Of a DNA stretch of 64,000 nucleotides, positions 1 to 64,000 are shown one piece after another; positions within the stretch are counted from its first letter, which is position 1; each line of letters starts with the position of its first letter. The stretch lies in the NCBI GenBank assembly GCA_030431455.1, contig JAUIJE010000006.1, forward strand, positions 310,001 to 374,000, written 5' to 3'. A program made the position numbers and the translations under genes. The notes below the pieces were generated by a model. The model saw only the letters and a list, made by a program, of their open reading frames with translations, ran no database searches and was not told the origin of the DNA. This stretch comes from a bacterium (GTDB taxonomy: Bacteria > Myxococcota > UBA727 > JAUIJE01).

Positions 1-868
1 GGAGGGCAAAGAAGCCGGGCTTCTCCACTTGGTCGGCGAGGGTGAAGGCCACCCGGGTCTGGTCCGCGCCGGTGCCGGCCACGACGTTGTAGTGCATTTG
101 GATCACGATCTTCGAGTTGGGGCGCACCTGCAGGCCGGTGCCGGCGGGGAACGGTCCCGAGACCGCGCCCGGGGCCCAGGCCCCGAGCCACTCGGCGTCA
201 TTCACGCCGGAGCCGCCATAACATGAATAGCCGGGTTCGGGGTCGCTGTCGTCGAGGGCTTGGACCTCGGCCACGTGGTTGGGGGGCACGTAGTAGGCGA
301 TGACGTGGTGCACGATCTCGGCGTTGTCGGGGAAGGTCCAGAATCCGGTGATGAACTTGGTGTCCGGCTCGTTCCAGTCGAGCACGAAACAGCGGTAGTC
401 GTCGTTGGCCTCGAGGGTGGGGACGTAGGCGACGGGCAACGAGAGCTCGACGTCGAGGTTGAGGGCTTGCTCGTCGGCGTTGTCATCGGTGAGATCGAGC
501 GGGGCGACGTAGTCGGCGGGGTCGCCTTCGGGGGCGCCCTCGTCGACCCAGGCCGCGATGAGGCCGATCTCGTCGTCGGTGAGGGAGGGGTCGGCCACGT
601 AGTTGTTGCACCCGGGATCGGCGAGCCAGGGGGGCATGGTGCGGTTCTGGACGGCGGTCTTGATCAAAGGCGCGTAGTTGGACGCGTCGTCGAACGACGT
701 GAGGGTGAACGGGCCGATGGCCCCTTCGGTGTGACACCCCATGCACGAGCGCTCAAAGATGGGGCGAACGTCGCGGTGGTAGGACGTCTCCGACTCGGGT
801 TCGGTCTCGGTGGGACCGCACGCGGTGAACAAAAGAGGGGCCAGCACGATCAGGGAAAAGCGATTCAT
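1..868 (-). CDS. Copper type II monooxygenase-like lipoprotein with N-terminal cytochrome c motif (partial)
   Basis: Read on the minus strand from ATG at 868; the C-terminus lies beyond the left edge. The protein starts with a lipoprotein signal ending in LLFTAC (Cys17), so it should be anchored in an envelope membrane. A haem c motif CMGCH follows at about residues 42-46 in a context (HRDVRPIFERSC) typical of membrane-attached cytochrome domains. Further on, IVHHVIAYYV and VIQMHYNV resemble the copper-ligand stretches of peptidylglycine alpha-hydroxylating/dopamine beta-type monooxygenases. Many myxobacterial homologues combine such a haem domain with this fold. The substrate cannot be inferred. 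No stop interrupts the roughly 289 visible codons. Confidence 0.8.
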   Translation of the reverse strand, partial: MNRFSLIVLAPLLFTACGPTETEPESETSYHRDVRPIFERSCMGCHTEGAIGPFTLTSFDDASNYAPLIKTAVQNRTMPPWLADPGCNNYVADPSLTDDEIGLIAAWVDEGAPEGDPADYVAPLDLTDDNADEQALNLDVELSLPVAYVPTLEANDDYRCFVLDWNEPDTKFITGFWTFPDNAEIVHHVIAYYVPPNHVAEVQALDDSDPEPGYSCYGGSGVNDAEWLGAWAPGAVSGPFPAGTGLQVRPNSKIVIQMHYNVVAGTGADQTRVAFTLADQVEKPGFFAL

Positions 869-1065
869 GACAAGCAGCATGCGGACGACGACGGCACGAT
901 GCAAGGGCCGGCTTGTTCGCATTTTCGTTCGCGGCCCAAACCGCTTGAACGCGCGGCCTGGCCGACGTGGGCCGCGCGCGGTGGGCGCGGCTGTGCAAAT
1001 AGGTGCGACGAATCCCTACACACCGGCCTTGACCGACCACGACAGCGGGCGAACGGGCAGAGCGC

Positions 1066-3021
1066 TCAGAAGCCGAGGCGGTAGCCCACCGACGCGGACA
1101 CCCCGGTGGGGGTGCCGAACGCAATGGGACTGATCGCGTAGTAGTAGCCGGCGCGCACCTGGGCCTCGAGCTCGCCGGGCCCGAGCCGGTAGGCGGCCCC
1201 CAGCGACAGGTGCGCCCCGGGAGCGATGTACGTGAACCGGCCCGCAATGCCATTGGGAGCGAACACGGTGAGATCGCCCACCGTCACCCCCGCGCCCCCG
1301 CCGAGATGCAGCACCACATCGTCGAGCACCAGGGGGCGCCAGGCCACTTCCAGCGCGAACGGAAAAGCCTGGTGGAACTTCACGTCCTGGCGCCCGGTGG
1401 CGTGCTCCACCGGCAGGGGCACGCTCGGCAAGTAGGCAAGATTGACCCCCACGTGCAGGGCCTCGTCGAGCACCCAGGGCACCCGGAGCAACAAGCTCGC
1501 CTCGGGCCCGGCCGCGAACACGGACCCGTAGTTCCAATCCGTGCGCAATGACAATGCAGCGGTGAGCACGGGGCGGGGCGGGGGCAGGACCTGGACCGCG
1601 GTGCGGGCCTCGACGGGGCCGGCTTTTGCGGTCACCGCGACGTTCTTGATCTGGCTGACCCGGTGGGGCACGAACTGCGCGGTCATGATCAACCCGTCGC
1701 GGCTCTCGCCCACCACCTCGCCCCCCTCGCTGGCGAAGCGCACCCCCTCCGCGGGGACCTGGTTGCCGGCCTGGTCGAAGGCGCGCACGGACAGCGCGGT
1801 GGTGTGTTGGCCGTCGGACAGCACCTTGCCCGGGGGGTCAAACCGCAGCCGGGCCAACGCGCCGGCCTCGAGCTTGACGAAGGCCCCGCCCAGTTCCTCG
1901 CCGGTGGTGGTGCGGGCCACCAGGTTGGCCCGCTTGCGCTGGATGTTGCGGGGCAGAACCCAATGTGCCTGGACACGGCCGGGCCCCACCCGGGTGTAGT
2001 CGGTGAGGCGGCCGAGGTCGACGCTGAGCCGGACCGCGTCCACGTCCGAGGGCCGGCCCGCGCGGTCGGTGAACGCGGCGCGGACCTCGATGGGGGTCTC
2101 GTCGTCGGCGTTGAACACATCCCGGGACAGATCCAGCGCGAGGTTGGCGGGGCTGCCGGACAGGACCCGGACTTGGGTCTGGGCCTGGCTCACCGACGAC
2201 GACGCGAGCTTGGCGGTGAGGTGGGCCTCGGTCTTTTCCACCACCCCCGGGCGGTAGATCGCACGGAACACGCCGGGGGCGATGCCGGGCATGCGCTCAT
2301 CAAACGCGCCGATGTCGGCGCTGAGCTCGACGTCCCCCGCGTCGAACAGGGGGGCCCCCTTCTTGTCGACCACGAACACCAACACCTGGGCGAGCCCGGT
2401 GCCGTCACCGGCCGCGACCTTGTCCACCGCCAACAACGAGACCCGGTTGAAGGGGGGCACGCTCAGGGCCACGGACTTGGTGGTCTGGTTGCCCGCCTCG
2501 TCGACGGATTCCGCCACCGCGCGCTCCGGTCCGGGGGGCGCGACGATGGGGACCTGGGCCTGGCCTTGGGCATCGGCGGCGGCGGGGCCGAAGCTCTTGC
2601 CCCCGAGATAGAGCGTGACTTTGCTGTTGGGTTTGGTCGCCACCGCGAGGGTGCCGCGGCCGTACAGGGGGAGGGCGAGGAAGCCGACCACCGGGCCCCG
2701 CTCGGCCACCATGTACGCGGTGATGGCGGCGACGTGGGGGTGCCGTTGCGGGGGCAAGCGGTACCGCACGGTCCAACGGCCCGGGCCCGCGGGGTCGACG
2801 GCGGCGATGGTGCCCACCGACGCGGTGACCTCGGGGGTGGTGCCGGCGAGCGGTGCGCCGTCGGGGGCTTCGGCGTGCAGGTGGAGCACGACCTCTTCGG
2901 TGTCGCCGAGCACCACCGGTTCGGTGGGCGCATCGATGCTCATGGAGGTCATGTCGATGCGCACCGGGCCGGGGGCGGACGCGAGCAAGGGGCAAAGCAC
3001 ACCGAGGACGAGGATCGACAC
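1066..3021 (-). CDS. Ig-like (invasin-type) repeat protein with C-terminal outer-membrane barrel
   Basis: The 651-aa product begins with a short hydrophobic signal (ILVLGVLCPLLASA). It is followed by several beta-rich Ig-like segments of about 90-100 residues. Examples are VVLHLHAEAPDGAPLAGTTP near the N-terminus and LSVRAFDQAGNQVPAEGVRF near residue 410, both of the bacterial Big_1/invasin kind. The last ~160 residues change character to alternating polar and hydrophobic strands with many Gly/Tyr and end in YRLGF. A terminal Phe is the usual C-terminal signature of outer-membrane barrels. I infer a surface protein with a periplasmic or exposed Ig stalk and a small barrel anchor. Function is unknown. 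It lies 197 bp upstream (on its own strand) of the monooxygenase gene. Confidence 0.7.
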   Translation of the reverse strand: MSILVLGVLCPLLASAPGPVRIDMTSMSIDAPTEPVVLGDTEEVVLHLHAEAPDGAPLAGTTPEVTASVGTIAAVDPAGPGRWTVRYRLPPQRHPHVAAITAYMVAERGPVVGFLALPLYGRGTLAVATKPNSKVTLYLGGKSFGPAAADAQGQAQVPIVAPPGPERAVAESVDEAGNQTTKSVALSVPPFNRVSLLAVDKVAAGDGTGLAQVLVFVVDKKGAPLFDAGDVELSADIGAFDERMPGIAPGVFRAIYRPGVVEKTEAHLTAKLASSSVSQAQTQVRVLSGSPANLALDLSRDVFNADDETPIEVRAAFTDRAGRPSDVDAVRLSVDLGRLTDYTRVGPGRVQAHWVLPRNIQRKRANLVARTTTGEELGGAFVKLEAGALARLRFDPPGKVLSDGQHTTALSVRAFDQAGNQVPAEGVRFASEGGEVVGESRDGLIMTAQFVPHRVSQIKNVAVTAKAGPVEARTAVQVLPPPRPVLTAALSLRTDWNYGSVFAAGPEASLLLRVPWVLDEALHVGVNLAYLPSVPLPVEHATGRQDVKFHQAFPFALEVAWRPLVLDDVVLHLGGGAGVTVGDLTVFAPNGIAGRFTYIAPGAHLSLGAAYRLGPGELEAQVRAGYYYAISPIAFGTPTGVSASVGYRLGF

Positions 3022-3104
3022 GGGCCCATCCTACTCGACGCCCCCCGACCGCGGAATTTTCGGTCGGCATTGGTCGTCGGGGGACAGGGGTGTACAACCG
3101 CGCG

Positions 3105-3593
3105 ATGGGCGCGGCGTGGATGGTGCTTTTGGCGTGTGCGACCGCCGCCCCGGCGGTGGCGGCCCCCACGGGCCCAGGGGCCGCCGCCCCCGAGGAAGGC
3201 GGAGGGCGGTTCGGGTGGGGCCTGGACGAGCTCTTCCCCGTCGAGGAGGCCGCGCCCCAATCGGACACCGTGGCCCAACACGAACGCGCGCTGTTTTGGA
3301 CCAGCTGTCTCCTCGGGGTGTACGCCGGTCCCTTGTGGATCCCCCAGACGGTCACCGGCCAGGCCCCGGGGCCCGGCTACGGCCGCGAGGCGCTGATGAT
3401 CTGGCTCGTGCACGTCGCCCCCTGTGTGCTGGTTCCGCTCGGGGTGATCCCGATTTGCGGCTGGGCCTATCTCGCGTTCCTTTTGGCCGACGTCGTCTAC
3501 TTCTTGCCCATCGCGACCACCGCGGCCTACGACCGGTCCCTGGCCCGGCTGCCCCCGGAGGCGGCGGCCGAGCCCACCGCGCAATGGCATTGA
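3105..3593 (+). CDS. Small exported/membrane protein of unknown function
   Basis: I chose the ATG at 3105 because the protein then starts with a clear signal (MGAAWMVLLACATAAPAVAA). An open frame runs further upstream but has no signal and overlaps the divergent gene. The 162-aa product has a Pro/Ala/Gly-rich linker, then at least two hydrophobic stretches (around residues 96-140) with Cys and Pro. It may be a myxobacterial membrane protein. No domain is recognised. The stop codon is embedded in the palindrome CAATGGCATTG, one of the dispersed motif copies. It converges on the acetyltransferase gene with an 10-bp gap and no obvious terminator. Confidence 0.55.
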   Translation: MGAAWMVLLACATAAPAVAAPTGPGAAAPEEGGGRFGWGLDELFPVEEAAPQSDTVAQHERALFWTSCLLGVYAGPLWIPQTVTGQAPGPGYGREALMIWLVHVAPCVLVPLGVIPICGWAYLAFLLADVVYFLPIATTAAYDRSLARLPPEAAAEPTAQWH

Positions 3594-3603
3594 CGGGTCG
3601 CGG

Positions 3604-4044
3604 TCAGCCCAGGGCCAGCGCTTTTTTCATCATGCGGTGATCGATGCCCGCATCGTCGAATACGGGCCCGTACGCGACGTAGCCGATGCCCTCATAAAAC
3701 GACACCGCGCTGAGCTGGGCCCCGAGGATGACCTCGCGGTGTCCAGCGGTGGCCGCGGCGTGCTCCAGCGCCGACATCAACCGCCCGCCGATGCCGCGCC
3801 CCCGGTGCCGCGCGAGCACCGCCACCCGTTGGGCCTTGGCCTGGCCCTCCGGGGTCACCCACAGCCGCGCGGTGCCCACCGCGGCAGCGTGGTCGAGGGC
3901 GAGAAAATGTACGCACCGGTCATCGAGACCATCGAGCTCGTCCCGTTCGGAGACCCCTTGCTCCTCGATGAACACCGCGCGGCGGATGTCCACGCACCGC
4001 GCCCAATCGTCGTCGCCCGAGGCCTGCCGCACCACCACGTCCAT
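3604..4044 (-). CDS. GNAT-family N-acetyltransferase (ElaA/YitI-like)
   Basis: The 146-aa protein carries the N-terminal signature RRAVFIEEQGVSERDELDG followed by DDRCVHFLA, characteristic of the ElaA-like branch of GNAT enzymes. It also has the acetyl-CoA loop (Q/R-x-x-G-x-G/A) as RHRGRGIGGRL near residues 88-98. The C-terminal FYEGIGYVAYGPVF matches the usual beta6-beta7 region (FYxxxGF). Length is normal for a single-domain GNAT. The ATG at 4044 (MDVVVRQA) starts directly before the first strand; a longer reading extends into the promoter of the divergent amidohydrolase and was rejected. The acceptor substrate is unknown. Confidence 0.85.
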   Translation of the reverse strand: MDVVVRQASGDDDWARCVDIRRAVFIEEQGVSERDELDGLDDRCVHFLALDHAAAVGTARLWVTPEGQAKAQRVAVLARHRGRGIGGRLMSALEHAAATAGHREVILGAQLSAVSFYEGIGYVAYGPVFDDAGIDHRMMKKALALG

Positions 4045-4120
4045 GGCCCGATGATGACGAGGCTGCCGCGGGCGCGCAAGGCTCGCTTTTGGCTCGTCGC
4101 CGCCTGTGTTAGCCAGCCGC

Positions 4121-5626
4121 ATGCGCCGACCCATCCTCCTCGCCGGTCTTGTCGTCTCCGCCGCGCTGGCCACTTCCTGCGGTACCGCAAAGAAAAGCAG
4201 CCGCCGCGCCGCCGACAAAGAACGGCCCAAGGCCCCGCTCGCCCTCTCCATCAACCCCACCCCGCCGGCCGACCCACCCGCGCCGGCCCCCGGCCCCGCG
4301 GTGCTGATCAAAAACGCCCGCATCTACCCGGTGTCCAAGCCGGTGATCGAGTCAGGCCACATCCTTCTCGAGGGTGGCCGCATCGCCGCGGTGGGCCCCG
4401 GCCCCGGCCCGGCCCGGCCCGGCATCACCGTCATCGACGCCGGCGGCCGCGCGGTCACCCCCGGCGTCATCGACACCCACTCCCACCACGGGGTCTACGC
4501 CGCCCCCGGGGTCGAAGCCCACAACGACGGCAACGAATACTCGTCGCCGGTCACCGCTGAGGTCTGGGCCGAGCACGGCTTTTGGCCCCAGGACCCAGGC
4601 CTGTGGCGCACCCTGGCGGGGGGGGTCACCACCCTGCAGATCCTCCCCGGGTCGGCCAACCTCATCGGCGGCCGCTCGGTGGTGATCAAGCTGCACCCCG
4701 GCATCAGCGCCCGGAGCATGCGCTTTGTCGGGGCCCCCCCGGGCCTGAAGATGGCCTGCGGCGAGAACCCCAAACGCGTCTACGGCAACAAGGGTCGCTC
4801 CCCGGTGACCCGCATGGGCAATGTCGCTGGATATCGCCAGGCGTTTCAGAAGGCGCTCGAATACCAACGCAAGCGGCGCAAGTTCGAACGGGACCGCGAC
4901 CATTTCCTCAAGCGCTTCGCGGAAGCCAAGACCCGCACCGCCCAAGCCAAACTCGGCGACCCCCCCGAGCCCCCGCCCCGGGACTTCCAGAGCGAGACCC
5001 TGGTCGAGGTGCTGGAGGGGCGCATGTTGGTGCACAACCATTGTTACCGCGCCGACGAGATGAGCATCATGCTCGATCTCGCCGACGAGTATGGCTTCGC
5101 GATCCGCAGCTTTCACCACGGTCTCGAGGCGTACAAGATCCGCCACCGCCTCGCCGACGAGAAGACCGCGGTGTCGACGTGGGCCGATTGGTGGGCGTTC
5201 AAGATGGAGGCCTTCGACGGCATTCCCTACAACGCGGTGTTGCTCCAGGACGCGGGCGCGATCACCATCATCCACAGCGACTCGGTCCGCGACGGGCGCC
5301 GGCTCCACCACGAAGCGGCCAAGGCCCGGGCCTACGGCCGCGACCTCGGCATTCAGCTGAGCGAGAGCCAAGCCTTGGCCTGGATCACCATCAACCCCGC
5401 GTGGGCCCTCGGCGTCGACGACAAGGTGGGCAGCCTCGAAGTGGGCAAACACGCCGACGTGGTCCTCTGGAACCAACCGCGTCCGCTCTCGATCTACGCC
5501 GAAGCCGACAAGGTGTTCATCGACGGCCGGCTCGAGTTTGACCGCGCCGCGGGCAAAGTGCCCACCAGCGATTTCGAAATCGGACAGCGGCCTCCTTACG
5601 AGGTCCAGGCGGAGGTGTCGCCATGA
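4121..5626 (+). CDS. Amidohydrolase-superfamily lipoprotein, metal site intact
   Basis: The 501-aa product has a lipoprotein signal (LATSC, Cys20) when started at ATG 4121; a GTG at 4106 would add five residues ahead of it. After a Pro/Ala-rich linker comes an imidazolonepropionase-like amidohydrolase domain. VTPGVIDTHSHHG near residues 112-124 supplies the HxH metal ligands. Further ligand-like stretches are LVHNHCYRADEM, IRSFHHGLEAYKI and the catalytic-type IIHSDSVRD. The C-terminus has the expected VGSLEVGKHADVVLW. A charged insert (residues about 240-290, many Lys/Arg) separates the second and third motifs. It is translationally coupled to the following amidohydrolase-like gene by an ATGA overlap. 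The substrate is unknown; such pairs occur in other proteobacteria. Confidence 0.85.
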   Translation: MRRPILLAGLVVSAALATSCGTAKKSSRRAADKERPKAPLALSINPTPPADPPAPAPGPAVLIKNARIYPVSKPVIESGHILLEGGRIAAVGPGPGPARPGITVIDAGGRAVTPGVIDTHSHHGVYAAPGVEAHNDGNEYSSPVTAEVWAEHGFWPQDPGLWRTLAGGVTTLQILPGSANLIGGRSVVIKLHPGISARSMRFVGAPPGLKMACGENPKRVYGNKGRSPVTRMGNVAGYRQAFQKALEYQRKRRKFERDRDHFLKRFAEAKTRTAQAKLGDPPEPPPRDFQSETLVEVLEGRMLVHNHCYRADEMSIMLDLADEYGFAIRSFHHGLEAYKIRHRLADEKTAVSTWADWWAFKMEAFDGIPYNAVLLQDAGAITIIHSDSVRDGRRLHHEAAKARAYGRDLGIQLSESQALAWITINPAWALGVDDKVGSLEVGKHADVVLWNQPRPLSIYAEADKVFIDGRLEFDRAAGKVPTSDFEIGQRPPYEVQAEVSP

Positions 5627-6879
5627 ACGCCCTGGTGTTGTACAGTCTCATTGCAGGGGCGGCCCCGGCGCCGGCCCCGTCGTTGGTGCCCCCGGCGGGG
5701 CCAGGGGCCTGGGCCCTCACCGGCGCCACAGTGCTGACCGGCGACGGCCAACCCGCGCAGAAGATCAACCTGGTGGTGTCCGGGGACCGGCTGGGCAAGC
5801 CCAACGGCGCGGTGGCCGCCGGGCGCACCGTCGAGGCCAACGGCCTGTTCATCACCCCGGGGTTTGTCGAGGCCCGGACCCAAATCGGTCTGTTCGAGGT
5901 CAGCGCCGAGCGCTCCACCGTCGACATCTACCTCGAAGGCACGTCGGTGCGCCCCGCGTTTCGGGCCCGGGACGGCTTCAACCCGACCTCGACCCACCTC
6001 GCCATTGCCCGCAACGGGGGCGTGACCTCGGCGGTGCTGTCCCCCGAAGGGGGCCTGGTCTCGGGCACGGGGGTGGTGCTCACCTTGTCGCCAGAGCCGT
6101 CCCTGCGCGACACCGAGGCCGCGATGTTCGCCGATGTCACCGACGGGGTCCGGGCCCAACACGGGCAATCCCGCGGGGGGGTGTGGCTCGCCTGGCGCCG
6201 CTTGGTCGACGACGCGGGTGTGTACCGCACCAACCGGCGGGGCTATGAGCAGGGCAATCTCGCCCCGTTGGCGACCAGCCGATTGCACCTCGAAGCGTTC
6301 TTGCCCGTGCTCCAAGGGCGGCTGCCCTTGGTGGTGACCGCGGACAAGGCCAGCGACATCGAGGCCTGGCTGCGCGCCCGCGAGGAGCTGGCCGCCCAGG
6401 GGGACAAGCTCGACCTGGTCATCGCCTCCGGCGCGGAAGCCTGGCGGGTGGCCGACCGGTTGGCCGCGGCCCAAGTTCCGGTGATCTTGACCCCGTCGGC
6501 CCAGGACCCGCACAGCTTCGATGCCCTCTACGCCCGTGACGATGCAGCTACATTGTTACATCAGGCGGGGGTACCGCTGATCATCAGCTCCGCCACCTGG
6601 GCCAACAACGTGCGGCGCATCCGGCACGAGGCCGGGCTCGCGGTGGCCCACGGGCTGCCCCCCGAGGCCGCCTTGGCCGCGATCAGCAAGACCCCGGCCG
6701 AGCGCTTCGGGCTCGACGACCGCGGGGTGCTGGCCGCAGGCCGGCGCGCGGATTTTGTGGTCTGGGACGGTGACCCCTTCGAGGTCACCACCCGCCCGGT
6801 GGCGGTGTTTGTGGGCGGAACGCCCGTGCCCCTCGTCGACCGGCAGCGCGCGTTGGGCAAAAAGTACATGAACCGCTGA
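5623..6879 (+). CDS. Amidohydrolase-like protein lacking the metal-binding HxH (probable pseudoenzyme partner)
   Basis: The 418-aa protein starts at the ATG that overlaps the stop of the intact amidohydrolase. It keeps the family frame: ALTGATVLTGDGQ at the N-terminus, FITPGFVEARTQIG where the metal motif belongs, and GVLAAGRRADFVVWDGDPF at the C-terminus. The position normally reading D-x-H-x-H reads EARTQ. The later His of the VHAD-type motif is replaced (VTADKASDIEAW), so at least two metal ligands are missing. I infer a structural or regulatory partner for the upstream enzyme rather than an independent hydrolase. A signal-like hydrophobic start (ALVLYSLIAGAAPAPA) suggests export. It contains one perfect copy of the dispersed motif at 6543-6555. 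Confidence 0.75.
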   Translation: MNALVLYSLIAGAAPAPAPSLVPPAGPGAWALTGATVLTGDGQPAQKINLVVSGDRLGKPNGAVAAGRTVEANGLFITPGFVEARTQIGLFEVSAERSTVDIYLEGTSVRPAFRARDGFNPTSTHLAIARNGGVTSAVLSPEGGLVSGTGVVLTLSPEPSLRDTEAAMFADVTDGVRAQHGQSRGGVWLAWRRLVDDAGVYRTNRRGYEQGNLAPLATSRLHLEAFLPVLQGRLPLVVTADKASDIEAWLRAREELAAQGDKLDLVIASGAEAWRVADRLAAAQVPVILTPSAQDPHSFDALYARDDAATLLHQAGVPLIISSATWANNVRRIRHEAGLAVAHGLPPEAALAAISKTPAERFGLDDRGVLAAGRRADFVVWDGDPFEVTTRPVAVFVGGTPVPLVDRQRALGKKYMNR

Positions 6880-6892
6880 CCGCGGTCGCCCG

Positions 6893-7099
6893 TCAGTTGC
6901 CCGCGTCTCCGATCACGCCCCCGTCGGGGGGCACGTCGTCGGGCAGGATGCACGTGCCCGCGTAGCACACGGTGTCGCCGCTGCAGGTGCTGTCCACGCC
7001 GCAGGCGAGCCCGTAGGTGCTGTTTGTGGGCAGGGCGCTGCCATCACAGGCCGCGGCCCCGGCGAGCAAGAAGGCGGTGCACAACCAGCGCGTCATCAT
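6893..7099 (-). CDS. Small cysteine-rich lipoprotein
   Basis: This 68-aa protein begins MMTRWLCTAFLLAGAAAC, a textbook lipoprotein signal with the lipidated Cys near residue 18. The mature part has about six cysteines in the pattern CGVDSTCSGDTVCYAGTC, resembling short disulfide-knotted modules in myxobacterial surface lipoproteins. It ends in an acidic/Gly tail. It is the third gene of an operon: its ATG lies one base after the stop of the upstream membrane protein (TGA-C-ATG), so translation is likely coupled. No function can be assigned. Confidence 0.65.
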   Translation of the reverse strand: MMTRWLCTAFLLAGAAACDGSALPTNSTYGLACGVDSTCSGDTVCYAGTCILPDDVPPDGGVIGDAGN

Positions 7100-7100
7100 G

Positions 7101-7754
7101 TCACTCCTGGACCAGGTGGAGCACGCCAAAGGTCGCGCCCGTGCCCACCAACAATACGCCCCCGGCCACGAGCATGGCCGAGCCAAACATTTGGGGATAG
7201 CCGAACGCGGCCCAGCTCTTTTGGTGGGCGTAGGCCTCTTGCTGCAGCTGCTGGGCTTGTTCGACATCGCCCCCCGAGCCCTCGAGGTTGAGCAGCTGCT
7301 GCTGGGCAAAGCCGTGCTGCACGATGGGGAAGGCCCCGTACACGCCCAGGCCCACCCCGGCGGCGGCGGCGACCACCCCGGCCGCGACCGCCACCCAGGG
7401 CAGCACGAGATCCTGCCAGCTGCCCGCCGACGCGCTGTCCTCTTCGGGGGCGGGCGCGGGCTCCGGCTCCGTCGGCGCGGGCCCGGCGGCGGGGGCTGGT
7501 TCTTCGACGGGCGACGCCGCGGGCGCGGGCTCGTCCGTGGCGGGGCCGTCCGCGGTGGTTTCGTCGGCGGGGGTCGGCTCGGCGCCCGGGGTCTCGGGGG
7601 CCGGGGTCTCCTCCGCGGCGGTGCCGTCCGCGGTGGTTTCGTCGGCCGCGGTCTCGGCCGGCGCGGCCGCTTGGGGGGCGGGCGCGTCTTGGCCCCACGC
7701 GGGCGCGGCCACGAGGGTGGCGAGCAGGACACAATGTGGCTTGATCACGTTCAT
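7101..7754 (-). CDS. Exported protein with Pro/Ala/Glu/Thr-rich linker and two C-terminal membrane segments
   Basis: The 217-aa protein starts with a signal sequence (CVLLATLVAAPAWGQD). A low-complexity stretch of about 85 residues follows, made of Ala, Pro, Glu and Thr. The second half has two hydrophobic helices (LPWVAVAAGVVAAAAGVGLG and MLVAGGVLLVGTGATFGVLH) flanking a Gln-rich amphipathic segment (FAQQQLLNL, QAQQLQQEAYAHQ). This layout recurs in myxobacterial proteins that sit at the end of TPR or PEGA operons. The ATG overlaps the stop of the upstream 639-aa gene by four bases. Role unknown. Confidence 0.6.
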   Translation of the reverse strand: MNVIKPHCVLLATLVAAPAWGQDAPAPQAAAPAETAADETTADGTAAEETPAPETPGAEPTPADETTADGPATDEPAPAASPVEEPAPAAGPAPTEPEPAPAPEEDSASAGSWQDLVLPWVAVAAGVVAAAAGVGLGVYGAFPIVQHGFAQQQLLNLEGSGGDVEQAQQLQQEAYAHQKSWAAFGYPQMFGSAMLVAGGVLLVGTGATFGVLHLVQE

Positions 7755-9670
7755 GGCCGGAAATCCTCGGGGGCAAAGTAGGTCAAGATCTTGAGAATGC
7801 CCATCAGCGCGTGCTGCACGTTGTCCACGCGGATGACGTTGTCGTAGACGGTGGTGCGCACCCCACCGAGCACCTCGTTGCGCTTGCCGTGCGAGATGTA
7901 GAACATGTCCACCTCGTCCAAGAACGCGAGCTGCATGATGCTCCGGATGCCGCGCACGATGGCGCGCCGGTAGCTCTCCTGGCGGGTCTTGTCCCCGACC
8001 TCTTTGGCCATGCGCCAGGCGTCGATCAACCCTTCGAGATACACCCCGGTGGACGACGCGTGCGGCGGCCCGAAGGGGCGGTGGGCGTCGTAGAACCGCC
8101 CGTTGGTGTCGGGGAAGCGCGCGTCGTCGTCCCATTGCTGCACCCCGAGCAACCAATCGTTCATGGTGAAGGTCCAGTCGCGCAGCGCCTCGTCGTGGTT
8201 GAGCGACCAGATCTTGTAGTAGGCCTGGGTGTGCCACGGGATGAACGCGGGGTTGCGGTTGTTGAGGTGCCAGTCCTTGTAATACTCGACGGAGGCCATG
8301 AACTTCTCGAGCAGCGCGGGGTCTCGCTTGTCCTCGTACTGCGCGGCCCAATAGAGCAGGGTCTCGCCGGGGTAGAAGTTGTGGTTGCGGTCGGCGCCCT
8401 TGGGTTTGAAGAACGTGTTGAACTTCCCGCCCTCGTTCCACAGCTCGAGAGTGGTGTTGTATAGGGCGGTCTCCCAGCGCTCGAAGGTCTGGCGTTGGGG
8501 GTGTTCGATCATGCTCAGCGCTGCCAATGCCACTGCGCCAAGCTTGACCTGGTCTCTGAACTCGATGAGGCCGAACGAGCCCTCCTCCCGGTAGAACTTG
8601 GAGAGGTTGTAGCGGATGTTGTCCGCTCCCCGGGCGAACAGCGCATCGTCCTGGCGATCGGCGGCCACCCGGCCGAGGGCCACGGTGGCCATCCACTGCC
8701 GGATCATGTTATTGGATTGCGCTTCGCGCTCGACGCTGGGCCAATACTTGTAGGTCTCGCGTCCGTCCTCGTGCAGGCTGCGAAAGAGCCAATCTCCCAT
8801 GGTGTTGGCCAGGGACCGCGTGCTCTCGGCGGTGATTTCGCTGATGTCGATCAGGCGGTTGCCGCGCATCGCCCGGGTGGCGCGTTGGGGGCCGAGCTCG
8901 ACGATGAGTTGGTCCGCGTCGAACAACCGGACGCGCACCTCGGCGGTCTGGGCCGTGCCCTTGGGCAGTTTCTTTTGCCGCTCGAACACGGTGAGGATTT
9001 TGTCGAACCCCCGGTTCTGCGACACCATGTCCAGCGGGCTGATCCGGGACGCGTTGCCCTTGTGGATGAGCTCGACGCCGAGCAGGCCGCGGTACACGTT
9101 GCCGATGCTGCGGCGGTCGCCCCCCGGGCTCAAGGTGCGGAAGTTCTCCCCGAGGGTCACCTCGAGCACGTCGGGGGACCGGCCGGACGGGACCTTGGTG
9201 CGCACCGCGGCGAGGGCGGCGTCGAGGGCGGCCACGGCGCTGGCGCCATCTTGCCAGGCGACCGCGATGCGGCGGCCGTCGTCTCGCACCGTGACGCCCA
9301 CCACCCCGGGCACGGCTTGGCGCATCACCGCGGGGAGGGACGCGGCGTCGGCTTGTCCGCCGGCGAAGCGCGCGCTGATGTAAGGGCCGAGGGCGGCCAT
9401 GTCCGCGTCGGTGAGGGCGGGGCGGTCCTGCTCCTCGGCCACCGAGTGATCGATCTCGGTCCCCTCGCGCGGAATCGTGCGCACGACGTTGAGCGCGACG
9501 AACGCGCCGGCGATGACCAAGGCGATGATGAGGATGAGCCGGCCCGGGCCGTTGGGCTTGGCGGCGCGGCCGGGGCTGGCGCGTTTGGTGGCCTTGTTCG
9601 CGGGGGGCGACGAGGAGGGCGTGGGCCGTGGCGTCTTCGATTTGTTTTTGGATTTGTTCTTCTTGCCCAT
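7751..9670 (-). CDS. Membrane-anchored protein with a probable alpha/alpha-toroid C-terminal domain
   Basis: I start at ATG 9670, giving 639 aa; the open frame continues upstream but overlaps the neighbouring Cys-rich gene. The N-terminus is very basic (MGKKNKSKNKSK) with a Pro/Ser/Lys linker. It is followed by one transmembrane helix (LILIIALVIAGAFVALNVV, about residues 45-65), so the bulk should be periplasmic. Residues about 120-300 form an unrecognised alpha/beta region. From about 330 on, helices with Trp/Tyr-rich motifs (NHNFYPGETLLYWAAQYE, AFIPWHTQAYYKIW) recall six-hairpin glycosidase/epimerase folds. No catalytic residues can be named. It is the first gene of a three-gene operon with ATGA coupling. 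Confidence 0.65.
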   Translation of the reverse strand: MGKKNKSKNKSKTPRPTPSSSPPANKATKRASPGRAAKPNGPGRLILIIALVIAGAFVALNVVRTIPREGTEIDHSVAEEQDRPALTDADMAALGPYISARFAGGQADAASLPAVMRQAVPGVVGVTVRDDGRRIAVAWQDGASAVAALDAALAAVRTKVPSGRSPDVLEVTLGENFRTLSPGGDRRSIGNVYRGLLGVELIHKGNASRISPLDMVSQNRGFDKILTVFERQKKLPKGTAQTAEVRVRLFDADQLIVELGPQRATRAMRGNRLIDISEITAESTRSLANTMGDWLFRSLHEDGRETYKYWPSVEREAQSNNMIRQWMATVALGRVAADRQDDALFARGADNIRYNLSKFYREEGSFGLIEFRDQVKLGAVALAALSMIEHPQRQTFERWETALYNTTLELWNEGGKFNTFFKPKGADRNHNFYPGETLLYWAAQYEDKRDPALLEKFMASVEYYKDWHLNNRNPAFIPWHTQAYYKIWSLNHDEALRDWTFTMNDWLLGVQQWDDDARFPDTNGRFYDAHRPFGPPHASSTGVYLEGLIDAWRMAKEVGDKTRQESYRRAIVRGIRSIMQLAFLDEVDMFYISHGKRNEVLGGVRTTVYDNVIRVDNVQHALMGILKILTYFAPEDFRP

Positions 9671-9702
9671 ACGCAGCGGGTATGGGGCATGTGCGCCAAA
9701 AA

Positions 9703-9726
9703 GAAAACGCCCCCTCGCGGGGGCGT
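9703..9726 (-). terminator. Rho-independent terminator after the Cys-rich lipoprotein gene
   Basis: On the minus strand an 8-bp perfect GC stem (9719-9726 pairing with 9707-9714, loop of four) is followed by a T-rich run (complement of 9697-9707). It lies 24 bases downstream of the stop of the 596-aa Cys-rich gene and just before the next minus-strand gene, so it separates the two transcription units. Confidence 0.75.
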
Positions 9727-9749
9727 CTTCATCGGTCACCGAGCGCCGA

Positions 9750-11540
<1,791 letters not shown>

Positions 11541-11737
11541 CTAAAGTTCCTTCCCATGAGGGGCGTTGCCCCAAGACCAAACCTGCGGGCGGTAGTTCCC
11601 GACCGCGGGGTGTTCCCATTGTGCCCGGGGCTGGTCAAGCGCGCTCGTGTCAGATCGCCTGATGATGCAGTGCGTTAGCGAGGGCCTGCCGCTGGGGCTG
11701 GACAGAGGCGCGGGGCGCGGTGATAGGTTGCCCGCCT

Positions 11738-13039
11738 ATGGCGCCCCTGGACGAAGAGCCTGTCCCCACCGCCGAACAAATCGCCGAGGAAATCGAGCAG
11801 CGCCGCCGCATGGGCGCGCCCTTGACCGGCCTGGTCCTCAGCGGGGGCGGCGCCCGGGGCGCGTACGAAGCGGGCGTGATCCGCTACATCCGCGACGAGC
11901 TCCCCCCCCGCATCCGGCAACACGTGCGCATGGAAATCATCTGTGGCACGTCGGTGGGCGCGATCAACGCGTGTTTTCTCGCCGCCAACGCGCACCAGCC
12001 CGATCTGCAGGGCCGCACCATGACCCAGGTGTGGGAGACGTTGCGCATCGAGGACGTCTACAAGGTCACCTGGCGCATCCTCGCGAGATTGCCCGGGTTT
12101 TTGCTCGGTTCACGCGGCCGGGGCCAGATCGACGACGTGGTCGCGCCCGGCCGCCTCGGGGGATTGCTCAACACCGCCCCGCTGGAGCAGCTCGTGCGCC
12201 GCGGCCTGCGGTGGCACAACATCGGGCGAAATCTCCAGACCGGCGACCTCAACGCCCTCGCGGTCAACGCCACCCACCTCGCGTCGGGCAAGACCCACAC
12301 GTTCGTGCAGCGCAAGGGCGGCGGCTTGCCGCCGTGGTCGACCGACCCGCAGGTCGAGGCCCGCGCGGTCACCATCGGGCCGCAGCACGCCCTCGCGTCC
12401 GCGGCCATCCCCTGGATATTCCCCGCCGTCGACATCGACGGCGACGTGTATTGCGACGGGGGGCTCAAGCTCAACACCCCGATCTCGCCGGCCTTGCGGC
12501 TGGGGGCGGACCGCATCCTGGTCATTGGGCTGTCCCACGAGGGCGAGGTCAACCCCGACCTCCAACCCGCGTTCAACGTCGACCAATACCCCTCCGCCGC
12601 GTATCTGCTCGGCAAGATTCTCAACGCGTTGTTGTTGGACAAGACCGCCTACGACCTCAATCGCCTGGAGCGGTTCAACGCCATTCTCGACGCCGGGCGC
12701 AAGGCGTTCGGCGAGAGCTTTGCAGATGCATTGGGCGATGCCATCACCCCGCTCCGGGGCAGCCCCTACCGCAAGGTGCGCACGTTGATGATCAGCCCCC
12801 AAGAGGACATCGCCAAGGCGGCCAACCGCCACGCCCGCCTCGGGAGTGTCTCGGCCCGCGCCGGCGGGGTCATCGGCCCGTTGATTCGGCGCATCGCCGA
12901 CGCGGGGGACGAAGAAGCCCCCGGCGACCTGCTCTCGTACTTGCTCTTCGACGGTGAATACGGGGCCGAACTCGTGCGCATGGGCATGCAAGACGCCGAC
13001 GCCCACCGCGAAAAGTTGATCGACTTTTTCCGGGTCTGA
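11738..13039 (+). CDS. Patatin-like phospholipase
   Basis: The 433-aa protein has all patatin signatures. The oxyanion loop is SGGGARGAYEAG (about residues 34-45), the nucleophile elbow is GTSVG, and the catalytic aspartate lies in YCDGGLKLNTPIS. Family members hydrolyse acyl esters of phospholipids. No signal peptide is present, so the protein is cytoplasmic or secreted by another route. The C-terminal third (after about residue 280) is a helical extension. I take ATG 11738; a GTG at 11720 would add six residues. A perfect dispersed-motif copy (12721-12733) encodes FADAL with the rare codons GCA, GAT, GCA and TTG. Confidence 0.9.
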   Translation: MAPLDEEPVPTAEQIAEEIEQRRRMGAPLTGLVLSGGGARGAYEAGVIRYIRDELPPRIRQHVRMEIICGTSVGAINACFLAANAHQPDLQGRTMTQVWETLRIEDVYKVTWRILARLPGFLLGSRGRGQIDDVVAPGRLGGLLNTAPLEQLVRRGLRWHNIGRNLQTGDLNALAVNATHLASGKTHTFVQRKGGGLPPWSTDPQVEARAVTIGPQHALASAAIPWIFPAVDIDGDVYCDGGLKLNTPISPALRLGADRILVIGLSHEGEVNPDLQPAFNVDQYPSAAYLLGKILNALLLDKTAYDLNRLERFNAILDAGRKAFGESFADALGDAITPLRGSPYRKVRTLMISPQEDIAKAANRHARLGSVSARAGGVIGPLIRRIADAGDEEAPGDLLSYLLFDGEYGAELVRMGMQDADAHREKLIDFFRV

Positions 13040-13057
13040 GCGCGTCGTCGACGACGC

Positions 13058-15358
13058 TCAGGGGGTGACCAGGCTCAGCTCGAGGTTGTAGCGGGCCGCG
13101 GCCCCGTTGGTGAGGGAAAACACCCGTACGGTGTAGGTCCCGTCGAGGGGCAGGATCGCCTCGGCCTGCTCGACGTTGCCGATGCCGTCGGACGAGGCGA
13201 GCACCTGCGTGCCCCCGAGCCCGAGGATCATGAGATCGAGGTCGCCGTCGGCGTGCAGGAACGTCACCCGGGCCACGAGCTTCTTGCCCGCCACCCCGTC
13301 GACGAGGAAGAAGTCCTGGTCGCTGTCGCAGATGGACAGCTCGGGAACCGGGTCCGGGACCGGCACCGCCACCAGGGCGGTGTTGTTGGGCTCGAGGGGG
13401 TCGGGGTCGCAGTCGAGCACGTTCTCGCGGAACAGGTCGAGGGTGTAGGGGGCCGCGGTGTTGAACAGCGACTCGACCTGGACGAGCACCTCCTGGTCGG
13501 CGCCGGGCGCGTAGGTCACGGTCTCGTTGCCCGACGACGGCGGGCTTTGGGCGAGCAGGGTGGTGCCGGTGCTGTCCAGGACCTTGACCACCAAGTCGAG
13601 GTCCGCCGAGGCGAAGGCGGTCCGCGCCACCACCCGCTCGAAGTCCAAGACCTCGAGGCGGTAGCTGTCGATGTCATTCTTGCACAGGGTGCGCGCCGCC
13701 CCGATCACCTCTTGTCCGGCGCCGAGGACAATGGCATTGGCAGGGGTGTTGTCTGGCTCGTCCCCATCGGCCACGCAGACCAGCGCGGGCAGCCGCTCGA
13801 CGGTGAGCTCGTAGGCGCCGTTGTCGTTGCCAAAGCCGCGCACCTCCACCACCACGTCCCGGGCGAAGGTGGTGCGCCACCGCAGGGTCTCGGGCTGAAA
13901 CACCCCCGCGCTCTGGGCCAACACCGCGCCCGAGGTCGCGTCTTTCACGAACACGTCGAGGTCGGTGAACGTGGGGTCGAACGCGAGGTGGGCGGTGATG
14001 CCCTCGCCCTCGTCGAGGGCCACCGCGAAGGCGTCGACGTCCTCGGGGCAGACCACCGCGGTGAGCGGGGCGCCGAGTGGATAGCTGCCCTCGGGGGTGG
14101 CGGTACCGGGCGTGTCGTTGCCGCTGTCGCCTTCGTAGTCGTCGTCGGCGCAGACCTGGCCAGGGTTGACCCGCACGATCATGTCGTAGGGGCTGGGGCC
14201 GAGCAGGGCGTTGACCCGCAAGAACACGGTCTCGTCTTGCTGGGCCACATAGTTGATGGTGCCGTCGCCGTAGGGGGGCGTCTGGGCGAACCGCAAGGAG
14301 GTCTCGCCTTCGGGGTCGAGCAACCACACCGTGGCCTGGGCCAGCGCCGCGGTGCCGACCACCGAGACCACGAGGTTGTCCCCCGCCGCGAGGGTGAAGG
14401 CGTACACGTCGTCGTCGTCGGGGCAGAGCTGCAGCTCGTCCACGATGAGCTCGGCCCCGTCCACCGGCAGGGTGATCGGCTTGGCCAGCGCCGGGGTGTC
14501 GGCGTCTTCGAAGCGGTCGTCGATGCACGCGCCCCCGGGCAGCTCGCACACGCCGGTGATGCGGTTGCAGATTTCCGCCACCGCGCAGTCGAAGTCGGAC
14601 TCGCACGCGGGGGGCGCGACCTGGCACAACGCGGTGTGCGGGTCACAGATCAACGGCTCTTCACAGTCGCTGTCGTCGAAGCAGAGGTTCTCGGATTCGC
14701 ACCGGCCCGCGCGCTCGTTGCACACCAGCCCGAGGCCGCAGTCCCCGTCGGTGATGCACTGCACGCACCGGCACGCCCCGTCGCACAACATGCCCACGCC
14801 GCAGTCCTGCTCGGCGGTGGCGGTGGTGCACTCCTCTTGGCATTCGAGCTGGCAGCGCTCGCTCACCGGGTCGCAGACCTCGCCCGGCTCACACGCGAGC
14901 TCGGGGAAGTCGTCCGCCACGGTGCACGGCCCCTCCTCGATGCAGACATAGTGCAGCTGGCTGCACGCTTGCCCCAACGGACAGTCCGTGCGCCGGCCGC
15001 ACTGCCGCGCGCCCTCGATGGGGTGGCAGACCCCGAGCGCGCAGTACGAGCCCGGGTCGCATTGGGTGGTGTCTTCACACTCCAGCCCGAAGCCGGGGCG
15101 CAGCTCGCAGACCTGGGCGGGGAAGGTGCAGCGGTAGGCGGTGGTCGGGCAGTCTTCGTCCGCCTCGCACTTGTCGAGGAGCACGCACTTGCCCTCGACG
15201 CACTGCTCGTCGGGGAGGCAGCCCACCCCATCGGCGTCACACTCGGTGGGCGGGTCCGGGAGCTCGGTGTTGTTGCACCAGCACGACGACAAGGCGACGC
15301 CGCCAAGCAACACCGTCAGAGGCCACAACCGCCACCACGCCTTCATCGGGCCAGCCAT
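13058..15358 (-). CDS. Large lipoprotein: Cys-rich N-terminal modules plus PPC-like beta domains
   Basis: The 766-aa product has a lipoprotein signal (VLLGGVALSSC). Residues about 27-285 are rich in evenly spaced cysteines in short EGF/dickkopf-like units (DCPLGQACSQLHYVC, DCGLGLVCNERAGRC and similar). The remaining ~480 residues contain four beta-rich repeats of about 115 aa. Each opens with a D-x-x-D-x-(F/Y) motif (PDDDDVYAFTL, PEDVDAFAVAL, KNDIDSYRLEV, DSDQDFFLVDG), matching bacterial pre-peptidase C-terminal domains. A sequence AAAGGGA about nine bases before ATG 15358 supports this start over the internal ATG at 15346. Probably a surface-exposed binding lipoprotein; ligand unknown. Confidence 0.75.
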   Translation of the reverse strand: MAGPMKAWWRLWPLTVLLGGVALSSCWCNNTELPDPPTECDADGVGCLPDEQCVEGKCVLLDKCEADEDCPTTAYRCTFPAQVCELRPGFGLECEDTTQCDPGSYCALGVCHPIEGARQCGRRTDCPLGQACSQLHYVCIEEGPCTVADDFPELACEPGEVCDPVSERCQLECQEECTTATAEQDCGVGMLCDGACRCVQCITDGDCGLGLVCNERAGRCESENLCFDDSDCEEPLICDPHTALCQVAPPACESDFDCAVAEICNRITGVCELPGGACIDDRFEDADTPALAKPITLPVDGAELIVDELQLCPDDDDVYAFTLAAGDNLVVSVVGTAALAQATVWLLDPEGETSLRFAQTPPYGDGTINYVAQQDETVFLRVNALLGPSPYDMIVRVNPGQVCADDDYEGDSGNDTPGTATPEGSYPLGAPLTAVVCPEDVDAFAVALDEGEGITAHLAFDPTFTDLDVFVKDATSGAVLAQSAGVFQPETLRWRTTFARDVVVEVRGFGNDNGAYELTVERLPALVCVADGDEPDNTPANAIVLGAGQEVIGAARTLCKNDIDSYRLEVLDFERVVARTAFASADLDLVVKVLDSTGTTLLAQSPPSSGNETVTYAPGADQEVLVQVESLFNTAAPYTLDLFRENVLDCDPDPLEPNNTALVAVPVPDPVPELSICDSDQDFFLVDGVAGKKLVARVTFLHADGDLDLMILGLGGTQVLASSDGIGNVEQAEAILPLDGTYTVRVFSLTNGAAARYNLELSLVTP

Positions 15359-15416
15359 ACCACGTCGTCCCTTTCGGGTCCGTCCTTTTGTCGCCGCGGC
15401 GTCGGGCGCGCCGCGC

Positions 15417-16970
15417 CTAGAACGGACGGGGGAAGTTCTCCACCACCCCGATCTGGGTCATGGTGGGCATCTGGTCTTCTTGTTCCGGCCACACGATTTC
15501 GACCGCCTGCCACATGGTCTCGTCTTCCTCGAGGCTCTGGGTCAGGTCGAGGACCTGGATGCCGCGGGCGTACACCCGCAAGGTGGCCACGGTGAACGGG
15601 TCGCCGTCGGTGTTCTTGTTCCAGTAGTGGACCAGGACCGTCCATTTGGTCAGCGGGGCCGGCGTCACAATGTTAATGTTCTCGGGGCCGTAACCGGAGT
15701 CGTCGTCGACGTCGAGGCTGGGGTTGGACTCGGGAAAGTCGACGAACCACTCGGGGTTGCGGTTGGAAAAATAAGTGTCGCCCTCGTGGGTGAAGGGCTC
15801 GCCCCCCTCGCGCAGGAGGTGCAGGTCGAGGTCGGCGGTGGGGTGGTCCCACACCAGTTGGATGTGGAGGTCCTCGGTGGGTTGCGCGGTCAACCGCACC
15901 ACCGCGTCGTCGCAGGAGCGAACCCCCGACGAGTCGGTGACGACCAGGCGGGCCTGGTAGTCACCCGCGATGTCGCAGGTCAGTTCGGTCCGGTCGTTGG
16001 CCGGGGTGGTCAACACCGCGGTCGAGCCGACCGGCCGCTGCTCGAGCACCCACTCCCACGCCACGAGCTCGGTGTCGGGGGTGACCGCGAAGCTGTTGCG
16101 TCCGTCGAGCCGCACGGTGTCGAGGGGCTCGATGTCCTCGGGGTCGTCGATCAACTCCGCCACCGCCACCGGGCAGAGACTGCCCGCGCCGTGCACGGGA
16201 ATGTCGAGGGGGCTCTCGTCGGGGTCGGTGCTCAGAATGCGGAGCACGCCGCTGTGGTCGTCGGTGTCGAAGGGCGCGAACGCGACCTCGGTGGAGATCG
16301 CGTCCCCCGGCGCGATGATCCACCCGGGTTGCACCGGGAGGGTGACCTTGATGGTGGTGTCGCCGTCGGTGTCCGGGATGTACGTGGTCTCGTCGATGAC
16401 CAGGTCGCGCACCCCGTCGTTGCGAATCTGAATCTGCTGCTTGACCACGTCGCCTTGGCCGATGCGATCGAACTCGACCGCTTCGGGGTCGACCGCGATG
16501 TCGGGCAGACCCAAGTCCTCGGCGTGAATGATCAACGGCACTTCGACGACCGGCCCGTCCTGATTCGGCACCACCGCGTCGTCTTCGCCGGTGATGATCA
16601 AGGTGGCCTCAATGGTGCTCACCACCCGGGGCCGCACCGACACCAGGATGTTCGCGCTGGCCCCCGGACCCACCGAGGGGTAGGCGGTCCCGCTCCCGTC
16701 GGTCGCCGAAGTTGGGACCGCGGTCACACTGAAGGCCGGATCGCTGTCTTCGGACAAAGAAATGTCGTGAATGAACAAGCGCACCCCCGAGGGGTTGCTT
16801 ACTTCGATGGCAATGGAAGTGTTGTCCGCCACCGGGACCTGGGCGCGCTCGACCTCGAGGGGGTCCACCACCATGCTGGGAAACACGTTGGACAAAGGAC
16901 CGTCCGGGCAGCCGGTGGCGGCCGCGAGTGCCACGAGGAGCCAGGGCCAAGGTTGCGTGCGCGAGGTCAT
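15417..16970 (-). CDS. Lipoprotein with ASH/choice-of-anchor, PKD-like and YfaP-like domains
   Basis: The 517-aa protein has a signal ending ALAAATGC (Cys21). Two immunoglobulin-like ASH/anchor-D segments follow, FSVTAVPTSATDGSGTAYP near residue 80 and the repeat unit from about 150 (PDIAVDPEAVEFDRIGQGD). A PKD-like segment comes next (LDGRNSFAVTPDTELVAWEW, about 290-360). The C-terminal domain contains HIQLVWDHPTADLDLHLLRE and WTVLVHYWNKNTDGDPFTV, as in the YfaP/DUF2135-like family. All are extracellular beta modules. The start has an AAAGGAGG site eight bases upstream. Its promoter region (16971-17069) is shared with the divergent PEGA gene. Confidence 0.75.
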   Translation of the reverse strand: MTSRTQPWPWLLVALAAATGCPDGPLSNVFPSMVVDPLEVERAQVPVADNTSIAIEVSNPSGVRLFIHDISLSEDSDPAFSVTAVPTSATDGSGTAYPSVGPGASANILVSVRPRVVSTIEATLIITGEDDAVVPNQDGPVVEVPLIIHAEDLGLPDIAVDPEAVEFDRIGQGDVVKQQIQIRNDGVRDLVIDETTYIPDTDGDTTIKVTLPVQPGWIIAPGDAISTEVAFAPFDTDDHSGVLRILSTDPDESPLDIPVHGAGSLCPVAVAELIDDPEDIEPLDTVRLDGRNSFAVTPDTELVAWEWVLEQRPVGSTAVLTTPANDRTELTCDIAGDYQARLVVTDSSGVRSCDDAVVRLTAQPTEDLHIQLVWDHPTADLDLHLLREGGEPFTHEGDTYFSNRNPEWFVDFPESNPSLDVDDDSGYGPENINIVTPAPLTKWTVLVHYWNKNTDGDPFTVATLRVYARGIQVLDLTQSLEEDETMWQAVEIVWPEQEDQMPTMTQIGVVENFPRPF

Positions 16971-17069
16971 GCTGTGCCTCCTTTTCGCATTGTACCGACG
17001 GTCACCTGATGCACAAATCAGATTCGAGGCGAATGTGGCAAGATCGCCTGCGGTTGTCTGGGAGTTGTG

Positions 17070-18362
17070 ATGAACAGAATCGGGTGGTTCATATCAGCCA
17101 CGGTGTTGCTCTTGGGGGCAACGGCCGCGTCGGCGGATGTCCCCAAAAGCGTTTTTATTCTGCCGGTGGGGGGCGACGCCGAGGACGCGACCGTCATCAT
17201 CGACCTCGTGGCATCGGATCTGACCGCCCGGGGCGCGCAGGTCCTGACCCAGAAAGACCTCGACGACGTGGTCAAACTCGAGGCCGACAAGCAGGCGCTG
17301 GGCTGCGACGACAACGCCGCCTGTCTCGCCGATCTCGCCTCCCGCACCGACGTGGAGCGGGTGCTGTCGCTGCGGGTGGGCAAGGTCGGCACCGAGACGC
17401 TGGTGACCCTGGCCTTGATCGACCCGGTCAACGCGGCGGTGCTGCAGCGTGTGTCCCAGCCCCTGGACAAACAAAAGCCGAGCGCCACGGTGCGCCAGCT
17501 CACCGGCCAAGTGTTCGGCGAAGCCGGGCCGGCCACGTTTACGCTGCCGGAGGGGACCGACCTGTCGTTTGCGGTCCTCGACCTCGAGGCCGCGGGCATC
17601 TCCGAGGACGTGGCCAAGAACCTCACCCAGGTTTTGTCCACCGAGCTGAAAAAGATCGAGGGGGCCACCGTCATCGGGCGCGACGACATCCGGGCCATGG
17701 TGCAGTTCGAAGGCGAAAAGCAGGCGCTGGGCTGCTCGGACGACACCGGCTGTCTGGCCGAGCTGGGCAACGCCCTCGGGGTCGCCCGCATCGTCGTCGG
17801 ACAGGTGGGCAAGGTCGCTGACAATTACATTGTGAGCCTGCGTCTCATCGACACCGAGACCGTCACCGTCGAAAACCGCGTGACCGAGACCTACCGCGGG
17901 CAGGAGGCCCAGCTCCTCGGGGCGACCCGGTTTGCCGCCCAACGGCTGTTTGGTCTCGACGGGGCCACCTCCGGCGCGGCCATGGTGTCCACCACCGTCG
18001 AGGGCGCGACCTTGTTCGTCGATGGCAAAGAGGTCGGCGCGTTGCCTGGCCCCCCCGTCGACGGGCTCATCCCCGGCCGGCACGAGATCCGGGTCAAGGC
18101 CGACGGGTACTACGAGTACTCGACCGACATCTACGTGGCCCCGGGCGACAATGTCACCCAATGGGTCGAACTCGAGGAGCTGCCGGCGGCGTTCTACCAG
18201 ACCTGGCAGTTCTGGACGGTGGCGGGGGCCACCGGCGCGGCGGTGTTCGCGGTGAGCGCGGCGGTGGCCGGCGCCGGCACCGGCTATCTGATCTACGAAT
18301 CCGTGAGGCCGCGCCCCCTGGGGGCGTTCAAGGTCTCGCTTCCCGCCCGGGGGGCCCAATGA
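17070..18362 (+). CDS. Exported PEGA-domain protein with duplicated TolB-like domain
   Basis: The 430-aa product has a cleavable signal (FISATVLLLGATAASADV). It contains two copies of a ~125-residue domain, recognisable from KLEADKQALGCDDNAACLA and QFEGEKQALGCSDDTGCLA, each followed by a VGKVG-type strand. Such domains in myxobacterial proteins resemble the TolB N-terminal fold. A PEGA domain follows (ATLFVDGKEVGALPG to GDN, about 310-360), then a membrane helix (WTVAGATGAAVFAVSAAVAG). GGGAG sits about six bases before ATG 17070, so I prefer it over the GTG at 17067. Its last codons overlap the next gene (ATGA). Confidence 0.75.
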   Translation: MNRIGWFISATVLLLGATAASADVPKSVFILPVGGDAEDATVIIDLVASDLTARGAQVLTQKDLDDVVKLEADKQALGCDDNAACLADLASRTDVERVLSLRVGKVGTETLVTLALIDPVNAAVLQRVSQPLDKQKPSATVRQLTGQVFGEAGPATFTLPEGTDLSFAVLDLEAAGISEDVAKNLTQVLSTELKKIEGATVIGRDDIRAMVQFEGEKQALGCSDDTGCLAELGNALGVARIVVGQVGKVADNYIVSLRLIDTETVTVENRVTETYRGQEAQLLGATRFAAQRLFGLDGATSGAAMVSTTVEGATLFVDGKEVGALPGPPVDGLIPGRHEIRVKADGYYEYSTDIYVAPGDNVTQWVELEELPAAFYQTWQFWTVAGATGAAVFAVSAAVAGAGTGYLIYESVRPRPLGAFKVSLPARGAQ

Positions 18363-21300
18363 ACCGTTCGAAGACGTTTGTCGTCGTGGCCATGCTCTCG
18401 CTGGGGGCGTGCACCCCGTCCGAAGGGCTGCGCTTCACCGCCCCGTCCCGGCTTCTCCAGGCCGCGACCTCCACCGACGCGGCGCTGTGCGATCGCTTGG
18501 CGGTGGACTTCACCTTCCGCGAACAGAACGCCGCGGGGGCCGATCTCGACCGGGTGCCGCTGGAGCCCGCCGGGACCTGTGAGTGGGAGCTCACCGACGA
18601 CGGCGAGTACGCGCGGGGGGTGTACGACATGCTCGTGCGCTTCCGCCCCGCGGGCAACTTCCGGGGGGCGCCGGACTGTGAAGAGCAAGACAACGACGTG
18701 TGGGTGGGCGCGCACTACCTCGGGGACGTGGAGTTTCCGTTCGCGGCGGGTTTTGCCGGGTTCACCGATGACACATTCTTGTCCGTCCCCGCGGACGACG
18801 ACGCGGACCTCTTGACCATCGAGGACCGGTTCGGTTTTTCCACCCGCAGCTTCGACCTCGACGCGGACGGCTTCGACAACTTGGTCGAGGTCAGCGGTGA
18901 GTCGCACCCGTGCCGGGCCAACGCCCCGCCGGTGGTGAGCATCGACGTGCAAGACCCGGTGGTCGACGAGGGCCAGCCCATCTCCATCGACGTGTCGTCG
19001 GTGGAGGTGGACGGTCTGCAACACGACGTGATCATCACCGCGCGGCACAACAACGGGGCCGCGTTCGCCCCGGAGACGGCCAAGATCCGGCTGCGGACCT
19101 ACACCCCCGACGACTTCCTCGCCGACGATCCGCCCACCGGCCAAGGGTGGAGCTGGGACGTCAACGTGGTCGACGCCATGGACGACAACCCCGGGGCCGC
19201 GAGCTGGACGGTGCGCTTTTTGCCCGACGAGCCCTTCGTGGGCGAGGTGACCTTCACCGCCCTGGCGGTGGGCAAAGACGAAAATGTCGGCATCGCCGAT
19301 CCCACCACCCCCGCGGCCAGCACCGTGAACAACATCCCCGACGCGGCCAAGCTCCTCGTCGACGTCGGAAACGACGTGCTCGAGCCGGTGGAGCGCTTGG
19401 CCTTCGCCGAGGAATTCTCCGCCGCGGGGCCCACCACCCTCCGCCTGCGCGCCGAGAGCGGCGACATCGGGGTCGAGCTCACCGGGGCCATCACCCTCGG
19501 CCAGGCCCCCGCGAGCATGGTCATCGGCGAGGACTTCTCCTACACCACCCTGACCTACGTGCCCACCAACGCCGAGGCCCTCGACGACGAGCTGAGCGTC
19601 GAGCTGATCTTCACCGACGGTGATGGCAATGACATTGCCCAGACCTACCCCATCGATGTCATCCCCACCTACAACAACCCCGTTTATTTCCCGCCCCTCG
19701 AGGCGATCAACACCAACCTCTCGGACGTGCCGTTTTCGTTCAAGCGGTTCCGCTTCGACGTCGTCGACCCCGACCGGGTGAGCGGGGACATCTCCCTCGA
19801 GCCCACCTGTGGGGTCGAGATTTGGCCCGAGGACGACGAGGCCTGCGTGACCACCTGCTGCCAGCAGGCCTGGGCCGACCTCGAGTGCGAGACCGACGGC
19901 GCCATCGAAGGCGATACCTGGCACATGGTCGCGACCCTGACCCCGGCGGCGGACTACTTCACGGTGTGCGGCGATGAGCCCATCTTCACCGTGAAGCTCG
20001 CCGCCACCGACAAGGCCCCCTCGGAGGCCGACCCCGACCAGCCGACCACGGTGGCGACCAAAGCGAGCTGCTACAACGACGACGACGAGAACTGCCGCGA
20101 GCACCTCCGCTTCAACACCGCGGGCGCGGTGGCGCACGAGGTGGTGTCGGGGTGGGGCGGCAGCTTGTCGGGCAGCATCAACGGCACCAGCGGCGCGCTC
20201 ATCGACTCGAGCACCGGGATGTCCCTGATGAGCGTCATCCTCGACGGCACCCGCACCGTCGCGGCGGTGGACCTTAACTCCCCGCCCACGGTGCGGCGCC
20301 TGTACACCTCGGTGGAGTTCGACCAGTTTGACGATTTTGTGAACTACACCCCGGCCGGGGTGGTGGACACCGTCAACCACCGCGCGGTGGCGTTCGGTTG
20401 GAACGACGCCGGTCAAGCAGTGGCATTGTTTGACCTCGAGCCTCCCTACGACGTGCAGACCTGGAACCAGGACACCTTCTGCGTGGAGAGCGGCAACCCC
20501 GGGGCCACCCCGGTGGTGGACAGCCTGGGCAATCTGTACGTGCCCTGCGGCGCCTTCGACGAGGGCTCTCTGGTGCGCATCGACGGCGCCGGGGCGATCA
20601 CCCAAATCAACCTCGCCCCCGACATCGAAGGCGGCAACGGCGGTCACATGGGCTCGGCCATCCTCGAGGACGAGGTGGGGGCGGAGTGGCTCATCTGGCC
20701 CCACAACAACGGCCTGGGGGCCTTGGAGCTCTCCACCTTTGACGACCCCAGCCCCCACGTGGGGCAAGCGGTGACCCCCACCGAATACAACAGCGGCACC
20801 GTCGAGGGCTGGGCCGTCCCCGACGACCGCGGCAGCCTCGTTCTCGTCTACAATCACTGGCCCACCAGCCTCGACGCGGGCAGCATCATTCGGGTGCGCG
20901 TCGAATCCGGGGGCCTCGTCGTCGACGGTCCGCTGCCCGTGCCCGAGAGCGCCACCAACAACGGGTCGCTGTACCACCGCGTGGTTCTCCGTGGGGACGA
21001 ACCCGGCGAGCAACCCGAAGAGCCGGACATGCTCGTCACCGGCGGGGCCAGCGGCACCACCGAGAAGGTGTACGTCGACCTCGACAGCTTCACCATCACC
21101 CCCCCTCGGCCGGAAGAGGACTTCTACGGTCTGGGGTTGCAGGAGGTGTTCGTGTCTCCCGACCCGCACTTCTACGCGGGGGTGATGACCGGGGGCTCGG
21201 GCAACGACTACACCGACGGCGTGGTCTTGTTCCCCTGGGACAACACCGAAGGGCCGGTGAGCTACGACCTCGGGGTCCCCACCGCATTTGAGGTCAAACA

Positions 21301-21391
21301 GGGATGGGTCACCGTCGACACCACCCTCAACGTCATGGTCATCAACGAGGGCCCGCAGGTCGACGTCGTGTACTTCCTGCAAGCGCCCTAA
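18359..21391 (+). CDS. 1010-aa lipoprotein of unknown function, beta-rich
   Basis: Starting at ATG 18359 (ATGA overlap with the PEGA gene) the protein has a lipoprotein signal (AMLSLGACTP, Cys18). The first ~500 residues look like Ig/cadherin-type beta segments with phrases such as PVVSIDVQDPVVDEGQPIS and VNNIPDAAKLLVDVG. A cluster of cysteines (CVTTCCQQAWADLEC) sits in the middle. The C-terminal ~400 residues resemble a beta-propeller read-out domain with recurring units such as PVVDSLGNLYVPCGAFDEGS. No enzyme motif is visible. Coupling suggests it acts with the PEGA protein at the envelope. Confidence 0.65.
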   Translation: MNRSKTFVVVAMLSLGACTPSEGLRFTAPSRLLQAATSTDAALCDRLAVDFTFREQNAAGADLDRVPLEPAGTCEWELTDDGEYARGVYDMLVRFRPAGNFRGAPDCEEQDNDVWVGAHYLGDVEFPFAAGFAGFTDDTFLSVPADDDADLLTIEDRFGFSTRSFDLDADGFDNLVEVSGESHPCRANAPPVVSIDVQDPVVDEGQPISIDVSSVEVDGLQHDVIITARHNNGAAFAPETAKIRLRTYTPDDFLADDPPTGQGWSWDVNVVDAMDDNPGAASWTVRFLPDEPFVGEVTFTALAVGKDENVGIADPTTPAASTVNNIPDAAKLLVDVGNDVLEPVERLAFAEEFSAAGPTTLRLRAESGDIGVELTGAITLGQAPASMVIGEDFSYTTLTYVPTNAEALDDELSVELIFTDGDGNDIAQTYPIDVIPTYNNPVYFPPLEAINTNLSDVPFSFKRFRFDVVDPDRVSGDISLEPTCGVEIWPEDDEACVTTCCQQAWADLECETDGAIEGDTWHMVATLTPAADYFTVCGDEPIFTVKLAATDKAPSEADPDQPTTVATKASCYNDDDENCREHLRFNTAGAVAHEVVSGWGGSLSGSINGTSGALIDSSTGMSLMSVILDGTRTVAAVDLNSPPTVRRLYTSVEFDQFDDFVNYTPAGVVDTVNHRAVAFGWNDAGQAVALFDLEPPYDVQTWNQDTFCVESGNPGATPVVDSLGNLYVPCGAFDEGSLVRIDGAGAITQINLAPDIEGGNGGHMGSAILEDEVGAEWLIWPHNNGLGALELSTFDDPSPHVGQAVTPTEYNSGTVEGWAVPDDRGSLVLVYNHWPTSLDAGSIIRVRVESGGLVVDGPLPVPESATNNGSLYHRVVLRGDEPGEQPEEPDMLVTGGASGTTEKVYVDLDSFTITPPRPEEDFYGLGLQEVFVSPDPHFYAGVMTGGSGNDYTDGVVLFPWDNTEGPVSYDLGVPTAFEVKQGWVTVDTTLNVMVINEGPQVDVVYFLQAP

Positions 21392-21400
21392 GCCCGGCCG

Positions 21401-22093
21401 CTACTCGTCGGGGTCGACGAGCAGGCTCGAGGGGTCCGACGTGAACCGGTCCATGGGCTCGGTCTGTTCGTCGGGTCGTCGTCGTCGGTTCCACCGGCAG
21501 GTGTAGACACAGTTGGGGGCTCCGCGGGCGTGGCACACCGGGTGGTCGACCATCACGTGCACGCCGCCGCCCATCTCGAGGGCCCCGGTCATCCAGCCCA
21601 CGAACGTGGAGCAAAACGCCTCATGCGCGGGGTGGTCGTGAAGGGTGGCGAGCACCGTGACCGGGGTGCGCTCGATCTGCCAGCGGCCGCACGAGTGGTA
21701 GTAGCGCCACATCCGCATCCCGAACTCGATGACCCAGCCGGGGTTGCCCAGCTTCAGAAACGGCCGGAACAGACGGGGGATGTCCCGGCGGGCCATGTGC
21801 TGCCCGACCTCGAACAGCAGGGTGTGGTCCGCGTTGCCGAGCACGTTGTCGATCGCGGACAGCAGGCGGCCCTGGGTCATGAACGGCACCCAGGCGCGCT
21901 GGCTCAGGCGGCGCTCCCCGGCGAGAATGGCCTGGTCGTCTTTGGGCAACGCCCGCAGGACCTGGGCGATGGCGGGCGCCCCCCCTTGCGTCCGGACGTA
22001 GTCGAGGGCGGCCAAGGGGTTGAGGCCGCGGGTGAGCGCGTCGCGTTCGGTGGACACGGCGGGGTCGCTCTCGGTCTCGGAAAAAAACCGCAT
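21401..22093 (-). CDS. V4R/DUF2378-like protein with C-terminal Cys motif
   Basis: The 230-aa soluble protein is mostly helical and ends with a conserved-looking module. This runs from WVIEFGMRMWRYYHSCGRWQ through FCSTFVGWMTGALEM to HPVCHARGAPNCVYTCRW. The final C-x3-G-x2-x-C-x-Y-x-C-RW pattern resembles V4R (4-vinyl reductase) and related myxobacterial paralogous families, in which the cysteines are thought to bind a ligand or metal. It lacks a signal peptide. An acidic/Arg-rich tail of about 30 residues follows. Assignment is from motif resemblance only. Confidence 0.5.
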   Translation of the reverse strand: MRFFSETESDPAVSTERDALTRGLNPLAALDYVRTQGGAPAIAQVLRALPKDDQAILAGERRLSQRAWVPFMTQGRLLSAIDNVLGNADHTLLFEVGQHMARRDIPRLFRPFLKLGNPGWVIEFGMRMWRYYHSCGRWQIERTPVTVLATLHDHPAHEAFCSTFVGWMTGALEMGGGVHVMVDHPVCHARGAPNCVYTCRWNRRRRPDEQTEPMDRFTSDPSSLLVDPDE

Positions 22094-22200
22094 CGCACCT
22101 CACCCCACCCCCCGACGGGGCCCGGCCCCACCATATGACGACCTGCCCCCTTTTCCACGCTTCCGAAAAGTGAGACAGGCCGCGCGTCGAGGAGGCACCC

Positions 22201-23592
22201 ATGGCCCACGCCGCGCTCATCCGAACCCTGCGCATTCGCACCCGCCGCAAGTTCGGCAATCTCGGTCTGCTCACCACCGCGTTCGGGGACGTGGGCGTCG
22301 GGGTCACCGACATCCGCACCGTCAACGTGGGCCACAACTTCACCGTCCGCGACTTCCACCTCGAGCTCGAAGACAAAGAGCACCTGCAGCAGCTGCTCGA
22401 CACCATCGACCAGCTGGTGGACTCCGACGTGGTCGAGGTGATCAACACCGTCGAGGAGGCCCACTTGGGGGGAAAGATCCGCACCCAGCCGTACGTCGAC
22501 CTCACGTCGATGGCGAGCCTGAAAAACGCGTACAACCCGGGGGTGCGCGAAATCATCGAACGCATCGACGAAAAGCCGGAGCTCGCCTACCGGTTCACCG
22601 CGGTGCAGCGCACGGTGGCCATCGTGTCCGACGGCTCAGGCTTGCTCGGGGTGGGGCGGGTCCGGTCGCGGGCGATGCTCCCCGTGCTCGAGGCCAAAGC
22701 CGCGCTGCTCGCCAACCAAGCCGGGCTGAACAGCCTGCCGCTGGTCATCGACGTGACCACCGAGGAGGAGTTCACCGACACGGTCAAGCGCATCGTGCCC
22801 AGCTGTGGGGCGATCCTGCTCGACGCGGTGGGCGCGGCCCGCGGCATTCGGGTCAAGGCCGCGCTGGATGATGCCTTGGACGTGCCTTTGCTCGACGACG
22901 ACTCGGACGCGCCGGCGATCTCGGTCCTGGCCTCCTTGATCAACGCGTGCCAACGCGCGGGCAAGGACATTCGCGACTGCAAGGTCGGACAGCTCGGGCT
23001 CGGGACCGCGGGCAGTGAGATCGCGCGGTTGGTCATGACCTACACCGGCAAGCCGGTGTACGGCGAGGACGTGCACCCGGCCGCGCTCTCCCGCCACGTG
23101 TTCCGCGGGGGGCGCGAGTCCAATCTCGACGAGATCATGAGCGAGTGCGACGCGGTGGTGGCCAACACCGGGCACGGCGATGTGATCCCGGCGGAGAAGG
23201 TGAGAAAGGGCCAGGTCATCCTCGCCCTGTCCACCCCGCGGCCGGAGATCGATCCCTATGAAGCGACATTGGCGGGGGCGGCGTTCGCGGCCGATGGGCA
23301 GGCGATCAACAAGGTCGTGAGCCTCCCCGGCGTGCTGTTGGGGGCGATGGGGGTCAAGGCCCGCACCGTCAATGACGAGATGCGCATCGCCGCTGCAGAG
23401 ACATTGGCGAAGGCGGCCGACGACGAGGACATCCTGCCCACCCCGTTCAAGGAGGGCATTCACGCCGAGGTCGCGGCCCAGGTCGCCCGGGCCGCGGTGG
23501 CCTCGGGGGTGGCCCAGACCGGGCTCGACGTCGACCTCACCCCCGCGCTGTTCGCGGCGGTGATCCGCGACGAGCGCCTGCTGCCGCTGTAG
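22201..23592 (+). CDS. ACT-domain malic-enzyme-like protein with altered metal site
   Basis: The 463-aa protein starts 7 bases after a GAGGAGG ribosome site. Residues 1-85 form an ACT-like regulatory domain. The rest follows NAD-malic enzyme order. NAYNPGVREI holds the catalytic-type Tyr111, and VAIVSDGSGLLGVGRV and PVLEAKAALL hold Lys166. A GxGxxG dinucleotide loop (GLGTAG, about 267-272) follows. The metal-site motif that normally reads LEDI reads LLDAVG, and the usual HDDQHGTA reads LDDDSDAPA, so several expected ligands differ. In true enzymes these residues coordinate the divalent metal needed for malate decarboxylation. It may be a divergent dehydrogenase or a regulatory homologue. Confidence 0.7.
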   Translation: MAHAALIRTLRIRTRRKFGNLGLLTTAFGDVGVGVTDIRTVNVGHNFTVRDFHLELEDKEHLQQLLDTIDQLVDSDVVEVINTVEEAHLGGKIRTQPYVDLTSMASLKNAYNPGVREIIERIDEKPELAYRFTAVQRTVAIVSDGSGLLGVGRVRSRAMLPVLEAKAALLANQAGLNSLPLVIDVTTEEEFTDTVKRIVPSCGAILLDAVGAARGIRVKAALDDALDVPLLDDDSDAPAISVLASLINACQRAGKDIRDCKVGQLGLGTAGSEIARLVMTYTGKPVYGEDVHPAALSRHVFRGGRESNLDEIMSECDAVVANTGHGDVIPAEKVRKGQVILALSTPRPEIDPYEATLAGAAFAADGQAINKVVSLPGVLLGAMGVKARTVNDEMRIAAAETLAKAADDEDILPTPFKEGIHAEVAAQVARAAVASGVAQTGLDVDLTPALFAAVIRDERLLPL

Positions 23593-23618
23593 CGTTCGGC
23601 GCTGACCGCACCCCACAA

Positions 23619-23648
23619 AAAAACGCCGCCCTCCGGGGCGGCGTTTTT
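23619..23648. terminator. Bidirectional rho-independent terminator
   Basis: A 13-bp inverted repeat (23619-23631 with 23636-23648, four-base loop) has an A-run on the left arm and a T-run on the right. It can therefore stop transcription of both the malic-enzyme-like gene and the converging TPR lipoprotein operon. Confidence 0.9.
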
Positions 23649-23668
23649 GGTTGGCCTGCGGCTTGGCC

Positions 23669-24652
23669 CTATTTTTTGGGCTGGCCCTGCTGGCCCTGCA
23701 ACCCGAACTTGCTCAGGTCTTCCCCCTTGGCCATGGCTTCAGCGACATTGGCGCGCCGCTCCAGCTTGAACTCCTGGGCGTAGGCGGGGTCGAGCTTCTG
23801 CACCGTGCGCCACGACGACGCGGCCTCGGCGTAGCGCTCCTTCATCAGGTAACCCATGCCGAGGTAGTGGTGCACCTTGACCGCGTCGGGGTGCTTTTTC
23901 AGGTGCGCCTCAAAGGTCTTCACCGCCGCGTCAGGGTCTCCTTTTTGCACCTGGGCGCGGCCCAGGGCGACCACGAGTTCTTCGTCGTCGGGATTGAGCT
24001 TGAGCGCGGCGCTGAACTTGTCTTCGATCCCGGTCATGACCCCCATGTCGAACGCGTCGAGGGCGGAGGCTTTGCTCTTGTCCGCATCGCTGGCGTCGGC
24101 CGCCAGCGCCTTGAGCCGGCCGCCCTTGCCGCCGCCCCCGGTGGGCAGGTCGGGGGTGGGCTCGGCCGGGGGCTTGTTCTTGGCGATGCGCTCGAGCTCC
24201 TCGGGGTGGCTGATCATGTACGCGATCTGGGGCGGCACCTCGAGCTTCCAGCTGCCGTCTTCCTGCACCATTTGGGTCGAGACCGTCTTGCCGTCCTTGG
24301 TCAGGCCGCGCACCTCGGCGTGGGTCGCGTCCTTCATGATCTCTTGCTGCGGCTCGGGGGGGTTGTCGGCGAGCCCGGCCATGAAGTTCTCGATGGTGAA
24401 GGCCCCCTTGAGCTCCGGCTTCACCTCGCCGAGCTTGGCGTACTCCTCGATGGTGAGCTGAAAGTTGCGGGACAGGCCCGCCTTGAACGCGGGGACGTCC
24501 TTGGCCTGGGCCGCGAACACGACCTTGCGCAGGGCCCCGCTGGGGGAGCTCGCGTCCATCGCGGGGGTGTCTTGGCCCCCGTCTTGTTCGCAGGCGAAAC
24601 CGCCCGAGGCGAGGGTGAGCACGACGACGAGGCGAAGGGTTCGCGCGAACAT
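23669..24652 (-). CDS. TPR lipoprotein (third of three)
   Basis: The 327-aa product has a lipoprotein signal (TLASGGFAC, Cys21). An N-terminal domain of about 130 residues includes SGALRKVVFAAQAKDVPAFK and a DGSWKLEVPP strand, an NTF2-like layout. After a Gly/Lys linker come two to three TPRs (DDEELVVALGRAQVQKGD, VKVHHYLGMGYLMKERYAE). It is a paralogue of the preceding gene, with which it shares domain order and the ending PAYAQ(E/H). Its ATG overlaps that gene's stop by one base (TGATG). Likely envelope scaffold; partner unknown. Confidence 0.75.
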   Translation of the reverse strand: MFARTLRLVVVLTLASGGFACEQDGGQDTPAMDASSPSGALRKVVFAAQAKDVPAFKAGLSRNFQLTIEEYAKLGEVKPELKGAFTIENFMAGLADNPPEPQQEIMKDATHAEVRGLTKDGKTVSTQMVQEDGSWKLEVPPQIAYMISHPEELERIAKNKPPAEPTPDLPTGGGGKGGRLKALAADASDADKSKASALDAFDMGVMTGIEDKFSAALKLNPDDEELVVALGRAQVQKGDPDAAVKTFEAHLKKHPDAVKVHHYLGMGYLMKERYAEAASSWRTVQKLDPAYAQEFKLERRANVAEAMAKGEDLSKFGLQGQQGQPKK

Positions 24653-25626
24653 CAGTGTTGACCTCCGTGGGGCATGCCGGTCATGGCGGGTTGGGACGCG
24701 GGCTTGCCGGTCTCGACCTCGGAGAGGTCGGCGCCGGTGGCGAAGGACGTGGCGAGGTCCGCGCGTTTTTTGAGGTCGTGCTGGGCCGCGTACGCGGGGT
24801 CGAGCTCCAGCGCGCGCTTCAGGGTGATGGACGCGGCCTGGTAGTCGCGGGCGAACATGTGCGCGATGCCGAGCACGTCGTAGGCTTCGGCCGACTGGGG
24901 GTGTGCAGCGACATTGGACTTGGCCACCGCCACCGCGCGGACCGCGTCCCCTTGTTCGAGCAGGACCCGGGCGAGGGCGAGGGCGAGCTCTTCGTCCCCC
25001 GGGTTGTCCAGGCTGGCCTTGTGCAGCTGCTCGGCGACGTCGGAGGCGGTGTTGGCGTCGTAGGCGTCCAATGCCTTGGCTTTGGCTTGGGCCGCGGCGG
25101 GGGCATCGGGGGGCAACGCCGCGAAGCGCCCGCCGTTGCCCCGCACCGACTCCAGCTGCGGGGGCGCGGGCGCGGCCGCTTCTGGGGTGCCCGCGGTGTC
25201 GGTGGAGTGGTTCAACGCCATCAACAGTTCAGCCGGGGGGTCGAGCTTCCACATGCCGTCCTCGAAGCGCATCTTGACCATGCCCTTGCTGCCGTCGTCG
25301 TGCAGTCCGGTGACCCCGGCTTCGTCGCGGTCGATGAGATACTTTTTGGGTTCCATCAAGCTCATGCGGGTGGCGTTCATGATCGTGTCCACCGTCGTGG
25401 CCCCCCGGAGCTCGGGCCGGGCCGCCCCCACCCGGTCGTAGACCGAGAGCACCTTGTCGAAGTTGCTCGACAGACGGGCGGCGAAGGCTGCGCGGTCGCC
25501 GCTTTTGGCCGCGCGCATGAGGTTGCCGAGTTCGACCCCCGGCGAGGTGGAACCGGCGGTGACCTTCTGGGGACAGCCGGACAACAACAGCGCGCAGGCA
25601 GCGCAGAACAACACGGTGCGGGTCAT
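24652..25626 (-). CDS. TPR lipoprotein (second of three)
   Basis: This 324-aa lipoprotein (signal ending ALLLSGC, Cys18) has the same plan as its downstream paralogue. An N-terminal NTF2-like region (LGNLMRAAKSGDRAAFAARL, EDGMWKLDPP) leads into TPRs (GDEELALALARVLLEQGDAV, AEAYDVLGIAHMFARDYQ). The duplication with the next gene is plain from matching segment order and spacing. It lies 15 bp after the first TPR gene of the operon. It holds a perfect dispersed-motif copy at 24904-24916, where the gene reads Asn-Val-Ala-Ala with AAT-GTC-GCT-GCA. Confidence 0.75.
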   Translation of the reverse strand: MTRTVLFCAACALLLSGCPQKVTAGSTSPGVELGNLMRAAKSGDRAAFAARLSSNFDKVLSVYDRVGAARPELRGATTVDTIMNATRMSLMEPKKYLIDRDEAGVTGLHDDGSKGMVKMRFEDGMWKLDPPAELLMALNHSTDTAGTPEAAAPAPPQLESVRGNGGRFAALPPDAPAAAQAKAKALDAYDANTASDVAEQLHKASLDNPGDEELALALARVLLEQGDAVRAVAVAKSNVAAHPQSAEAYDVLGIAHMFARDYQAASITLKRALELDPAYAAQHDLKKRADLATSFATGADLSEVETGKPASQPAMTGMPHGGQH

Positions 25627-25641
25627 GCGGTCTCCGAGAGG

Positions 25642-26919
25642 TCAGCGGCCCGAGGCCATGCGCCGGGCGACTTGCAGACGACCGGCGAGACCGGCCTGCT
25701 GGAAGTATTGGGGGTCGTTCTTTTGGATGTGTTCCCACGCTTTGGCCGCGTTGGCGGGGTCACCGTTCATCAGGTGGGCCATGCCGTTATAGTGCCAAGC
25801 GGGCATGAAGTCGGGGCTGCGCTTGATGATCTCCCCGTACAGGCGCAGCCCTTCGTCGGTGCGCCCGGTGAGGATCATCGCCCGGGCCTGGGCGGTGTTG
25901 GCCATGGGGTCGCCGGGCTTGAGCTGGCGGGCTTGGTCGATGAAGCCTTGGGCCCCGGCCGCGTCCCGCATGTCGAGCTTGTCGAGGGCGTTGGCCATCG
26001 CCACGTCGTAGGGGGGCGCGTTCTCGGGGAGGTTCTTCACGCGTTCGGGGGTCTTGGGCGCAGGCCCGCCGCCGAACGACGCCGCGCCGCCTTTGACCCC
26101 TTGGGTCTGGCCCATGGCCGCGGCCGCTTGCACCGCGGGCCCTTGGGCGAGGCGGCCTTCGCCGCGCAGACCGGCTTCGATCTCTTGCAGCCCCTGGCGG
26201 ACCTTTTCGAGGTTGGGGGAGTTGGGCGCGGCCTCCAGATACATTGTCCAGGCCCGCTTGCCCTTTTCGAGCACCTCTTGCGACGCCCCCGGGCTCTCCG
26301 CCACCGCGGCCCCGATGAGAAACAGCGCGTCCACGTACTCGAACATCTCCGCTTTGTTCAGCTCGCCGGACTGTTTTTGCTGCTTGTCGAGTTGCGACAG
26401 CCGGATCTCCAGCTCTTGGATCGTGCGGTCGGGGTTGCCGAGGAAAAAGAAGCACCGGGCGAGGAGATTGCGCGCCTCCGCGTAGCCGGCTTGGGCGTCG
26501 AGCACTTTGGTGAACAGCTCGGCGGCTTCGATGAAGCGCCGCTCGGCAAAGTAGAACTTGCCCAGGATCATCCACCGTTGGGGCCCTTCGGCGAGCGCTT
26601 GGCCGTTGCCGATGTCGCCGGGGAGATTCTCCAGGGCCTCCTTGAGCTCGGCGAGGCGCTTTTCACGGTCCGCGCCCTCGAGGTCCTTGAAGTCCTTCTC
26701 CATCCGCTTGACCAGGTCCTGCCGGCTGATCTTGCCGTCGAGGATGCCCTCGAGGATGGCGACCTTCTTTTGCAGCTCGGTGTTGGTCGAGCCGCCCATC
26801 ACCGGGGCGTGGGTCTCGGCTTTGCTCGGGGCGGCGGCGGAGCCCACCTGGGGCGGCTCCAAGCAGCCGGGAAAAACCAGCGCGGCCAGCACGGCGGCGG
26901 GTGCAGCGATCTGTCGCAT
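25642..26919 (-). CDS. TPR lipoprotein (first of three)
   Basis: I chose ATG 26919, five bases after GGGGAG; the open frame upstream lacks a signal. The 425-aa product has a lipoprotein signal (VLAALVFPGC, Cys19). A charged helical segment follows (LEGILDGKISRQDLVKRMEK). At least five TPR units come next (RWMILGKFYFAERRFIEAAE, AEARNLLARCFFFLGNPD, MANTAQARAMILTGRTDEG, AWHYNGMAHLMNGDPANA). It is the promoter-proximal gene of a three-lipoprotein operon and diverges from feoA. Confidence 0.75.
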   Translation of the reverse strand: MRQIAAPAAVLAALVFPGCLEPPQVGSAAAPSKAETHAPVMGGSTNTELQKKVAILEGILDGKISRQDLVKRMEKDFKDLEGADREKRLAELKEALENLPGDIGNGQALAEGPQRWMILGKFYFAERRFIEAAELFTKVLDAQAGYAEARNLLARCFFFLGNPDRTIQELEIRLSQLDKQQKQSGELNKAEMFEYVDALFLIGAAVAESPGASQEVLEKGKRAWTMYLEAAPNSPNLEKVRQGLQEIEAGLRGEGRLAQGPAVQAAAAMGQTQGVKGGAASFGGGPAPKTPERVKNLPENAPPYDVAMANALDKLDMRDAAGAQGFIDQARQLKPGDPMANTAQARAMILTGRTDEGLRLYGEIIKRSPDFMPAWHYNGMAHLMNGDPANAAKAWEHIQKNDPQYFQQAGLAGRLQVARRMASGR

Positions 26920-27091
26920 GAACTCCCCTTTCCAGGCGGGGCAGGCGCCCCAGCGCGACCTTACGTCAAACCGGCCCCGCGTCGTCCAGCCCGGGGCCCG
27001 AAAATCGGCGAAAAACCGTGGGACCAAAACGCCCCCCAGGGGCCGGTCCATTCCGCGTTCCCCATCGGACAAAGGGTGGACCCGATACTTT

Positions 27092-27110
27092 GAAAATGAT
27101 AATCATTCTC
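27092..27110 (+). promoter_or_regulatory. Fur box in front of feoA
   Basis: GAAAATGATAATCATTCTC matches the 19-bp Fur consensus at 17 of 19 positions. It ends four bases before the feoA ATG and overlaps a possible -10 element (GATAAT, 27098-27103). Binding of Fe-Fur would block polymerase, giving iron-repressed expression. Confidence 0.9.
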
Positions 27111-27114
27111 TACC

Positions 27115-27360
27115 ATGAAGACACTCAACGAGTACCTGCCCGGGCAAAAAGTGATCTTGGGTCGGCCCGCCTTGTTCGACGAGGTCGCGCTGCGCCTGGC
27201 CGAGTTGGGACTCTGCGAGGGCGCGACCGTCACCATCACCCGGCGGGGCCCGCTCGGTGATCCCCTCGAGGTCGAGGTCAAGACCACGCGCATTTGTCTG
27301 CGCGCCGAAAAAGCTCGTCAATACCCCGCCGATCTTTCCCCCGCGGGCGTGCGGCCATGA
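27115..27360 (+). CDS. feoA: Ferrous iron transport protein A
   Basis: The 81-aa protein has the SH3-like FeoA fold. It begins with the L-N-E-Y-L-P-G-Q start and LGRPALFDEVALRLAELGL, then EGATVTITRRGPLGDPLEVEV, the classic G-D-P segment. FeoA supports FeoB in Fe(II) uptake. It overlaps feoB by ATGA and lies directly behind a Fur box. There is no Shine-Dalgarno sequence before the ATG and the start is only a few bases past the likely transcription start, so the mRNA may be leaderless. Confidence 0.93.
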   Translation: MKTLNEYLPGQKVILGRPALFDEVALRLAELGLCEGATVTITRRGPLGDPLEVEVKTTRICLRAEKARQYPADLSPAGVRP

Positions 27361-29426
27361 CCAGCGCGCCCACCGTGGTCCTCCTCGGCAACCCCAACGC
27401 GGGCAAGACCACGCTGTTCAATGCCCTCACCGGCTTGCGGGCCAAGGTGGGCAACTACCCTGGCATCACCATGGACGTGCGCGCCGGCGACATCGTGGCC
27501 GGGGATCAGCGGGTCCAGGTCATCGATCTGCCCGGCACCTATTCACTGGCCCCCCACTCCGACGACGAGGCGGTGGCGGTGCGGGTGGTGCTCGGTCGCC
27601 TCGCCCCCCATCTCGTGCCGCACCACATCGTGCTCGTGCTCGACGCCACCCACCTCGAGCGCCACCTGTACCTCGCGGCCCAGCTCGAGCGGCTGCAGAT
27701 CCCCTACACAGTGGCATTGACGATGACCGACACCCTCGATGCCGAGGGCGGCCGGTTGGATGTGGCCGGCCTGGCCCAGGTCCTGGGCCGCCCCGTGTAC
27801 CGGGCGTCGGGCAACAACCCCGACGAGGTCCAGGCGTTTCGCCAGCGGTTGCTCGACGACGTGCGCGATGAGCCGTTGCCCGCGGTGGACGTCACCCCCC
27901 TGTGGTACCGCGCGTTGGTCGAGGTCGCGGGGGCAGGGGACGCGGTGGGCAGCGACCGCCCGGGGCCCGACGTGGACGCGGCCGCGGTGGCCAAAGACGC
28001 GGTGGACGGCCTCGCCCGCCGGGCCACGGAGATCGCCGACCAAGTGCTCACCATGCCCGACGAGCGCCCCCGGTCCGAGCGGCGCACCGACGCCATCGAT
28101 CGGGTGATGTTGCACCCGGTGGCGGGGCCGATGGTGTTCGTGGTCCTGTTCGGGTTGTTGTTCCAGGCGTTGTTCACCTGGGCCGCGCCGTTGATGGACG
28201 GCATCGATCTGGTGGTGGGCGGCCTTGGTGAGCTGTTGGTGGGCTACATCCCCGACGACATGCCCCTGTCCAAGTCCCTGTTCCTCGACGGGGTGGTGTC
28301 GGGGGTGGGCAACGTGTTGGTGTTCGTGCCCCAGATCGCGATCCTGTTTTTGGCCCTGTCCCTCCTCGAGGACTCGGGGTTGTTGGCCCGGGTGGCGTTC
28401 TTGCTCGACCGGGTGATGTCACGGGTGGGACTGCACGGCCGGGCGTTTGTGCCGTTTCTGTCCGGCTTCGCGTGTGCGGTGCCGGCGATCATGGCCACCC
28501 GCGCGATCTCCAGCCACAAAGACCGGCTGACCACGATCATGGTCACGCCCCTCATCTCGTGCAGCGCGCGCCTGCCGGTGTACACGCTGATCATCGCGAC
28601 GGTGTTCGCCACCGCTGAGCCGGTTTTGGGCATCAACGTGGGGACCTGGATCCTGTTCGGCGCCTACGGGCTCAGTGTCGGCGCGGCGTTGGCCATCGCG
28701 TTTGTGTTCAAGCGGACGTTGCTGAAAAGCCCGGTGCCGAGCCTGGTCCTCGAGCTGCCGGTGTACCGCCGGCCGCGGTTGGGCCAAGCGGCGAAGACCG
28801 CGGCGGAGAAGTCGTTCGCGTTTTTGCGCGACGCGGGCACGATCATTTTTGCCATCACGCTGGTGTTGTGGGCGCTGTTCACATTTCCGCGCGACGACGC
28901 GGCCCAGGCCCAGCTGCAGGCGGATGTGGCCGCGCTGGACAAGACCGCGGAAGACGCGGAGGAGCGGGAGCAGGCGCTCCGTTCGGCCCACGCCGCGCAC
29001 GCCCTCGACCACTCCGTGGCCGGTCGCCTCGGCCACGCCCTCGAGCCGGTGCTGAGCCCCTTGGGGTTCGATTGGAAAATTGGGGTGGGGGTCATCGCCA
29101 GCTTCGCCGCGCGCGAAGTGTTCGTGTCGACAATGGGCTTGGTCTACGGGCTCGGCGACGGGACGGACGAAGAGAGCGTCTCGCTCAAGCACGCCATCCA
29201 GAACGACACCTACCCGAACGGTGAGAAGGTCTACACCCCGCTGACCGGGCTCAGTCTCATTGTGTTCTTCGTGCTCGCGATGCAATGCATGAGCACCCTG
29301 GCCGCCACCCGCCGCGAGACGCGCAGCTACCGGTGGCCGGTGTTTCAGTTCGCGTACATGACCGCGCTCGCCTACGTGGCTTCGCTCATCACGTTCCAGG
29401 TCGGGCGCCTGTTGGGGTTTGGCTGA
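27357..29426 (+). CDS. feoB: Ferrous iron transporter FeoB
   Basis: The 689-aa protein has the N-terminal GTPase domain with G1 GNPNAGKTT (residues 11-19), G2-type VGNYPGITMD and G3 DLPGTY (57-62). It continues into the polytopic iron channel with the Gate motifs (FLSGFACAVPAIMATRAI; LISCSARLPVYTL). The G4 motif, normally N-x-x-D, reads T122-M-T-D125, so the Asn is missing. A hydrophilic, probably helical insert (about 520-575) lies within the C-terminal half. The start at 27357 overlaps feoA; the frame open further upstream was rejected. Inner-membrane Fe(II) importer. Confidence 0.93.
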   Translation: MTSAPTVVLLGNPNAGKTTLFNALTGLRAKVGNYPGITMDVRAGDIVAGDQRVQVIDLPGTYSLAPHSDDEAVAVRVVLGRLAPHLVPHHIVLVLDATHLERHLYLAAQLERLQIPYTVALTMTDTLDAEGGRLDVAGLAQVLGRPVYRASGNNPDEVQAFRQRLLDDVRDEPLPAVDVTPLWYRALVEVAGAGDAVGSDRPGPDVDAAAVAKDAVDGLARRATEIADQVLTMPDERPRSERRTDAIDRVMLHPVAGPMVFVVLFGLLFQALFTWAAPLMDGIDLVVGGLGELLVGYIPDDMPLSKSLFLDGVVSGVGNVLVFVPQIAILFLALSLLEDSGLLARVAFLLDRVMSRVGLHGRAFVPFLSGFACAVPAIMATRAISSHKDRLTTIMVTPLISCSARLPVYTLIIATVFATAEPVLGINVGTWILFGAYGLSVGAALAIAFVFKRTLLKSPVPSLVLELPVYRRPRLGQAAKTAAEKSFAFLRDAGTIIFAITLVLWALFTFPRDDAAQAQLQADVAALDKTAEDAEEREQALRSAHAAHALDHSVAGRLGHALEPVLSPLGFDWKIGVGVIASFAAREVFVSTMGLVYGLGDGTDEESVSLKHAIQNDTYPNGEKVYTPLTGLSLIVFFVLAMQCMSTLAATRRETRSYRWPVFQFAYMTALAYVASLITFQVGRLLGFG

Positions 29427-29617
29427 TGGCGGAGTTTGAACTCGACCTGTTGGTGGTCATGCTCGTGGTCGCGGCCGCGGTGACGTTCATCGCCTGGCGG
29501 CTTTTGGGCCATCAAGCCCCCCCGCCCGAACGGCGCGAGGTCAACGTCCAGCTCAAAGGCGCCCTCGGCCGGGCCATGGACAAGCGCGGCCACCAACAAT
29601 CCCCCGGGTGCCATTAG
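29426..29617 (+). CDS. Small single-pass membrane protein in the feo operon
   Basis: This 63-aa protein starts at an ATG sharing one base with the feoB stop. It has one N-terminal membrane helix (LLVVMLVVAAAVTFIAWRLL) followed by a basic cytoplasmic tail ending SPGCH. Its size, position and C-terminal Cys resemble the FeoB-associated Cys-rich membrane proteins found after feoB in many bacteria. A role in assembly or regulation of FeoB is inferred from context only. Confidence 0.7.
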   Translation: MAEFELDLLVVMLVVAAAVTFIAWRLLGHQAPPPERREVNVQLKGALGRAMDKRGHQQSPGCH

Positions 29618-29964
29618 CGCCCATCCAGCACAGCCCCAGCCCCGCTGGCGGTATGCCATGGGCTTGCGAGCCGTGAAGGGGCGAGGGGGCCTGCGCCCCC
29701 TCGCAGAAGACCACAGAACACATCTCGAAATCGCCTGGACATGGCATGTCCCGGGTTCGAGTGAGCGAAGAAGCGGGGGGAGTCCGAGCGAGGGCGCCAC
29801 GAGCGACCGGACCGATGCCCAAACAAAACGACACAGGTTCCCGTTGCTCAAGCCATTCCTCTGGAATGGCCGACCTGCGCGCCGAACGAGCAGACCCCCA
29901 TCGAAGTCATGCGCTGCGAAGAAGGCCCGGCTCGAAAGCGCCGAAGGCGATCTTGAGACGTGCT
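29618..29964. repeat. Hairpin-rich intergenic region with blocks shared with 61.4 kb
   Basis: No gene is seen in these 347 bases. They hold several perfect stem-loops. Positions 29681-29704 form a 10-bp stem with loop CTGC. At 29737-29751, GGACAT-GGC-ATGTCC is a three-base loop. At 29853-29869, CCATTCC-TCT-GGAATGG has a 7-bp stem. At 29939-29949, CGCC-GAA-GGCG. Two blocks recur near 61.4 kb. Positions 29842-29871 match 61449-61478 at 27 of 30 bases, and 29662-29689 match 61495-61522 at 23 of 28, with block order reversed between the sites. I interpret this as a REP/BIME-like modular repeat; part may also terminate feo transcription. Confidence 0.6.
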
Positions 29965-30714
29965 CTAGAAGTAGACGTTGTACGAGAGCCGGGCGATCTG
30001 GGCCACGAGGGGGATGCCCGCGAGGTCGGCGAACACCGCGATGTTGCCTTCCACTTGCAGTGACATTTCGTCGTAGAAGATGTCGATCGGCATGCCGTTT
30101 TTGCGGAAGGTGGGCAGGAAGAACCACTCAAACCCGCCCCCGGCCCGGACCCCGGCCCACAACGCGGTGTTGAACCCCACGAAGTCGAGCTGGTTGAAGC
30201 GGATGGACGTGCCTTGGGCGTTGGGCATCCACAGAATGTGCAGGTGTCCCGAGATGAACGGCCGGTATTCCTCGTCGAGGAAGTTGTATCTCAAGCCCGT
30301 GCTCTGCTGGAGCGACACGATGGGCTGAAACAGCCCGCCAAAGCGGGTGACATCGACGAACACCGCCGAACCCATGCCCACCACCACCTGGACGTCGAGC
30401 CAGAGGTTGTAGCCGAGGGCGCGGAAATAGCTCGTGCCCAATGTCGCTTGGTGGGTCGCGTCCCAGCCGTTGGTCTGGCGGCCGTTGATCACGGGATTGA
30501 ACGGCCCGTAGAACTGCTGGTAGTCGTCGTTGCCGCCGCACAGGGTCCCCACCCCGGCCAAGGGATAGCCGAACGGGCTCATACACCCCAACACGAGCAC
30601 GCCCGCGTTGGGCAGTTGAATGCCGTTGTTGCGGAACTGGGCGCTCGCCGGTGTCGACAGGCAGAGCACCGTGGCCGCCGCCATCGCAAAGAGCACAAAC
30701 CGGTTCAGCCGCAT
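29965..30714 (-). CDS. Outer-membrane beta-barrel protein
   Basis: The 249-aa protein has a cleavable signal (FAMAAATVLCLSTPASAQF). The mature part is made of alternating-pattern strands rich in Gly, Tyr and Phe, for example FRALGYNLWLDVQVVVGMGS and WAGVRAGGGFEWFFLP, and it ends SYNVYF with terminal Phe. This points to a small outer-membrane barrel of the eight- to ten-strand size class. A GGGAGG site precedes the ATG. It is followed on the same strand only by the repeat-rich spacer, so it appears to be monocistronic. Confidence 0.7.
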   Translation of the reverse strand: MRLNRFVLFAMAAATVLCLSTPASAQFRNNGIQLPNAGVLVLGCMSPFGYPLAGVGTLCGGNDDYQQFYGPFNPVINGRQTNGWDATHQATLGTSYFRALGYNLWLDVQVVVGMGSAVFVDVTRFGGLFQPIVSLQQSTGLRYNFLDEEYRPFISGHLHILWMPNAQGTSIRFNQLDFVGFNTALWAGVRAGGGFEWFFLPTFRKNGMPIDIFYDEMSLQVEGNIAVFADLAGIPLVAQIARLSYNVYF

Positions 30715-30786
30715 CGGGGACCTCCCACGCGGGACCTTAGCCTCGGGCGCGGCCCGGGCTCAAATGTCGATTGCAGAGCGGGTCGC

Positions 30787-31050
30787 TCAGTAGGTGATGC
30801 CGTGGGCCGACTCGTACTCGGCTTGCAGCTCGCTCACGCGGCGATCGAGCACGCTTTTCACCGGGCGATCGAAGCGCACACGGCTGGCGGCGATTTCGCG
30901 CAGGGCGAGCACGGGCTCTTTGTTCTTCTGGTTGTCGACCAGGGGGCGGCTGCCCTTCATCAGCTGGCGGGTGCGGCCGGCGGCCAACAGCACCAAAGCG
31001 AAACGATTGTCGAGTTCTTCCAGGCAGTCTTCTACGGTCACGCGCGCCAT
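30787..31050 (-). CDS. rpoZ: RNA polymerase omega subunit
   Basis: The 87-aa protein starts [20 protein letters not shown], continues [10 protein letters not shown] and ends the core with [16 protein letters not shown], all diagnostic of the omega subunit, which helps beta-prime assembly. A GGAGG site lies six bases upstream of ATG 31050; a longer reading has no such support. It stands alone rather than beside gmk or spoT. Confidence 0.93.
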
Positions 31051-31157
31051 GAGGGCCTCCAGAGGCCGGATCAGTAGCGTCTGGGACGCGCTTGGACAAG
31101 TCCTGTCCACCCGGCTGAAGACTTGCCCTGGGCCCGGGGGGCGGGCAGAATCCGATC

Positions 31158-32105
31158 GTGGCCGACGAGCTTGACCCCCCTCCTTCCCCCCGCACCGACG
31201 GATCCCGCGTGCTGGTGGTGGACGACAGCGACGCTGTGCGTGAGCTGCTGGTGCGGGAGCTGTCCAAGCCCCCGCTGGCCGCGCGCGTCGTCGAGGCCAA
31301 AGACGGCGCCGACGGGCTGCGGCGGGTGTTCGACGAGGGGCCGTTCGACTGCGTCATCTGCGACATCCTGATGCCGACCCTGGACGGGATGAGTTTCCTC
31401 AAGCAGCTGCGCGTCCGGTACAGCCGGCTCGAGGTGCCGGTGGTGTTTTTGACCGTGCGGGAGACGACCCAAGACAAGGTCGTGGGCTTCCGGGCCGGGG
31501 CGAGCGACTTTCTGGTCAAGCCCATCGAGACCGAGGAGCTGGTGGCCCGGGTCGAGACCCAGGTCCACCTCGCGCGCATGTACCGCCAGACGTCGCAGCT
31601 CACCGAGCGGCTGCGGGTGCTGGTGGACACCGATCCGCTGACCGGGCTGGGCAACCGGCGGGCGTTTATGCGGCGGCTGCACGAGGAGTTCGGCCGGGCG
31701 GAGCGGGCCAAAAAGAGCATGGGCCTGCTGATGATCGACGTCGACAAGTTCAAATCGGTCAACGACCAGCACGGGCACCAGACCGGGGACGCGGTGCTGG
31801 TGGCGGTGGCCGACGCCCTCGCGTCCAGCGGGCGCAAGTACGACATGGTGGCGCGCATCGGGGGCGAAGAGTTCGCGGTGATCCTGCCCGAGGTCACGGC
31901 GGACACGGTGTTCACCGTGGGCGAGCGGATGCGCGCGGCGGTCGAAGCGGTCAAGACCGACGTCGACGCGGTGACGATCTCGGTGGGCATCGGCCTCGGT
32001 CCCACCGGCGACAAGGACTACGCCGAGGCGGTGTTCCGCCGGGCGGACGAGAATCTCTTCGAGGCCAAGCGCAAAGGCCGCAACCTGGTCTGGCCGCAGT
32101 CCTAG
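31158..32105 (+). CDS. Response regulator diguanylate cyclase (REC-GGDEF, PleD-like)
   Basis: The 315-aa protein has a receiver domain with phospho-acceptor Asp69 ([12 protein letters not shown]), acidic pocket VDDSD and conserved Lys in FLVKPIE. A short coiled linker leads to the GGDEF domain: [14 protein letters not shown]-type entry, [11 protein letters not shown] for metal/substrate, active-site GGEEF (235-239). An inhibitory RxxD site (RKYD) lies five residues before GGEEF. It should make c-di-GMP with product inhibition. It starts with GTG and has no linked histidine kinase here; an MscS gene follows after 12 bp. Confidence 0.92.
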
Positions 32106-32117
32106 GCCGGAGGCACC

Positions 32118-33032
32118 GTGCCCGAATCGATCGTGCAGTGGGCGCCATGGCTCGCCTATCCCTGGGTGCAGCGCGGGGCCTCGGCGCTGGTGGTGGTGTT
32201 CTTGGTGCTGCTCGTCATGCGGGTGGTGCAAAACGTCGTCGGGCGGCAGATCGAGGACACCACCCTGCGGTACCGCGTGCGCCGGATGGTCTCGATCACC
32301 GGGTATGTGATTGCAGGGTTGGCCCTGGTCTCGATGCTCTCGGAGAACATCGGCCGCCTCACCGTGGTGCTCGGCGGGGTGGGCGCGGGGGTCGCGTTTG
32401 CCCTGCAAGAGGTCATCGTGTCGGTGGCGGGGTGGGTGGCGTTGTCGCTGGGCGGGCTGTACCGGGTGGGGGACCGGGTCCAGGTGGGCGGGACCAAGGG
32501 CGACGTCATCGCCATCGGCATCCTGCGCACCACCCTGGTCGAGGTCGGCCAATGGGTCAACGGTGACTTGTACAGCGGCCGGGTGGTGCGCGTCTCCAAT
32601 AGCTTTGTGTTCAAGGAGCCGGTGTACAACTACTCGGGCGACTTCCCGTTTTTGTGGGACGAGATGACGGTGCCGGTGCGGTTTGGGTCGGACCGGGGGC
32701 TCGCCGCGGAGATCTTCCACGCCGCCCTCCACGAGGTGGTGGGCGATTTCACCGCCGGGGCCAAGCGCGAATGGACCGCGATGAGCCAGAACTACGCGGT
32801 GGAGGACGCGACGTTGGACCCCATGGTCACGTTTGGCTTCGACGACAACTGGATGACCTACAGCCTGCGGTACGTGGTCGATTACAAGCGGCGCCGGGGG
32901 GTCAAGCACCGGCTCTCGGAGGCGATTCTGCAGCGCATCGAGGCCAGCGAGGGCCGGGTGCAGCTCGCGTCCGCCACCTTCGAGGTGGTGGGCGTGCCCC
33001 CGGTGGAGGTCGTGTCACGGCCCGCGGGCTGA
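32118..33032 (+). CDS. MscS-family mechanosensitive channel
   Basis: The 304-aa protein has two to three N-terminal membrane helices and the pore-lining Gly/Ala-rich helix (LTVVLGGVGAGVAFALQEVI). The beta domain follows (LYRVGDRVQVGGTKGDVIAIGILRTTL, here in two parts: VGDRVQVGGTKGDV and GILRTTLVEVG). The start is GTG with GGAGG seven bases before. Usual small-MscS size. Being 12 bp behind a diguanylate cyclase suggests co-transcription. Its last 18 bases overlap the end of the convergent C13 peptidase gene. Confidence 0.9.
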   Translation: MPESIVQWAPWLAYPWVQRGASALVVVFLVLLVMRVVQNVVGRQIEDTTLRYRVRRMVSITGYVIAGLALVSMLSENIGRLTVVLGGVGAGVAFALQEVIVSVAGWVALSLGGLYRVGDRVQVGGTKGDVIAIGILRTTLVEVGQWVNGDLYSGRVVRVSNSFVFKEPVYNYSGDFPFLWDEMTVPVRFGSDRGLAAEIFHAALHEVVGDFTAGAKREWTAMSQNYAVEDATLDPMVTFGFDDNWMTYSLRYVVDYKRRRGVKHRLSEAILQRIEASEGRVQLASATFEVVGVPPVEVVSRPAG

Positions 33033-33845
33033 GCGCGCCTCGTCGAACAGCCAGGTCACAAACGCGGGGTCGACCCCCCGCGCGGGTTCGGACGGCACCA
33101 GCTCGCGCCCCCCTTCCCAGACGGCGATGAGGGCGCGGGCCCGGTCGTGGGCCGCGACCAGGTCACTGTCGTCGTCGAGCCCGAGCTCGAGGAACGCGCG
33201 GCCGAAATAGGACAAGCGCGCGTCGGGTTCGCACCCGAAGGACGTGCGGTCCGCGCGCGCGGCGGTGAACACCGCCCGGTCGGGCCCGGCCAAGGCCTCG
33301 ATGAACCCGCCGGAAAAACACGCGCTGAGGATCACCACCCGGCGCCGCACCCCGGTTTGGTCGAGGGCGGCGGCGAGCCAGTCCGCGGAGAAGTCCTCGT
33401 GCACCACCGTGCGGCGGTCCTTGCGGTACCGCATCTTGATGTGCTTGTCTTTGCGGCCGTGGCCGGCGACGTAGAGCAACAGCACGTCCTCGTCGGGGTT
33501 CATCACCTGGGCCACGTCGGCCAGGGCCGCGGCCAGGGCCGCCTTGGTCGCGGGCCGGGCCCGGGCCGGGGCGCGGGGATCGGAGCTCAGCAGCACGGTG
33601 CGGCCCGGGCTTTGGTAACGCGCGGCGAAGCGTTGCTCGGCGAGGAGCGCTTCATTGAGGAACACCTTCTGCAGGGAAAACGCCCCCACCGCGACCACGT
33701 ACACGTCCACCTGCCCCGGCCGCTCGGGCTCGAGGCCGGCATCGCGCGCGGGGGACGGGGTCGGTCGCGGGCCCGACGCGCAGGCGCCGGCCCCGACGAC
33801 GAGCAGGAGCGACCACACCAAGGGATGCACGGCCCAGCGGCGCAT
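33015..33845 (-). CDS. C13 (legumain/caspase-clan) cysteine peptidase-like lipoprotein
   Basis: The 276-aa protein has a lipoprotein signal (LLLVVGAGAC, Cys22) and a clan CD catalytic core. His129 is in LLLYVAGHGRKD and Cys176 in VILSACFSGGF, each after a hydrophobic beta strand. This is the Peptidase_C13 arrangement seen in bacterial legumain-like proteins. It starts eight bases after the stop of the NuoN-like gene and no terminator intervenes, so it is the last gene of the complex I-like operon. Possible roles are processing or quality control of that membrane complex (inference). Confidence 0.8.
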   Translation of the reverse strand: MRRWAVHPLVWSLLLVVGAGACASGPRPTPSPARDAGLEPERPGQVDVYVVAVGAFSLQKVFLNEALLAEQRFAARYQSPGRTVLLSSDPRAPARARPATKAALAAALADVAQVMNPDEDVLLLYVAGHGRKDKHIKMRYRKDRRTVVHEDFSADWLAAALDQTGVRRRVVILSACFSGGFIEALAGPDRAVFTAARADRTSFGCEPDARLSYFGRAFLELGLDDDSDLVAAHDRARALIAVWEGGRELVPSEPARGVDPAFVTWLFDEARSARGP

Positions 33846-33853
33846 GAGCGGAC

Positions 33854-35305
33854 TTACGAACCGAACGGGAGGCTGACAAAGGTGGATAGCCAGGTGGCGA
33901 TCACCGGCGAGCCCACCCCGAGCAGGATGCTCGCCACCGCGCACAGGCTCAGCACCACCACCCGCCAGGGGCTGTTGGTCAGGCGCACCCGGCGCGGGTC
34001 GGGGCTCTTGCCGAAAAAGAAGAAGCCGAGCCGGATCACGACCAGCGAGGCGAGGCAGGAACCGACCAGCGGGGCCAGGGCCAAGACCGCGTTTTGGCTG
34101 GCAAAACCGACCCCGGCGATCTCCAGGCGGGCCCAGAACCCAGCGGTACCGGGCAGGCCGGTGAGGGACGCGCCGCACACCAGCAGGGCGAGGGCGAACA
34201 GGGGGTGCAGGCGGCCGACGCCGGCCCAGCGTTCCCAGGTGGGCAACGACTTTTCGTTGCGCAGCACAAAGCCGCGGGCCACGCCGACCCCGACGATGCC
34301 CACGGTGATGCCCACCAGCATCGTCACCAGCTGGGGCACAAACGGCGCGCCCTCCCGGTGGCACCCGATGGCGCACAGGACCACGCCGGTCTGCAGCAAC
34401 ATGACCTGGCCGAACACGCGGTCGAGGTCGCGCTGGTCGAGCGCGGCGATGGCGGGCACGAGCACACTGAGGGCGGCCACCGCGTACAGCATCGGGGCCA
34501 AGACCCCGCCTGCGGGGGCGGCGGCGAAGATGCGCACCAGCACCGCGCTGCCCCCGAGCACGGCCCCGATCCGGGCGAACATCACCGCGAACGACGAGCC
34601 CCCGTGGGCGGTGTCCACCGCCGACACCGAGAATGGTACTGCACCCATCCGGTGCAGGACGCAGAGCAGGACCAAGATCGCGCCCATCGCCGCGGTGGAC
34701 GACCCCCCGCGCAGGGCGGCCCCCACCGCGGCCAGGTCGGTGCGCCCCGCGGCGAGGAAGAGCAGCGCCACCCCGGTGCCGAACAGCACCGCCCACAACA
34801 GCGCGGGCACGTAGGTCTTCATCGCCGCTTCCGCCCCCCGCCCGGTGCGGCGGTCGAGGGCGTAGAGCGCGCCGGTGCTCATCACAAAGATGCCGTCCGC
34901 GACCAGCACCACCAGCAGATCCACCGCCGCCACCAGGGTCAGCCACGAGGAGAGCCCGAGCAACAGCAGGGCGAACACCTCACCCCGCTCGGCGTCGAGC
35001 TCTTTGAGCGCGGGCACGGCCGCGACCACCACCAATGCCCCTGCACCGAGCCCCACGAGGCTGAGGCACAAGGACAGCCGGTCAAACTGCAACACCCCGA
35101 GGGTGAGCCCGGGGGCCATGGCCGGGATCACGGTCAGCTTCTGCACAAACGCCGCCGCGAGCGCGGTGAGCGACAACACCGCCATCTGGGCCCGGGACCC
35201 GGCCTTGCGGTAGCCGGGCGGGGCCCCGGTGGCTTCGAGCACCAACACCAGCAACGCCGCGCCGACCACGACGAGCAGGGGGATGAACTCGAACCACGCG
35301 CTCAC
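33854..35305 (-). CDS. NuoN-like complex I membrane subunit with lost charged residues
   Basis: The 483-aa protein has about 14 predicted membrane helices and the N-subunit frame (GAEAAMKTYV, RMGAVPF, LTGLPGTAGFWARL). In ordinary NuoN a Glu on TM5 and two Lys residues (in FKI.AVPF and GSKAA) carry protons. Here the Glu position is Gly138, the first Lys is Arg219 and the second is Gly247. The gene overlaps the M-like gene upstream by ATGA. I infer that it still folds and assembles but may not pump. Confidence 0.75.
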   Translation of the reverse strand: MSAWFEFIPLLVVVGAALLVLVLEATGAPPGYRKAGSRAQMAVLSLTALAAAFVQKLTVIPAMAPGLTLGVLQFDRLSLCLSLVGLGAGALVVVAAVPALKELDAERGEVFALLLLGLSSWLTLVAAVDLLVVLVADGIFVMSTGALYALDRRTGRGAEAAMKTYVPALLWAVLFGTGVALLFLAAGRTDLAAVGAALRGGSSTAAMGAILVLLCVLHRMGAVPFSVSAVDTAHGGSSFAVMFARIGAVLGGSAVLVRIFAAAPAGGVLAPMLYAVAALSVLVPAIAALDQRDLDRVFGQVMLLQTGVVLCAIGCHREGAPFVPQLVTMLVGITVGIVGVGVARGFVLRNEKSLPTWERWAGVGRLHPLFALALLVCGASLTGLPGTAGFWARLEIAGVGFASQNAVLALAPLVGSCLASLVVIRLGFFFFGKSPDPRRVRLTNSPWRVVVLSLCAVASILLGVGSPVIATWLSTFVSLPFGS

Positions 35306-36813
35306 GGCGCCTCCCCGGGGAAGCTGGGCGTGGGGGGGCGGGTCTTGCCGAGCACATCGCGCACCGCGCGCTCGGCGTCGCCGAGCTGGGCGTAGAGGTA
35401 GACGGCCCCGAGCAAACCGACCACGAGGGGGATGAACAGCCGCAGGGTCTGGCCGCGGGTGAGCTCGGCGGGGGGGCGTACCCGGTGCTCAGGCACGTGG
35501 AGCATGCGCTTGAGGTGCAAAAACAGCCCGACCCCGAGCAAGGCTTGGAACAAGCCGAGCCCAGCCACCAACCACAACGACGACAGCGGGCCGAAGGGGG
35601 CGGGGCCTTGGCCGACCTCGAGGAGCAGCGCGGGGAGCACGACCCCAAAGCCCACCCCGGGCACGCCGATGAGGGCGGCGCCGGAAAACAAAAACAGCCG
35701 CCAGAGGGCGGGGACCTTGTCCGAGAGGCTGAACAGTTCGTCGGCGTCGCGGGTGTAAAAGCGCCGCTCGATGGCGTCGATGACAAACGACAGCGAAGCG
35801 GCCGCGATGCCGGCGCAGGCGGCCCCCGACAGGGCCGCGGCCACCGCCGAGGGCAGCCCCGAACAGATGGCGACAAACACCTGGGCCCCGGCGAGGGCGA
35901 GGGCGGCGCCGAGGTACCGCAGCAGGTCGCGTTCGATGAAGACGTGGACCGCGGCGTAGACCCCTGTGAACAATGCCACTGCAGCGACCACGGGGTAGGC
36001 GTCGTGGGCCCCGCCGGGCTCGAGAAACACCGCCCAGCGCAGGCCGAAGTAGGCGGCGAGGGGAAAGATGCCCCCCGCGAACAGGGCGGTGACGGTGACG
36101 GGGGCCTCTTCGAGCCAGGCCACGTGGCTCGACGACAGGGGGAACACGCACAGCCGCGCGCCGCAGGCCCCGATGAGCAACATGAACAGCAGGCCTTCGC
36201 GGGGGCCCGTGCCGAACAGGTCGCCGAGGAACACCACCGCCTGGGCCTCGCGGCCGGCGAGCAGCAGCGTGAGCCCGGCGAGGCAGAGGATGTCGGTGAT
36301 GGAGAAGATGATCGCCATCTTGTAGCCGGTGGAGCCCTTGTGCTGCCCGCCGAACAACGCGGTGAGCAACAGCACCGGGTAGGCGGTGACGGCGAGGAAG
36401 GTGAGGGCCAGGGTGGCGTGCTCGACGAGGGCGGCGCAGAGGGCAAAGCTCTCGAACGCCAACACCAACAGCACGTGCCCCTTCATGAACGCGGCCGAGC
36501 GGGGGGCGCCGCCGCGCAGGGCCATGGGGCACACCGCGCAGATCGCGAGCACCGCGGCGAGGTTGGTGCCGTCCAAAAACAGGGGAAAGCTGACCGAGAG
36601 CCACGGCACCAGCACAATGTGACTGAGACCGCCCGCGCCCGACAGGCGCGAGGCCGCGTAGATCGCGAGCCCGGACACAAACAGCGTCGCCCCCATGCCC
36701 ACCGCCCGCAGGGTGGGGCGGTCGCTGCCCGGCAGCAGGAGCGCAAAAAACGCGCCCAGCATCGGCGCCCCGATGAGCAACGTGAGCAAACTCTCGTCGA
36801 GCCAAGCGATCAT
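35302..36813 (-). CDS. NuoM-like complex I membrane subunit with lost charged residues
   Basis: I start at ATG 36813, which overlaps the L-like stop by ATGA; a longer upstream reading runs through that gene. The 503-aa product is highly hydrophobic. The stretch FLAVTAYPVLLLTALFG aligns with the NuoM segment FFELSLIPM, placing Ala141 where the essential Glu belongs. In ARLCVFPLSSSHVAWLEEAP, aligned with KMPLFPFHTWLPDAHVEAP, the Lys is Arg. The downstream channel Lys (GVLLK in typical M subunits) is replaced by GGIFP. Two dispersed-motif copies belong to this region (35034 in N, 35981 here). Confidence 0.75.
   Translation of the reverse strand: MIAWLDESLLTLLIGAPMLGAFFALLLPGSDRPTLRAVGMGATLFVSGLAIYAASRLSGAGGLSHIVLVPWLSVSFPLFLDGTNLAAVLAICAVCPMALRGGAPRSAAFMKGHVLLVLAFESFALCAALVEHATLALTFLAVTAYPVLLLTALFGGQHKGSTGYKMAIIFSITDILCLAGLTLLLAGREAQAVVFLGDLFGTGPREGLLFMLLIGACGARLCVFPLSSSHVAWLEEAPVTVTALFAGGIFPLAAYFGLRWAVFLEPGGAHDAYPVVAAVALFTGVYAAVHVFIERDLLRYLGAALALAGAQVFVAICSGLPSAVAAALSGAACAGIAAASLSFVIDAIERRFYTRDADELFSLSDKVPALWRLFLFSGAALIGVPGVGFGVVLPALLLEVGQGPAPFGPLSSLWLVAGLGLFQALLGVGLFLHLKRMLHVPEHRVRPPAELTRGQTLRLFIPLVVGLLGAVYLYAQLGDAERAVRDVLGKTRPPTPSFPGEAP
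35981..35993 (-). repeat. Representative copy of dispersed motif TGCAG-N3-RCATTG
   Basis: On the minus strand this site reads TGCAGTGGCATTG. Other perfect copies are 6543-6555, 12721-12733, 23394-23406, 24904-24916 and 61165-61177 (plus strand), and 35034-35046 and 63970-63982 (minus strand). The shorter core GCA-N3-RCATTG occurs at ten more places: 3581, 10800, 19626, 20417, 48380, 53064 and 54293 (plus), and 8525, 37887 and 46185 (minus). Most copies are inside genes and use codons otherwise rare here. Function unknown. Confidence 0.75.
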
Positions 36814-38834
36814 GCGTGACTCCACCAGTACAAGAGCAGGGCCGCCCCGAACATCACCAGCGCCATCGCCCGCTGTACGTCCCCGCTGTAGCCGCGGCGC
36901 AGCAACGCACGCAGGCCGGCGAGCACCAACGCGGGGGTGCGGCTGACCAACCCGTCGACGAACACGGGGAAAAACACCCCCACCGCATACCGGCTCACCG
37001 CCGCCACCGGCCGCACCACCAGCCGGCCGAACACATCGTGCCACCAGGTCTCGGCCTCGAGCGCGCGGTACAGGGGCTGAATCTGGCGGATGTTGCGCAG
37101 GCGCTCGTACCGGGGGGTGGGCCCGCCGCGGTACAACAGCGCGCTCACCGCGTAGGCGAGCCCGGCGAGGGCCGCCCCGGCGACAAAGCCCGTGACCCGG
37201 AGGGAATCGGGCACGTCGGGGGCGGCGGGGGCGTGGCGGAACAGGGCCGCGCCGTGCAGCCGGGCCGCGGGGGTGAACATCATCTCGATGGGCGAATAGA
37301 AGTTGGGCGACACCAGGCGCGCGATCTCGTCGGGCCAGGTCAACACCAGCCCCGCGGCCCCCACCACCAGGGCGAGCACCACGAGGAACAGGCCGCGGCG
37401 CCAGGGGATCTCGACCAACACCGCGGGGGGCGCGGTGCGGGGGGTCTCGCCCGAGAACGCGAGGTGCAACGAGCGAAACAATGCCAACGCAAGAACAAAG
37501 AACGCGCCCGCGGCGAGGAGGGCGACCCAGGGTACGCCCCGCGGGCTGGCCAGCTCGCCGTAAAAGAGAATTTCAAACGCGGACAGGCCGGGGCCAAAAC
37601 ACAGCGCGAGGGTGATCATCGCCCGGGTCGCGTCCGAGATGCGCAACGCCCGCCACAGCCCGCCGAGGTCCATGAGCGAGGTCTTGCCCTGCATCGCCTC
37701 CACCGCCGCCCCCATGGGGAGCAGGAGGGGGCCGAGCACGATGATGAACAGCGCAGAGGTCAAAAACCCGCCGTACATCTCGCCACAAAAATAGCCGAGC
37801 AGGGCCAGACAACCCCAAGAGTGCAGCGCGAACAGGTCGACCTCGGCCGCGCGGTCGCGGTTGAGCGCGGTGAGGGCGGCCGCCAACAATGTCAGTGCGC
37901 AGACCGTGGTCGCCACCACGTGCACCACCGGGTCGGCGACGAACGCAAACGTCAACCAGCGGGCTATGAGTAGGACCGGGCCCCAGAACGAAAGCCCGTG
38001 GCACAACCCCACCACGGTCATGGAGGCGTGGGCGGTGCCGTGCAGCACGCGCACAAACGGAAACGGCACCACCCGCAGCAACAGGCCCGAACAAAAGAGC
38101 ACCCCCACGAGCCAGCGCACCGTCGAGGCGGGAAACCCCGCGAACACCCCGGCCTCGGCCACCTGCCAGGCATCGGTGGTGATGAGCCGGCCGACCACGG
38201 TGGGCGCGTCGAGGGTGCCGTAGGCCACCCAGGTCACGGCCAACGCGCACAGCAGCACCGCGTCGCTCAAGCGCTGGAACACGAAGAGGGGGCCGAGCTT
38301 CTCGGTGGGGCGGTGTTTGCGCTGGGTCGACAGCAACAAGCCAAAGCCGACGAACCCCAGCAGCGAGGTGAGCAGCACCAACCACCCGAGGTTGCGCACC
38401 ATGGTGAGCACACACAGGCCGCCGAGGAGCACCAGGCCGGCCGCGACCTGGGGCGCGGTCAGGGGCCGGCCCACGTCGGTGCGGCCCCCGCCAAGGATGC
38501 GTTCGCCCACGAACAGCAGCGCGCCCCCGCTGATCAACACCGCCACGCTGAGCAGGGCCCCGGCGGGGTCGAGCGCGAGGTCGACGGGCAGCGTGCCCGG
38601 CGCGCGGAGGGTGAGGATCATGCCGCGAAAGCCCCCCGGCTGTCCCCAATTGCCCAAGGTGAGCACGGCCCGGACCGCGAGCACCGCGAACGTCGTCGAC
38701 GTCGCCCACCCCGCGAACGCGATCAGCCGGTGCACGCCCCGGGGCAAGATGTTGCCGAGGGGAAACAACAGAAGGCCGGTGGCGAGCACCCCGCCAAACA
38801 CAAACACCAGGCTCGCCCATTCGGTGCTGGCCAT
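36810..38834 (-). CDS. NuoL-like complex I membrane subunit with lost charged residues
   Basis: The 674-aa protein has the size and layout of NuoL, including a long C-terminal extension ending in a membrane helix (about 580-674). The diagnostic G-W-E-G-V-G segment of TM5 reads NLGWLVLLTSLLG, putting Leu152 in place of the Glu. The segment around the conserved Lys (AQLPLHTWLPDAM in typical L) reads RVVPFPFVRVLHGTAHASM. It shares one base (TGATG) with the K-like gene before it and overlaps the M-like gene after it. Confidence 0.75.
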   Translation of the reverse strand: MASTEWASLVFVFGGVLATGLLLFPLGNILPRGVHRLIAFAGWATSTTFAVLAVRAVLTLGNWGQPGGFRGMILTLRAPGTLPVDLALDPAGALLSVAVLISGGALLFVGERILGGGRTDVGRPLTAPQVAAGLVLLGGLCVLTMVRNLGWLVLLTSLLGFVGFGLLLSTQRKHRPTEKLGPLFVFQRLSDAVLLCALAVTWVAYGTLDAPTVVGRLITTDAWQVAEAGVFAGFPASTVRWLVGVLFCSGLLLRVVPFPFVRVLHGTAHASMTVVGLCHGLSFWGPVLLIARWLTFAFVADPVVHVVATTVCALTLLAAALTALNRDRAAEVDLFALHSWGCLALLGYFCGEMYGGFLTSALFIIVLGPLLLPMGAAVEAMQGKTSLMDLGGLWRALRISDATRAMITLALCFGPGLSAFEILFYGELASPRGVPWVALLAAGAFFVLALALFRSLHLAFSGETPRTAPPAVLVEIPWRRGLFLVVLALVVGAAGLVLTWPDEIARLVSPNFYSPIEMMFTPAARLHGAALFRHAPAAPDVPDSLRVTGFVAGAALAGLAYAVSALLYRGGPTPRYERLRNIRQIQPLYRALEAETWWHDVFGRLVVRPVAAVSRYAVGVFFPVFVDGLVSRTPALVLAGLRALLRRGYSGDVQRAMALVMFGAALLLYWWSHA

Positions 38835-39118
38835 CAGCCGCGCAACTCCCGGATTTCGTCGACGTTGACCGAGCCCCGGCGCCGGTAGACGGTGACCGCC
38901 ACCGCCGCGCTCGCCACCGTGAGCAGCGCGAACACCAACAGGTAGATCGCGGCCGCGACGTGGCCGTGGTCGGCTTTCTGGGCGAAGACCAACGCCGGGC
39001 CGATGCCGGCCACTTGGGCGCTGACGAGCACGTGCAGCAACGAGCGCCGGGTGACCATGCCGATGACGCCGATGATCACCAGCCCGAGGCCGGCCACGAG
39101 GAGCGCGGGCAATGTCAC
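38834..39118 (-). CDS. NuoK-like complex I membrane subunit lacking both key glutamates
   Basis: The 94-aa protein starts with GTG inside the stop of the J-like gene (GTGA). The N-terminal half follows NuoK (GLVIIGVIGMVTRRSLLHVL), and the end VDEIRELRG matches the common VSEMRG. The first conserved Glu (in IGLEIM) is Gln35 (LVSAQVAG). The second (AEASIGL) is absent (LTVASAAVAV). These Glu residues are needed for proton translocation in studied complexes. Three membrane helices are visible. Confidence 0.8.
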   Translation of the reverse strand: MTLPALLVAGLGLVIIGVIGMVTRRSLLHVLVSAQVAGIGPALVFAQKADHGHVAAAIYLLVFALLTVASAAVAVTVYRRRGSVNVDEIRELRG

Positions 39119-39573
39119 GTCCGCCTCCGCATCAACAGCAGCACCGCCAACGACGCGGCCAAGGTCATGATCCCGATGCCGGACAGCGCGATGGCCCCGT
39201 GGTCGAGGGTGAACGGCGCCGACGTGGTCAGCGGGGTCTGGTCGGCGAGCAACAAGCCCGCGCCCGCGGCCGCGACGTAGATGACCACCGCGGTGTACAG
39301 GCCGGGGCCGATGCGCAGCCGGCGGCGCCCGATTTCGTGGGCGCCGAGATTGACCGAGAGGTTGACCAAGACGACGAACATGCCCGCGCCCCCGCCGAGG
39401 ACCCAGACCAGCACCGCGCCGGTCAGGCCCGCGCCTTGGGCGGTCATCCACAAGGCGGCGGCGAGCAACAAGAACATCACCGCGACGAGCCCGCGCAGCG
39501 CTGAGCCCGTGGCCACCGCGTAGGCGCCGAGGGACAAGCAGATCGCGCTGAAGATGAGGTCCACCGTGAACAC
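39115..39573 (-). CDS. NuoJ-like complex I membrane subunit
   Basis: The 152-aa protein has five hydrophobic helices. The J-subunit core, which usually reads AEFLA...VYVGAIMVLF, is represented by TAQGAGLTGAVLVWVLGGGA, so both the Glu and the Tyr-Val-Gly-Ala bulge are changed. It is the first gene of the J-K-L-M-N operon. The 82-bp spacer to the divergent OmpA gene must hold both promoters. None of the peripheral-arm genes (A-I) are in the window. Confidence 0.65.
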   Translation of the reverse strand: MFTVDLIFSAICLSLGAYAVATGSALRGLVAVMFLLLAAALWMTAQGAGLTGAVLVWVLGGGAGMFVVLVNLSVNLGAHEIGRRRLRIGPGLYTAVVIYVAAAGAGLLLADQTPLTTSAPFTLDHGAIALSGIGIMTLAASLAVLLLMRRRT

Positions 39574-39655
39574 TCCGGGGCGGGTTCCGTCCGAGAGAGC
39601 AGCGGACTATCACGCCACGGGCGGTTTGGCATCGCTCGACGAGGAAGGAAAAGCC

Positions 39656-40708
39656 ATGGGCAAGACAGCGCGGGTGGCGGCAATGTGTCTTTTTGCGGCG
39701 GGGGGCGCGGCGCCGGCCGCGGCCAACGACGTGGACGTGACCATCGTGTCCAAGGTGTCGGTGGGGGACGCGTCGCGGGTGAAGGTCAAGATTCACAAGG
39801 GCGTCGAGAAGATGGAGCTCAAGGTCTCGGCCCCGGGTCTCGGCACCGTACACAAGACGGTGAAGCGCAAAGGGGTGGGCGAGACCGCGGAGTTTGTGTT
39901 GCCCCCGCAGAAAAAGCCGGGGGTGGTGACCTGGCGGGGCACGCTCAAGGTCACGTTTGTCGACGAGGCGTTCGGCCAGATGCCGCTGTCGTTTCAGACC
40001 GAGGCGGTGGCCGGGGTCAAGGTGATGCCCGTCGAGGACAAGATGGACACCGACGGCCACACCATGGCGGTGCGGCTCGACCGGGTGTGCGACAAGCTCG
40101 AGGTCGACGTGTTCGACATCGACGGGCAGCTCATCGCCCACAGCGAGCCGCCCTGCGCGGGGAAAAAGCCGGGCGAAGAGATCGCGGTGTCTTGGACGCC
40201 CAAGACCGACCGGCGGGTGTTTCGCATTCGCCTGACCGCGACCGACCCAGACACGATTTTTGGCACCACCGAGTCATATCCCTACCGGGTCGAGGTCGAG
40301 CACGAAGAGGTGCAGTTCGAGACCGGGAAGGCCGACATCTTGCCCGACCAGCGCAGCAAGCTCGAGGCGGTGTTGCCCAAGATCAAAGCCGAGGCCCAAC
40401 GCGCCCAAAAAGGGTTCAAGGCCGCGCGGGTCCAAAAGCGGGTGCGGCTGTTCATCATTGGGCACACCGACACGGTGGGGCCGGCGGGGGCCAACCAGGC
40501 GCTCTCCGAACGGCGCGCCCGCGCCATCGCCGGGTGGTTTGCCCAGCAGGGGCTCGGCGTCGACCTGTACGCGCGCGGTTATGGCGAGTCCATGCCCAAG
40601 GTCGCCACCCCCGACGAGACCGACGAGCAACAAAACCGCCGGGTAGACTACATTCTGGCCGTCGAGTCGCCCACCGGCTCTTTGTCCGGCTGGCGCAAGG
40701 TCCGGTGA
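39656..40708 (+). CDS. OmpA-family protein
   Basis: I chose ATG 39656 because GGAAGGA lies eight bases upstream and a signal follows (VAAMCLFAAGGAAPAAAND). The 350-aa product has an N-terminal beta-rich region of unknown type. The C-terminal OmpA peptidoglycan-binding domain shows VQFETGKADILPDQRSKLE, GHTDTVGPAGANQALSERRA and ARGYGESMPKVA. It should tether the outer membrane or a partner to peptidoglycan. A 25-residue tail follows the domain. Confidence 0.9.
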   Translation: MGKTARVAAMCLFAAGGAAPAAANDVDVTIVSKVSVGDASRVKVKIHKGVEKMELKVSAPGLGTVHKTVKRKGVGETAEFVLPPQKKPGVVTWRGTLKVTFVDEAFGQMPLSFQTEAVAGVKVMPVEDKMDTDGHTMAVRLDRVCDKLEVDVFDIDGQLIAHSEPPCAGKKPGEEIAVSWTPKTDRRVFRIRLTATDPDTIFGTTESYPYRVEVEHEEVQFETGKADILPDQRSKLEAVLPKIKAEAQRAQKGFKAARVQKRVRLFIIGHTDTVGPAGANQALSERRARAIAGWFAQQGLGVDLYARGYGESMPKVATPDETDEQQNRRVDYILAVESPTGSLSGWRKVR

Positions 40709-40735
40709 GCGCGGGCTCGCCACGAGGGGCGTACA

Positions 40736-41431
40736 ATGGCATTTGAAGGGTTTCCCCGAGAGGGCATCGCGTTTTTGCGCGACCTGAAAAAGCACAACGA
40801 CCGCGACTGGTTCAAGGCGCGGAAGCAGGTGTACGAGACCGGCCTCAAAGCACCCGGCCTCGCCTTCGTCGAGGCGATGGCCGGGCCGATGCGCCAAAAG
40901 CTCTCGCCCCACGTGCAGGCCATCCCCGTGGTGGGGCGCAGCATCTTTCGGCAACACCGGGACACGCGTTTTTCAAAAGACAAGTCACCGTACAAAGACC
41001 ACTTCGACATGTGGTTCTGGGAGGGGCCGCCGGAGAAGACGAGCTGGTCACACGCGGGCTACTACCTGCGGCTGCAGCCGCCCAAGCTCCTCGTCGGCGG
41101 GGGCATGCACCGCTTCGACAAGGAGACCCTGGCGCGGTACCGCACGGCGGTGGCCGAGGACAAAACCGGCAAACCCCTCGAGGCGATCGTGAACAAGCTC
41201 GAGAAGGCGGGCCTCGTCGTCGAGGGCAGCCACTATAAGCGCGTGCCCCGCGGGTTCGATCCCGAACACCCGCGGGCGGCGTTGCTCAAACACCAAGGTC
41301 TCTACGCCACCGTGGAGGGGCCCATCCCCGACGCGGTGTATTCGAAAGCGTTCGTGACCTACGTGATGAAGGTATTTCAGAAAGCAGAGCCGCTCACCCG
41401 CTGGCTGACCGACCACGTGGCCGGGGCCTGA
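40736..41431 (+). CDS. DUF2461 (TIGR02453) family protein
   Basis: The 231-aa protein contains the family hallmarks FLRDLKKHNDRDWFKARKQ, IFRQHRDTRFSKDKSPYK and HAGYYLRLQPPKLLVGGGMH, spread over the usual length. The family is conserved in bacteria but its activity is unknown. The ATG lies inside an ACAATGGCATT sequence, a near-copy of the dispersed motif. It starts 27 bp after the OmpA gene and may be co-transcribed. Confidence 0.88.
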   Translation: MAFEGFPREGIAFLRDLKKHNDRDWFKARKQVYETGLKAPGLAFVEAMAGPMRQKLSPHVQAIPVVGRSIFRQHRDTRFSKDKSPYKDHFDMWFWEGPPEKTSWSHAGYYLRLQPPKLLVGGGMHRFDKETLARYRTAVAEDKTGKPLEAIVNKLEKAGLVVEGSHYKRVPRGFDPEHPRAALLKHQGLYATVEGPIPDAVYSKAFVTYVMKVFQKAEPLTRWLTDHVAGA

Positions 41432-41454
41432 CCCCCCCCGGCCCGGACGGTGCG

Positions 41455-42309
41455 CTACGCGCCGGGGGGGGCGGCGGTGCCGTTGCCCCAGGCGTGCTCC
41501 AAAAAGCCGCGCAGGATCTCTTGCTCGATGCGCCCCTTGCGGCGCACGGGGGCGGGGATGCGCACCACGAACGAGAACTTGTCCTCGTCGTCGAACTGCA
41601 GGGTGATCACGGGCTCGACGGTGGGGGTCTCCATGCCGTGCTCGCGCGACATGCGCGAGAAGTGGGCTTTGGCTTCCTCCAGAAACGGCGCACAATGTTG
41701 CTGGGCAAGCTTGGTGAGCTGGGCTTCGGCCTCGCGCCAGCGCGGCCCCTTCTCGGAGGGCACGGTGAAGGTGTGAAGCACGAACGCGCGGGTGAAGGTC
41801 TCGTTGATCACCGGGCCGGTGAGGAACATGGCGTTGGGGATGACCACCGCGCGCCCGGTCTGCTGTTGGGTCCAGGTCTTGGGCCCGATCTCGAGGACGG
41901 TGGTGGTGAACAGGTTGGTGTCGAGCACGTCGCCGCGGTAGCCGCCGATTTCGATCCGGTCCCCGATCTCAAACGCACCCGACAAGGTGCGCACGAACGC
42001 GCCGCTCACGCACAGGATAAGCTCTTTGGTGGCGAGCACCAGGGCCGCGGCCACCGCCACCAACGACAAGGCCACCGCCCGCAGCTCGGCGGCCCAGATG
42101 ACGCCGATGGCGAGCACGGAGATGAACAGCAGGGAGTTGCGGGTGGACGCCACCCACCGCCGGTAGTCCCGGGGGGCGACCCCGCGCACGCGCAGGGCCC
42201 GCAATGTCAATGAACGCAGGACCACCAGGCCCACGACGAGGACCAGGGTGAACACGATGTGGCGCACCACTTCGCGGTCGGAGATGAAGCTGCCAAGCTG
42301 CTCGAACAC
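41455..42309 (-). CDS. MscS-family mechanosensitive channel (second copy)
   Basis: The 284-aa protein has three N-terminal helices (IVFTLVLVVGLVVLRSLTL, LLFISVLAIGVIWAAEL, ALSLVAVAAALVLATKELIL). The beta domain follows (GAFEIGDRIEIGGYRGDVLD, RAVVIPNAMFL). Residues in the pore helix differ from the other MscS protein in the window (Val/Ala-rich, fewer Gly). The C-terminal cage domain is charged. It converges on the DUF2461 gene 23 bp away with no clear terminator. Confidence 0.88.
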   Translation of the reverse strand: MFEQLGSFISDREVVRHIVFTLVLVVGLVVLRSLTLRALRVRGVAPRDYRRWVASTRNSLLFISVLAIGVIWAAELRAVALSLVAVAAALVLATKELILCVSGAFVRTLSGAFEIGDRIEIGGYRGDVLDTNLFTTTVLEIGPKTWTQQQTGRAVVIPNAMFLTGPVINETFTRAFVLHTFTVPSEKGPRWREAEAQLTKLAQQHCAPFLEEAKAHFSRMSREHGMETPTVEPVITLQFDDEDKFSFVVRIPAPVRRKGRIEQEILRGFLEHAWGNGTAAPPGA

Positions 42310-42367
42310 GGCCCGAGCCTAGCCAACCCGCGGGCAAAGCTTCAGCCGATTTTCGCGCTGTACCGGG

Positions 42368-43060
42368 TCAGTCCTTTTTTTCGGACAGGGGCACGCTCAC
42401 CGGCATGCCCGTGGCCCCCCCGCCCGCGGTGTCGTCGAGCCGGGTGGGGGTGTCCTTGAGCTGCTTGGCCGCGGACACCGCCTTGATCAGGGGGATCAAC
42501 AGCAGCACCCGGAACACCACCGCGCCCACCGGGATGCGCCCGCCCGCCTGCACCGAGAGGCCCAAGCTGACCACGCCGTCGATGGCGAAGATCGCGATGG
42601 CGAGGATGAGCGCGACCACCGAGCCTTTGCGGATGCCGAGGCCGAGCCCGAGGAACACCGCGCCAAAAAACACGCTGAACAGCCCGATGCCGATCATCTG
42701 CAGAAACTGGATGTTGCCGACCTCGGCGACCACCCCGAGCACGATGTTGAGCCCGGCGATGAAAAACGCGATGCCGGCCGCGGTCTTGAGCCGGGCCGCG
42801 GGGTCGGAGGCCGAGCCGGGCAACGGCGCGCCGTCGCGGGTGACCTGCAGCTCGGGGGACATGCCCTGGGTGAGCTTGATCTCGAGGCGGCTGCCGTCGG
42901 GGAGGGCGTATTGCCCCCCGGCGTGCATCTCTTTGGTGCCGTGGAGGGTGCCCAGGGTCTGGCCGTCGACGGTGACGGTGAAGTTCTTCCAGATGCCCTT
43001 CCATTCGACGTCGACGGTGCGGCTCGAACCGGGCTCGAGGGGAAAACTCTTCTTTGGCAT
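42368..43060 (-). CDS. Polytopic membrane protein with N-terminal soluble domain, unknown
   Basis: ATG 43060 follows a GGAGGTG site by seven bases. The first ~90 residues are a soluble beta-rich domain (RTVDVEWKGIWKNFTVTVDG, QYALPDGSRLEIKLT) that reads like a small lectin- or FHA-sized sandwich. Four membrane helices follow (IAFFIAGLNIVLGVVAEV, IGIGLFSVFFGAVFLGLGLG, VVALILAIAIFAIDGVVSLG, IPVGAVVFRVLLLIPLIKA). The tail is hydrophilic. The family is not recognised; similar proteins annotated only as hypothetical occur in many bacteria. Confidence 0.6.
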   Translation of the reverse strand: MPKKSFPLEPGSSRTVDVEWKGIWKNFTVTVDGQTLGTLHGTKEMHAGGQYALPDGSRLEIKLTQGMSPELQVTRDGAPLPGSASDPAARLKTAAGIAFFIAGLNIVLGVVAEVGNIQFLQMIGIGLFSVFFGAVFLGLGLGIRKGSVVALILAIAIFAIDGVVSLGLSVQAGGRIPVGAVVFRVLLLIPLIKAVSAAKQLKDTPTRLDDTAGGGATGMPVSVPLSEKKD

Positions 43061-43148
43061 CTGAACACCTCCAGCCCAGCAACGTAACACGCCCGCCGGT
43101 CGGACGAACCGGGCCCGGGAGCGCGGTCACATCGCGGTCACCGCGCGC

Positions 43149-44429
43149 TCAGGCGGGGGCGAGGCGCTCGGCCAGGGCCCGGGTCTCGACGATGTTGTCC
43201 TCGATCGCGCAGTAGGTCCACCCCCCGTAGCGGCCCACGGGGTAGATGCCCGCGGCCTCCAGCGCGCTCTTGAGGCGCTTGACCTCGGCGATGCTCCGGG
43301 CGGTGATGTGCACGTAGGCGGGATCCAATGTCACGGTGTGGTGGCTGAGCAGCTCGTGGCCGTCCACGATGCCCTCGGCCTCGAGGTCGATGAGCACCCG
43401 GGCGCGCTCGAGGTCGACGTCGAGTTCCTCGTCGGTGCGGGCGCCGATCTCGACGTAAAGGCTCATGCGGTCGGTGCCCATGATGTTGTCGTACCAGCCC
43501 ACCCGGTAAAAGCGCCGGTTGCGGTCGGGGAAATACATCCAGTGCACGCCGGCGGGTCCTTTTTTGTCAAAGCCGAGGTTGAACACCAGGACCTTGTTGG
43601 ACGAGAAGTCCGCCGGGTCGTGGGCGAGGCCGGCGCCGCGCACGACCTGGGGAAACGGGGCCGAGGTGATGAGCGCGCGGTATTCGATCTCCCGCTTGGT
43701 GGTGGTGGCGATTTTGCGATCTGCGTCCACCGACAAAAGGCGCTCGCCCAGGGACACGGTGTCGTCGTCGAGCTCGCGCAAGAACGCGTGCACGTACTGG
43801 ATGGCCCCGCCCGCGGGATAGGTGAACGTCTGGTTGTAAGAGGCATTGTCCGGCCGCTTCATGTTGCGGACGATGTCGAGGGGCTCGGCGAAGGGAAAGA
43901 AGCGCCCCATCGCGTGTTGGTCGAGCGCGTCGAGGTCGGTGGCGTAGAGCTTTTCGTTGTAGGGGAACAAGAACCGCTCGCAGATGCCGCGCCCGAACTT
44001 CTGCACCAACATGTCCTTGAACGAGTCGGGGGCCTGTCCCTCAGGGCGGAAAAACAGCTCGTAGAGGCAGTCGATGAAGTCGTCCTGGGGGAGCTGGTGG
44101 ATGTTCTTCTGGAACGGGAAGTCGATGTCGCGCCCGGCGTAGCGGATGAACGTCTTCTTCTCCACCGTGCGCACGTCCTGGCCGGGCATGCGGTCCCGCA
44201 GCCATTGCTCGATCTCGGGGTGTTTGAAATGGAAAAAGTGGCCGGAGTAGTCCCACACGAACCCGTCTTGCTCGATGGTCTTGCAGTATCCGCCCGGCTC
44301 TTCGTCCTGTTCGAGCACGATCACCGAAGGGGCCGACGCACCGCGTTGTTGCGCGAGGTGTCGCACATGGGTGGCGAAGGACAGGCCGCTGATGCCAGCG
44401 CCCACGACGAGAAAATCGATGCGTTCCAC
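43149..44429 (-). CDS. FAD-dependent oxidoreductase, UDP-galactopyranose-mutase/protoporphyrinogen-oxidase-like
   Basis: The 426-aa protein begins with the FAD-binding motif [16 protein letters not shown], and [12 protein letters not shown] is the second dinucleotide element. The segment [19 protein letters not shown] resembles the HxFH region of UDP-galactopyranose mutase-like proteins. The later [19 protein letters not shown] and [17 protein letters not shown] are typical of this amine-oxidase-fold group, often linked to sugar or polysaccharide pathways. No glycan genes adjoin it here, so the substrate is open. Confidence 0.75.
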
Positions 44430-44571
44430 GGCGCGACGCTAGCGCAATCGGGGCGCGGGGGGCAGCGTTTCGACGCGATGCGCCAGGTGAACGTTTAGGA
44501 CCTGTCAGAATTTTTAAGCGGGCCGGCCGGGCCTCCCTGCGTACGTAACCGTCGCACTGCAGGAGGCAAAC

Positions 44572-46470
44572 ATGAAAACGACCCATTTGACCCAGGCCGC
44601 CCTCGTGGCCGCGCTCGGGTTCACCGCGGCGTGCGAAAACAGCATGCCCACCGCGCACGATCCGCATCCCCCCGGCGAGGAGCCCGCCCACGAGGCGCTC
44701 ACCGTGGTGTTCGCGGACGCGTTCCTCGAGGACGGGAGCGACCCCGGCGAGACCTATTTTGAAGCCCCGCCGCTGCTGGTGGACACGCCCTCGACCCGGG
44801 TGGGCGTGATGGGACGGCTCAAGTCCATGGGCGAGTTCGGCGATGCCGGGCTCGGGGGCCTCATCGAGGTGCGGGGCCAGACCGACGACGGCACCTGGCT
44901 CGGGTGGCGCGCGGTGGAGATCACGTTTCAAGAAGACACGATGTTCAACGCGATGACCGACTTCGAACAGCCGGTGACCTTGGCCGAGTTGCGCATGCCC
45001 CGCGCGGCGCTCGGGCAGGTTGGCGCCATCGGTTGGGAGCTGTTCAACGTGGCCAGCGCCGACGGCGAACCCGACGACATCGGCAACGGCATCGACCTGC
45101 AAGGGGTGGGGCAGAGCGAGCAAGGGTTGTCGGGCGAGCTGTCCGACCTCGGGATCGTGACCCGGTCGCAGTGGGGCGCCCAGTCGCCGCGCTGCACCCC
45201 GTACGAGTCGAACAAGTGGCGCTTCGCCATTCACCACACCGCGGGCGCCCTCGCCATCGGCGTGTCCGACGGCAAAACCATCGTCAAGGGCACGCAGAAC
45301 TACCACCGCAACACCCGTGGCTGGTGCGACATCGCCTACCACTTCGCGGTGGGCAGCGACGGCACCATCTACGAGGCGCGCCAGCTCGGCCTCAAGGGGG
45401 GCCACACCTCGGGCACCGCCGGCGGGGTGTCGAACAACACCGGCAACATCGGCATCGTCATGCTCGGCTGCTTCAACAATGCCAGTGGATGCAACCACCC
45501 GGTGTCCAACGCGATGATCAACGCCGCGGGCAAGCTCGCCCACCGGCTCGCGGACATGTACGGGATCGTTCGCAGCACCAGCACCGTCAAGGGCCACAAA
45601 CAACACACCAACACCACCATCACCTCGTGCCCGGGCACCGGGGTGCTCAACCGGCTCAGTGACATTCGGACCTGGTCCCCCGCCCCCGACACCAGCCCCC
45701 CGGTGCTGTCCGGCAACATCTGGCGGTCGACGAGCACGGTGGGGGGCACGTTGTGGGTGGGCTTCAACCAACCCGTGGACGACGTGGGCGTGACCAAGAT
45801 TCGGGTCCAAGCCGGCAACAAGACCGTGACCAAGGCCTACACCGGCACCAACAAGGTCAGCATCGACGGGCTGCGGCCGTACCACACCTACACGGTGAAG
45901 GTGTGGGCCATCGACGCGGCCGGCAACAAGTCCGCGGTGAAACAAAAGAACCTCAAGACCGGCGCGTTCTCGGACGTGGTGGGCAAGTGGTACGAAGACG
46001 CGGTGAAGTTCATCGGGGAAGAGGGCATCACCAACGGTTGCAACCCCCCCGCCAACACCAATTACTGTCCCGGCAACGACGTGACCCGGGCCCAGATGGC
46101 GACGTTCTTGACCCGGGCGCTGGACTTGCCGGGCGGACCGGACGCGTTCTCTGACGACGATGGGTCGGTCCATGAGTCGGCGATCAATGCCATTGCGGCC
46201 GCGGGCATCACCAGCGGGTGTGGCAACGGGGCCTACTGCCCCGACGCGCCGATCAAACGAGGCCAGCTGGCGGCGTTCTTGAAGCGAGCCCTCAACCTGC
46301 CCGCGGGCCCCGACGCCTTCAGCGACGACAACGACAGCCAGTTCGAGAACGACATCAACGCGTTGGCCGCCGCGGGCATCACCAACGGCTGCGGCGACGG
46401 CGTGTATTGCCCCAACGACCCGGTGAGCCGGGCCCAGATGGCCGCGTTCTTGAGCAACGCCCTGCAGTAG
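44572..46470 (+). CDS. N-acetylmuramoyl-L-alanine amidase lipoprotein with FnIII-like and SLH repeats
   Basis: An AGGAGG site precedes the ATG. The 632-aa protein has a lipoprotein signal (VAALGFTAAC, Cys21) and an N-terminal beta domain of about 170 residues. An amidase_2/PGRP domain follows. It shows RSQWGAQSPRC, FAIHHTAG (Zn ligand His), WCDIAYHFAVGSDGTIYEAR and GHKQHTNTTITSCPG (further ligands). An FnIII-like domain (DTSPPVLSGNIW to KSAVKQK) and three SLH-type repeats (KFIGEEGITNGC..., INAIAAAGITSGC..., INALAAAGITNGC..., each with QMA/QLAAFL) complete it. It should cleave or bind peptidoglycan from the envelope. Confidence 0.9.
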   Translation: MKTTHLTQAALVAALGFTAACENSMPTAHDPHPPGEEPAHEALTVVFADAFLEDGSDPGETYFEAPPLLVDTPSTRVGVMGRLKSMGEFGDAGLGGLIEVRGQTDDGTWLGWRAVEITFQEDTMFNAMTDFEQPVTLAELRMPRAALGQVGAIGWELFNVASADGEPDDIGNGIDLQGVGQSEQGLSGELSDLGIVTRSQWGAQSPRCTPYESNKWRFAIHHTAGALAIGVSDGKTIVKGTQNYHRNTRGWCDIAYHFAVGSDGTIYEARQLGLKGGHTSGTAGGVSNNTGNIGIVMLGCFNNASGCNHPVSNAMINAAGKLAHRLADMYGIVRSTSTVKGHKQHTNTTITSCPGTGVLNRLSDIRTWSPAPDTSPPVLSGNIWRSTSTVGGTLWVGFNQPVDDVGVTKIRVQAGNKTVTKAYTGTNKVSIDGLRPYHTYTVKVWAIDAAGNKSAVKQKNLKTGAFSDVVGKWYEDAVKFIGEEGITNGCNPPANTNYCPGNDVTRAQMATFLTRALDLPGGPDAFSDDDGSVHESAINAIAAAGITSGCGNGAYCPDAPIKRGQLAAFLKRALNLPAGPDAFSDDNDSQFENDINALAAAGITNGCGDGVYCPNDPVSRAQMAAFLSNALQ

Positions 46471-46490
46471 CACAACGCCACTGCAAGGTC

Positions 46491-46587
46491 GGCGCGACGC
46501 TGGTCGCGCCACATCTCTGCACAGAGAACCCAAAACCCGGTCTCGGCCGGGCAGGACGGGACGCAATCCGGCGTCCCGTCTTTTTTT
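46491..46587 (+). terminator. Stem-loop array ending in a strong rho-independent terminator
   Basis: Downstream of the amidase are four successive perfect stems. GGCGCGAC pairs with GTCGCGCC (46491-46510), TCTCTG with CAGAGA (46514-46527), and CCCGG with CCGGG (46536-46551). The terminator itself is GACGGGACGC (46555-46564) pairing with GCGTCCCGTC (46571-46580), followed by seven T. Only the last needs to act as terminator; the others may stabilise the mRNA 3' end. Confidence 0.9.
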
Positions 46588-46596
46588 GGGGCGCGG

Positions 46597-46612
46597 GCAG
46601 GCTATAGCCTGC
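46597..46612. promoter_or_regulatory. 16-bp perfect palindrome just before the CPBP gene
   Basis: GCAGGCTATAGCCTGC is a perfect palindrome centred at 46604/46605, ending three bases before the ATG at 46616 and starting nine bases after the terminator T-run. It could be an operator covering the transcription start, or contain a -10-like TATAGC. Confidence 0.5.
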
Positions 46613-46615
46613 GCC

Positions 46616-47206
46616 ATGCCCCTGCGCGTCTCCCTCACCCTGATCTGGGCCCTGGCCTACGCGGTGGCGACCGCCTACAGTGGCATTGTGATGGGCCTGT
46701 TCATCACCTCGGCGGTGGTGATCGGGGCCATCTCGTTCGCGGACAAAGCCGCCTGGAAGCGCTGGCTGCTCGTCGAGCCCCGCGGGGTGCTCCTCGGGCT
46801 CGGGGTGGGGGCGGTCACCGCCGCGGCCACCCACCTGCTGCTGCCCGTGCTCACCGCGTGGGTGCCCTTGGTGGCCCGGGACGTGGCCCACATGCGCGCG
46901 ACCTCGGGGGCGAGCTGGGCCTTGCTCCCCGCGGTGGCGGTCATCGGCTTGACCGAGGAGCTGTTGTGGCGGGGGCTTTGGCTCGACGGGGACGGCCCCC
47001 GCGCGCGCCGGGTGCTCGTCGCGGCCGGGGTGTACGCGTTGGCCCAGGCGGGCTGTTTGGCCCCGTCCATCGTCGGGGTCGCGCTCAGCCTGGGCATTCT
47101 CTGGGGGGCGATGCGGGTGCTGACCAAAAGCCTGGTCCCGTCGATGATCGCGCACCTGATGTGGACGCTCACGATGGTATACGGACCCTTCCTGACGTCC
47201 TCGTGA
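46616..47206 (+). CDS. CPBP-family intramembrane metalloprotease-like protein
   Basis: The 196-aa protein has six or so membrane helices and the CPBP signatures: TEELLWRGLW (EExxxR) near residue 121 and SMIAHLMWTL with the conserved His near the end. Family members include Rce1-like proteases and bacteriocin-immunity proteins. No peptide substrate gene is visible nearby. There is almost no room for a leader between the preceding terminator and the ATG. The sequence TACAGTGGCATTG at 46676 is a near-copy of the dispersed motif. Confidence 0.8.
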   Translation: MPLRVSLTLIWALAYAVATAYSGIVMGLFITSAVVIGAISFADKAAWKRWLLVEPRGVLLGLGVGAVTAAATHLLLPVLTAWVPLVARDVAHMRATSGASWALLPAVAVIGLTEELLWRGLWLDGDGPRARRVLVAAGVYALAQAGCLAPSIVGVALSLGILWGAMRVLTKSLVPSMIAHLMWTLTMVYGPFLTSS

Positions 47207-47227
47207 CGGTGCGGAACGGAACAAGCC

Positions 47228-47950
47228 ATGGCCCGCGGACCGAAAAATCCCTACCAGCGCTACAAAAAACTCGAGCGCCCCGAGATCAAACCCGCGCGCA
47301 CCACGCTGTGGGAATACCCCTCGGCCAACTACGGCAAGGGCCGGCAGGGGGACACCAAATACCGGGGCCAGACCCCGTCGTTCGTGATTTGGCAGGTGCT
47401 GCAGCGCTGGACCAAAAAGGGCGACGTGGTGCTCGACCCCTTTTGTGGCTCGGGCACCAGCCTCGACGTGTGCCAAGACCTGTCGCGCAAAGGCATCGGC
47501 TTCGACCTCGCCCCCACCCGCGACGACATCGGCGCGGCCGACGCGCGGGCCTTGCCCCTCGACGACGACGCGGTGGACCACGCGTTTTTTGACCCGCCCT
47601 ACGCGGACAATCTTGTCTACTCCGACGACCCCGCGTGCATCGGCCGGACCCGCGCCGACGACGGCAGCTGGCACAAGGCGATGGAAGACGTGGTCACCGA
47701 GCTCTCCCGGGTGGTCCGGCCCGGCGGCATCATCGCCGCCTACGTGCAGGACGTGATGAAGCCGGAGGGTTTTTTCCCCCTCGGGCTCGAGCTCGCGATG
47801 TTGATGGGGGGCCAGCTGGTGTTTGTGGACCACGTGTGCGTGGTCCGGCGCAACAAGGCCCTGGAGAACGAACGCCAGCTGCAGAAGACCGCGGACAAGC
47901 TCGCCCGCGGCTTCAACCACCTGTTGGTGTTCGCCAACCGCGCCGCCTAG
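47228..47950 (+). CDS. Orphan DNA methyltransferase (N6-adenine/N4-cytosine type)
   Basis: The 240-aa protein has the SAM-binding motif I VLDPFCGSGTSLD (residues 68-80) and catalytic motif IV FDPPYADN (121-128), so motif I precedes motif IV. TTLWEYPSANYG near the start and PSFVIWQVLQRW before motif I are typical of the N4/N6 methylase family. RVVRPGGIIAAYVQDV is a later strand. There is no separate large target-recognition domain and no restriction endonuclease beside it. An alternative is an RNA methyltransferase; the DPPY motif favours base-amino methylation. It is 21 bp after the CPBP gene. Confidence 0.75.
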   Translation: MARGPKNPYQRYKKLERPEIKPARTTLWEYPSANYGKGRQGDTKYRGQTPSFVIWQVLQRWTKKGDVVLDPFCGSGTSLDVCQDLSRKGIGFDLAPTRDDIGAADARALPLDDDAVDHAFFDPPYADNLVYSDDPACIGRTRADDGSWHKAMEDVVTELSRVVRPGGIIAAYVQDVMKPEGFFPLGLELAMLMGGQLVFVDHVCVVRRNKALENERQLQKTADKLARGFNHLLVFANRAA

Positions 47951-48036
47951 GCGCGGTTTTGGGCCTGAAGACGCGGGTTGCCGCCGGTCCCTGCGGGCGC
48001 TAACCGGGCGGCTCACCAAGCTTTTTCGAGGCTGAG

Positions 48037-49188
48037 ATGAAGATCGCCATCCCCACCGAGATCCGCCAGGGCGAGCAACGCGTGTCCATGACCCCCGACG
48101 TGGCGGGCAAGCTGGTCAAGGCCGGCTTCACCGTGTGCGTCGAGTCCATGGCCGGGTTCAACGCCGGCTACCGCGACGAGGAATACAAAGCCGCGGGGGC
48201 CGAGATCGCGGCCGACACCAAGGCGTGCTGGGACGGCGCGGATGTGGTCCTCAAGATCAACAAGCCGGAAAAACACCCGGACGGCACCGACGAAGTCGAC
48301 CTCATCCCCGAGGGCGCGGTCTACGTCAGCCTGCTCTCGCCGATGTTCGAGCCCGAGCTCATGCAGCGCATCGCCGCGCGCAAATGCATTGCGTTTTCCA
48401 TGGACGCGATCCCGCGCACCTCGCGCGCGCAGTTTATGGATGCGCTCTCGTCGCAGGCCAACATCGCGGGCTACAAAGCCGTGCTCATGGCCGCCAACGA
48501 GCTGCCGAAAATCATGCCCATGCTCAACACCGCCGCGGGCACGGTCCAGCCGGCCAAGGTGTTTGTGCTCGGCGCCGGCGTGGCCGGGTTGCAGGCCATC
48601 GCCACCGCCCGCCGCCTCGGCGCGGTGGTGAGCGCGTTCGACGTGCGCCCGGTGGTCAAAGAGCAGGTCGAGTCCCTCGGCGGCCGTTTCGTCGAGCTCG
48701 ACCTCGGCGAGAGCGGCGAAGGCGAGGGCGGCTATGCCAAGCAGCTGTCCGAAGAGGCCCAACAAAAGCAGCGCGAGCTGCTCGGCGACGTGGCCAAGGG
48801 CATGGACATCATCATCACCACCGCCGCCATCCCCGGGCGGCAAGCGCCTCGGCTCATCGAGCAGGACGCGGTGTTCGAGATGAAAAAGGGCGCGGTCATC
48901 GTCGACCTCGCCGCCGGCACCGGCGGCAACGTCGAGGGCAGCAAGCCCGACGAGGTCGTGGACATCAACGGGGTGACCATCTTCGGTCCCACCAACCTGC
49001 CCGCGAGCATGCCCAAGGACGCGAGCCAGATGTACGCGCGCAACATCTCCGCGCTGCTCGAGCTCATGGTCCAAGAGGGCAAAATCGACATCAACTGGGA
49101 AGACGACATCCTCGCCGCCGCGGTCATCACCAAGGACGGCGAAGTCGTGCACGAAAAAACCAAAGAGCGCCTCAAAGCCGCGGCCTGA
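48037..49188 (+). CDS. pntAA: NAD(P) transhydrogenase subunit alpha, domain I
   Basis: The 383-aa protein carries the family start MKIAIPTEIRQGEQRVSMTP, the conserved DAIPRTSRAQFMDALSSQAN and the NAD-binding GAGVAGLQAIATARRLGA. The dI loop is PVVKEQVESLGGRFVELDL. It is the split, soluble NAD(H)-binding component as in Rhodospirillum. Its membrane partners pntAB and pntB are 5 kb away on the opposite strand rather than directly downstream, where a sigma-factor remnant and a lipoprotein gene sit instead. Confidence 0.92.
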   Translation: MKIAIPTEIRQGEQRVSMTPDVAGKLVKAGFTVCVESMAGFNAGYRDEEYKAAGAEIAADTKACWDGADVVLKINKPEKHPDGTDEVDLIPEGAVYVSLLSPMFEPELMQRIAARKCIAFSMDAIPRTSRAQFMDALSSQANIAGYKAVLMAANELPKIMPMLNTAAGTVQPAKVFVLGAGVAGLQAIATARRLGAVVSAFDVRPVVKEQVESLGGRFVELDLGESGEGEGGYAKQLSEEAQQKQRELLGDVAKGMDIIITTAAIPGRQAPRLIEQDAVFEMKKGAVIVDLAAGTGGNVEGSKPDEVVDINGVTIFGPTNLPASMPKDASQMYARNISALLELMVQEGKIDINWEDDILAAAVITKDGEVVHEKTKERLKAAA

Positions 49189-49212
49189 CCGGGCGATGGG
49201 ACCCGCGGGCCC

Positions 49213-49500
49213 ATGACCGACCCCGTCGACCTCTGCACCGACCGCCCCTGGCTCGACGGGTACCGGCGCGGCGACCGCGCCGCGCTCGAACGGGTCGTGC
49301 GCCGCTATGCCCCATTGGTCTCGGCGCTGCTGCGCCAGGGACTCAAGACCAAAGACGGAAGAGTGCTCGCTTCGCGCTCTGAGGCGCGCCCCCCGGGGGC
49401 CTGGGTCCCGGTTGCGGCCCCGCACCAGCGTCGTACCATCCGGGATGCGCCGCGCTGTCGCCCTGGTGGTCGGGGCCGTCCTCCTCGGGGGCGGCTGTGA
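49213..49500 (+). pseudogene. Truncated ECF-type sigma factor remnant
   Basis: The reading frame begins 24 bp after pntAA. Its first ~42 residues read LDGYRRGDRAALERVVRRYA and PLVSALLRQG, the typical region 2 start of ECF/sigma-70 factors. After LKTKDGRVLA the similarity stops; no region 2.3/2.4 or region 4 follows. The remaining codons are Arg/Pro-rich low-quality sequence running into the next gene's start at 49445. I read it as a gene broken by deletion or insertion close to position 49360, where GC-rich sequence begins. Confidence 0.6.
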
Positions 49501-52213
49501 GAGCTGCGGCGGAGATGGGCTCGACCCCGCCGCCGCCGACCTCGTGGTCGAGGTCGGGTCGCTCGATTTCGGCGACGTCTACCTCGCGGACCACGCGGAG
49601 CGTACGGTCGGTTTGCGCAACCAAGGCACCGCGCCGGTCGACGTGGTGGCCGCCCTCCCATCGGACGCGTTTCGGCTGGTCGACGAGGTCGCCCTGGAGC
49701 TGGCCGGGGGGGAGGCGGTGGACGTCACGGTGCGGTTTGCGCCTCTGGCCGAGGGCGATCACGCCGCGACACTGTCGATCACCGGGGCCGGGCTCAGCGG
49801 GAGCGTCTCGTTGCCCCTGACCGGCACCGGGTTGGTCTTGCCCCCTTGCGACGACGGCAACACCTGCACCGATGATCGCTTCGACCCCGCCGCCGGGCAG
49901 TGCCGGTCCACATTTCACGACCGGTCCTGCGACCCCGACAATCCCTGCGTGGCCGATGCCCAGTGCAACAACGGGGCGTGCGTGGGCACGTTCATCACCT
50001 GCCCGGCCTCGCCCTCGCCTTGCCGAGAGAGCGTGTGCGACAGCAAACAAGGCTGCGTCGAACAGGACATCCCCGGTTTTTGCGACGACGGGGACCCGTG
50101 CACCGAGGACCTTTGCGGGGACAACGGGTGTCTGCACCCCTGGGCCGCAGACGGCACCACCTGCGGCGAATACGTGCAGTGCGAGTCGGTGGCGATCTGC
50201 CAGAGCGGACAGTGCAATACCATTCCGGTCCCCGACGGCGCGCCGTGTGAGGACGGCAACGTGTGCACCACCGACACCTGCCAGGGCGGGGCGTGCGTGG
50301 GGGTCGACACCGGGCCGGGTGACCCCACGGTGGGCACCGTGCGGGTCCACGCGCTGCACCGGGGGTTGGACGCGGCGGTGCTCCCCGACGGCCGGGTGGT
50401 GGTGTTGCAGGCCCCGGGGGGCGGCGTGCCGACCACCGAGCTGTTCGTGCTGGCCAAAAGTGGTGCCCCCCCGGTGTGGTCGGTGCAGAGCGTGCAGGCC
50501 CTGCCCCCGGGCCTCACGATGGTGGTGTCCCTCGGCGATGGGCGCATCGCGGTGGGCGGCAACGCCGGCCTGGGCGTGTTCGCGCCGGCGCCGGACGGGT
50601 TCTTCGACGAGCAGTGGCCGATCACGCCGGTGGGCGCGCCGGGGCAGGAGTTGAGCGGCTTGCTCATGGGGCGCGCCGACCATGTCTTTGGGTGCGCGCT
50701 CACGCCCAACATCGAAGTGCCCATCGTCGTGCGGGTGGCGCCGGACGCGCCGCCCACCACCCTCGACCCAGCAGAGGCGAACTGGAAGTGCGGCCTCGGC
50801 GTGGCGTCGGTGGCGCTGCCCCGGATGGGTCTGGTCACCGCCGCGGCGCCGTCGACGCTCACGTACTGGGACGTGAACGACCCGGCGAACATCACCCAGA
50901 ACGAGGTGTCCACCGCCGGGGCGGCGGCCCCGCTGGGGTGGGAGACCGAGACCGCGTTCGGGGTCTACGACAGCAACGGGCTGTTCTTGCTCGACCTCGC
51001 CAGCGGCGCGACCACGCCGATTGAGGGGGGCCTGCCCGCCGGGTTTGACATCGTGGCCGCGGGGCAGGGCGACGTGTTGTTCGTGTGGGTAGACGGGCTT
51101 TTGTACACCACCGAAAGCCCGGGACCCCAGTCGACGTTCACCGCGTTGGGGCCGGCGCGCCACCTTGAGCCCCTGGGGCCCGACTTGCTGGCCATCCGGT
51201 CCGACAACCTGGTCATCGATGCGTTCAAGAGCCCGTATACCTTCGTCGACGGACGCATCGGGGCGGTGGGCATGCTGCACGTCGCGGACGACACCTTGTG
51301 GCTGCACAGCGCCAGCCGCGCGGTGCAGGTCCCGGTGGCCGACCTCGCCGCGACCGGAGACACCAGGTGGCCCCGCATCGATCGGTTCGGGCACACCCTC
51401 GTTCGCTATGCACAAAATACCTCGCCCCGCGTGCAATTGGTCTCGCGCAGCGCCGGCGCGGTGCCGCGCGTCTCCACCGGTTCGCTGGCGTGGCACGACC
51501 TGGAGAGTGGGGTGGTGTCGCCGGCCAGCCAAATCGAGGTGCCGCCCGAGGTGCCCACCGCCCCGGTGCTCACCCGCGTGTTCGCCAACGCCCAAGGGGT
51601 GATCGCCGCGTTCGTCACCGAGCAGGCGGACCCGATCTCCCGGGTGTACATCGTGGGCTACAGCGACGCCCCCCCCTTCAACTTCCCCGCGGTGGCGATG
51701 AACTTGCCCGTGGCCGACGTCCAACTCGCCACCACCCCCGACCGCATGGGGGTCCTGGTGGTGGCCGACGAGGGCGAGACCGGGCTGGTGCTGCTGGACG
51801 TCACCGACGCCGAAAACCCCGTGACCCTCGGGGGCCCTTTGTTGGTCAGCCCCGCCGAGCCCGGGGCCGAACACCAGGTGCTCGTCGACGATCACACCTT
51901 CGTGCACGCGACCCCGGACGGGCCCGACCTGCGCCTCACCCGCTACACCTTCGCCCCCGGGAGCCCGACCAGCAACGTCGACACGCTGTCCACGATTTTG
52001 CCGTTTGGGTTCAACCTGCGGCTGCTCTCGGTGTCGCCGCCGTATCTGCTGGTCGGGGGGCTGGGCGAGGTGGTCTACTTCGATTTGGCCACGCTCAGCG
52101 AGGTGTTCAGCCTGCCGGTCGACGGGCACGTGCAGGACGCCATCGGCCGCGAAGGCAAGCTCTACGTCGCCACCGACCGCAGCCTCACGGAGGTGTTTCC
52201 GCCCTGTCCATAA
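49445..52213 (+). CDS. Large lipoprotein: ASH domain, Cys-rich repeats and C-terminal propeller-like region
   Basis: ATG 49445 gives a lipoprotein signal (VGAVLLGGGC, Cys18); upstream codons in the same frame lack a signal. The 922-aa protein has an ASH/choice-of-anchor domain (VEVGSLDFGDVYLADHAERT to LTGTGL). About 150 residues of paired-cysteine repeats follow (CDDGNTCTDDRFDPAAGQC, CDDGDPCTEDLCGDNGC, CEDGNVCTTDTCQGGAC). The ~650-residue C-terminus has regular beta units such as AAVLPDGRVVVLQ and LLDVTDAENPVTLGG, suggestive of a propeller. Probably surface-exposed; ligand unknown. Confidence 0.7.
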   Translation: MRRAVALVVGAVLLGGGCESCGGDGLDPAAADLVVEVGSLDFGDVYLADHAERTVGLRNQGTAPVDVVAALPSDAFRLVDEVALELAGGEAVDVTVRFAPLAEGDHAATLSITGAGLSGSVSLPLTGTGLVLPPCDDGNTCTDDRFDPAAGQCRSTFHDRSCDPDNPCVADAQCNNGACVGTFITCPASPSPCRESVCDSKQGCVEQDIPGFCDDGDPCTEDLCGDNGCLHPWAADGTTCGEYVQCESVAICQSGQCNTIPVPDGAPCEDGNVCTTDTCQGGACVGVDTGPGDPTVGTVRVHALHRGLDAAVLPDGRVVVLQAPGGGVPTTELFVLAKSGAPPVWSVQSVQALPPGLTMVVSLGDGRIAVGGNAGLGVFAPAPDGFFDEQWPITPVGAPGQELSGLLMGRADHVFGCALTPNIEVPIVVRVAPDAPPTTLDPAEANWKCGLGVASVALPRMGLVTAAAPSTLTYWDVNDPANITQNEVSTAGAAAPLGWETETAFGVYDSNGLFLLDLASGATTPIEGGLPAGFDIVAAGQGDVLFVWVDGLLYTTESPGPQSTFTALGPARHLEPLGPDLLAIRSDNLVIDAFKSPYTFVDGRIGAVGMLHVADDTLWLHSASRAVQVPVADLAATGDTRWPRIDRFGHTLVRYAQNTSPRVQLVSRSAGAVPRVSTGSLAWHDLESGVVSPASQIEVPPEVPTAPVLTRVFANAQGVIAAFVTEQADPISRVYIVGYSDAPPFNFPAVAMNLPVADVQLATTPDRMGVLVVADEGETGLVLLDVTDAENPVTLGGPLLVSPAEPGAEHQVLVDDHTFVHATPDGPDLRLTRYTFAPGSPTSNVDTLSTILPFGFNLRLLSVSPPYLLVGGLGEVVYFDLATLSEVFSLPVDGHVQDAIGREGKLYVATDRSLTEVFPPCP

Positions 52214-52315
52214 ACGCGCCACGGCCGGCGTTGGACCACCATTTATCCGGGGGGGACATGGCGCACCGGCCGCGGCACGTGCTTGGGATGCCGGATATCG
52301 GGGAGCGTTACGCGG

Positions 52316-53179
52316 TCAGTGCACCCGGGGGCGGGGCTTTTTCTTGCGGGTCAACGTGGCGTAGGCCACGGCCAGAACCAGAAAAAAACCCAGTGAAATA
52401 AAGAGGTTACGATTGGTCTGACCCCCGAACGCGCGGGTGGTGCGGTCCGGATCCGCGGCCGCGAGCAGGTGGGCCAGGTCCTCCACCGGGACCACGAAGT
52501 TGAGGTTCTGGCCGCTGGTGCGCTGGCCCACCGCCACGCCGATGACCGCGCCGTCCATGGTCACCACCGGCGAACCCGAGGAGCCGGGGGATATCGGCGC
52601 GGTGATTTGCACCAGCCGGCCCGCGAACACCCCCGTCTCGCCCTCGAGGCCGCGTTCGCGCAGGGCGCTCACGACCCCGCTCGACAAGGTGCCGGACAAG
52701 CCGGTGGGGTTGCCGATGACGAGGACGTCCGTGCCCTGTTGCAGGCCCTTGGTGCTCCCGAGCGCCAACTGTGGCGCGCCGGTCTTTTGGGCGAGCTTGA
52801 GCAACGCCAGGTCCCGGTCCTCTTGTTCGGCCACCACCCCGGGCGCGTCGAACACGCGGCCGTCGGCCAAGGTCACCCGCACCTTTTGCGCGCCGTCGAT
52901 GACGTGGTGATTGGTGGCCACCAGGTCGTCGCGGACCACAAAAAAGCCCGTGCCCTGGGACACGATTTCGTCGGCCGCGTCGAGCAGCTGGATGTTGACC
53001 ACCGCGGGCTTCACCTGCTCGGTGACCTCGGCCAACGAGCGCCCGGGGGCGGGGGGCGGCGCTGCAACCACATTGGGCACGGGCGCTGGGGCGGGGGGCG
53101 CCACCGCGGCCGGCGCCACCCCAGGACCGGCGTCCGGGGCCATGGCCACGACCAGTGTCAGCCACCATGCGATCTTCAC
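52316..53179 (-). CDS. HtrA-like trypsin-fold serine protease, membrane-anchored, no PDZ
   Basis: The 287-aa protein has an N-terminal signal and a Pro/Ala linker. The protease domain shows the triad: His92 in LVATNHHVID, Asp123 in EDRDLALLKL and Ser201 in ISPGSSGSPV. Instead of a PDZ domain the C-terminus has a membrane helix (NLFISLGFFLVLAVAYATL) followed by a basic tail. It should face the periplasm. A large inverted repeat (53225-53260) lies in its upstream region. Confidence 0.88.
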   Translation of the reverse strand: MKIAWWLTLVVAMAPDAGPGVAPAAVAPPAPAPVPNVVAAPPPAPGRSLAEVTEQVKPAVVNIQLLDAADEIVSQGTGFFVVRDDLVATNHHVIDGAQKVRVTLADGRVFDAPGVVAEQEDRDLALLKLAQKTGAPQLALGSTKGLQQGTDVLVIGNPTGLSGTLSSGVVSALRERGLEGETGVFAGRLVQITAPISPGSSGSPVVTMDGAVIGVAVGQRTSGQNLNFVVPVEDLAHLLAAADPDRTTRAFGGQTNRNLFISLGFFLVLAVAYATLTRKKKPRPRVH

Positions 53180-53224
53180 CTACATTCCTCCTCGTCGCCG
53201 ACGGGGTCGCCGCGGCCCGATGCT

Positions 53225-53260
53225 CGCTGATCCGGCGGCCAAACAAAACCCGGATCAGCG
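53225..53260. promoter_or_regulatory. Large inverted repeat in a divergent promoter region
   Basis: CGCTGATCCGG (53225-53235) pairs perfectly with CCGGATCAGCG (53250-53260) around a 14-base loop. It lies between the protease start (53179) and the small plus-strand gene (53400). It is not followed by a T-run on either strand close enough to be a classical terminator, so a regulator-binding site or leader structure is more likely. Two T-runs (around 53306 and 53318) follow 45-58 bases later. Confidence 0.5.
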
Positions 53261-53399
53261 CATAGCGCTGCCGCACCGCGATCAGTTTGCCCGGGCCCGA
53301 CCAAATTTTTTCCGGCCGTTTTTTTGGAGCGCGGATCGGTCGGCCGTACGGTGGCTCCATCGGTCGCCACTTGGCGCCACCTGGATGAAGGAGGAACCC

Positions 53400-53540
53400 A
53401 TGCAGCCCATCATCACCGTCGAACACAACCACCACTCGTTTCCGGTGCCCGAAGCCGCCCTCGCAGGCCCCCCGTCCCGGGACGAGGCCGACGGCGAGGA
53501 CCCCCTCGAGCAAGCTTTCTTCGCTCTTCTTCATCGCTGA
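53400..53540 (+). CDS. 46-aa acidic/His-containing small protein
   Basis: A short frame starting MQPIITVEHNHHSFPVPEAA and ending FFALLHR. It is supported by a strong AAGGAGGA site six bases before the ATG and by spacing of 11 bases to the next lipoprotein gene, which suggests one operon. The HNHH cluster could bind a metal, but this is a guess. No membrane helix or signal is present. Confidence 0.55.
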   Translation: MQPIITVEHNHHSFPVPEAALAGPPSRDEADGEDPLEQAFFALLHR

Positions 53541-53551
53541 GAGGTCTGGCC

Positions 53552-54358
53552 ATGATGACGCACATCCTGCCCTCCGCTGGACTTGTCCTCGCCGCGCTGC
53601 TCGCCGGGTTTTCCACCGGTTGCTCCGCCGGCATCGAGCTCGATCCCCCCGCGCCCGAACAAGAGGCCGAGCTCCCGCCGCTGTTCGCGTTCTTGACCCC
53701 CCAAGAGCACCTCACCCTCACCGCGGTGGACGACGTCGATCCCGACACCCACGGGGTCCAGCTCGACGTGCTCATCCAGGTCAACGACCTCGAGAACAAC
53801 ATCGCCCTCGAGAGCGTGCAGCTCTGGGTCAACAACCAAACCGTCTACGAGGCCGAGGTCAAAGACGGCCTGCACGGCCGCACCGCCCACTTCCGGGGCA
53901 TCCCCGTGGCCCCCAACGCCCACCACCAGGTGCTGCTCGTGGTCGACGAGGGCGGCGAACGCCTCTTGCGCAGCCACATTCGGGTCCCGATGCAGGGGGG
54001 CGCGGACACCGGCTGTTCCCGCAACGTGACCATCGACGGCGACCTCGTCCTCGACGGCCAGTCCGCGCTGCCGTTCGCCGCCGACACCGACTGTGTGACC
54101 ATCACCGGCGACCTCGTGGTGAGCGAGACCCCGCTCCAGGATTTCTTCGTGCTCTCCTCGTTGGTCTCGCTCGGCGGTGACCTCGTCATCGAGAACAACG
54201 CCTCGCTGCAGTCGCTGATCGGCCTGTACGACCTCGAACACATCGGGGGCGACCTCCGGGTGGTGCAGAACCCTCTGCTGCCCGCGGACGAGGCAGAGAC
54301 ATTGGCAACCCAGGCGGGGGTGGCCGGCGACGTGATCATCACCGGCAACGGCGACTGA
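53552..54358 (+). CDS. Lipoprotein with receptor-L-like C-terminal repeat
   Basis: The 268-aa product has a lipoprotein signal (LLAGFSTGCS). Residues about 40-160 form an Ig-like beta domain (VQLDVLIQVNDLENNIALES, HHQVLLVVDEGGERLLRSHI). The rest contains leucine-rich strands of the receptor-L type. Examples are CVTITGDLVVSETPL, LSSLVSLGGDLVIENNASLQ and DLEHIGGDLRVVQNP, each G-D-L-x-(I/V). Such repeats form a right-handed solenoid used for binding. A motif copy (54292-54304) lies near the end. Confidence 0.7.
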   Translation: MMTHILPSAGLVLAALLAGFSTGCSAGIELDPPAPEQEAELPPLFAFLTPQEHLTLTAVDDVDPDTHGVQLDVLIQVNDLENNIALESVQLWVNNQTVYEAEVKDGLHGRTAHFRGIPVAPNAHHQVLLVVDEGGERLLRSHIRVPMQGGADTGCSRNVTIDGDLVLDGQSALPFAADTDCVTITGDLVVSETPLQDFFVLSSLVSLGGDLVIENNASLQSLIGLYDLEHIGGDLRVVQNPLLPADEAETLATQAGVAGDVIITGNGD

Positions 54359-54384
54359 GCTTCGCGGCCAAAACCTCACGTACG

Positions 54385-54412
54385 AAAAAAGGCGCCCCGG
54401 TCGGGCGCCTTT
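54385..54412. terminator. Bidirectional rho-independent terminator
   Basis: AAAGGCGCCC (54388-54397) pairs with GGGCGCCTTT (54403-54412) around a five-base loop, preceded by A-rich and followed by T-rich sequence. It serves the converging lipoprotein gene and pntB. Confidence 0.85.
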
Positions 54413-54432
54413 CTTCTGGCCTCGGGGGTGCC

Positions 54433-55839
54433 TCAGAGCTGCTTGACCTCGTTGAGGATCGAGACCAGCGACTTTTTGGCATCGCCAAACACCACCCCGG
54501 TGTTGTCGGCCACGAACAGCGGGTTCTGCACGCCGGCGAAGCCTTTGCCCCGGCCGCGCTTGAGCACCACCACCGTCTGCGACTTGTCACAGTTGAACAC
54601 GGGCATGCCGTACAACGGGCTCGCCTTGTCGTCTCGGGCCGAGGGGTTGGTCACGTCGTTGGCCCCGACCACGATGCACACATCGGTGCTCTCGAAGTCA
54701 CCGTTGATGTCGTCGAGGTCGTACAGCTCTTCGTAGGGCACGTTGGCCTCGGCGAGCAGCACGTTCATGTGGCCGGGCATGCGACCGGCCACGGGGTGAA
54801 TCGCGTACTTCACGTTGCAGCCGTGGTTGCCCAGGTATTCGCACAGCTCGCGGATGCTCTGTTGGGCTTGCGACACCGCCAAGCCGTAGCCCGGCACCAC
54901 AATGACATTGCGGGCGTTGGACAAGTGGATGGCCGCGTCCATGGGCTGGAACTCTTTCATCGGCTTCTCGTCGGCCGCCCCCGCGGTGGCCCCGCCATCG
55001 GCGGCCCCGAAGGCCCCGAAGATGACGTTGGCCAACGAGCGGTTCATCGCGTTGCACATGATCACGGTGAGGATGATGCCCGCGGCCCCGACGAGCGACC
55101 CGGACACGATGAGCACATTCGACTTGACCACGAAGCCGGCGGCGCAGGCGGCCAGACCGGAGTAGGAGTTGAGCAGCGAGATGACCACGGGCATGTCCCC
55201 GCCCCCGATGGGGTTGGTCAGCAGCACCCCGAGGACCGCGCTCGCGGCCACGATGCCCCAGAACGCGTACTGGTCGGCGGGGTTTTGCACCGCGAGGTAG
55301 ACCACCCCGGCGATGACCCCGATGCCGAGCAGGCCGGTGATGAAGCGTTGGCCGGGCCACAGCACCGGCGCCGACGTGATCGTGCCCTGGAGCTTGCCCA
55401 CCGCGATGAGCGAGCCGGTCAAGGTCACCGAACCGATCAACACCGACGCACCGGTGGTGACGATGGCGAGGGTGTCGGGGGTGCTGTGGGACCACACGTT
55501 CTTGTAGAACTCACCGCCGGCCACGAACACCGACGCGGTCCCGCCGAATCCGTTGAACAGACCGACCATCTGCGGCATCGACGTCATCGCCACGCGCTTG
55601 GCCATGATGAGGCCGATGAGGCCGCCGGCCACCGCCACCCCGAGAATGGGGGCGTAGTCGGTGACCCCGGGGTCGGCGAGGGTGATGAGGCCGCCGAGGG
55701 TCATGCCGAAGGCCGCGACCTTGTTGCCCCGGACCGCGGTCTTGGGGCCGCTCATCCATTTGAGACCGACAATGAAGCTGACCGCCGCGACGAGCAGTCC
55801 CATTTCGGTGGCGAAGTCTGTGTAGCTGTAGGGGGTCAT
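54433..55839 (-). CDS. pntB: NAD(P) transhydrogenase subunit beta
   Basis: The 468-aa protein has about eight membrane helices with GGGDMPVVISLLNSYSGLAA and the signature MPQMVGLFNGFGGTAS. The soluble NADP(H) domain III follows (IVVPGYGLAVSQAQQSIREL, HPVAGRMPGHMNVLLAEANV, VGANDVTNPSA, and VLKRGRGKGFAGV). It couples proton re-entry to NADPH formation. The start at 55839 lies one base after the pntAB stop (TGA-C-ATG). Confidence 0.95.
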   Translation of the reverse strand: MTPYSYTDFATEMGLLVAAVSFIVGLKWMSGPKTAVRGNKVAAFGMTLGGLITLADPGVTDYAPILGVAVAGGLIGLIMAKRVAMTSMPQMVGLFNGFGGTASVFVAGGEFYKNVWSHSTPDTLAIVTTGASVLIGSVTLTGSLIAVGKLQGTITSAPVLWPGQRFITGLLGIGVIAGVVYLAVQNPADQYAFWGIVAASAVLGVLLTNPIGGGDMPVVISLLNSYSGLAACAAGFVVKSNVLIVSGSLVGAAGIILTVIMCNAMNRSLANVIFGAFGAADGGATAGAADEKPMKEFQPMDAAIHLSNARNVIVVPGYGLAVSQAQQSIRELCEYLGNHGCNVKYAIHPVAGRMPGHMNVLLAEANVPYEELYDLDDINGDFESTDVCIVVGANDVTNPSARDDKASPLYGMPVFNCDKSQTVVVLKRGRGKGFAGVQNPLFVADNTGVVFGDAKKSLVSILNEVKQL

Positions 55840-55840
55840 G

Positions 55841-56155
55841 TCACTTCGCCTTCTTCTTGTTGAACATCGCCAACATGCGGTCGGTGACGAAGAAGCCCCC
55901 GACGACGTTGAGCATGGCGAAGAACACCGCGGCCAACGCCATGTAGCGCGCGGGGTTGCTCCAATCGGCGGTGTTGAGCCCGCGGGACACCAACAGCGCC
56001 CCGATGAGGATGACCCCCGAGATGGCATTGGACCCGCTCATCAGCGGCGTGTGCAGGGTGGTCGGCACCTTTGAGATGACCTCCCACCCGACGAACATCG
56101 CGAGGATGAGGACCGAAATGCTGACCGCGAGCGCTTGCAGAGCTGCAGGATCCAT
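55841..56155 (-). CDS. pntAB: NAD(P) transhydrogenase subunit alpha, membrane part
   Basis: The 104-aa protein has three membrane helices with the conserved KVPTTLHTPLMSGSNAISGV, diagnostic of the PntA membrane segment in split systems. It precedes pntB with one base between stop and start. The matching soluble subunit pntAA is at 48037 on the other strand. Confidence 0.93.
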   Translation of the reverse strand: MDPAALQALAVSISVLILAMFVGWEVISKVPTTLHTPLMSGSNAISGVILIGALLVSRGLNTADWSNPARYMALAAVFFAMLNVVGGFFVTDRMLAMFNKKKAK

Positions 56156-56280
56156 GGAGCCTCCTGGATTTGGGCGCCGTGGTGCGGCGTTTTCGGCCGG
56201 ATGTCAACCGAGGGACGGCCGGACGAAAGTTGCTGCACCGCGTGAAAACAGGGCACGATGCGCGAGGTCCCGGGGCCAGA

Positions 56281-59200
56281 ATGACGACGGTGCGCCAAGT
56301 GATGTCTCGACGAGCACGAGGGTGCGTCCTTCTCGGGATGCTGGCCGGGGCCGTGGGGCCGGGCCTTTTGTCCTCGTCGTCGTGGGCCCAGGGCGCGCCG
56401 GCGACCCCGGCGGGGGAGGTCATCGTCGGGGTTGAGGTGCGGGGCGCGCCGGATGACACCGCGGCCAAGACCGTGGCCGCCACCTTCGGGGTGGTGAGCG
56501 GCGATGCCTTCGACCCCGAGCAGATACGCCAAGGCATTCGCCGCGTGTTCTTGTCCGGCCCCTACCGCGACGTCCGGGTGTGGCGGAGCAAGGGCGAGGG
56601 CGGGGTGCGGCTGGTGCTCGAGCTGTTCTCCGACGTGCTGGTGGGGGTGGTGACGGTCAAGACCGATGGGCGCATCCCCGAGGACCGGGTCCGGGAGGCG
56701 CTGGCGATCAAGCTGGGCGAGCGGTTCGAGCCGCAGCGGTTGCCCCGGGTCGAACGCGAGGTCGCGGCCTTTTGTGCCGAGCTGGGCTACCTCCGGCCGC
56801 GGGTGAAGGTCTCGGCCGAACAAGTGGGCGAAGCCGAGGTGGCCCTGACCGTGGTCGTCCACGAGGGCGCGCCCCTGACCGTGCGCAACGTCGAGGTCGC
56901 GGGAGATGGCCGGGTCGCGCTGTTCGACGTCGCCGCGTGGTCGGGCCTGGCCCCGGGGGCGGACTACGACGGGCTGGTGCGGGAACAGGGTCTGAAGGAC
57001 GTCGTGGCCGCGCTGGTCGAGCGGCGTCACCTGCGCGCCCAGGCCACGTTGTCGGTGCTCGACATCGACGAGGACGCGCTCACCGTGGACCTGCTGTTCG
57101 ACATCGAGGCCGGGCCCCGGTACCACGTCGACTTCGTGGGCAACCACGCCCTCACCCGGGCCCAGCTCGGGGACGTGATCAGCGTGCGCAAGATCCCCGG
57201 CCTGGGCAAGGAGCAGGTCCGGGCCACGGTGCAGTCGTTGCTCGACGTGTACCACCAGCAGGGGTTCGCCCGGTGCACGGTGCGGACCCGGGAGGTCCCC
57301 GCCTATCGGCCGTTCGACGACGACGCCGAAGAGGTGTTGCAGTTTGTGATCGATGAAGGGCAACGCGCGGTGGTGACCGCGGTCCGCCTCGAGGGGGTGG
57401 TGAGCAAGGACGTGGATGTGCTCACCGAAGAGCTCGCCGCCTATGTCGATGAGCTGCGGCCCCCCACGAGCCTGCTGGAGTCGATCTCGCAGGCGGGGGC
57501 GACAATGATCCTGGAGAGTCAGGGGCCCGACGAGGCGCTGCCCGACCAGGCCTCGGGCCCGCTGTACATCGACGATCTCTACCGCCGGGCCACCGAGCGG
57601 CTGATCGACGAATACCGCTCGGTGGGGTTTTTGGAGGTCAAGGTCTACGGGCCGGAATTGCTCTGGGGGGCCGACGGGCGCGAGGTGGTGGTGCGGTACC
57701 GCGTGGTCGAGGGCACCCAGCTGTTGGTGACCTCGGTGGAGTTTGTGCCCCTGCCCACCTTGCCCCTGGCCGACGTGCTCAGCGACGCGACGTTTGAGCC
57801 CGGGGAGCCGGCCAACCTCTACGCCATCGAGGAGACCCGGGTGCAGCTGGAGAACGTCCTGCGCAACAACGGCTTTCCGTTCGCGGAGGTCACCGAGTCG
57901 TTGGTCCCCGACGACACCGGCGGCGCCTCGGTGGTGTTCCGGCTTAACGAAGGCCCCCGGGTGCGGGTGGGCAAAATCATCGTCCAGGGCAACGACGTGA
58001 CCCAGTCGTTCGTGATTCGCGATCGCTTGGCCTTGTCGTCGGGGGACTGGTTCACCCAGGACAAGATCGCCCTGTCTCGACGACGGTTGCTCACCACCGG
58101 GCTGTTCAGCTCGGTGCGCATCCGGCTCGTGCCCGGCCGCATCGAACACACCGTGCGCGATGTGCTGGTCGAGGTCAAAGAGCGCAAGCTGTTCTCGATC
58201 GAGACCGGGGCCGGGGCCTCGGTCGAAGACGGCCCCCGGGTGTTCCTCGCCGGGGAGGCGCGCAACGTGGCCGGCCTGGGGGCCCAGATCAAGGGCCGCG
58301 GCCAGCTCAACTACCCCGCGGTGTTCTACCCCCTGGTCTACCAAGACAGCGATCCCAACCACCCGCAGTACCGCGCCCAGGCCGCTTTCCCCCAATTCCC
58401 GTGGCTCTACTATTTCGAGGGCCAGAGCATCCTCAGCGCCGAGCTCCCCGACGTGTACGGCCTCCCGTTCTCCGCTCGCTTGCACGGCCAAGCGGTGGGC
58501 CTGCGCGAGATCCGCCCCGCCTTCACCCTCCTGCGCGGCTCGGTGCTCGCCGGCATCGACGTCGCGCCCTTGCCCTGGTGGCGCGCCACCATGGACATCG
58601 AGGGCGAAATCTCCGACTTCGACTGCCCCCGCGACTTTCAAATCGGGCAGAGCTGCGGCCAGGGCAACATCAACCTCACCCGCCGGCGCGACAACGGCTT
58701 TATCCAGCAGACCACCTACCGGGTCTCGACGACGTTCGACCTGCGCGACGATCCCTTCACCCCCCAAAAGGGCCTCTACCTGTTCACCTCGGGGGAGGTC
58801 GCGGCCGGTTCGGGCATCTTGCGCGACGACCAAAACCCCGGAGAAGGGGACGAGGTCAACTCCGACTTCGTCAAATCCTCGTCGGTGGCCAGCGGCTACA
58901 TCCCCCTCGGCGACCGCTTCATCCTCGCCGGCCAGGCCCGGCTGGGCTTCATCGTTCCGGTGTTCTCCAAAGACAATTACATTCCGCTGTTCAAGCGGTT
59001 CTACCTCGGGGGCACCCGCTCGGTGCGCGGCTTCTTCGAGGACGAGATCCTCCCCGCCGACGACCCGCGCTGGCCCGCCACCCAGGCCCGCCCCGAGCCC
59101 GGCTTCGAAGGGCTCGTCGACGCCCGCAATTCGCTGGGGGGCACCTTCGTGTGCAACGCCAAGGCCGAGCTCCGGGCCCGCATCATCGGCGACCTGGACT

Positions 59201-59418
59201 TTGGGCTGTTTTTTGATGTGGGCCAGTTGCTCGAAGACGTGCGCAACTTCCAGCTCGGCGGCTTCGCGGCCGGGACCGGGTTCGGCTTTCGCTACAACAC
59301 CCCGGTGGGGCCCTTCGCCATCGACGTGGGCTGGCGCGTGATCAACGGCCAGCGCGAACTGGCCCCGCTGGTGTCCCTCGAGCGGCTCAACATCCACTTC
59401 TCCATCGGGACGTTCTGA
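56281..59418 (+). CDS. Large BamA/Omp85-family outer-membrane assembly protein
   Basis: With ATG 56281 the protein is 1045 aa, well above BamA (about 800). A signal peptide (LLSSSSWAQGAPA) is followed by some 600 residues of POTRA-type repeats. These are recognisable from recurring G-x-x-F/Y and KV/RV strand patterns such as YHVDFVGNHALTRAQLGDVI and VRVGKIIVQGNDVTQSFVIR; length allows seven to eight. The ~380-residue barrel has the loop-6 motif LGGTRSVRGFFEDEI (about 908-922) and ends in F (SIGTF). It may be the main BamA of this organism or a TamA-like paralogue acting with the AsmA/TamB-like gene at 63.1 kb. Confidence 0.85.
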   Translation: MTTVRQVMSRRARGCVLLGMLAGAVGPGLLSSSSWAQGAPATPAGEVIVGVEVRGAPDDTAAKTVAATFGVVSGDAFDPEQIRQGIRRVFLSGPYRDVRVWRSKGEGGVRLVLELFSDVLVGVVTVKTDGRIPEDRVREALAIKLGERFEPQRLPRVEREVAAFCAELGYLRPRVKVSAEQVGEAEVALTVVVHEGAPLTVRNVEVAGDGRVALFDVAAWSGLAPGADYDGLVREQGLKDVVAALVERRHLRAQATLSVLDIDEDALTVDLLFDIEAGPRYHVDFVGNHALTRAQLGDVISVRKIPGLGKEQVRATVQSLLDVYHQQGFARCTVRTREVPAYRPFDDDAEEVLQFVIDEGQRAVVTAVRLEGVVSKDVDVLTEELAAYVDELRPPTSLLESISQAGATMILESQGPDEALPDQASGPLYIDDLYRRATERLIDEYRSVGFLEVKVYGPELLWGADGREVVVRYRVVEGTQLLVTSVEFVPLPTLPLADVLSDATFEPGEPANLYAIEETRVQLENVLRNNGFPFAEVTESLVPDDTGGASVVFRLNEGPRVRVGKIIVQGNDVTQSFVIRDRLALSSGDWFTQDKIALSRRRLLTTGLFSSVRIRLVPGRIEHTVRDVLVEVKERKLFSIETGAGASVEDGPRVFLAGEARNVAGLGAQIKGRGQLNYPAVFYPLVYQDSDPNHPQYRAQAAFPQFPWLYYFEGQSILSAELPDVYGLPFSARLHGQAVGLREIRPAFTLLRGSVLAGIDVAPLPWWRATMDIEGEISDFDCPRDFQIGQSCGQGNINLTRRRDNGFIQQTTYRVSTTFDLRDDPFTPQKGLYLFTSGEVAAGSGILRDDQNPGEGDEVNSDFVKSSSVASGYIPLGDRFILAGQARLGFIVPVFSKDNYIPLFKRFYLGGTRSVRGFFEDEILPADDPRWPATQARPEPGFEGLVDARNSLGGTFVCNAKAELRARIIGDLDFGLFFDVGQLLEDVRNFQLGGFAAGTGFGFRYNTPVGPFAIDVGWRVINGQRELAPLVSLERLNIHFSIGTF

Positions 59419-59548
59419 CCGCCGGCCGCCCCCCCACCGCCTCGACGCGCGGAAGTGCCCGAAATTTCTACACACGCGGTGGCCTCTGGGCCGTATATTC
59501 ACCCACACACACGCACGTGGGGCCGGGGCGCTCGACACGCTCAAAAAG

Positions 59549-59578
59549 TTGATACAAGCCCCGAGAGGTCGCCATAAT
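59549..59578 (+). promoter_or_regulatory. Sigma-70-type promoter before the FHA-CpaF gene
   Basis: TTGATA (59549-59554) and CATAAT (59573-59578) are separated by 18 bases, an unusually good match in GC-rich DNA. Just after the expected start lies a direct repeat GGCGATCG (59583-59590 and 59597-59604), 14 bases apart start to start, a possible regulator site. Confidence 0.65.
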
Positions 59579-59632
59579 CTAAGGCGATCGTCCGACGGCG
59601 ATCGCATCCGCCCGGGGGAGCAGAGGCCACGC

Positions 59633-61399
59633 ATGCCTGACTTTCAGGTCACCATCACCGAAAAGGGCGGCAAGCCATCGTCGCAGACCTTCTCCCAGAG
59701 CGAGGTCACCATCGGCCGGGTCCCGGGCAACGACATCGTCCTGCCCAAAGGCAACATCAGCAAGCGACACAGCCGCATCGTGCTCCGCGATGGCCGCTTC
59801 ATCATCGTCGACCTCAAGTCGACCAACGGCACCTACGTCAACGGCAAACGCATCAATTCCCCGCAGGTCCTGCACCGCGTGGACAAAGTGTACATCGGTG
59901 ACTTCACCATCCAGGTCGACGGCCAAGGCGACGAGCCGCAAAAAGCCCCCGCGCCCCCTGAGCCTGAAGAAGACGTCGCCATCGACGACGACAGCGAAGA
60001 CCTCTTCGACGCTCTCGACGGCGACATGATGAGCGAGGCCGAGGCCCTGCTCAAAGACTCCAGCGAGGACGCGGCCCCGCCCACCCCGGCCCCCGAGCCC
60101 CGCAAAGAAGCCCCCGCGCCCCCCGCGCCCCGCGCGTCTCGTCGACCGCGGCGGGCCAACGGCGGCGCGCCCCCGGCGATGGAGGTTCCCGCCAGCACCA
60201 TCGAGGACCGCAAGCGGGTGTTCGAGGCGGTGAAGAATGCCGTGGCCGACGCCCGCGGGGCGGACATGAAAAAGGCGGCCGAGAAGGCCGTCGGCGCGGC
60301 CATCGACAAGCTCGGCTCGCGGGGCAAGGCCCCCGCGGGGGCCAACCTCGACGCCTGGCGCCGCGAAATCGTCGACGAGGTCACCGGCCTCGGGGCGGTG
60401 GGCCCGCTCCTGGACGACCCCGGGGTGACGGAAATTTTCGTCAACGGTCCGTACCAGGTGTACGTGCGCCGCGACGCCGAAGAGCCGCGCCCCGAGCCGG
60501 CGATGTTCAGCTCGCCGGAGGCGCTGTCCGCGGTCATCGCGCGCATGTTGCGGGGCACCGGGCTCGCGTTTGACGACGACCACCCCGTGGTCGAGGCCCG
60601 CCTCGCGGACGGGACCCGCATCCACGCGGTGCACCCGAGCTGCGCCCGGTCGGGCCCGGTGTTGACCCTCACCCGCCGGTCCCAGAGCGCCATGTCACTG
60701 GATGACCTGGTGGGCGAGGGTGTGCTCACCGCGGGCATGGCCGAGTTCTTGTCGACGTGCGTGCGCACCCGGCGCAACGTGCTCATCGCCGGCAGCCCCG
60801 GCGCCGACCTGGGCACCTTTGTCGGGGCCGTGGCCGGCGCCGCCCCCGACGGCGAGCGCGTGGTCTGTGTCGAACAAGCCGGTGACCTGCCCCTGCAGGC
60901 CGCGCACTTGGTGCGGCTCGAGGCCCGGGCGCCCTCGCGCATGCGCGAAGCGGTGGCCGCGGCGGTGCGCATGTGCCCCGACCGGTTGGTGGTGCACGAG
61001 CTCGGCGGGGCCGAGAGCCTCGATGTGCTCATCGCCATGGGCGGGGGCCAGGACGGGGCCATCGCGTCGAGCTACGCGGGGTCGGCCCAGGAGGCTTTGT
61101 CCCGGTTGGGCACGATGATGACCCTCGGGGACGACATCCCCGCGCGCATCGCCCGCAAACAGATTGCAGATGCATTGGACGTGGTGGTGGTGCTCACCCG
61201 GTACGGGGACGGCAACGAACGCGTGAGCGAGGTGGTCGAGGTCACCGGCGCCGACGTCGACCTGGTCACGACCCAGGCGATCTTCACGTACAAAAAAGAC
61301 CGCGACAGCTTCTCGGCCAAAGGCGAGCCGCGCTTTTACCAAGAGCTCAAGCGCCGGGGCGAGCAGGTCGACGCCAGCATCTTCCGCGACGGCGCCTAG
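59633..61399 (+). CDS. FHA domain fused to CpaF-like secretion ATPase with degenerate Walker A
   Basis: The 588-aa protein begins with an FHA domain (about 1-95) with GR, SKRHSRIVLRDG and STNGTYVNGKRI, which binds phospho-threonine partners. An acidic Pro/Ala linker follows. From about 190 to 588 it follows CpaF/VirB11: LGAVGPLLDDPGVTEIFVNG, VVEARLADGTRIHAV, RRNVLIAGSPGADLGTFVGA and MCPDRLVVHELGGAESLDVL. The Walker A site normally has GxxGxGKT, but here it reads GSPGADLGT (387-395) without Lys. The usual NTGHDGS and TIHAN His residues are Gln and absent. It may be a phosphopeptide-controlled pseudo-ATPase in a pilus/secretion system. Confidence 0.85.
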   Translation: MPDFQVTITEKGGKPSSQTFSQSEVTIGRVPGNDIVLPKGNISKRHSRIVLRDGRFIIVDLKSTNGTYVNGKRINSPQVLHRVDKVYIGDFTIQVDGQGDEPQKAPAPPEPEEDVAIDDDSEDLFDALDGDMMSEAEALLKDSSEDAAPPTPAPEPRKEAPAPPAPRASRRPRRANGGAPPAMEVPASTIEDRKRVFEAVKNAVADARGADMKKAAEKAVGAAIDKLGSRGKAPAGANLDAWRREIVDEVTGLGAVGPLLDDPGVTEIFVNGPYQVYVRRDAEEPRPEPAMFSSPEALSAVIARMLRGTGLAFDDDHPVVEARLADGTRIHAVHPSCARSGPVLTLTRRSQSAMSLDDLVGEGVLTAGMAEFLSTCVRTRRNVLIAGSPGADLGTFVGAVAGAAPDGERVVCVEQAGDLPLQAAHLVRLEARAPSRMREAVAAAVRMCPDRLVVHELGGAESLDVLIAMGGGQDGAIASSYAGSAQEALSRLGTMMTLGDDIPARIARKQIADALDVVVVLTRYGDGNERVSEVVEVTGADVDLVTTQAIFTYKKDRDSFSAKGEPRFYQELKRRGEQVDASIFRDGA

Positions 61400-61440
61400 C
61401 GGGCCTCTGGACCTCGACGCCGTGTCGTGTGCATGGGCCA

Positions 61441-61576
61441 ACGCTTTGCGTTGCTGAAGCGATTCCTCGGGAATGGCCAGCCGATACCGGCGCGCTCGCG
61501 AGCGGTGAGGGCGTGAGGGGGGGCGAACGAAGTTCGCCTGAAGCAATGCGAAGCATTGCCAGGGATGGGACATCCC
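61441..61576. repeat. Cluster of short palindromes with three-base loops
   Basis: Between the FHA-CpaF stop and the prs stop lie consecutive perfect stems with three-base loops: ACGC-TTT-GCGT (61441-61451), ATTCC-TCG-GGAAT (61462-61474), GCGAAC-GAA-GTTCGC (61523-61537), GCAATGC-GAA-GCATTGC (61543-61559) and GGGATG-GGA-CATCCC (61562-61576). Two blocks are shared with the 29.7-kb spacer in swapped order. There is no T-run, so termination of the converging genes is uncertain. A REP-like element is the likeliest reading. Confidence 0.65.
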
Positions 61577-61587
61577 CCCTGGGAAGG

Positions 61588-62547
61588 CTAGAGGAACAGC
61601 GTCGAGATCGACTCGCCGGTGTGCACCCGGCGGATGGCTTCGGCCACCAACGGGGCGATGGACAGCACCCGAATCTTACTGCACGTCTTGGCTTTTTCGT
61701 TGAGCGGGATGGTGTCGGAGATGACCACCTCCTGCAGGGGGGAGTCGGTGAGCCGCTCGGGGGCGGGGCCGCTGAGCACCCCGTGGGTGGCGTAGGCCCA
61801 GACCCCGGACGCGCCTTGGGTCATCACCGCCCGGGCGGCTTGGGTGAGGGTGCCGGCGGTGTCGATCATGTCGTCGATGATCACCGCGCGCTTGCCGTCG
61901 ACGTCGCCCACGATGTTCATGACTTCAGCGACATTGGGTCCGCTGCGCCGCTTGTCGATGAAGCCGAGGCCGGCGTGCAGGCGTTTGGCGTAGGCCCGGG
62001 CGCGCTCCATCCCGCCCGCGTCGGGGGCGACGATCACGAGGTCGTCCGGCTTTTGTCCGTCGGAGCAAAACTGCTCCTTGAGGTCCGCGAGCATGATCGG
62101 CATCGCGTAGAGGTGGTCGAAGGGCACGTTGAAGAACCCTTGAATCTGGCCCGCGTGCAACTCCATGGAGATGACCCGGGTGGCGCCGGCCGCGGACAAC
62201 AGGTCCGCGACGAGCTTGGCGGTGATGGGCGCGCGGGGCGCGACCTTGCGATCCTGTCGGCCGTAGCCGTAGTAGGGGATGACGCAGGTGATCTCTTCGG
62301 CCGACGCGCGCTTGAGCGCGTCGGTCATCACCAACATCTCCATGAGGTTCTCGTTGGTGGGTGGGCAGGTCGACTGCAACACAAACGCGTGCAGCCCGCG
62401 CACGCTTTCGCCCACCTCCACCATCGTCTCCCCGTCGGAAAAACGTGTGACCCGTGCGTCCCCGAGGGGCATCTCGAGGATGTGCGCCACCTGGTGGGCG
62501 AGGTCGGGGTTCGAGTTGCCGGCAAAGATTTTGATTTCGCTCGTCAC
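61588..62547 (-). CDS. prs: Ribose-phosphate pyrophosphokinase
   Basis: The 319-aa enzyme makes PRPP from ribose 5-phosphate and ATP. Visible are FAGNSNPDLA, FSDGETMVEV, the RQDRKVAPRAPITAKLVADL loop, the catalytic ELHAGQIQGFF (His) and the PRPP-binding VIIDDMIDTAGTL. Length and order match canonical class I Prs. The near-copy of the dispersed motif at 61924 sits where the gene encodes PNVAEVMN. Confidence 0.96.
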   Translation of the reverse strand: MTSEIKIFAGNSNPDLAHQVAHILEMPLGDARVTRFSDGETMVEVGESVRGLHAFVLQSTCPPTNENLMEMLVMTDALKRASAEEITCVIPYYGYGRQDRKVAPRAPITAKLVADLLSAAGATRVISMELHAGQIQGFFNVPFDHLYAMPIMLADLKEQFCSDGQKPDDLVIVAPDAGGMERARAYAKRLHAGLGFIDKRRSGPNVAEVMNIVGDVDGKRAVIIDDMIDTAGTLTQAARAVMTQGASGVWAYATHGVLSGPAPERLTDSPLQEVVISDTIPLNEKAKTCSKIRVLSIAPLVAEAIRRVHTGESISTLFL

Positions 62548-62761
62548 GGTGTGTCCCGGGAATGATCGTGGCCCTCTTTAACCCGGCGAACGCGATCGTT
62601 GAACCGTCCGGATCGAGTCTGTTCACGTCGAAAATCGCCCGACGCGGGTGTAGGCGAACGGACGACCCCGTCGCCTGGGCACGCCCCCGCGCGTTCGTTA
62701 CAATCAACCTGTGAAGCGTGACGAAGCAGGCCCGTTGATCGGCTGGTCGTTGGGGGCGGGG

Positions 62762-63037
62762 ATGAAGCGCCGGCCCCTCGAGGAGCTCCTGGACTTTCCG
62801 TGCACCTACACGTTCAAAGCGGTCGGGCTGGCCACCCGTGACCTCGCCGGCTCCTTGCGGCGCGCGGTCCAACGGGTGCTCGGCCGCGGCATCGAAGACG
62901 ACGAGTGCCGGGTGCGCGACAGCGCGGCCGGGCGCTACCAAGCGGTAACCTTCGAATTTCGTGTGGAAAACGGCGACGAGTTGTACTCCGTGTACCGGGT
63001 GCTCCAGGCCGACGAACGGGTGAAATACATCCTGTGA
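62762..63037 (+). CDS. DUF493/YbeD-family small protein
   Basis: Started at ATG 62762 the protein is 91 aa, the normal YbeD length, with LEELLDFPCTYTFKAVG at the start and GRYQAVTFEFRVEN and LYSVYRVLQADERVKYIL later. This is the ferredoxin-like fold of DUF493. A GTG at 62711 would add 17 residues that do not belong to the family. In some bacteria the gene lies beside lipB. The molecular role is unknown. Confidence 0.75.
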   Translation: MKRRPLEELLDFPCTYTFKAVGLATRDLAGSLRRAVQRVLGRGIEDDECRVRDSAAGRYQAVTFEFRVENGDELYSVYRVLQADERVKYIL

Positions 63038-63121
63038 CGGGCCCGGTGCGGGCGGCCCGAAATGAAGCATCCGCGAGCCTGGACCGTTAGTGTGTAGGCC
63101 CCTGACGGGTGTGATCCCGCG

Positions 63122-64000
63122 ATGATCGTTCGACGACGCTACCGGCTCTTGTTTGGCCTCGCCCTCACCGGCGGCGCGCTGTGGTTGTTGCTGCGCGCGG
63201 TCACCAGCCAGCCGTCGGTGGACCTGTTGGTCGAAGAGCTGTCGGTGCGCTTGTCCAAGGAGTTTGGCCTCACCCTCACCGTGGGCAACGTCGACGTGGC
63301 GCCCGAGCAGGCCCAGGTGGTGCTGTCCCCGGTGCTGGTCCGCGACGCCGACGACGAGGTGTTGTTCTCCGCCCAGCGCATCGAGTTGAGCCTGTTGCCC
63401 CTGGAGCTGTTCCAAAAGCGGCTCGCGGTGCGCTCCCTGGTCATCGAAGAGCCGTTCCTCCACGTGCGGCTGCGCAAGGACGGTTCCATCGCGGGCATTC
63501 GCGTCCCCGAGGGGGCGAGCCCCGCCGACGACCCGCTGGTCAAGCTCGACGTCCACGACTTCCGGGTGTTGCGCGGCAGCGGCCGGCTCAGCGTGGAAGA
63601 ACTCGGCGAGGTGGTGTTCGAAAGCGTGACCAGCCGCTTGCGGGGCAGCGGCCCCGACGGGCACCGGCTGAAGTTCTCGGTGGGGCAAGCGGCGTTCACC
63701 CACAACAAGGGCAAGGTCACCACCGAACGATTCGGCGGTCGCATCGTGGTGTTCGGCGACGGCCTGCTCGAGCCCGAGCGGGTGTCGATCTCGGACATCA
63801 CCCTGCGCAGCGAAGCGGGCACCGTCGACGTGGCCGGCAACGTGTTGATCGCGGCCTACGACAAGCTGCCGGCGTTCGATGTCACCGTGCACGGGTCGGC
63901 CGACTTCCAGCGCCTGCTGCAGCCCTTTGACCTCCCGGTGGGGGTCGAGGGCCAGGTCGCGGCCACCGTCAATGTCTCTGCAGAGCAGGGGGCGCAGGCC
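63122..64000 (+). CDS. AsmA/TamB-like envelope protein (partial)
   Basis: The reading frame runs off the right edge after 293 codons. It has an N-terminal membrane anchor (LLFGLALTGGALWLLLRAV) and then long beta-rich sequence of the AsmA/TamB kind. Examples are LTLTVGNVDVAPEQAQVVLS, FSAQRIELSLLPLELFQKRL and LRSEAGTVDVAGNVLIAAYD. Such proteins bridge inner and outer membranes for lipid or barrel traffic. It may act with the BamA-like protein at 56.3 kb. A perfect dispersed-motif copy lies at 63970-63982. Confidence 0.75.
   Translation, partial: MIVRRRYRLLFGLALTGGALWLLLRAVTSQPSVDLLVEELSVRLSKEFGLTLTVGNVDVAPEQAQVVLSPVLVRDADDEVLFSAQRIELSLLPLELFQKRLAVRSLVIEEPFLHVRLRKDGSIAGIRVPEGASPADDPLVKLDVHDFRVLRGSGRLSVEELGEVVFESVTSRLRGSGPDGHRLKFSVGQAAFTHNKGKVTTERFGGRIVVFGDGLLEPERVSISDITLRSEAGTVDVAGNVLIAAYDKLPAFDVTVHGSADFQRLLQPFDLPVGVEGQVAATVNVSAEQGAQA

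Follow-up and report, generated by a model that had tools for sequence, protein, structure and literature searches.

Can a protein that keeps the fold of a malic enzyme still oxidize malate when much of its active site has been replaced? The question is raised by one gene of a myxococcotal bacterium, found in the window, the 64,000-nucleotide stretch of DNA that was analysed. An earlier note, made from the sequence alone, had described its product as a malic-enzyme-like protein with substituted metal-ligand motifs and an attached ACT domain, which could use another substrate or act as an amino-acid-sensing regulator. The reading frame, its coordinates, Tyr111, Lys166 and the GxGxxG loop (G266-L-G268-T-A-G271) were confirmed as described there. 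The features of the locus are listed by window position and strand.

22190..22195, +, AGGAGG, ribosome-binding-site-like, 5 nt ahead of the ATG (read directly from the sequence)
22201..23592, +, gene of the ACT-malic-enzyme-like protein, 463 aa (open reading frame, TAG stop included)
22213..22449, +, predicted ACT domain, residues 5-83 (Pfam ACT_4, E 4e-4, below the gathering cut-off; predicted strand/helix order)
22462..22956, +, former catalytic domain, i.e. the malic enzyme N-terminal domain, residues 88-252, with relaxed active-site loops (PF00390, E 1.2e-8, 35.4 bits against a cut-off of 23.1)
22819..22830, +, LDAV replacing LEDI, residues 207-210; the metal Asp (MaeB D150, human D256) is Ala209 (alignment; equivalence from PMC7902834)
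22894..22917, +, DDDSDAPA (residues 232-239) replacing HDDQHGTA; the window protein still has the two Asp of HDD, and D236 is the same in every family member
22972..23235, +, Rossmann dinucleotide-binding domain, residues 258-345, with the GLGTAG loop at 266-271, D290 following strand 287-289, and T in place of N345
23236..23502, +, C-terminal part, residues 346-434, where N370-K371 takes the place of the Asn pair N-N (alignment)
23617..23648, no strand assigned, probable two-way terminator of A-run, GC hairpin and T-run (by eye)

Domain structure and surroundings of the gene

The window protein has the fold of the malic enzyme superfamily, in which the malic N-terminal domain is followed by the Rossmann domain Malic_M (PF03949, 32.5 bits against a cut-off of 23.5, E 7e-8). 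At E 0.01 or better, PF00390 matched five of the seven family members described below, PF03949 six and PF02826 all seven. Three NCBIfam malic families also matched all seven members at E 0.01 or better; scores were compared with the cut-offs for the window protein only, which did not reach that of any curated NCBIfam malic-enzyme subfamily, its best model being NF009501, a 764-residue hybrid NADP malic enzyme (114 bits against 1178). The AlphaFold model, made from an alignment of 34 sequences, had a mean pLDDT of 91.5 and a pTM of 0.87. The nearest solved relative by sequence was the malate oxidoreductase of P. horikoshii (1ww8, E 3.7e-49), and 1ww8/2dvm also ranked first in the fold comparison (Foldseek E 2e-31; VIA Z 46, rmsd 2.2 Å over 378 residues), which scarcely covers residues 1-51. 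In the AlphaFold model, this N-terminal part had the strands and helices E6-15, H20-30, E34-43, E47-56, H59-70 and E75-81, a β-α-β-β-α-β order over residues 6-81, and together with the sub-threshold ACT_4 match this predicted order supports the ACT domain proposed in the earlier note. The ACT profile gave five matches against the PDB, none of them significant (best E 0.025). Assignment of an ACT ligand by homology was rejected, the PDB ACT entries, such as GTP pyrophosphokinase (E 0.36), being not significant. In the Rossmann domain, G266, G268, G271 and D290 were invariant in all seven members, as in a putative NAD(P)-binding site.

The probable terminator sits between the malic-like gene and a convergent TPR gene. 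The hairpin was absent from the output of the terminator scan, the promoter scan found no promoter, and the window contained no tRNA and no Rfam match at the gathering score. Within positions 25645-30714 lie the TPR gene (-), FeoB (+) and a gene (-) for a small envelope-like protein that matched neither Pfam nor NCBIfam, and the order of malic-like gene, convergent TPR gene or genes, FeoB and envelope-like protein was common to the window, G006 and G001. The TPR and envelope genes stood beside the malic-like gene without FeoB in G002, the TPR gene lay at the contig edge in G004, and the whole neighbourhood was absent from the compared stretches of G003 and G008. The TPR gene was the best-conserved neighbour, adjoining the malic-like gene in five of the seven genomes and covering all four carrier families, which fits vertical inheritance. 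A small gene just upstream was found in G001, G004 and G006, with copies only weakly alike; those of G001 and G004 had no family match above the cut-off, and the window has no room for a gene of this type, while G003 and G008 have another small upstream gene in common. Gene context was dropped as a clue to function: it points to no pathway, and the TPR gene runs towards the malic-like one. Elsewhere in the window, a run of membrane-protein reading frames at 33854-40141 (-) resembled NuoN/NuoM/NuoL-type subunits by eye, two 4-kb blocks within 32-40 kb had a strong AT skew (0.20 and 0.35), and positions 11195-11454 held a CGTCGC hexamer array of 43.3 copies with 83% matches.

The active site in the window protein and its orthologs

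The key positions of the site, which in human malic enzyme we take to be Y112, K183, E255, D279, N466 and N467, were followed through the alignment. MaeB Y52, K107, E149, D150 and D174 (PMC7902834) correspond to window positions 111, 166, 208, 209 and 233 with a constant offset of 59. The catalytic Tyr and Lys are present in the window protein as Y111 and K166, while the Glu-Asp-Asp metal ligands are represented by D208, A209 and D234. The replacement of LEDI was borne out, the aligned residues being L207-D208-A209-V210. The second motif had been given in the earlier note as LDDDSDAPA, which is shifted by one residue; the true eight are D232-D233-D234-S235-D236-A237-P238-A239. The metal-ligand motifs were thus substituted as stated in D209 to A and E208 to D, but both Asp of HDD are still present. 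Further changes in the window protein included H232 to D, H236 to D and T238 to P, as well as a loss that the earlier note did not contain, that of the cleft Asn residues (N345 to T and N371 to K), so that the cleft carries T345, N370 and K371. N300 of MaeB, the equivalent of human N421, contacts the nicotinamide, and the distance between D150 and N300 (human D256 and N421) is a measure of cleft closure (PMC7902834). Judged by the place of the ALSNP-type motif, the counterpart of N300 would be window position 345, in which case both members of this pair, as A209 and T345, are replaced.

The malic-like gene was found in seven of the 16 genomes of the order that were searched, that of the window included, with one copy each, and the six orthologs were 44-57% identical. 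The carrier genomes measured 2.8-7.7 Mb. The gene was missing from the 1270-contig assembly G010 and from the eight genomes of family f5 (G005, G007, G009, G011-G015). The f5 genomes are all just 0.3-1.8 Mb, a size that may point to host dependence of this lineage inside the order. The residues of the seven members at nine key positions are given in the order L001 to L007, where L001 is the window protein. The comparison set consisted of 80 canonical ACT-malic enzymes, and each of the nine canonical residues was found in 80 of 80; left out of this set were L010, L100 and, for want of an ACT match, L011-L022.

Position 111 (canonical Y): Y T Y H T L L
Position 166 (canonical K): K K K K K R R
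Position 208 (canonical E): D D D E E T A
Position 209 (canonical D): A S A S S G S
Position 233 (canonical D): D D D E E G D
Position 234 (canonical D): D D D G G S A
Position 345 (canonical N): T E E E E E Q
Position 370 (canonical N): N S H S S T T
Position 371 (canonical N): K T K T T R R

D209, N345 and N371, kept throughout the canonical set, were lost in all seven members. Tyr111 was lost in five and Asp234 in four, and Lys166 was changed to Arg in two. Only the window protein and L003 retained the Tyr, the Lys and both Asp of HDD together, and others kept almost none of the site, so that the seven form graded intermediates. The dismantled site is more than chance, because six orthologs share it and all 80 canonical enzymes keep the nine key residues.

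A search of 195 genomes of the phylum gave matches at E 1e-60 or better in ten, of which three outside the order (L008, L009 and L027) had canonical motifs. A scan of genome contigs with two peptide patterns taken from the seven covered 80 of 91 relatives among the matches listed; two of these loci (L028 and L029) were the G003 and G008 members themselves, and the other 78 were canonical at the key residues where the segment was covered, L100 being partly covered. Among the matches listed, the degenerate form occurs only in this order, and other degenerate ACT-malic groups may exist. In the same phylum, L015:1501-2520 (G032) encodes a full-length MaeB-type hybrid whose malic motifs are also broken (PALEGTSV for PVMEGKxV, IENI for LEDI, FHGEQHGTA, and INS for NN), a dismantled enzyme of a different subfamily.

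Other malic domains in the carrier genomes were searched with PF00390. The window genome, at L108, and G006 each had a second malic domain, MaeA-type by eye, with intact YTPTVG, ED, NDDIQGTA and GNNV. G002 had a MaeB-type one (L110, also L022:1501-2520, on G002:C37), with LKD replacing LED and the other key motifs canonical; here the putative proton-donor Glu is changed to Lys. No other malic domain was found by this search in G001, G003, G008 and G004, the last only 70% complete. Redundancy is thus not general, since four of the seven genomes lack a detected second malic domain.

Origin of the family and shift of constraint

The earlier note had proposed a phylogeny with the ACT-containing malic enzymes. 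Two trees, of 59 and 42 sequences chosen by manual thinning, placed the seven members in one clade inside the ACT-malic enzymes (support 100 and 100/100, respectively), and the window protein, with its predicted N-terminal ACT domain, whose Pfam score itself is below the cut-off, branches within that group. The stem of the seven-member clade was long, at 1.17 changes per column in the 59-sequence tree. Its sisters are likely the SAR202/Dehalococcoidia sequences L030 and L031 (support 86, and 84/86), in which the key residues are intact but the second motif reads QDDQDGTA; these sequences already carry Asp236 and His299 with the active site unimpaired. The 42-sequence tree required two to four changes for each of the Tyr, metal and Asn positions and a single change for Lys166, the pattern to be expected when a site has ceased to be maintained.

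Constraint in the family has moved to the ACT and Rossmann domains. The canonical set has 94 columns with a conservation of at least 95%; those kept in all seven members were 2 of the 3 in residues 1-88, 5 of 10 in 89-130, 6 of 37 in 131-252, 15 of 22 in 253-352 and 15 of 22 in 353-463. The difference between residues 131-252 and 253-463 (30 of 44 kept) gave a Fisher p of 4e-6, in a test made after the counts had been seen and with residues 1-130 (13 columns, 7 kept) outside it. Mean pairwise identity was calculated for the 21 family pairs and for 400 random canonical pairs of 0.43-0.60 identity, matched at an overall identity of 0.51. It was 0.54 in the family against 0.28 in the canonical pairs for the ACT domain, 0.60 against 0.51 for the Rossmann domain, 0.45 against 0.60 for the malic N-terminal domain, 0.54 against 0.58 for the C-terminal part, and 0.49 against 0.80 for the former active-site loops. 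The ACT domain was more alike than the malic N-terminal domain in 19 of 21 family pairs, which are not independent and represent one large shift on one stem, compared with 5 of 3003 canonical pairs (78 sequences, L008 and L086 also being left out) and none of 395 within-clade canonical pairs of 0.42-0.72 identity.

New invariant positions were also found. Across the seven members 99 columns were invariant, and eight residues among the invariant ones (R16, R217, D236, T269, H292, H299, N322 and D392) occurred in less than 10% of the canonical set; judged from the alignment, these eight argue for retained function. The dN/dS over the whole gene was below 1 in all four pairs tested. A comparison of dN/dS by domain was dropped, as synonymous divergence was distorted by G+C and the four pairs disagreed.

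Function of the family

The window-family protein is very probably not an ordinary malic enzyme. Malate oxidation is unlikely because the metal- and substrate-binding residues are lost family-wide, and ordinary malic-enzyme activity, improbable for the family on the residues present, would be least unlikely for the window protein and L003. It is improbable that the protein, even if only that of the window species, is still a malic, malolactic or oxaloacetate-decarboxylating enzyme whose metal site is unusual. Such an activity would be favoured by Tyr, Lys, D233, D234 and an Asp at 208 in the window protein, and by the counterparts of MaeB Y52, K107 and D174 (PMC7902834) in both the window protein and L003, but none of the seven has the metal Asp or either of two cleft Asn residues, the orthologs of the same neighbourhood in G006, G001 and G004 lack the Tyr, and a second malic enzyme, its motifs intact, is encoded elsewhere in the window genome. 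Some residual or altered chemistry is still conceivable, since the window protein and L003 retain Tyr, Lys and both HDD Asp. That the gene is decaying under relaxed selection and heading for loss is more improbable still and was rejected: the mosaic of active-site losses and the long branches would suit decay, but the reading frames are intact in all seven genomes at 44-71% identity, the 99 invariant columns include the eight newly invariant residues, the TPR neighbour is kept in five of seven, and whole-gene dN/dS stays below 1.

The earlier note had named the right pair of alternatives, another substrate or an ACT-based regulator, for which amino acids would be no more than candidate ligands. 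The pattern of constraint favours the regulator and leaves a new substrate as a serious rival, though in our estimate an unlikely one. As a neofunctionalized NAD-dependent dehydrogenase, the protein would take another, probably anionic substrate into the emptied cleft without a metal, with R214/R217, D236 and the Lys or Arg at 166 as new binding or catalytic residues. R214, R217 and D236 are indeed invariant in all seven and lie beside the two former metal loops, among the 80 canonical sequences R217 never occurs and D236 occurs in two, residue 166 is basic throughout the family, and the Rossmann domain is its most conserved part. However, no invariant acid/base pair is evident, with the Tyr lost in five of seven and Lys or Arg at 166, and, measured against the matched canonical pairs, similarity fell furthest in the former active-site loops, whereas it rose in the ACT domain. 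A sensor or regulator is probably a better description than new catalysis, because the ACT and Rossmann domains are conserved and the former active-site loops relaxed. The separate malic enzyme of the window genome also speaks for this reading. Against a sensor stand the four genomes in which a second malic domain was looked for and not found, and the best-conserved neighbour, the TPR gene, which is convergent and does not lie beside the gene in G003 or G008.

On balance we favour a pseudoenzyme, inactive on malate, that would bind NAD(H), sense an ACT ligand and derive once from an ACT-malic enzyme, a reading we hold to be somewhat probable. The conversion of an ACT-containing prokaryotic malic enzyme, with loss of malate oxidation, would have taken place a single time, in an ancestor belonging to this Myxococcota-like order. 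The Rossmann domain, to judge from GLGTAG and D290, may still bind NAD(H), and the ACT domain would bind a small ligand. The opening and closing of the ancestral cleft, which in MaeB closes between D150 and N300, could link the two, and a redox or metabolite state would then be reported to a partner instead of a substrate being turned over. D290 does not settle the cofactor type of the Rossmann domain, because MaeB binds NADP although it has D233, which is neutralized by R242 (PMC7902834). A more specific model is that of a two-input regulator inherited across the order, with the TPR gene as its neighbour in five of seven genomes. Here NAD(H) state would be the input of the Rossmann domain and a second metabolite that of the ACT domain, with the former catalytic cleft left only as a hinge between them; we regard this model as evenly balanced between right and wrong.

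The graded intermediates let the rebuilding of a central carbon enzyme be followed. An automatic label of malic enzyme would put a false source of pyruvate and NAD(P)H into metabolic models; four of the seven genomes yielded no further malic domain in the PF00390 search. Dead enzymes that act as regulators are a known phenomenon. NmrA-type dead dehydrogenases, for example, sense NAD(P), having kept the Rossmann fold, lost catalysis and taken a regulatory role; they offer an analogy of working only, as they belong to an unrelated superfamily and no sequence relation is claimed. Among the listed matches in open-licence PMC full texts, judged by title or the opening of the abstract, no report of an inactive regulator with the malic-enzyme fold was found.

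The closest known relatives are the ACT-malic enzymes, such as those of SAR202/Dehalococcoidia (L030/L031), Domibacillus (L035) and Myxococcaceae (L096), which have the same domain order and a short Rossmann loop. In all 80 that were compared, Tyr and Lys are present together with LED, HDD, NN and the Asn of the ALSNP-type motif, which is not so in the seven, and the relation of constraint between the ACT and catalytic domains in the seven is the reverse of theirs. The P. horikoshii malic enzyme PH1275 (1ww8/2dvm), the best fold match, has no ACT domain in the aligned part and, unlike the window protein, has LEDI, HDDQQGTA and NN intact. In its way of working, the preferred reading of a sensing pseudoenzyme resembles the PTA domain of MaeB, an enzyme-derived part that lacks critical catalytic residues and acts as a metabolite sensor (PMC7902834). 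In MaeB, the dead PTA domain responds to acetyl-CoA and regulates a malic enzyme that is itself active, whereas here the malic-enzyme part itself is dismantled.

Follow-up and report, generated by a model that had tools for sequence, protein, structure and literature searches.

Can a pilus motor that has lost the residues for using ATP still serve the cell, and if so, what is it kept for? The question is raised by an open reading frame with an ATG start at positions 59633-61399 (+) of the window, the stretch of 64,000 nucleotides of a Myxococcota contig that we analysed (positions 310001-374000 of contig C2 of genome G000). It encodes a protein of 588 residues in which an FHA domain is fused to a CpaF-type motor whose active site looks dead, and which we annotate as a pseudo-KilF. 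The FHA-bearing CpaF architecture (class III) and the role of KilF as a motor are already known. Our search of the open literature (open-licence PMC papers) turned up no description of a CpaF-family motor that is dead by nature.

Domains and motor site of the protein

Pfam identifies an FHA domain at residues 25-89 (59705-59899, +; E 1.8e-18) and a T2SSE domain at residues 252-523 (E 1.7e-19). The FHA domain is followed by an acidic, Pro- and Ala-rich linker (residues 96-186; 59918-60190, +), by a three-helix bundle with the N-terminal domain (NTD) of the CpaF fold (residues 187-370; 60191-60742, +), and by a RecA-like C-terminal ATPase domain (CAD) that is catalytically degenerate and well folded in the model (residues 371-555; 60743-61297, +). 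The AlphaFold2 model, computed from an alignment of 28 sequences, has a mean pLDDT of 85.4. Ten-residue blocks of the FHA and motor domains mostly reach at least 84, and the linker is disordered, with values below 50 over most of its length. CpaF entries are the closest solved structures by sequence (E about 1e-53), and CpaF is also the top PDB fold match of the model (E 8.7e-35), with an rmsd of about 9-11 A that we attribute to domain orientation. The best match in both respects is C. crescentus CpaF (PDB 9e24, 8rjf, 8rkd), which shares the three-helix bundle, the NTD and the RecA-like CAD but has no FHA domain and possesses all catalytic residues.

The phosphothreonine-binding signature of the FHA domain is intact (GR, SKRH, STNGT and VNG, which include the conserved GR, SxxH and NGT), and judging by these residues the domain appears functional. 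The signature is shared with FHA regulators of the GarA/OdhI type (sequence match with E about 1e-9), which differ in being small and in having no motor fold. Hence, the sequence-only reading, which had described fold and FHA domain as apparently intact, is borne out in both respects.

The motor site is different. We mapped its residues on C. crescentus CpaF, with the window numbering given after the arrow. The Walker A motif reads GSPGADLGT (residues 387-395; 60791-60817, +) in place of GGTGSGKTT. It does not fit GxxxxGK[ST], since the lysine and the threonine are replaced (K287 -> L393, T288 -> G394). In the Asp box, RVVCVEQAGDL (60857-60889, +), ED has become EQ (D309 -> Q415). The Walker B motif, DRLVVHELGG (60980-61009, +), has HELGG for GECRG, i.e., it keeps the glutamate (E357 -> E456) between altered flanks (G356 -> H455, R359 -> G458). 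The His box is GGGQDGAIASSY (61040-61075, +), where active relatives have NTGHDGSLTTLH, and both histidines are replaced (Q473 and Y481). The alignment to the CpaF structure also reveals a deletion of the pore-loop residues L330-V336. The arginine fingers are kept (R217 -> R323 and R223 -> R329 in the NTD, R347 -> R446).

The two replaced Walker A residues of CpaF, K287 and T288, are those that coordinate gamma-phosphate and Mg, and the Walker A mutant K287A has lost ATPase activity (PMC12019362), from which we infer that the window protein would be unable to hydrolyse ATP. Comparison with active CpaF proteins, the check proposed with the earlier reading, thus confirms the missing GK(T/S) and the changed Asp- and His-box residues, and uncovers the loss of several separate motor residues. 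The earlier suspicion of a pseudo-ATPase is very probably correct. Weak nucleotide binding is still conceivable, since the arginine fingers and the Walker B glutamate are kept. A sequencing or frame error was considered and rejected: relatives in several families share the loss, and with it EQ, HE, Q and Y as derived states.

Dead, intermediate and active relatives

A query of the genome contigs with the single protein returned no relatives; they were found with an alignment query, using patterns taken from the FHA domain. Among 99 aligned proteins, 42 have a fully canonical loop, 44 lack the P-loop lysine (hereafter dead) and 13 keep it while departing elsewhere (intermediate). Apart from the window protein, the dead ones are 43 proteins of the same phylum, Myxococcota, whose members live in soil and water; this is more than chance would give. 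Most intermediates lack the His box, and a few, e.g., the one of G025, are near canonical. Dead and intermediate proteins together look like a series of graded decay. Within the order of the window genome, all six relatives with a readable motor lack GK[ST] (G006, G008, G010, G001, G002 and G004, from families f2, f3 and f4); a seventh, of G003, is truncated by a contig end. The dead copy of G010 (L043:5573-7470) is interrupted by what looks like a frameshift close to its C-terminal third. G032 apparently carries two dead copies, one of them split over two contigs (L153, L155, L162), and also an active CpaF without FHA domain (L154).

The two halves of the protein are conserved in opposite ways in active and dead proteins. 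Active KilF-type proteins keep the motor more than the FHA domain (mean pairwise identity of 0.79 for the CAD and 0.52 for the FHA domain), whereas dead proteins keep the FHA domain (0.63) and let the motor drift (0.27). Because the query behind this set had used FHA patterns, we measured the identities again on sequences from the whole-genome search only, and the flip was repeated (FHA/CAD of 0.49/0.80 in active and 0.61/0.27 in dead proteins). In the alignment of the order, nearly all invariant columns fall in the FHA domain. Nei-Gojobori dN/dS values between dead pairs, some of which are near dS saturation, range over 0.02-0.30 for the CAD, 0.06-0.38 for the NTD and 0-0.15 for the FHA domain. 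The motor values are below 0.4, so that the gene, being under purifying selection, is no pseudogene: the dead motor is still constrained, less than the active one.

Gene neighbourhood and the missing pilus

Active relatives are encoded in the order secretin, FHA-CpaF, twin-FHA protein, with a prepilin peptidase nearby. The Kil cluster of M. xanthus, a Tad-like prey-killing system, comprises KilA, KilC, KilF, which bears an N-terminal FHA domain, and KilD, encoded downstream of KilF (PMC8460266). The secretin-KilF-KilD clusters of the active relatives match this Myxococcus Kil Tad pilus, an assignment to KilF (MXAN_3107) made from gene order, domains and Myxococcus-named loci such as L067. KilF (PMC8460266, PMC12075869) and the window protein have a common layout of FHA domain, linker and CpaF, and KilF-type and dead proteins are of one FHA subtype, with a mean identity of 59% (0.59) between them, against 0.31 between KilF-type proteins and other Tad FHA-CpaF. 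Unlike KilF, the window protein lacks the catalytic residues, has neither a secretin nor KilD nor any other Kil gene beside it, and is found in a genome without an active CpaF. The layout is also that of the class III CpaF orthologues, described as pilus motors mostly of betaproteobacteria (PMC12019362); the window protein differs from these by lacking the P-loop Lys and Thr and by having its relatives in Myxococcota.

The secretin is absent from the neighbourhood of altered copies: it lies within four genes of 23 of the 25 canonical loci, but of none of the 38 dead and 14 intermediate ones (0/52). The window gene is flanked by genes for an Omp85 protein and a PRPP synthetase; neither a kilC secretin gene nor kilD, nor any KilD-like twin-FHA gene, adjoins it, and no FHA gene directly follows it. 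Elsewhere, an FHA gene directly follows 12 dead and four intermediate loci (13 dead loci are tabulated, one being a frameshifted piece of the same gene, in L043). We did not find a clear KilD orthologue in the order. The upstream neighbour, an Omp85/POTRA gene (1082 aa; 56170-59418, +), also lies just upstream of the dead copy in G001 and one gene away from it in G006, so that, with the window genome (G000), this link spans three families.

The absence extends to whole genomes. The Tad/Kil-type secretin (PF13629) has no match in the window genome, whose assembly is 96.87% complete, and none above the cut-off in 16 genomes of the order, where all T2SSF matches are two-domain proteins of the GspF/PilC type. 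The window genome hence has neither the secretin nor the platform of a Tad system. A second, canonical CpaF, which the sequence-only reading had proposed to look for, does not occur among its ten T2SSE-family loci; the other nine have intact GSGK loops and are of the GspE, PilB and PilT types. Several other genomes with an altered copy do hold active Tad motors, e.g., G058, G062, G063 and G066, and these carry a different type of FHA domain or none. We therefore dropped the idea that dead copies occur only where a Tad motor is missing; this absence is a feature of the order, not of the whole class.

Two active loci (L052, L074) and ten dead or intermediate ones are followed downstream by a pair of genes for MlaC and OEP, which suggests positional orthology, i.e., the same chromosomal position. 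The full tree unites the active proteins in a single group (99*) that excludes the dead and intermediate ones, a position that is unsafe because of long branches. The tree of the FHA domain alone needs eight changes between canonical and non-canonical motors, of which its starred branches force about three.

A scaffold reading and its alternatives

We think that the protein is probably a pseudo-motor that stems from KilF and has been retained as a scaffold for reading phosphothreonine. It would belong to the lineage of KilF, which as a CpaF with an FHA domain drives the Kil Tad-like pilus. The pilus genes would have disappeared from this order, and the motor would have lost ATP binding together with hydrolysis. 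What would have preserved the protein is the binding of a Thr-phosphorylated partner by its FHA domain. The CpaF fold would most likely survive as a scaffold, an oligomer in which several FHA domains are presented together, whereby a Ser/Thr kinase signal could gather partners at one site. FHA binding as the kept function, with the CpaF fold as scaffold, seems to us the most economical reading. The window genome has about 100 Ser/Thr kinase and 56 FHA matches, which makes a phospho-signal plausible but unspecific, as it points to no single kinase or partner. When M. xanthus meets prey, KilD foci arise even if the Tad system does not work, and the authors propose that signalling acts upstream, through a cascade connected with FHA proteins (PMC8460266).

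Other explanations have to be weighed against this one. The protein might be a decaying relic without function, as the fast drift of the motor (27% identity among dead copies) could suggest, but a reading frame maintained across several families, an FHA domain more conserved in dead than in active proteins and dN/dS well below 1 make this extremely unlikely. The role put forward with the sequence-only reading, that of an inactive subunit in a hexamer, which would adjust the activity of its CpaF partners, does not fit this genome, where there is no active CpaF to join, nor the order, which has no Tad/Kil-type secretin above the cut-off. It would account for the retention of R323, R329 and R446, which act in trans and would be needed to serve neighbouring active sites, and some other genomes with altered copies do have active Tad motors; these bear a different FHA type. 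We regard this role as very improbable. The dead fold could instead dock on two-domain GspF/PilC platforms and modulate type II secretion or type IV pili. The genome encodes such platforms along with GspE, PilB and PilT motors, but the window gene is not linked to them, and CpaF normally works with separate Tad platform proteins, which leaves this idea quite improbable.

Two further alternatives concern the nucleotide site and the origin of the protein. The site could act as a switch by non-standard nucleotide binding rather than turnover. The retained Walker B Glu and arginine fingers would suit such a switch, as would the arginine at the position of the P-loop lysine in 17 of the 44 dead sequences, but the window P-loop lacks Lys and Arg as well as the Thr of the Mg position, and the loop differs widely among relatives, being partly deleted in L111, L120, L128 and L131. 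We consider this unlikely. It is also possible, if somewhat doubtful, that the protein is an old KilF paralogue that was never part of a pilus, rather than a KilF that lost it; the function could be the same in both cases. The grouping of active proteins in the full tree and the active Tad motors in some genomes with altered copies speak for an old paralogue. Against it stand the long branches that weaken this tree, the MlaC-OEP neighbours and the FHA subtype that active and dead genes have in common, and the fact that, among the matches inspected, no genome combines a dead copy with an active one of the KilF type.

The reading may tentatively be extended to a class of FHA pseudo-motors across Myxococcota, in which the KilF motor would have died, perhaps several times, and the FHA hub would have stayed. 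This would suggest that the FHA signalling of the Kil prey-contact system can function, and be favoured by selection, without the pilus; we see this as a possibility and not yet as the expected outcome. A large set of proteins in which the loss is graded is a natural experiment on the conversion of a rotary motor into a scaffold. It is also relevant to Kil predation, where the question is by what the machine is recruited when prey is touched: retention of the FHA part in the absence of the pilus would allow the signalling layer to be studied separately. For annotation, an FHA-CpaF gene alone should not be taken to indicate a Tad or Kil pilus.

Some other features of the DNA were recorded in passing. 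A strong AT skew (0.3-0.4) at 34000-40000 of the window would be explained by the large minus-strand reading frames found there, which seem to encode hydrophobic membrane proteins resembling NADH dehydrogenase subunits. A tandem array of about 43 copies of the hexanucleotide CGTCGC occupies 11195-11454, and a putative lipoprotein rich in GDGDGD is encoded elsewhere in the genome (L061:7554-8318).
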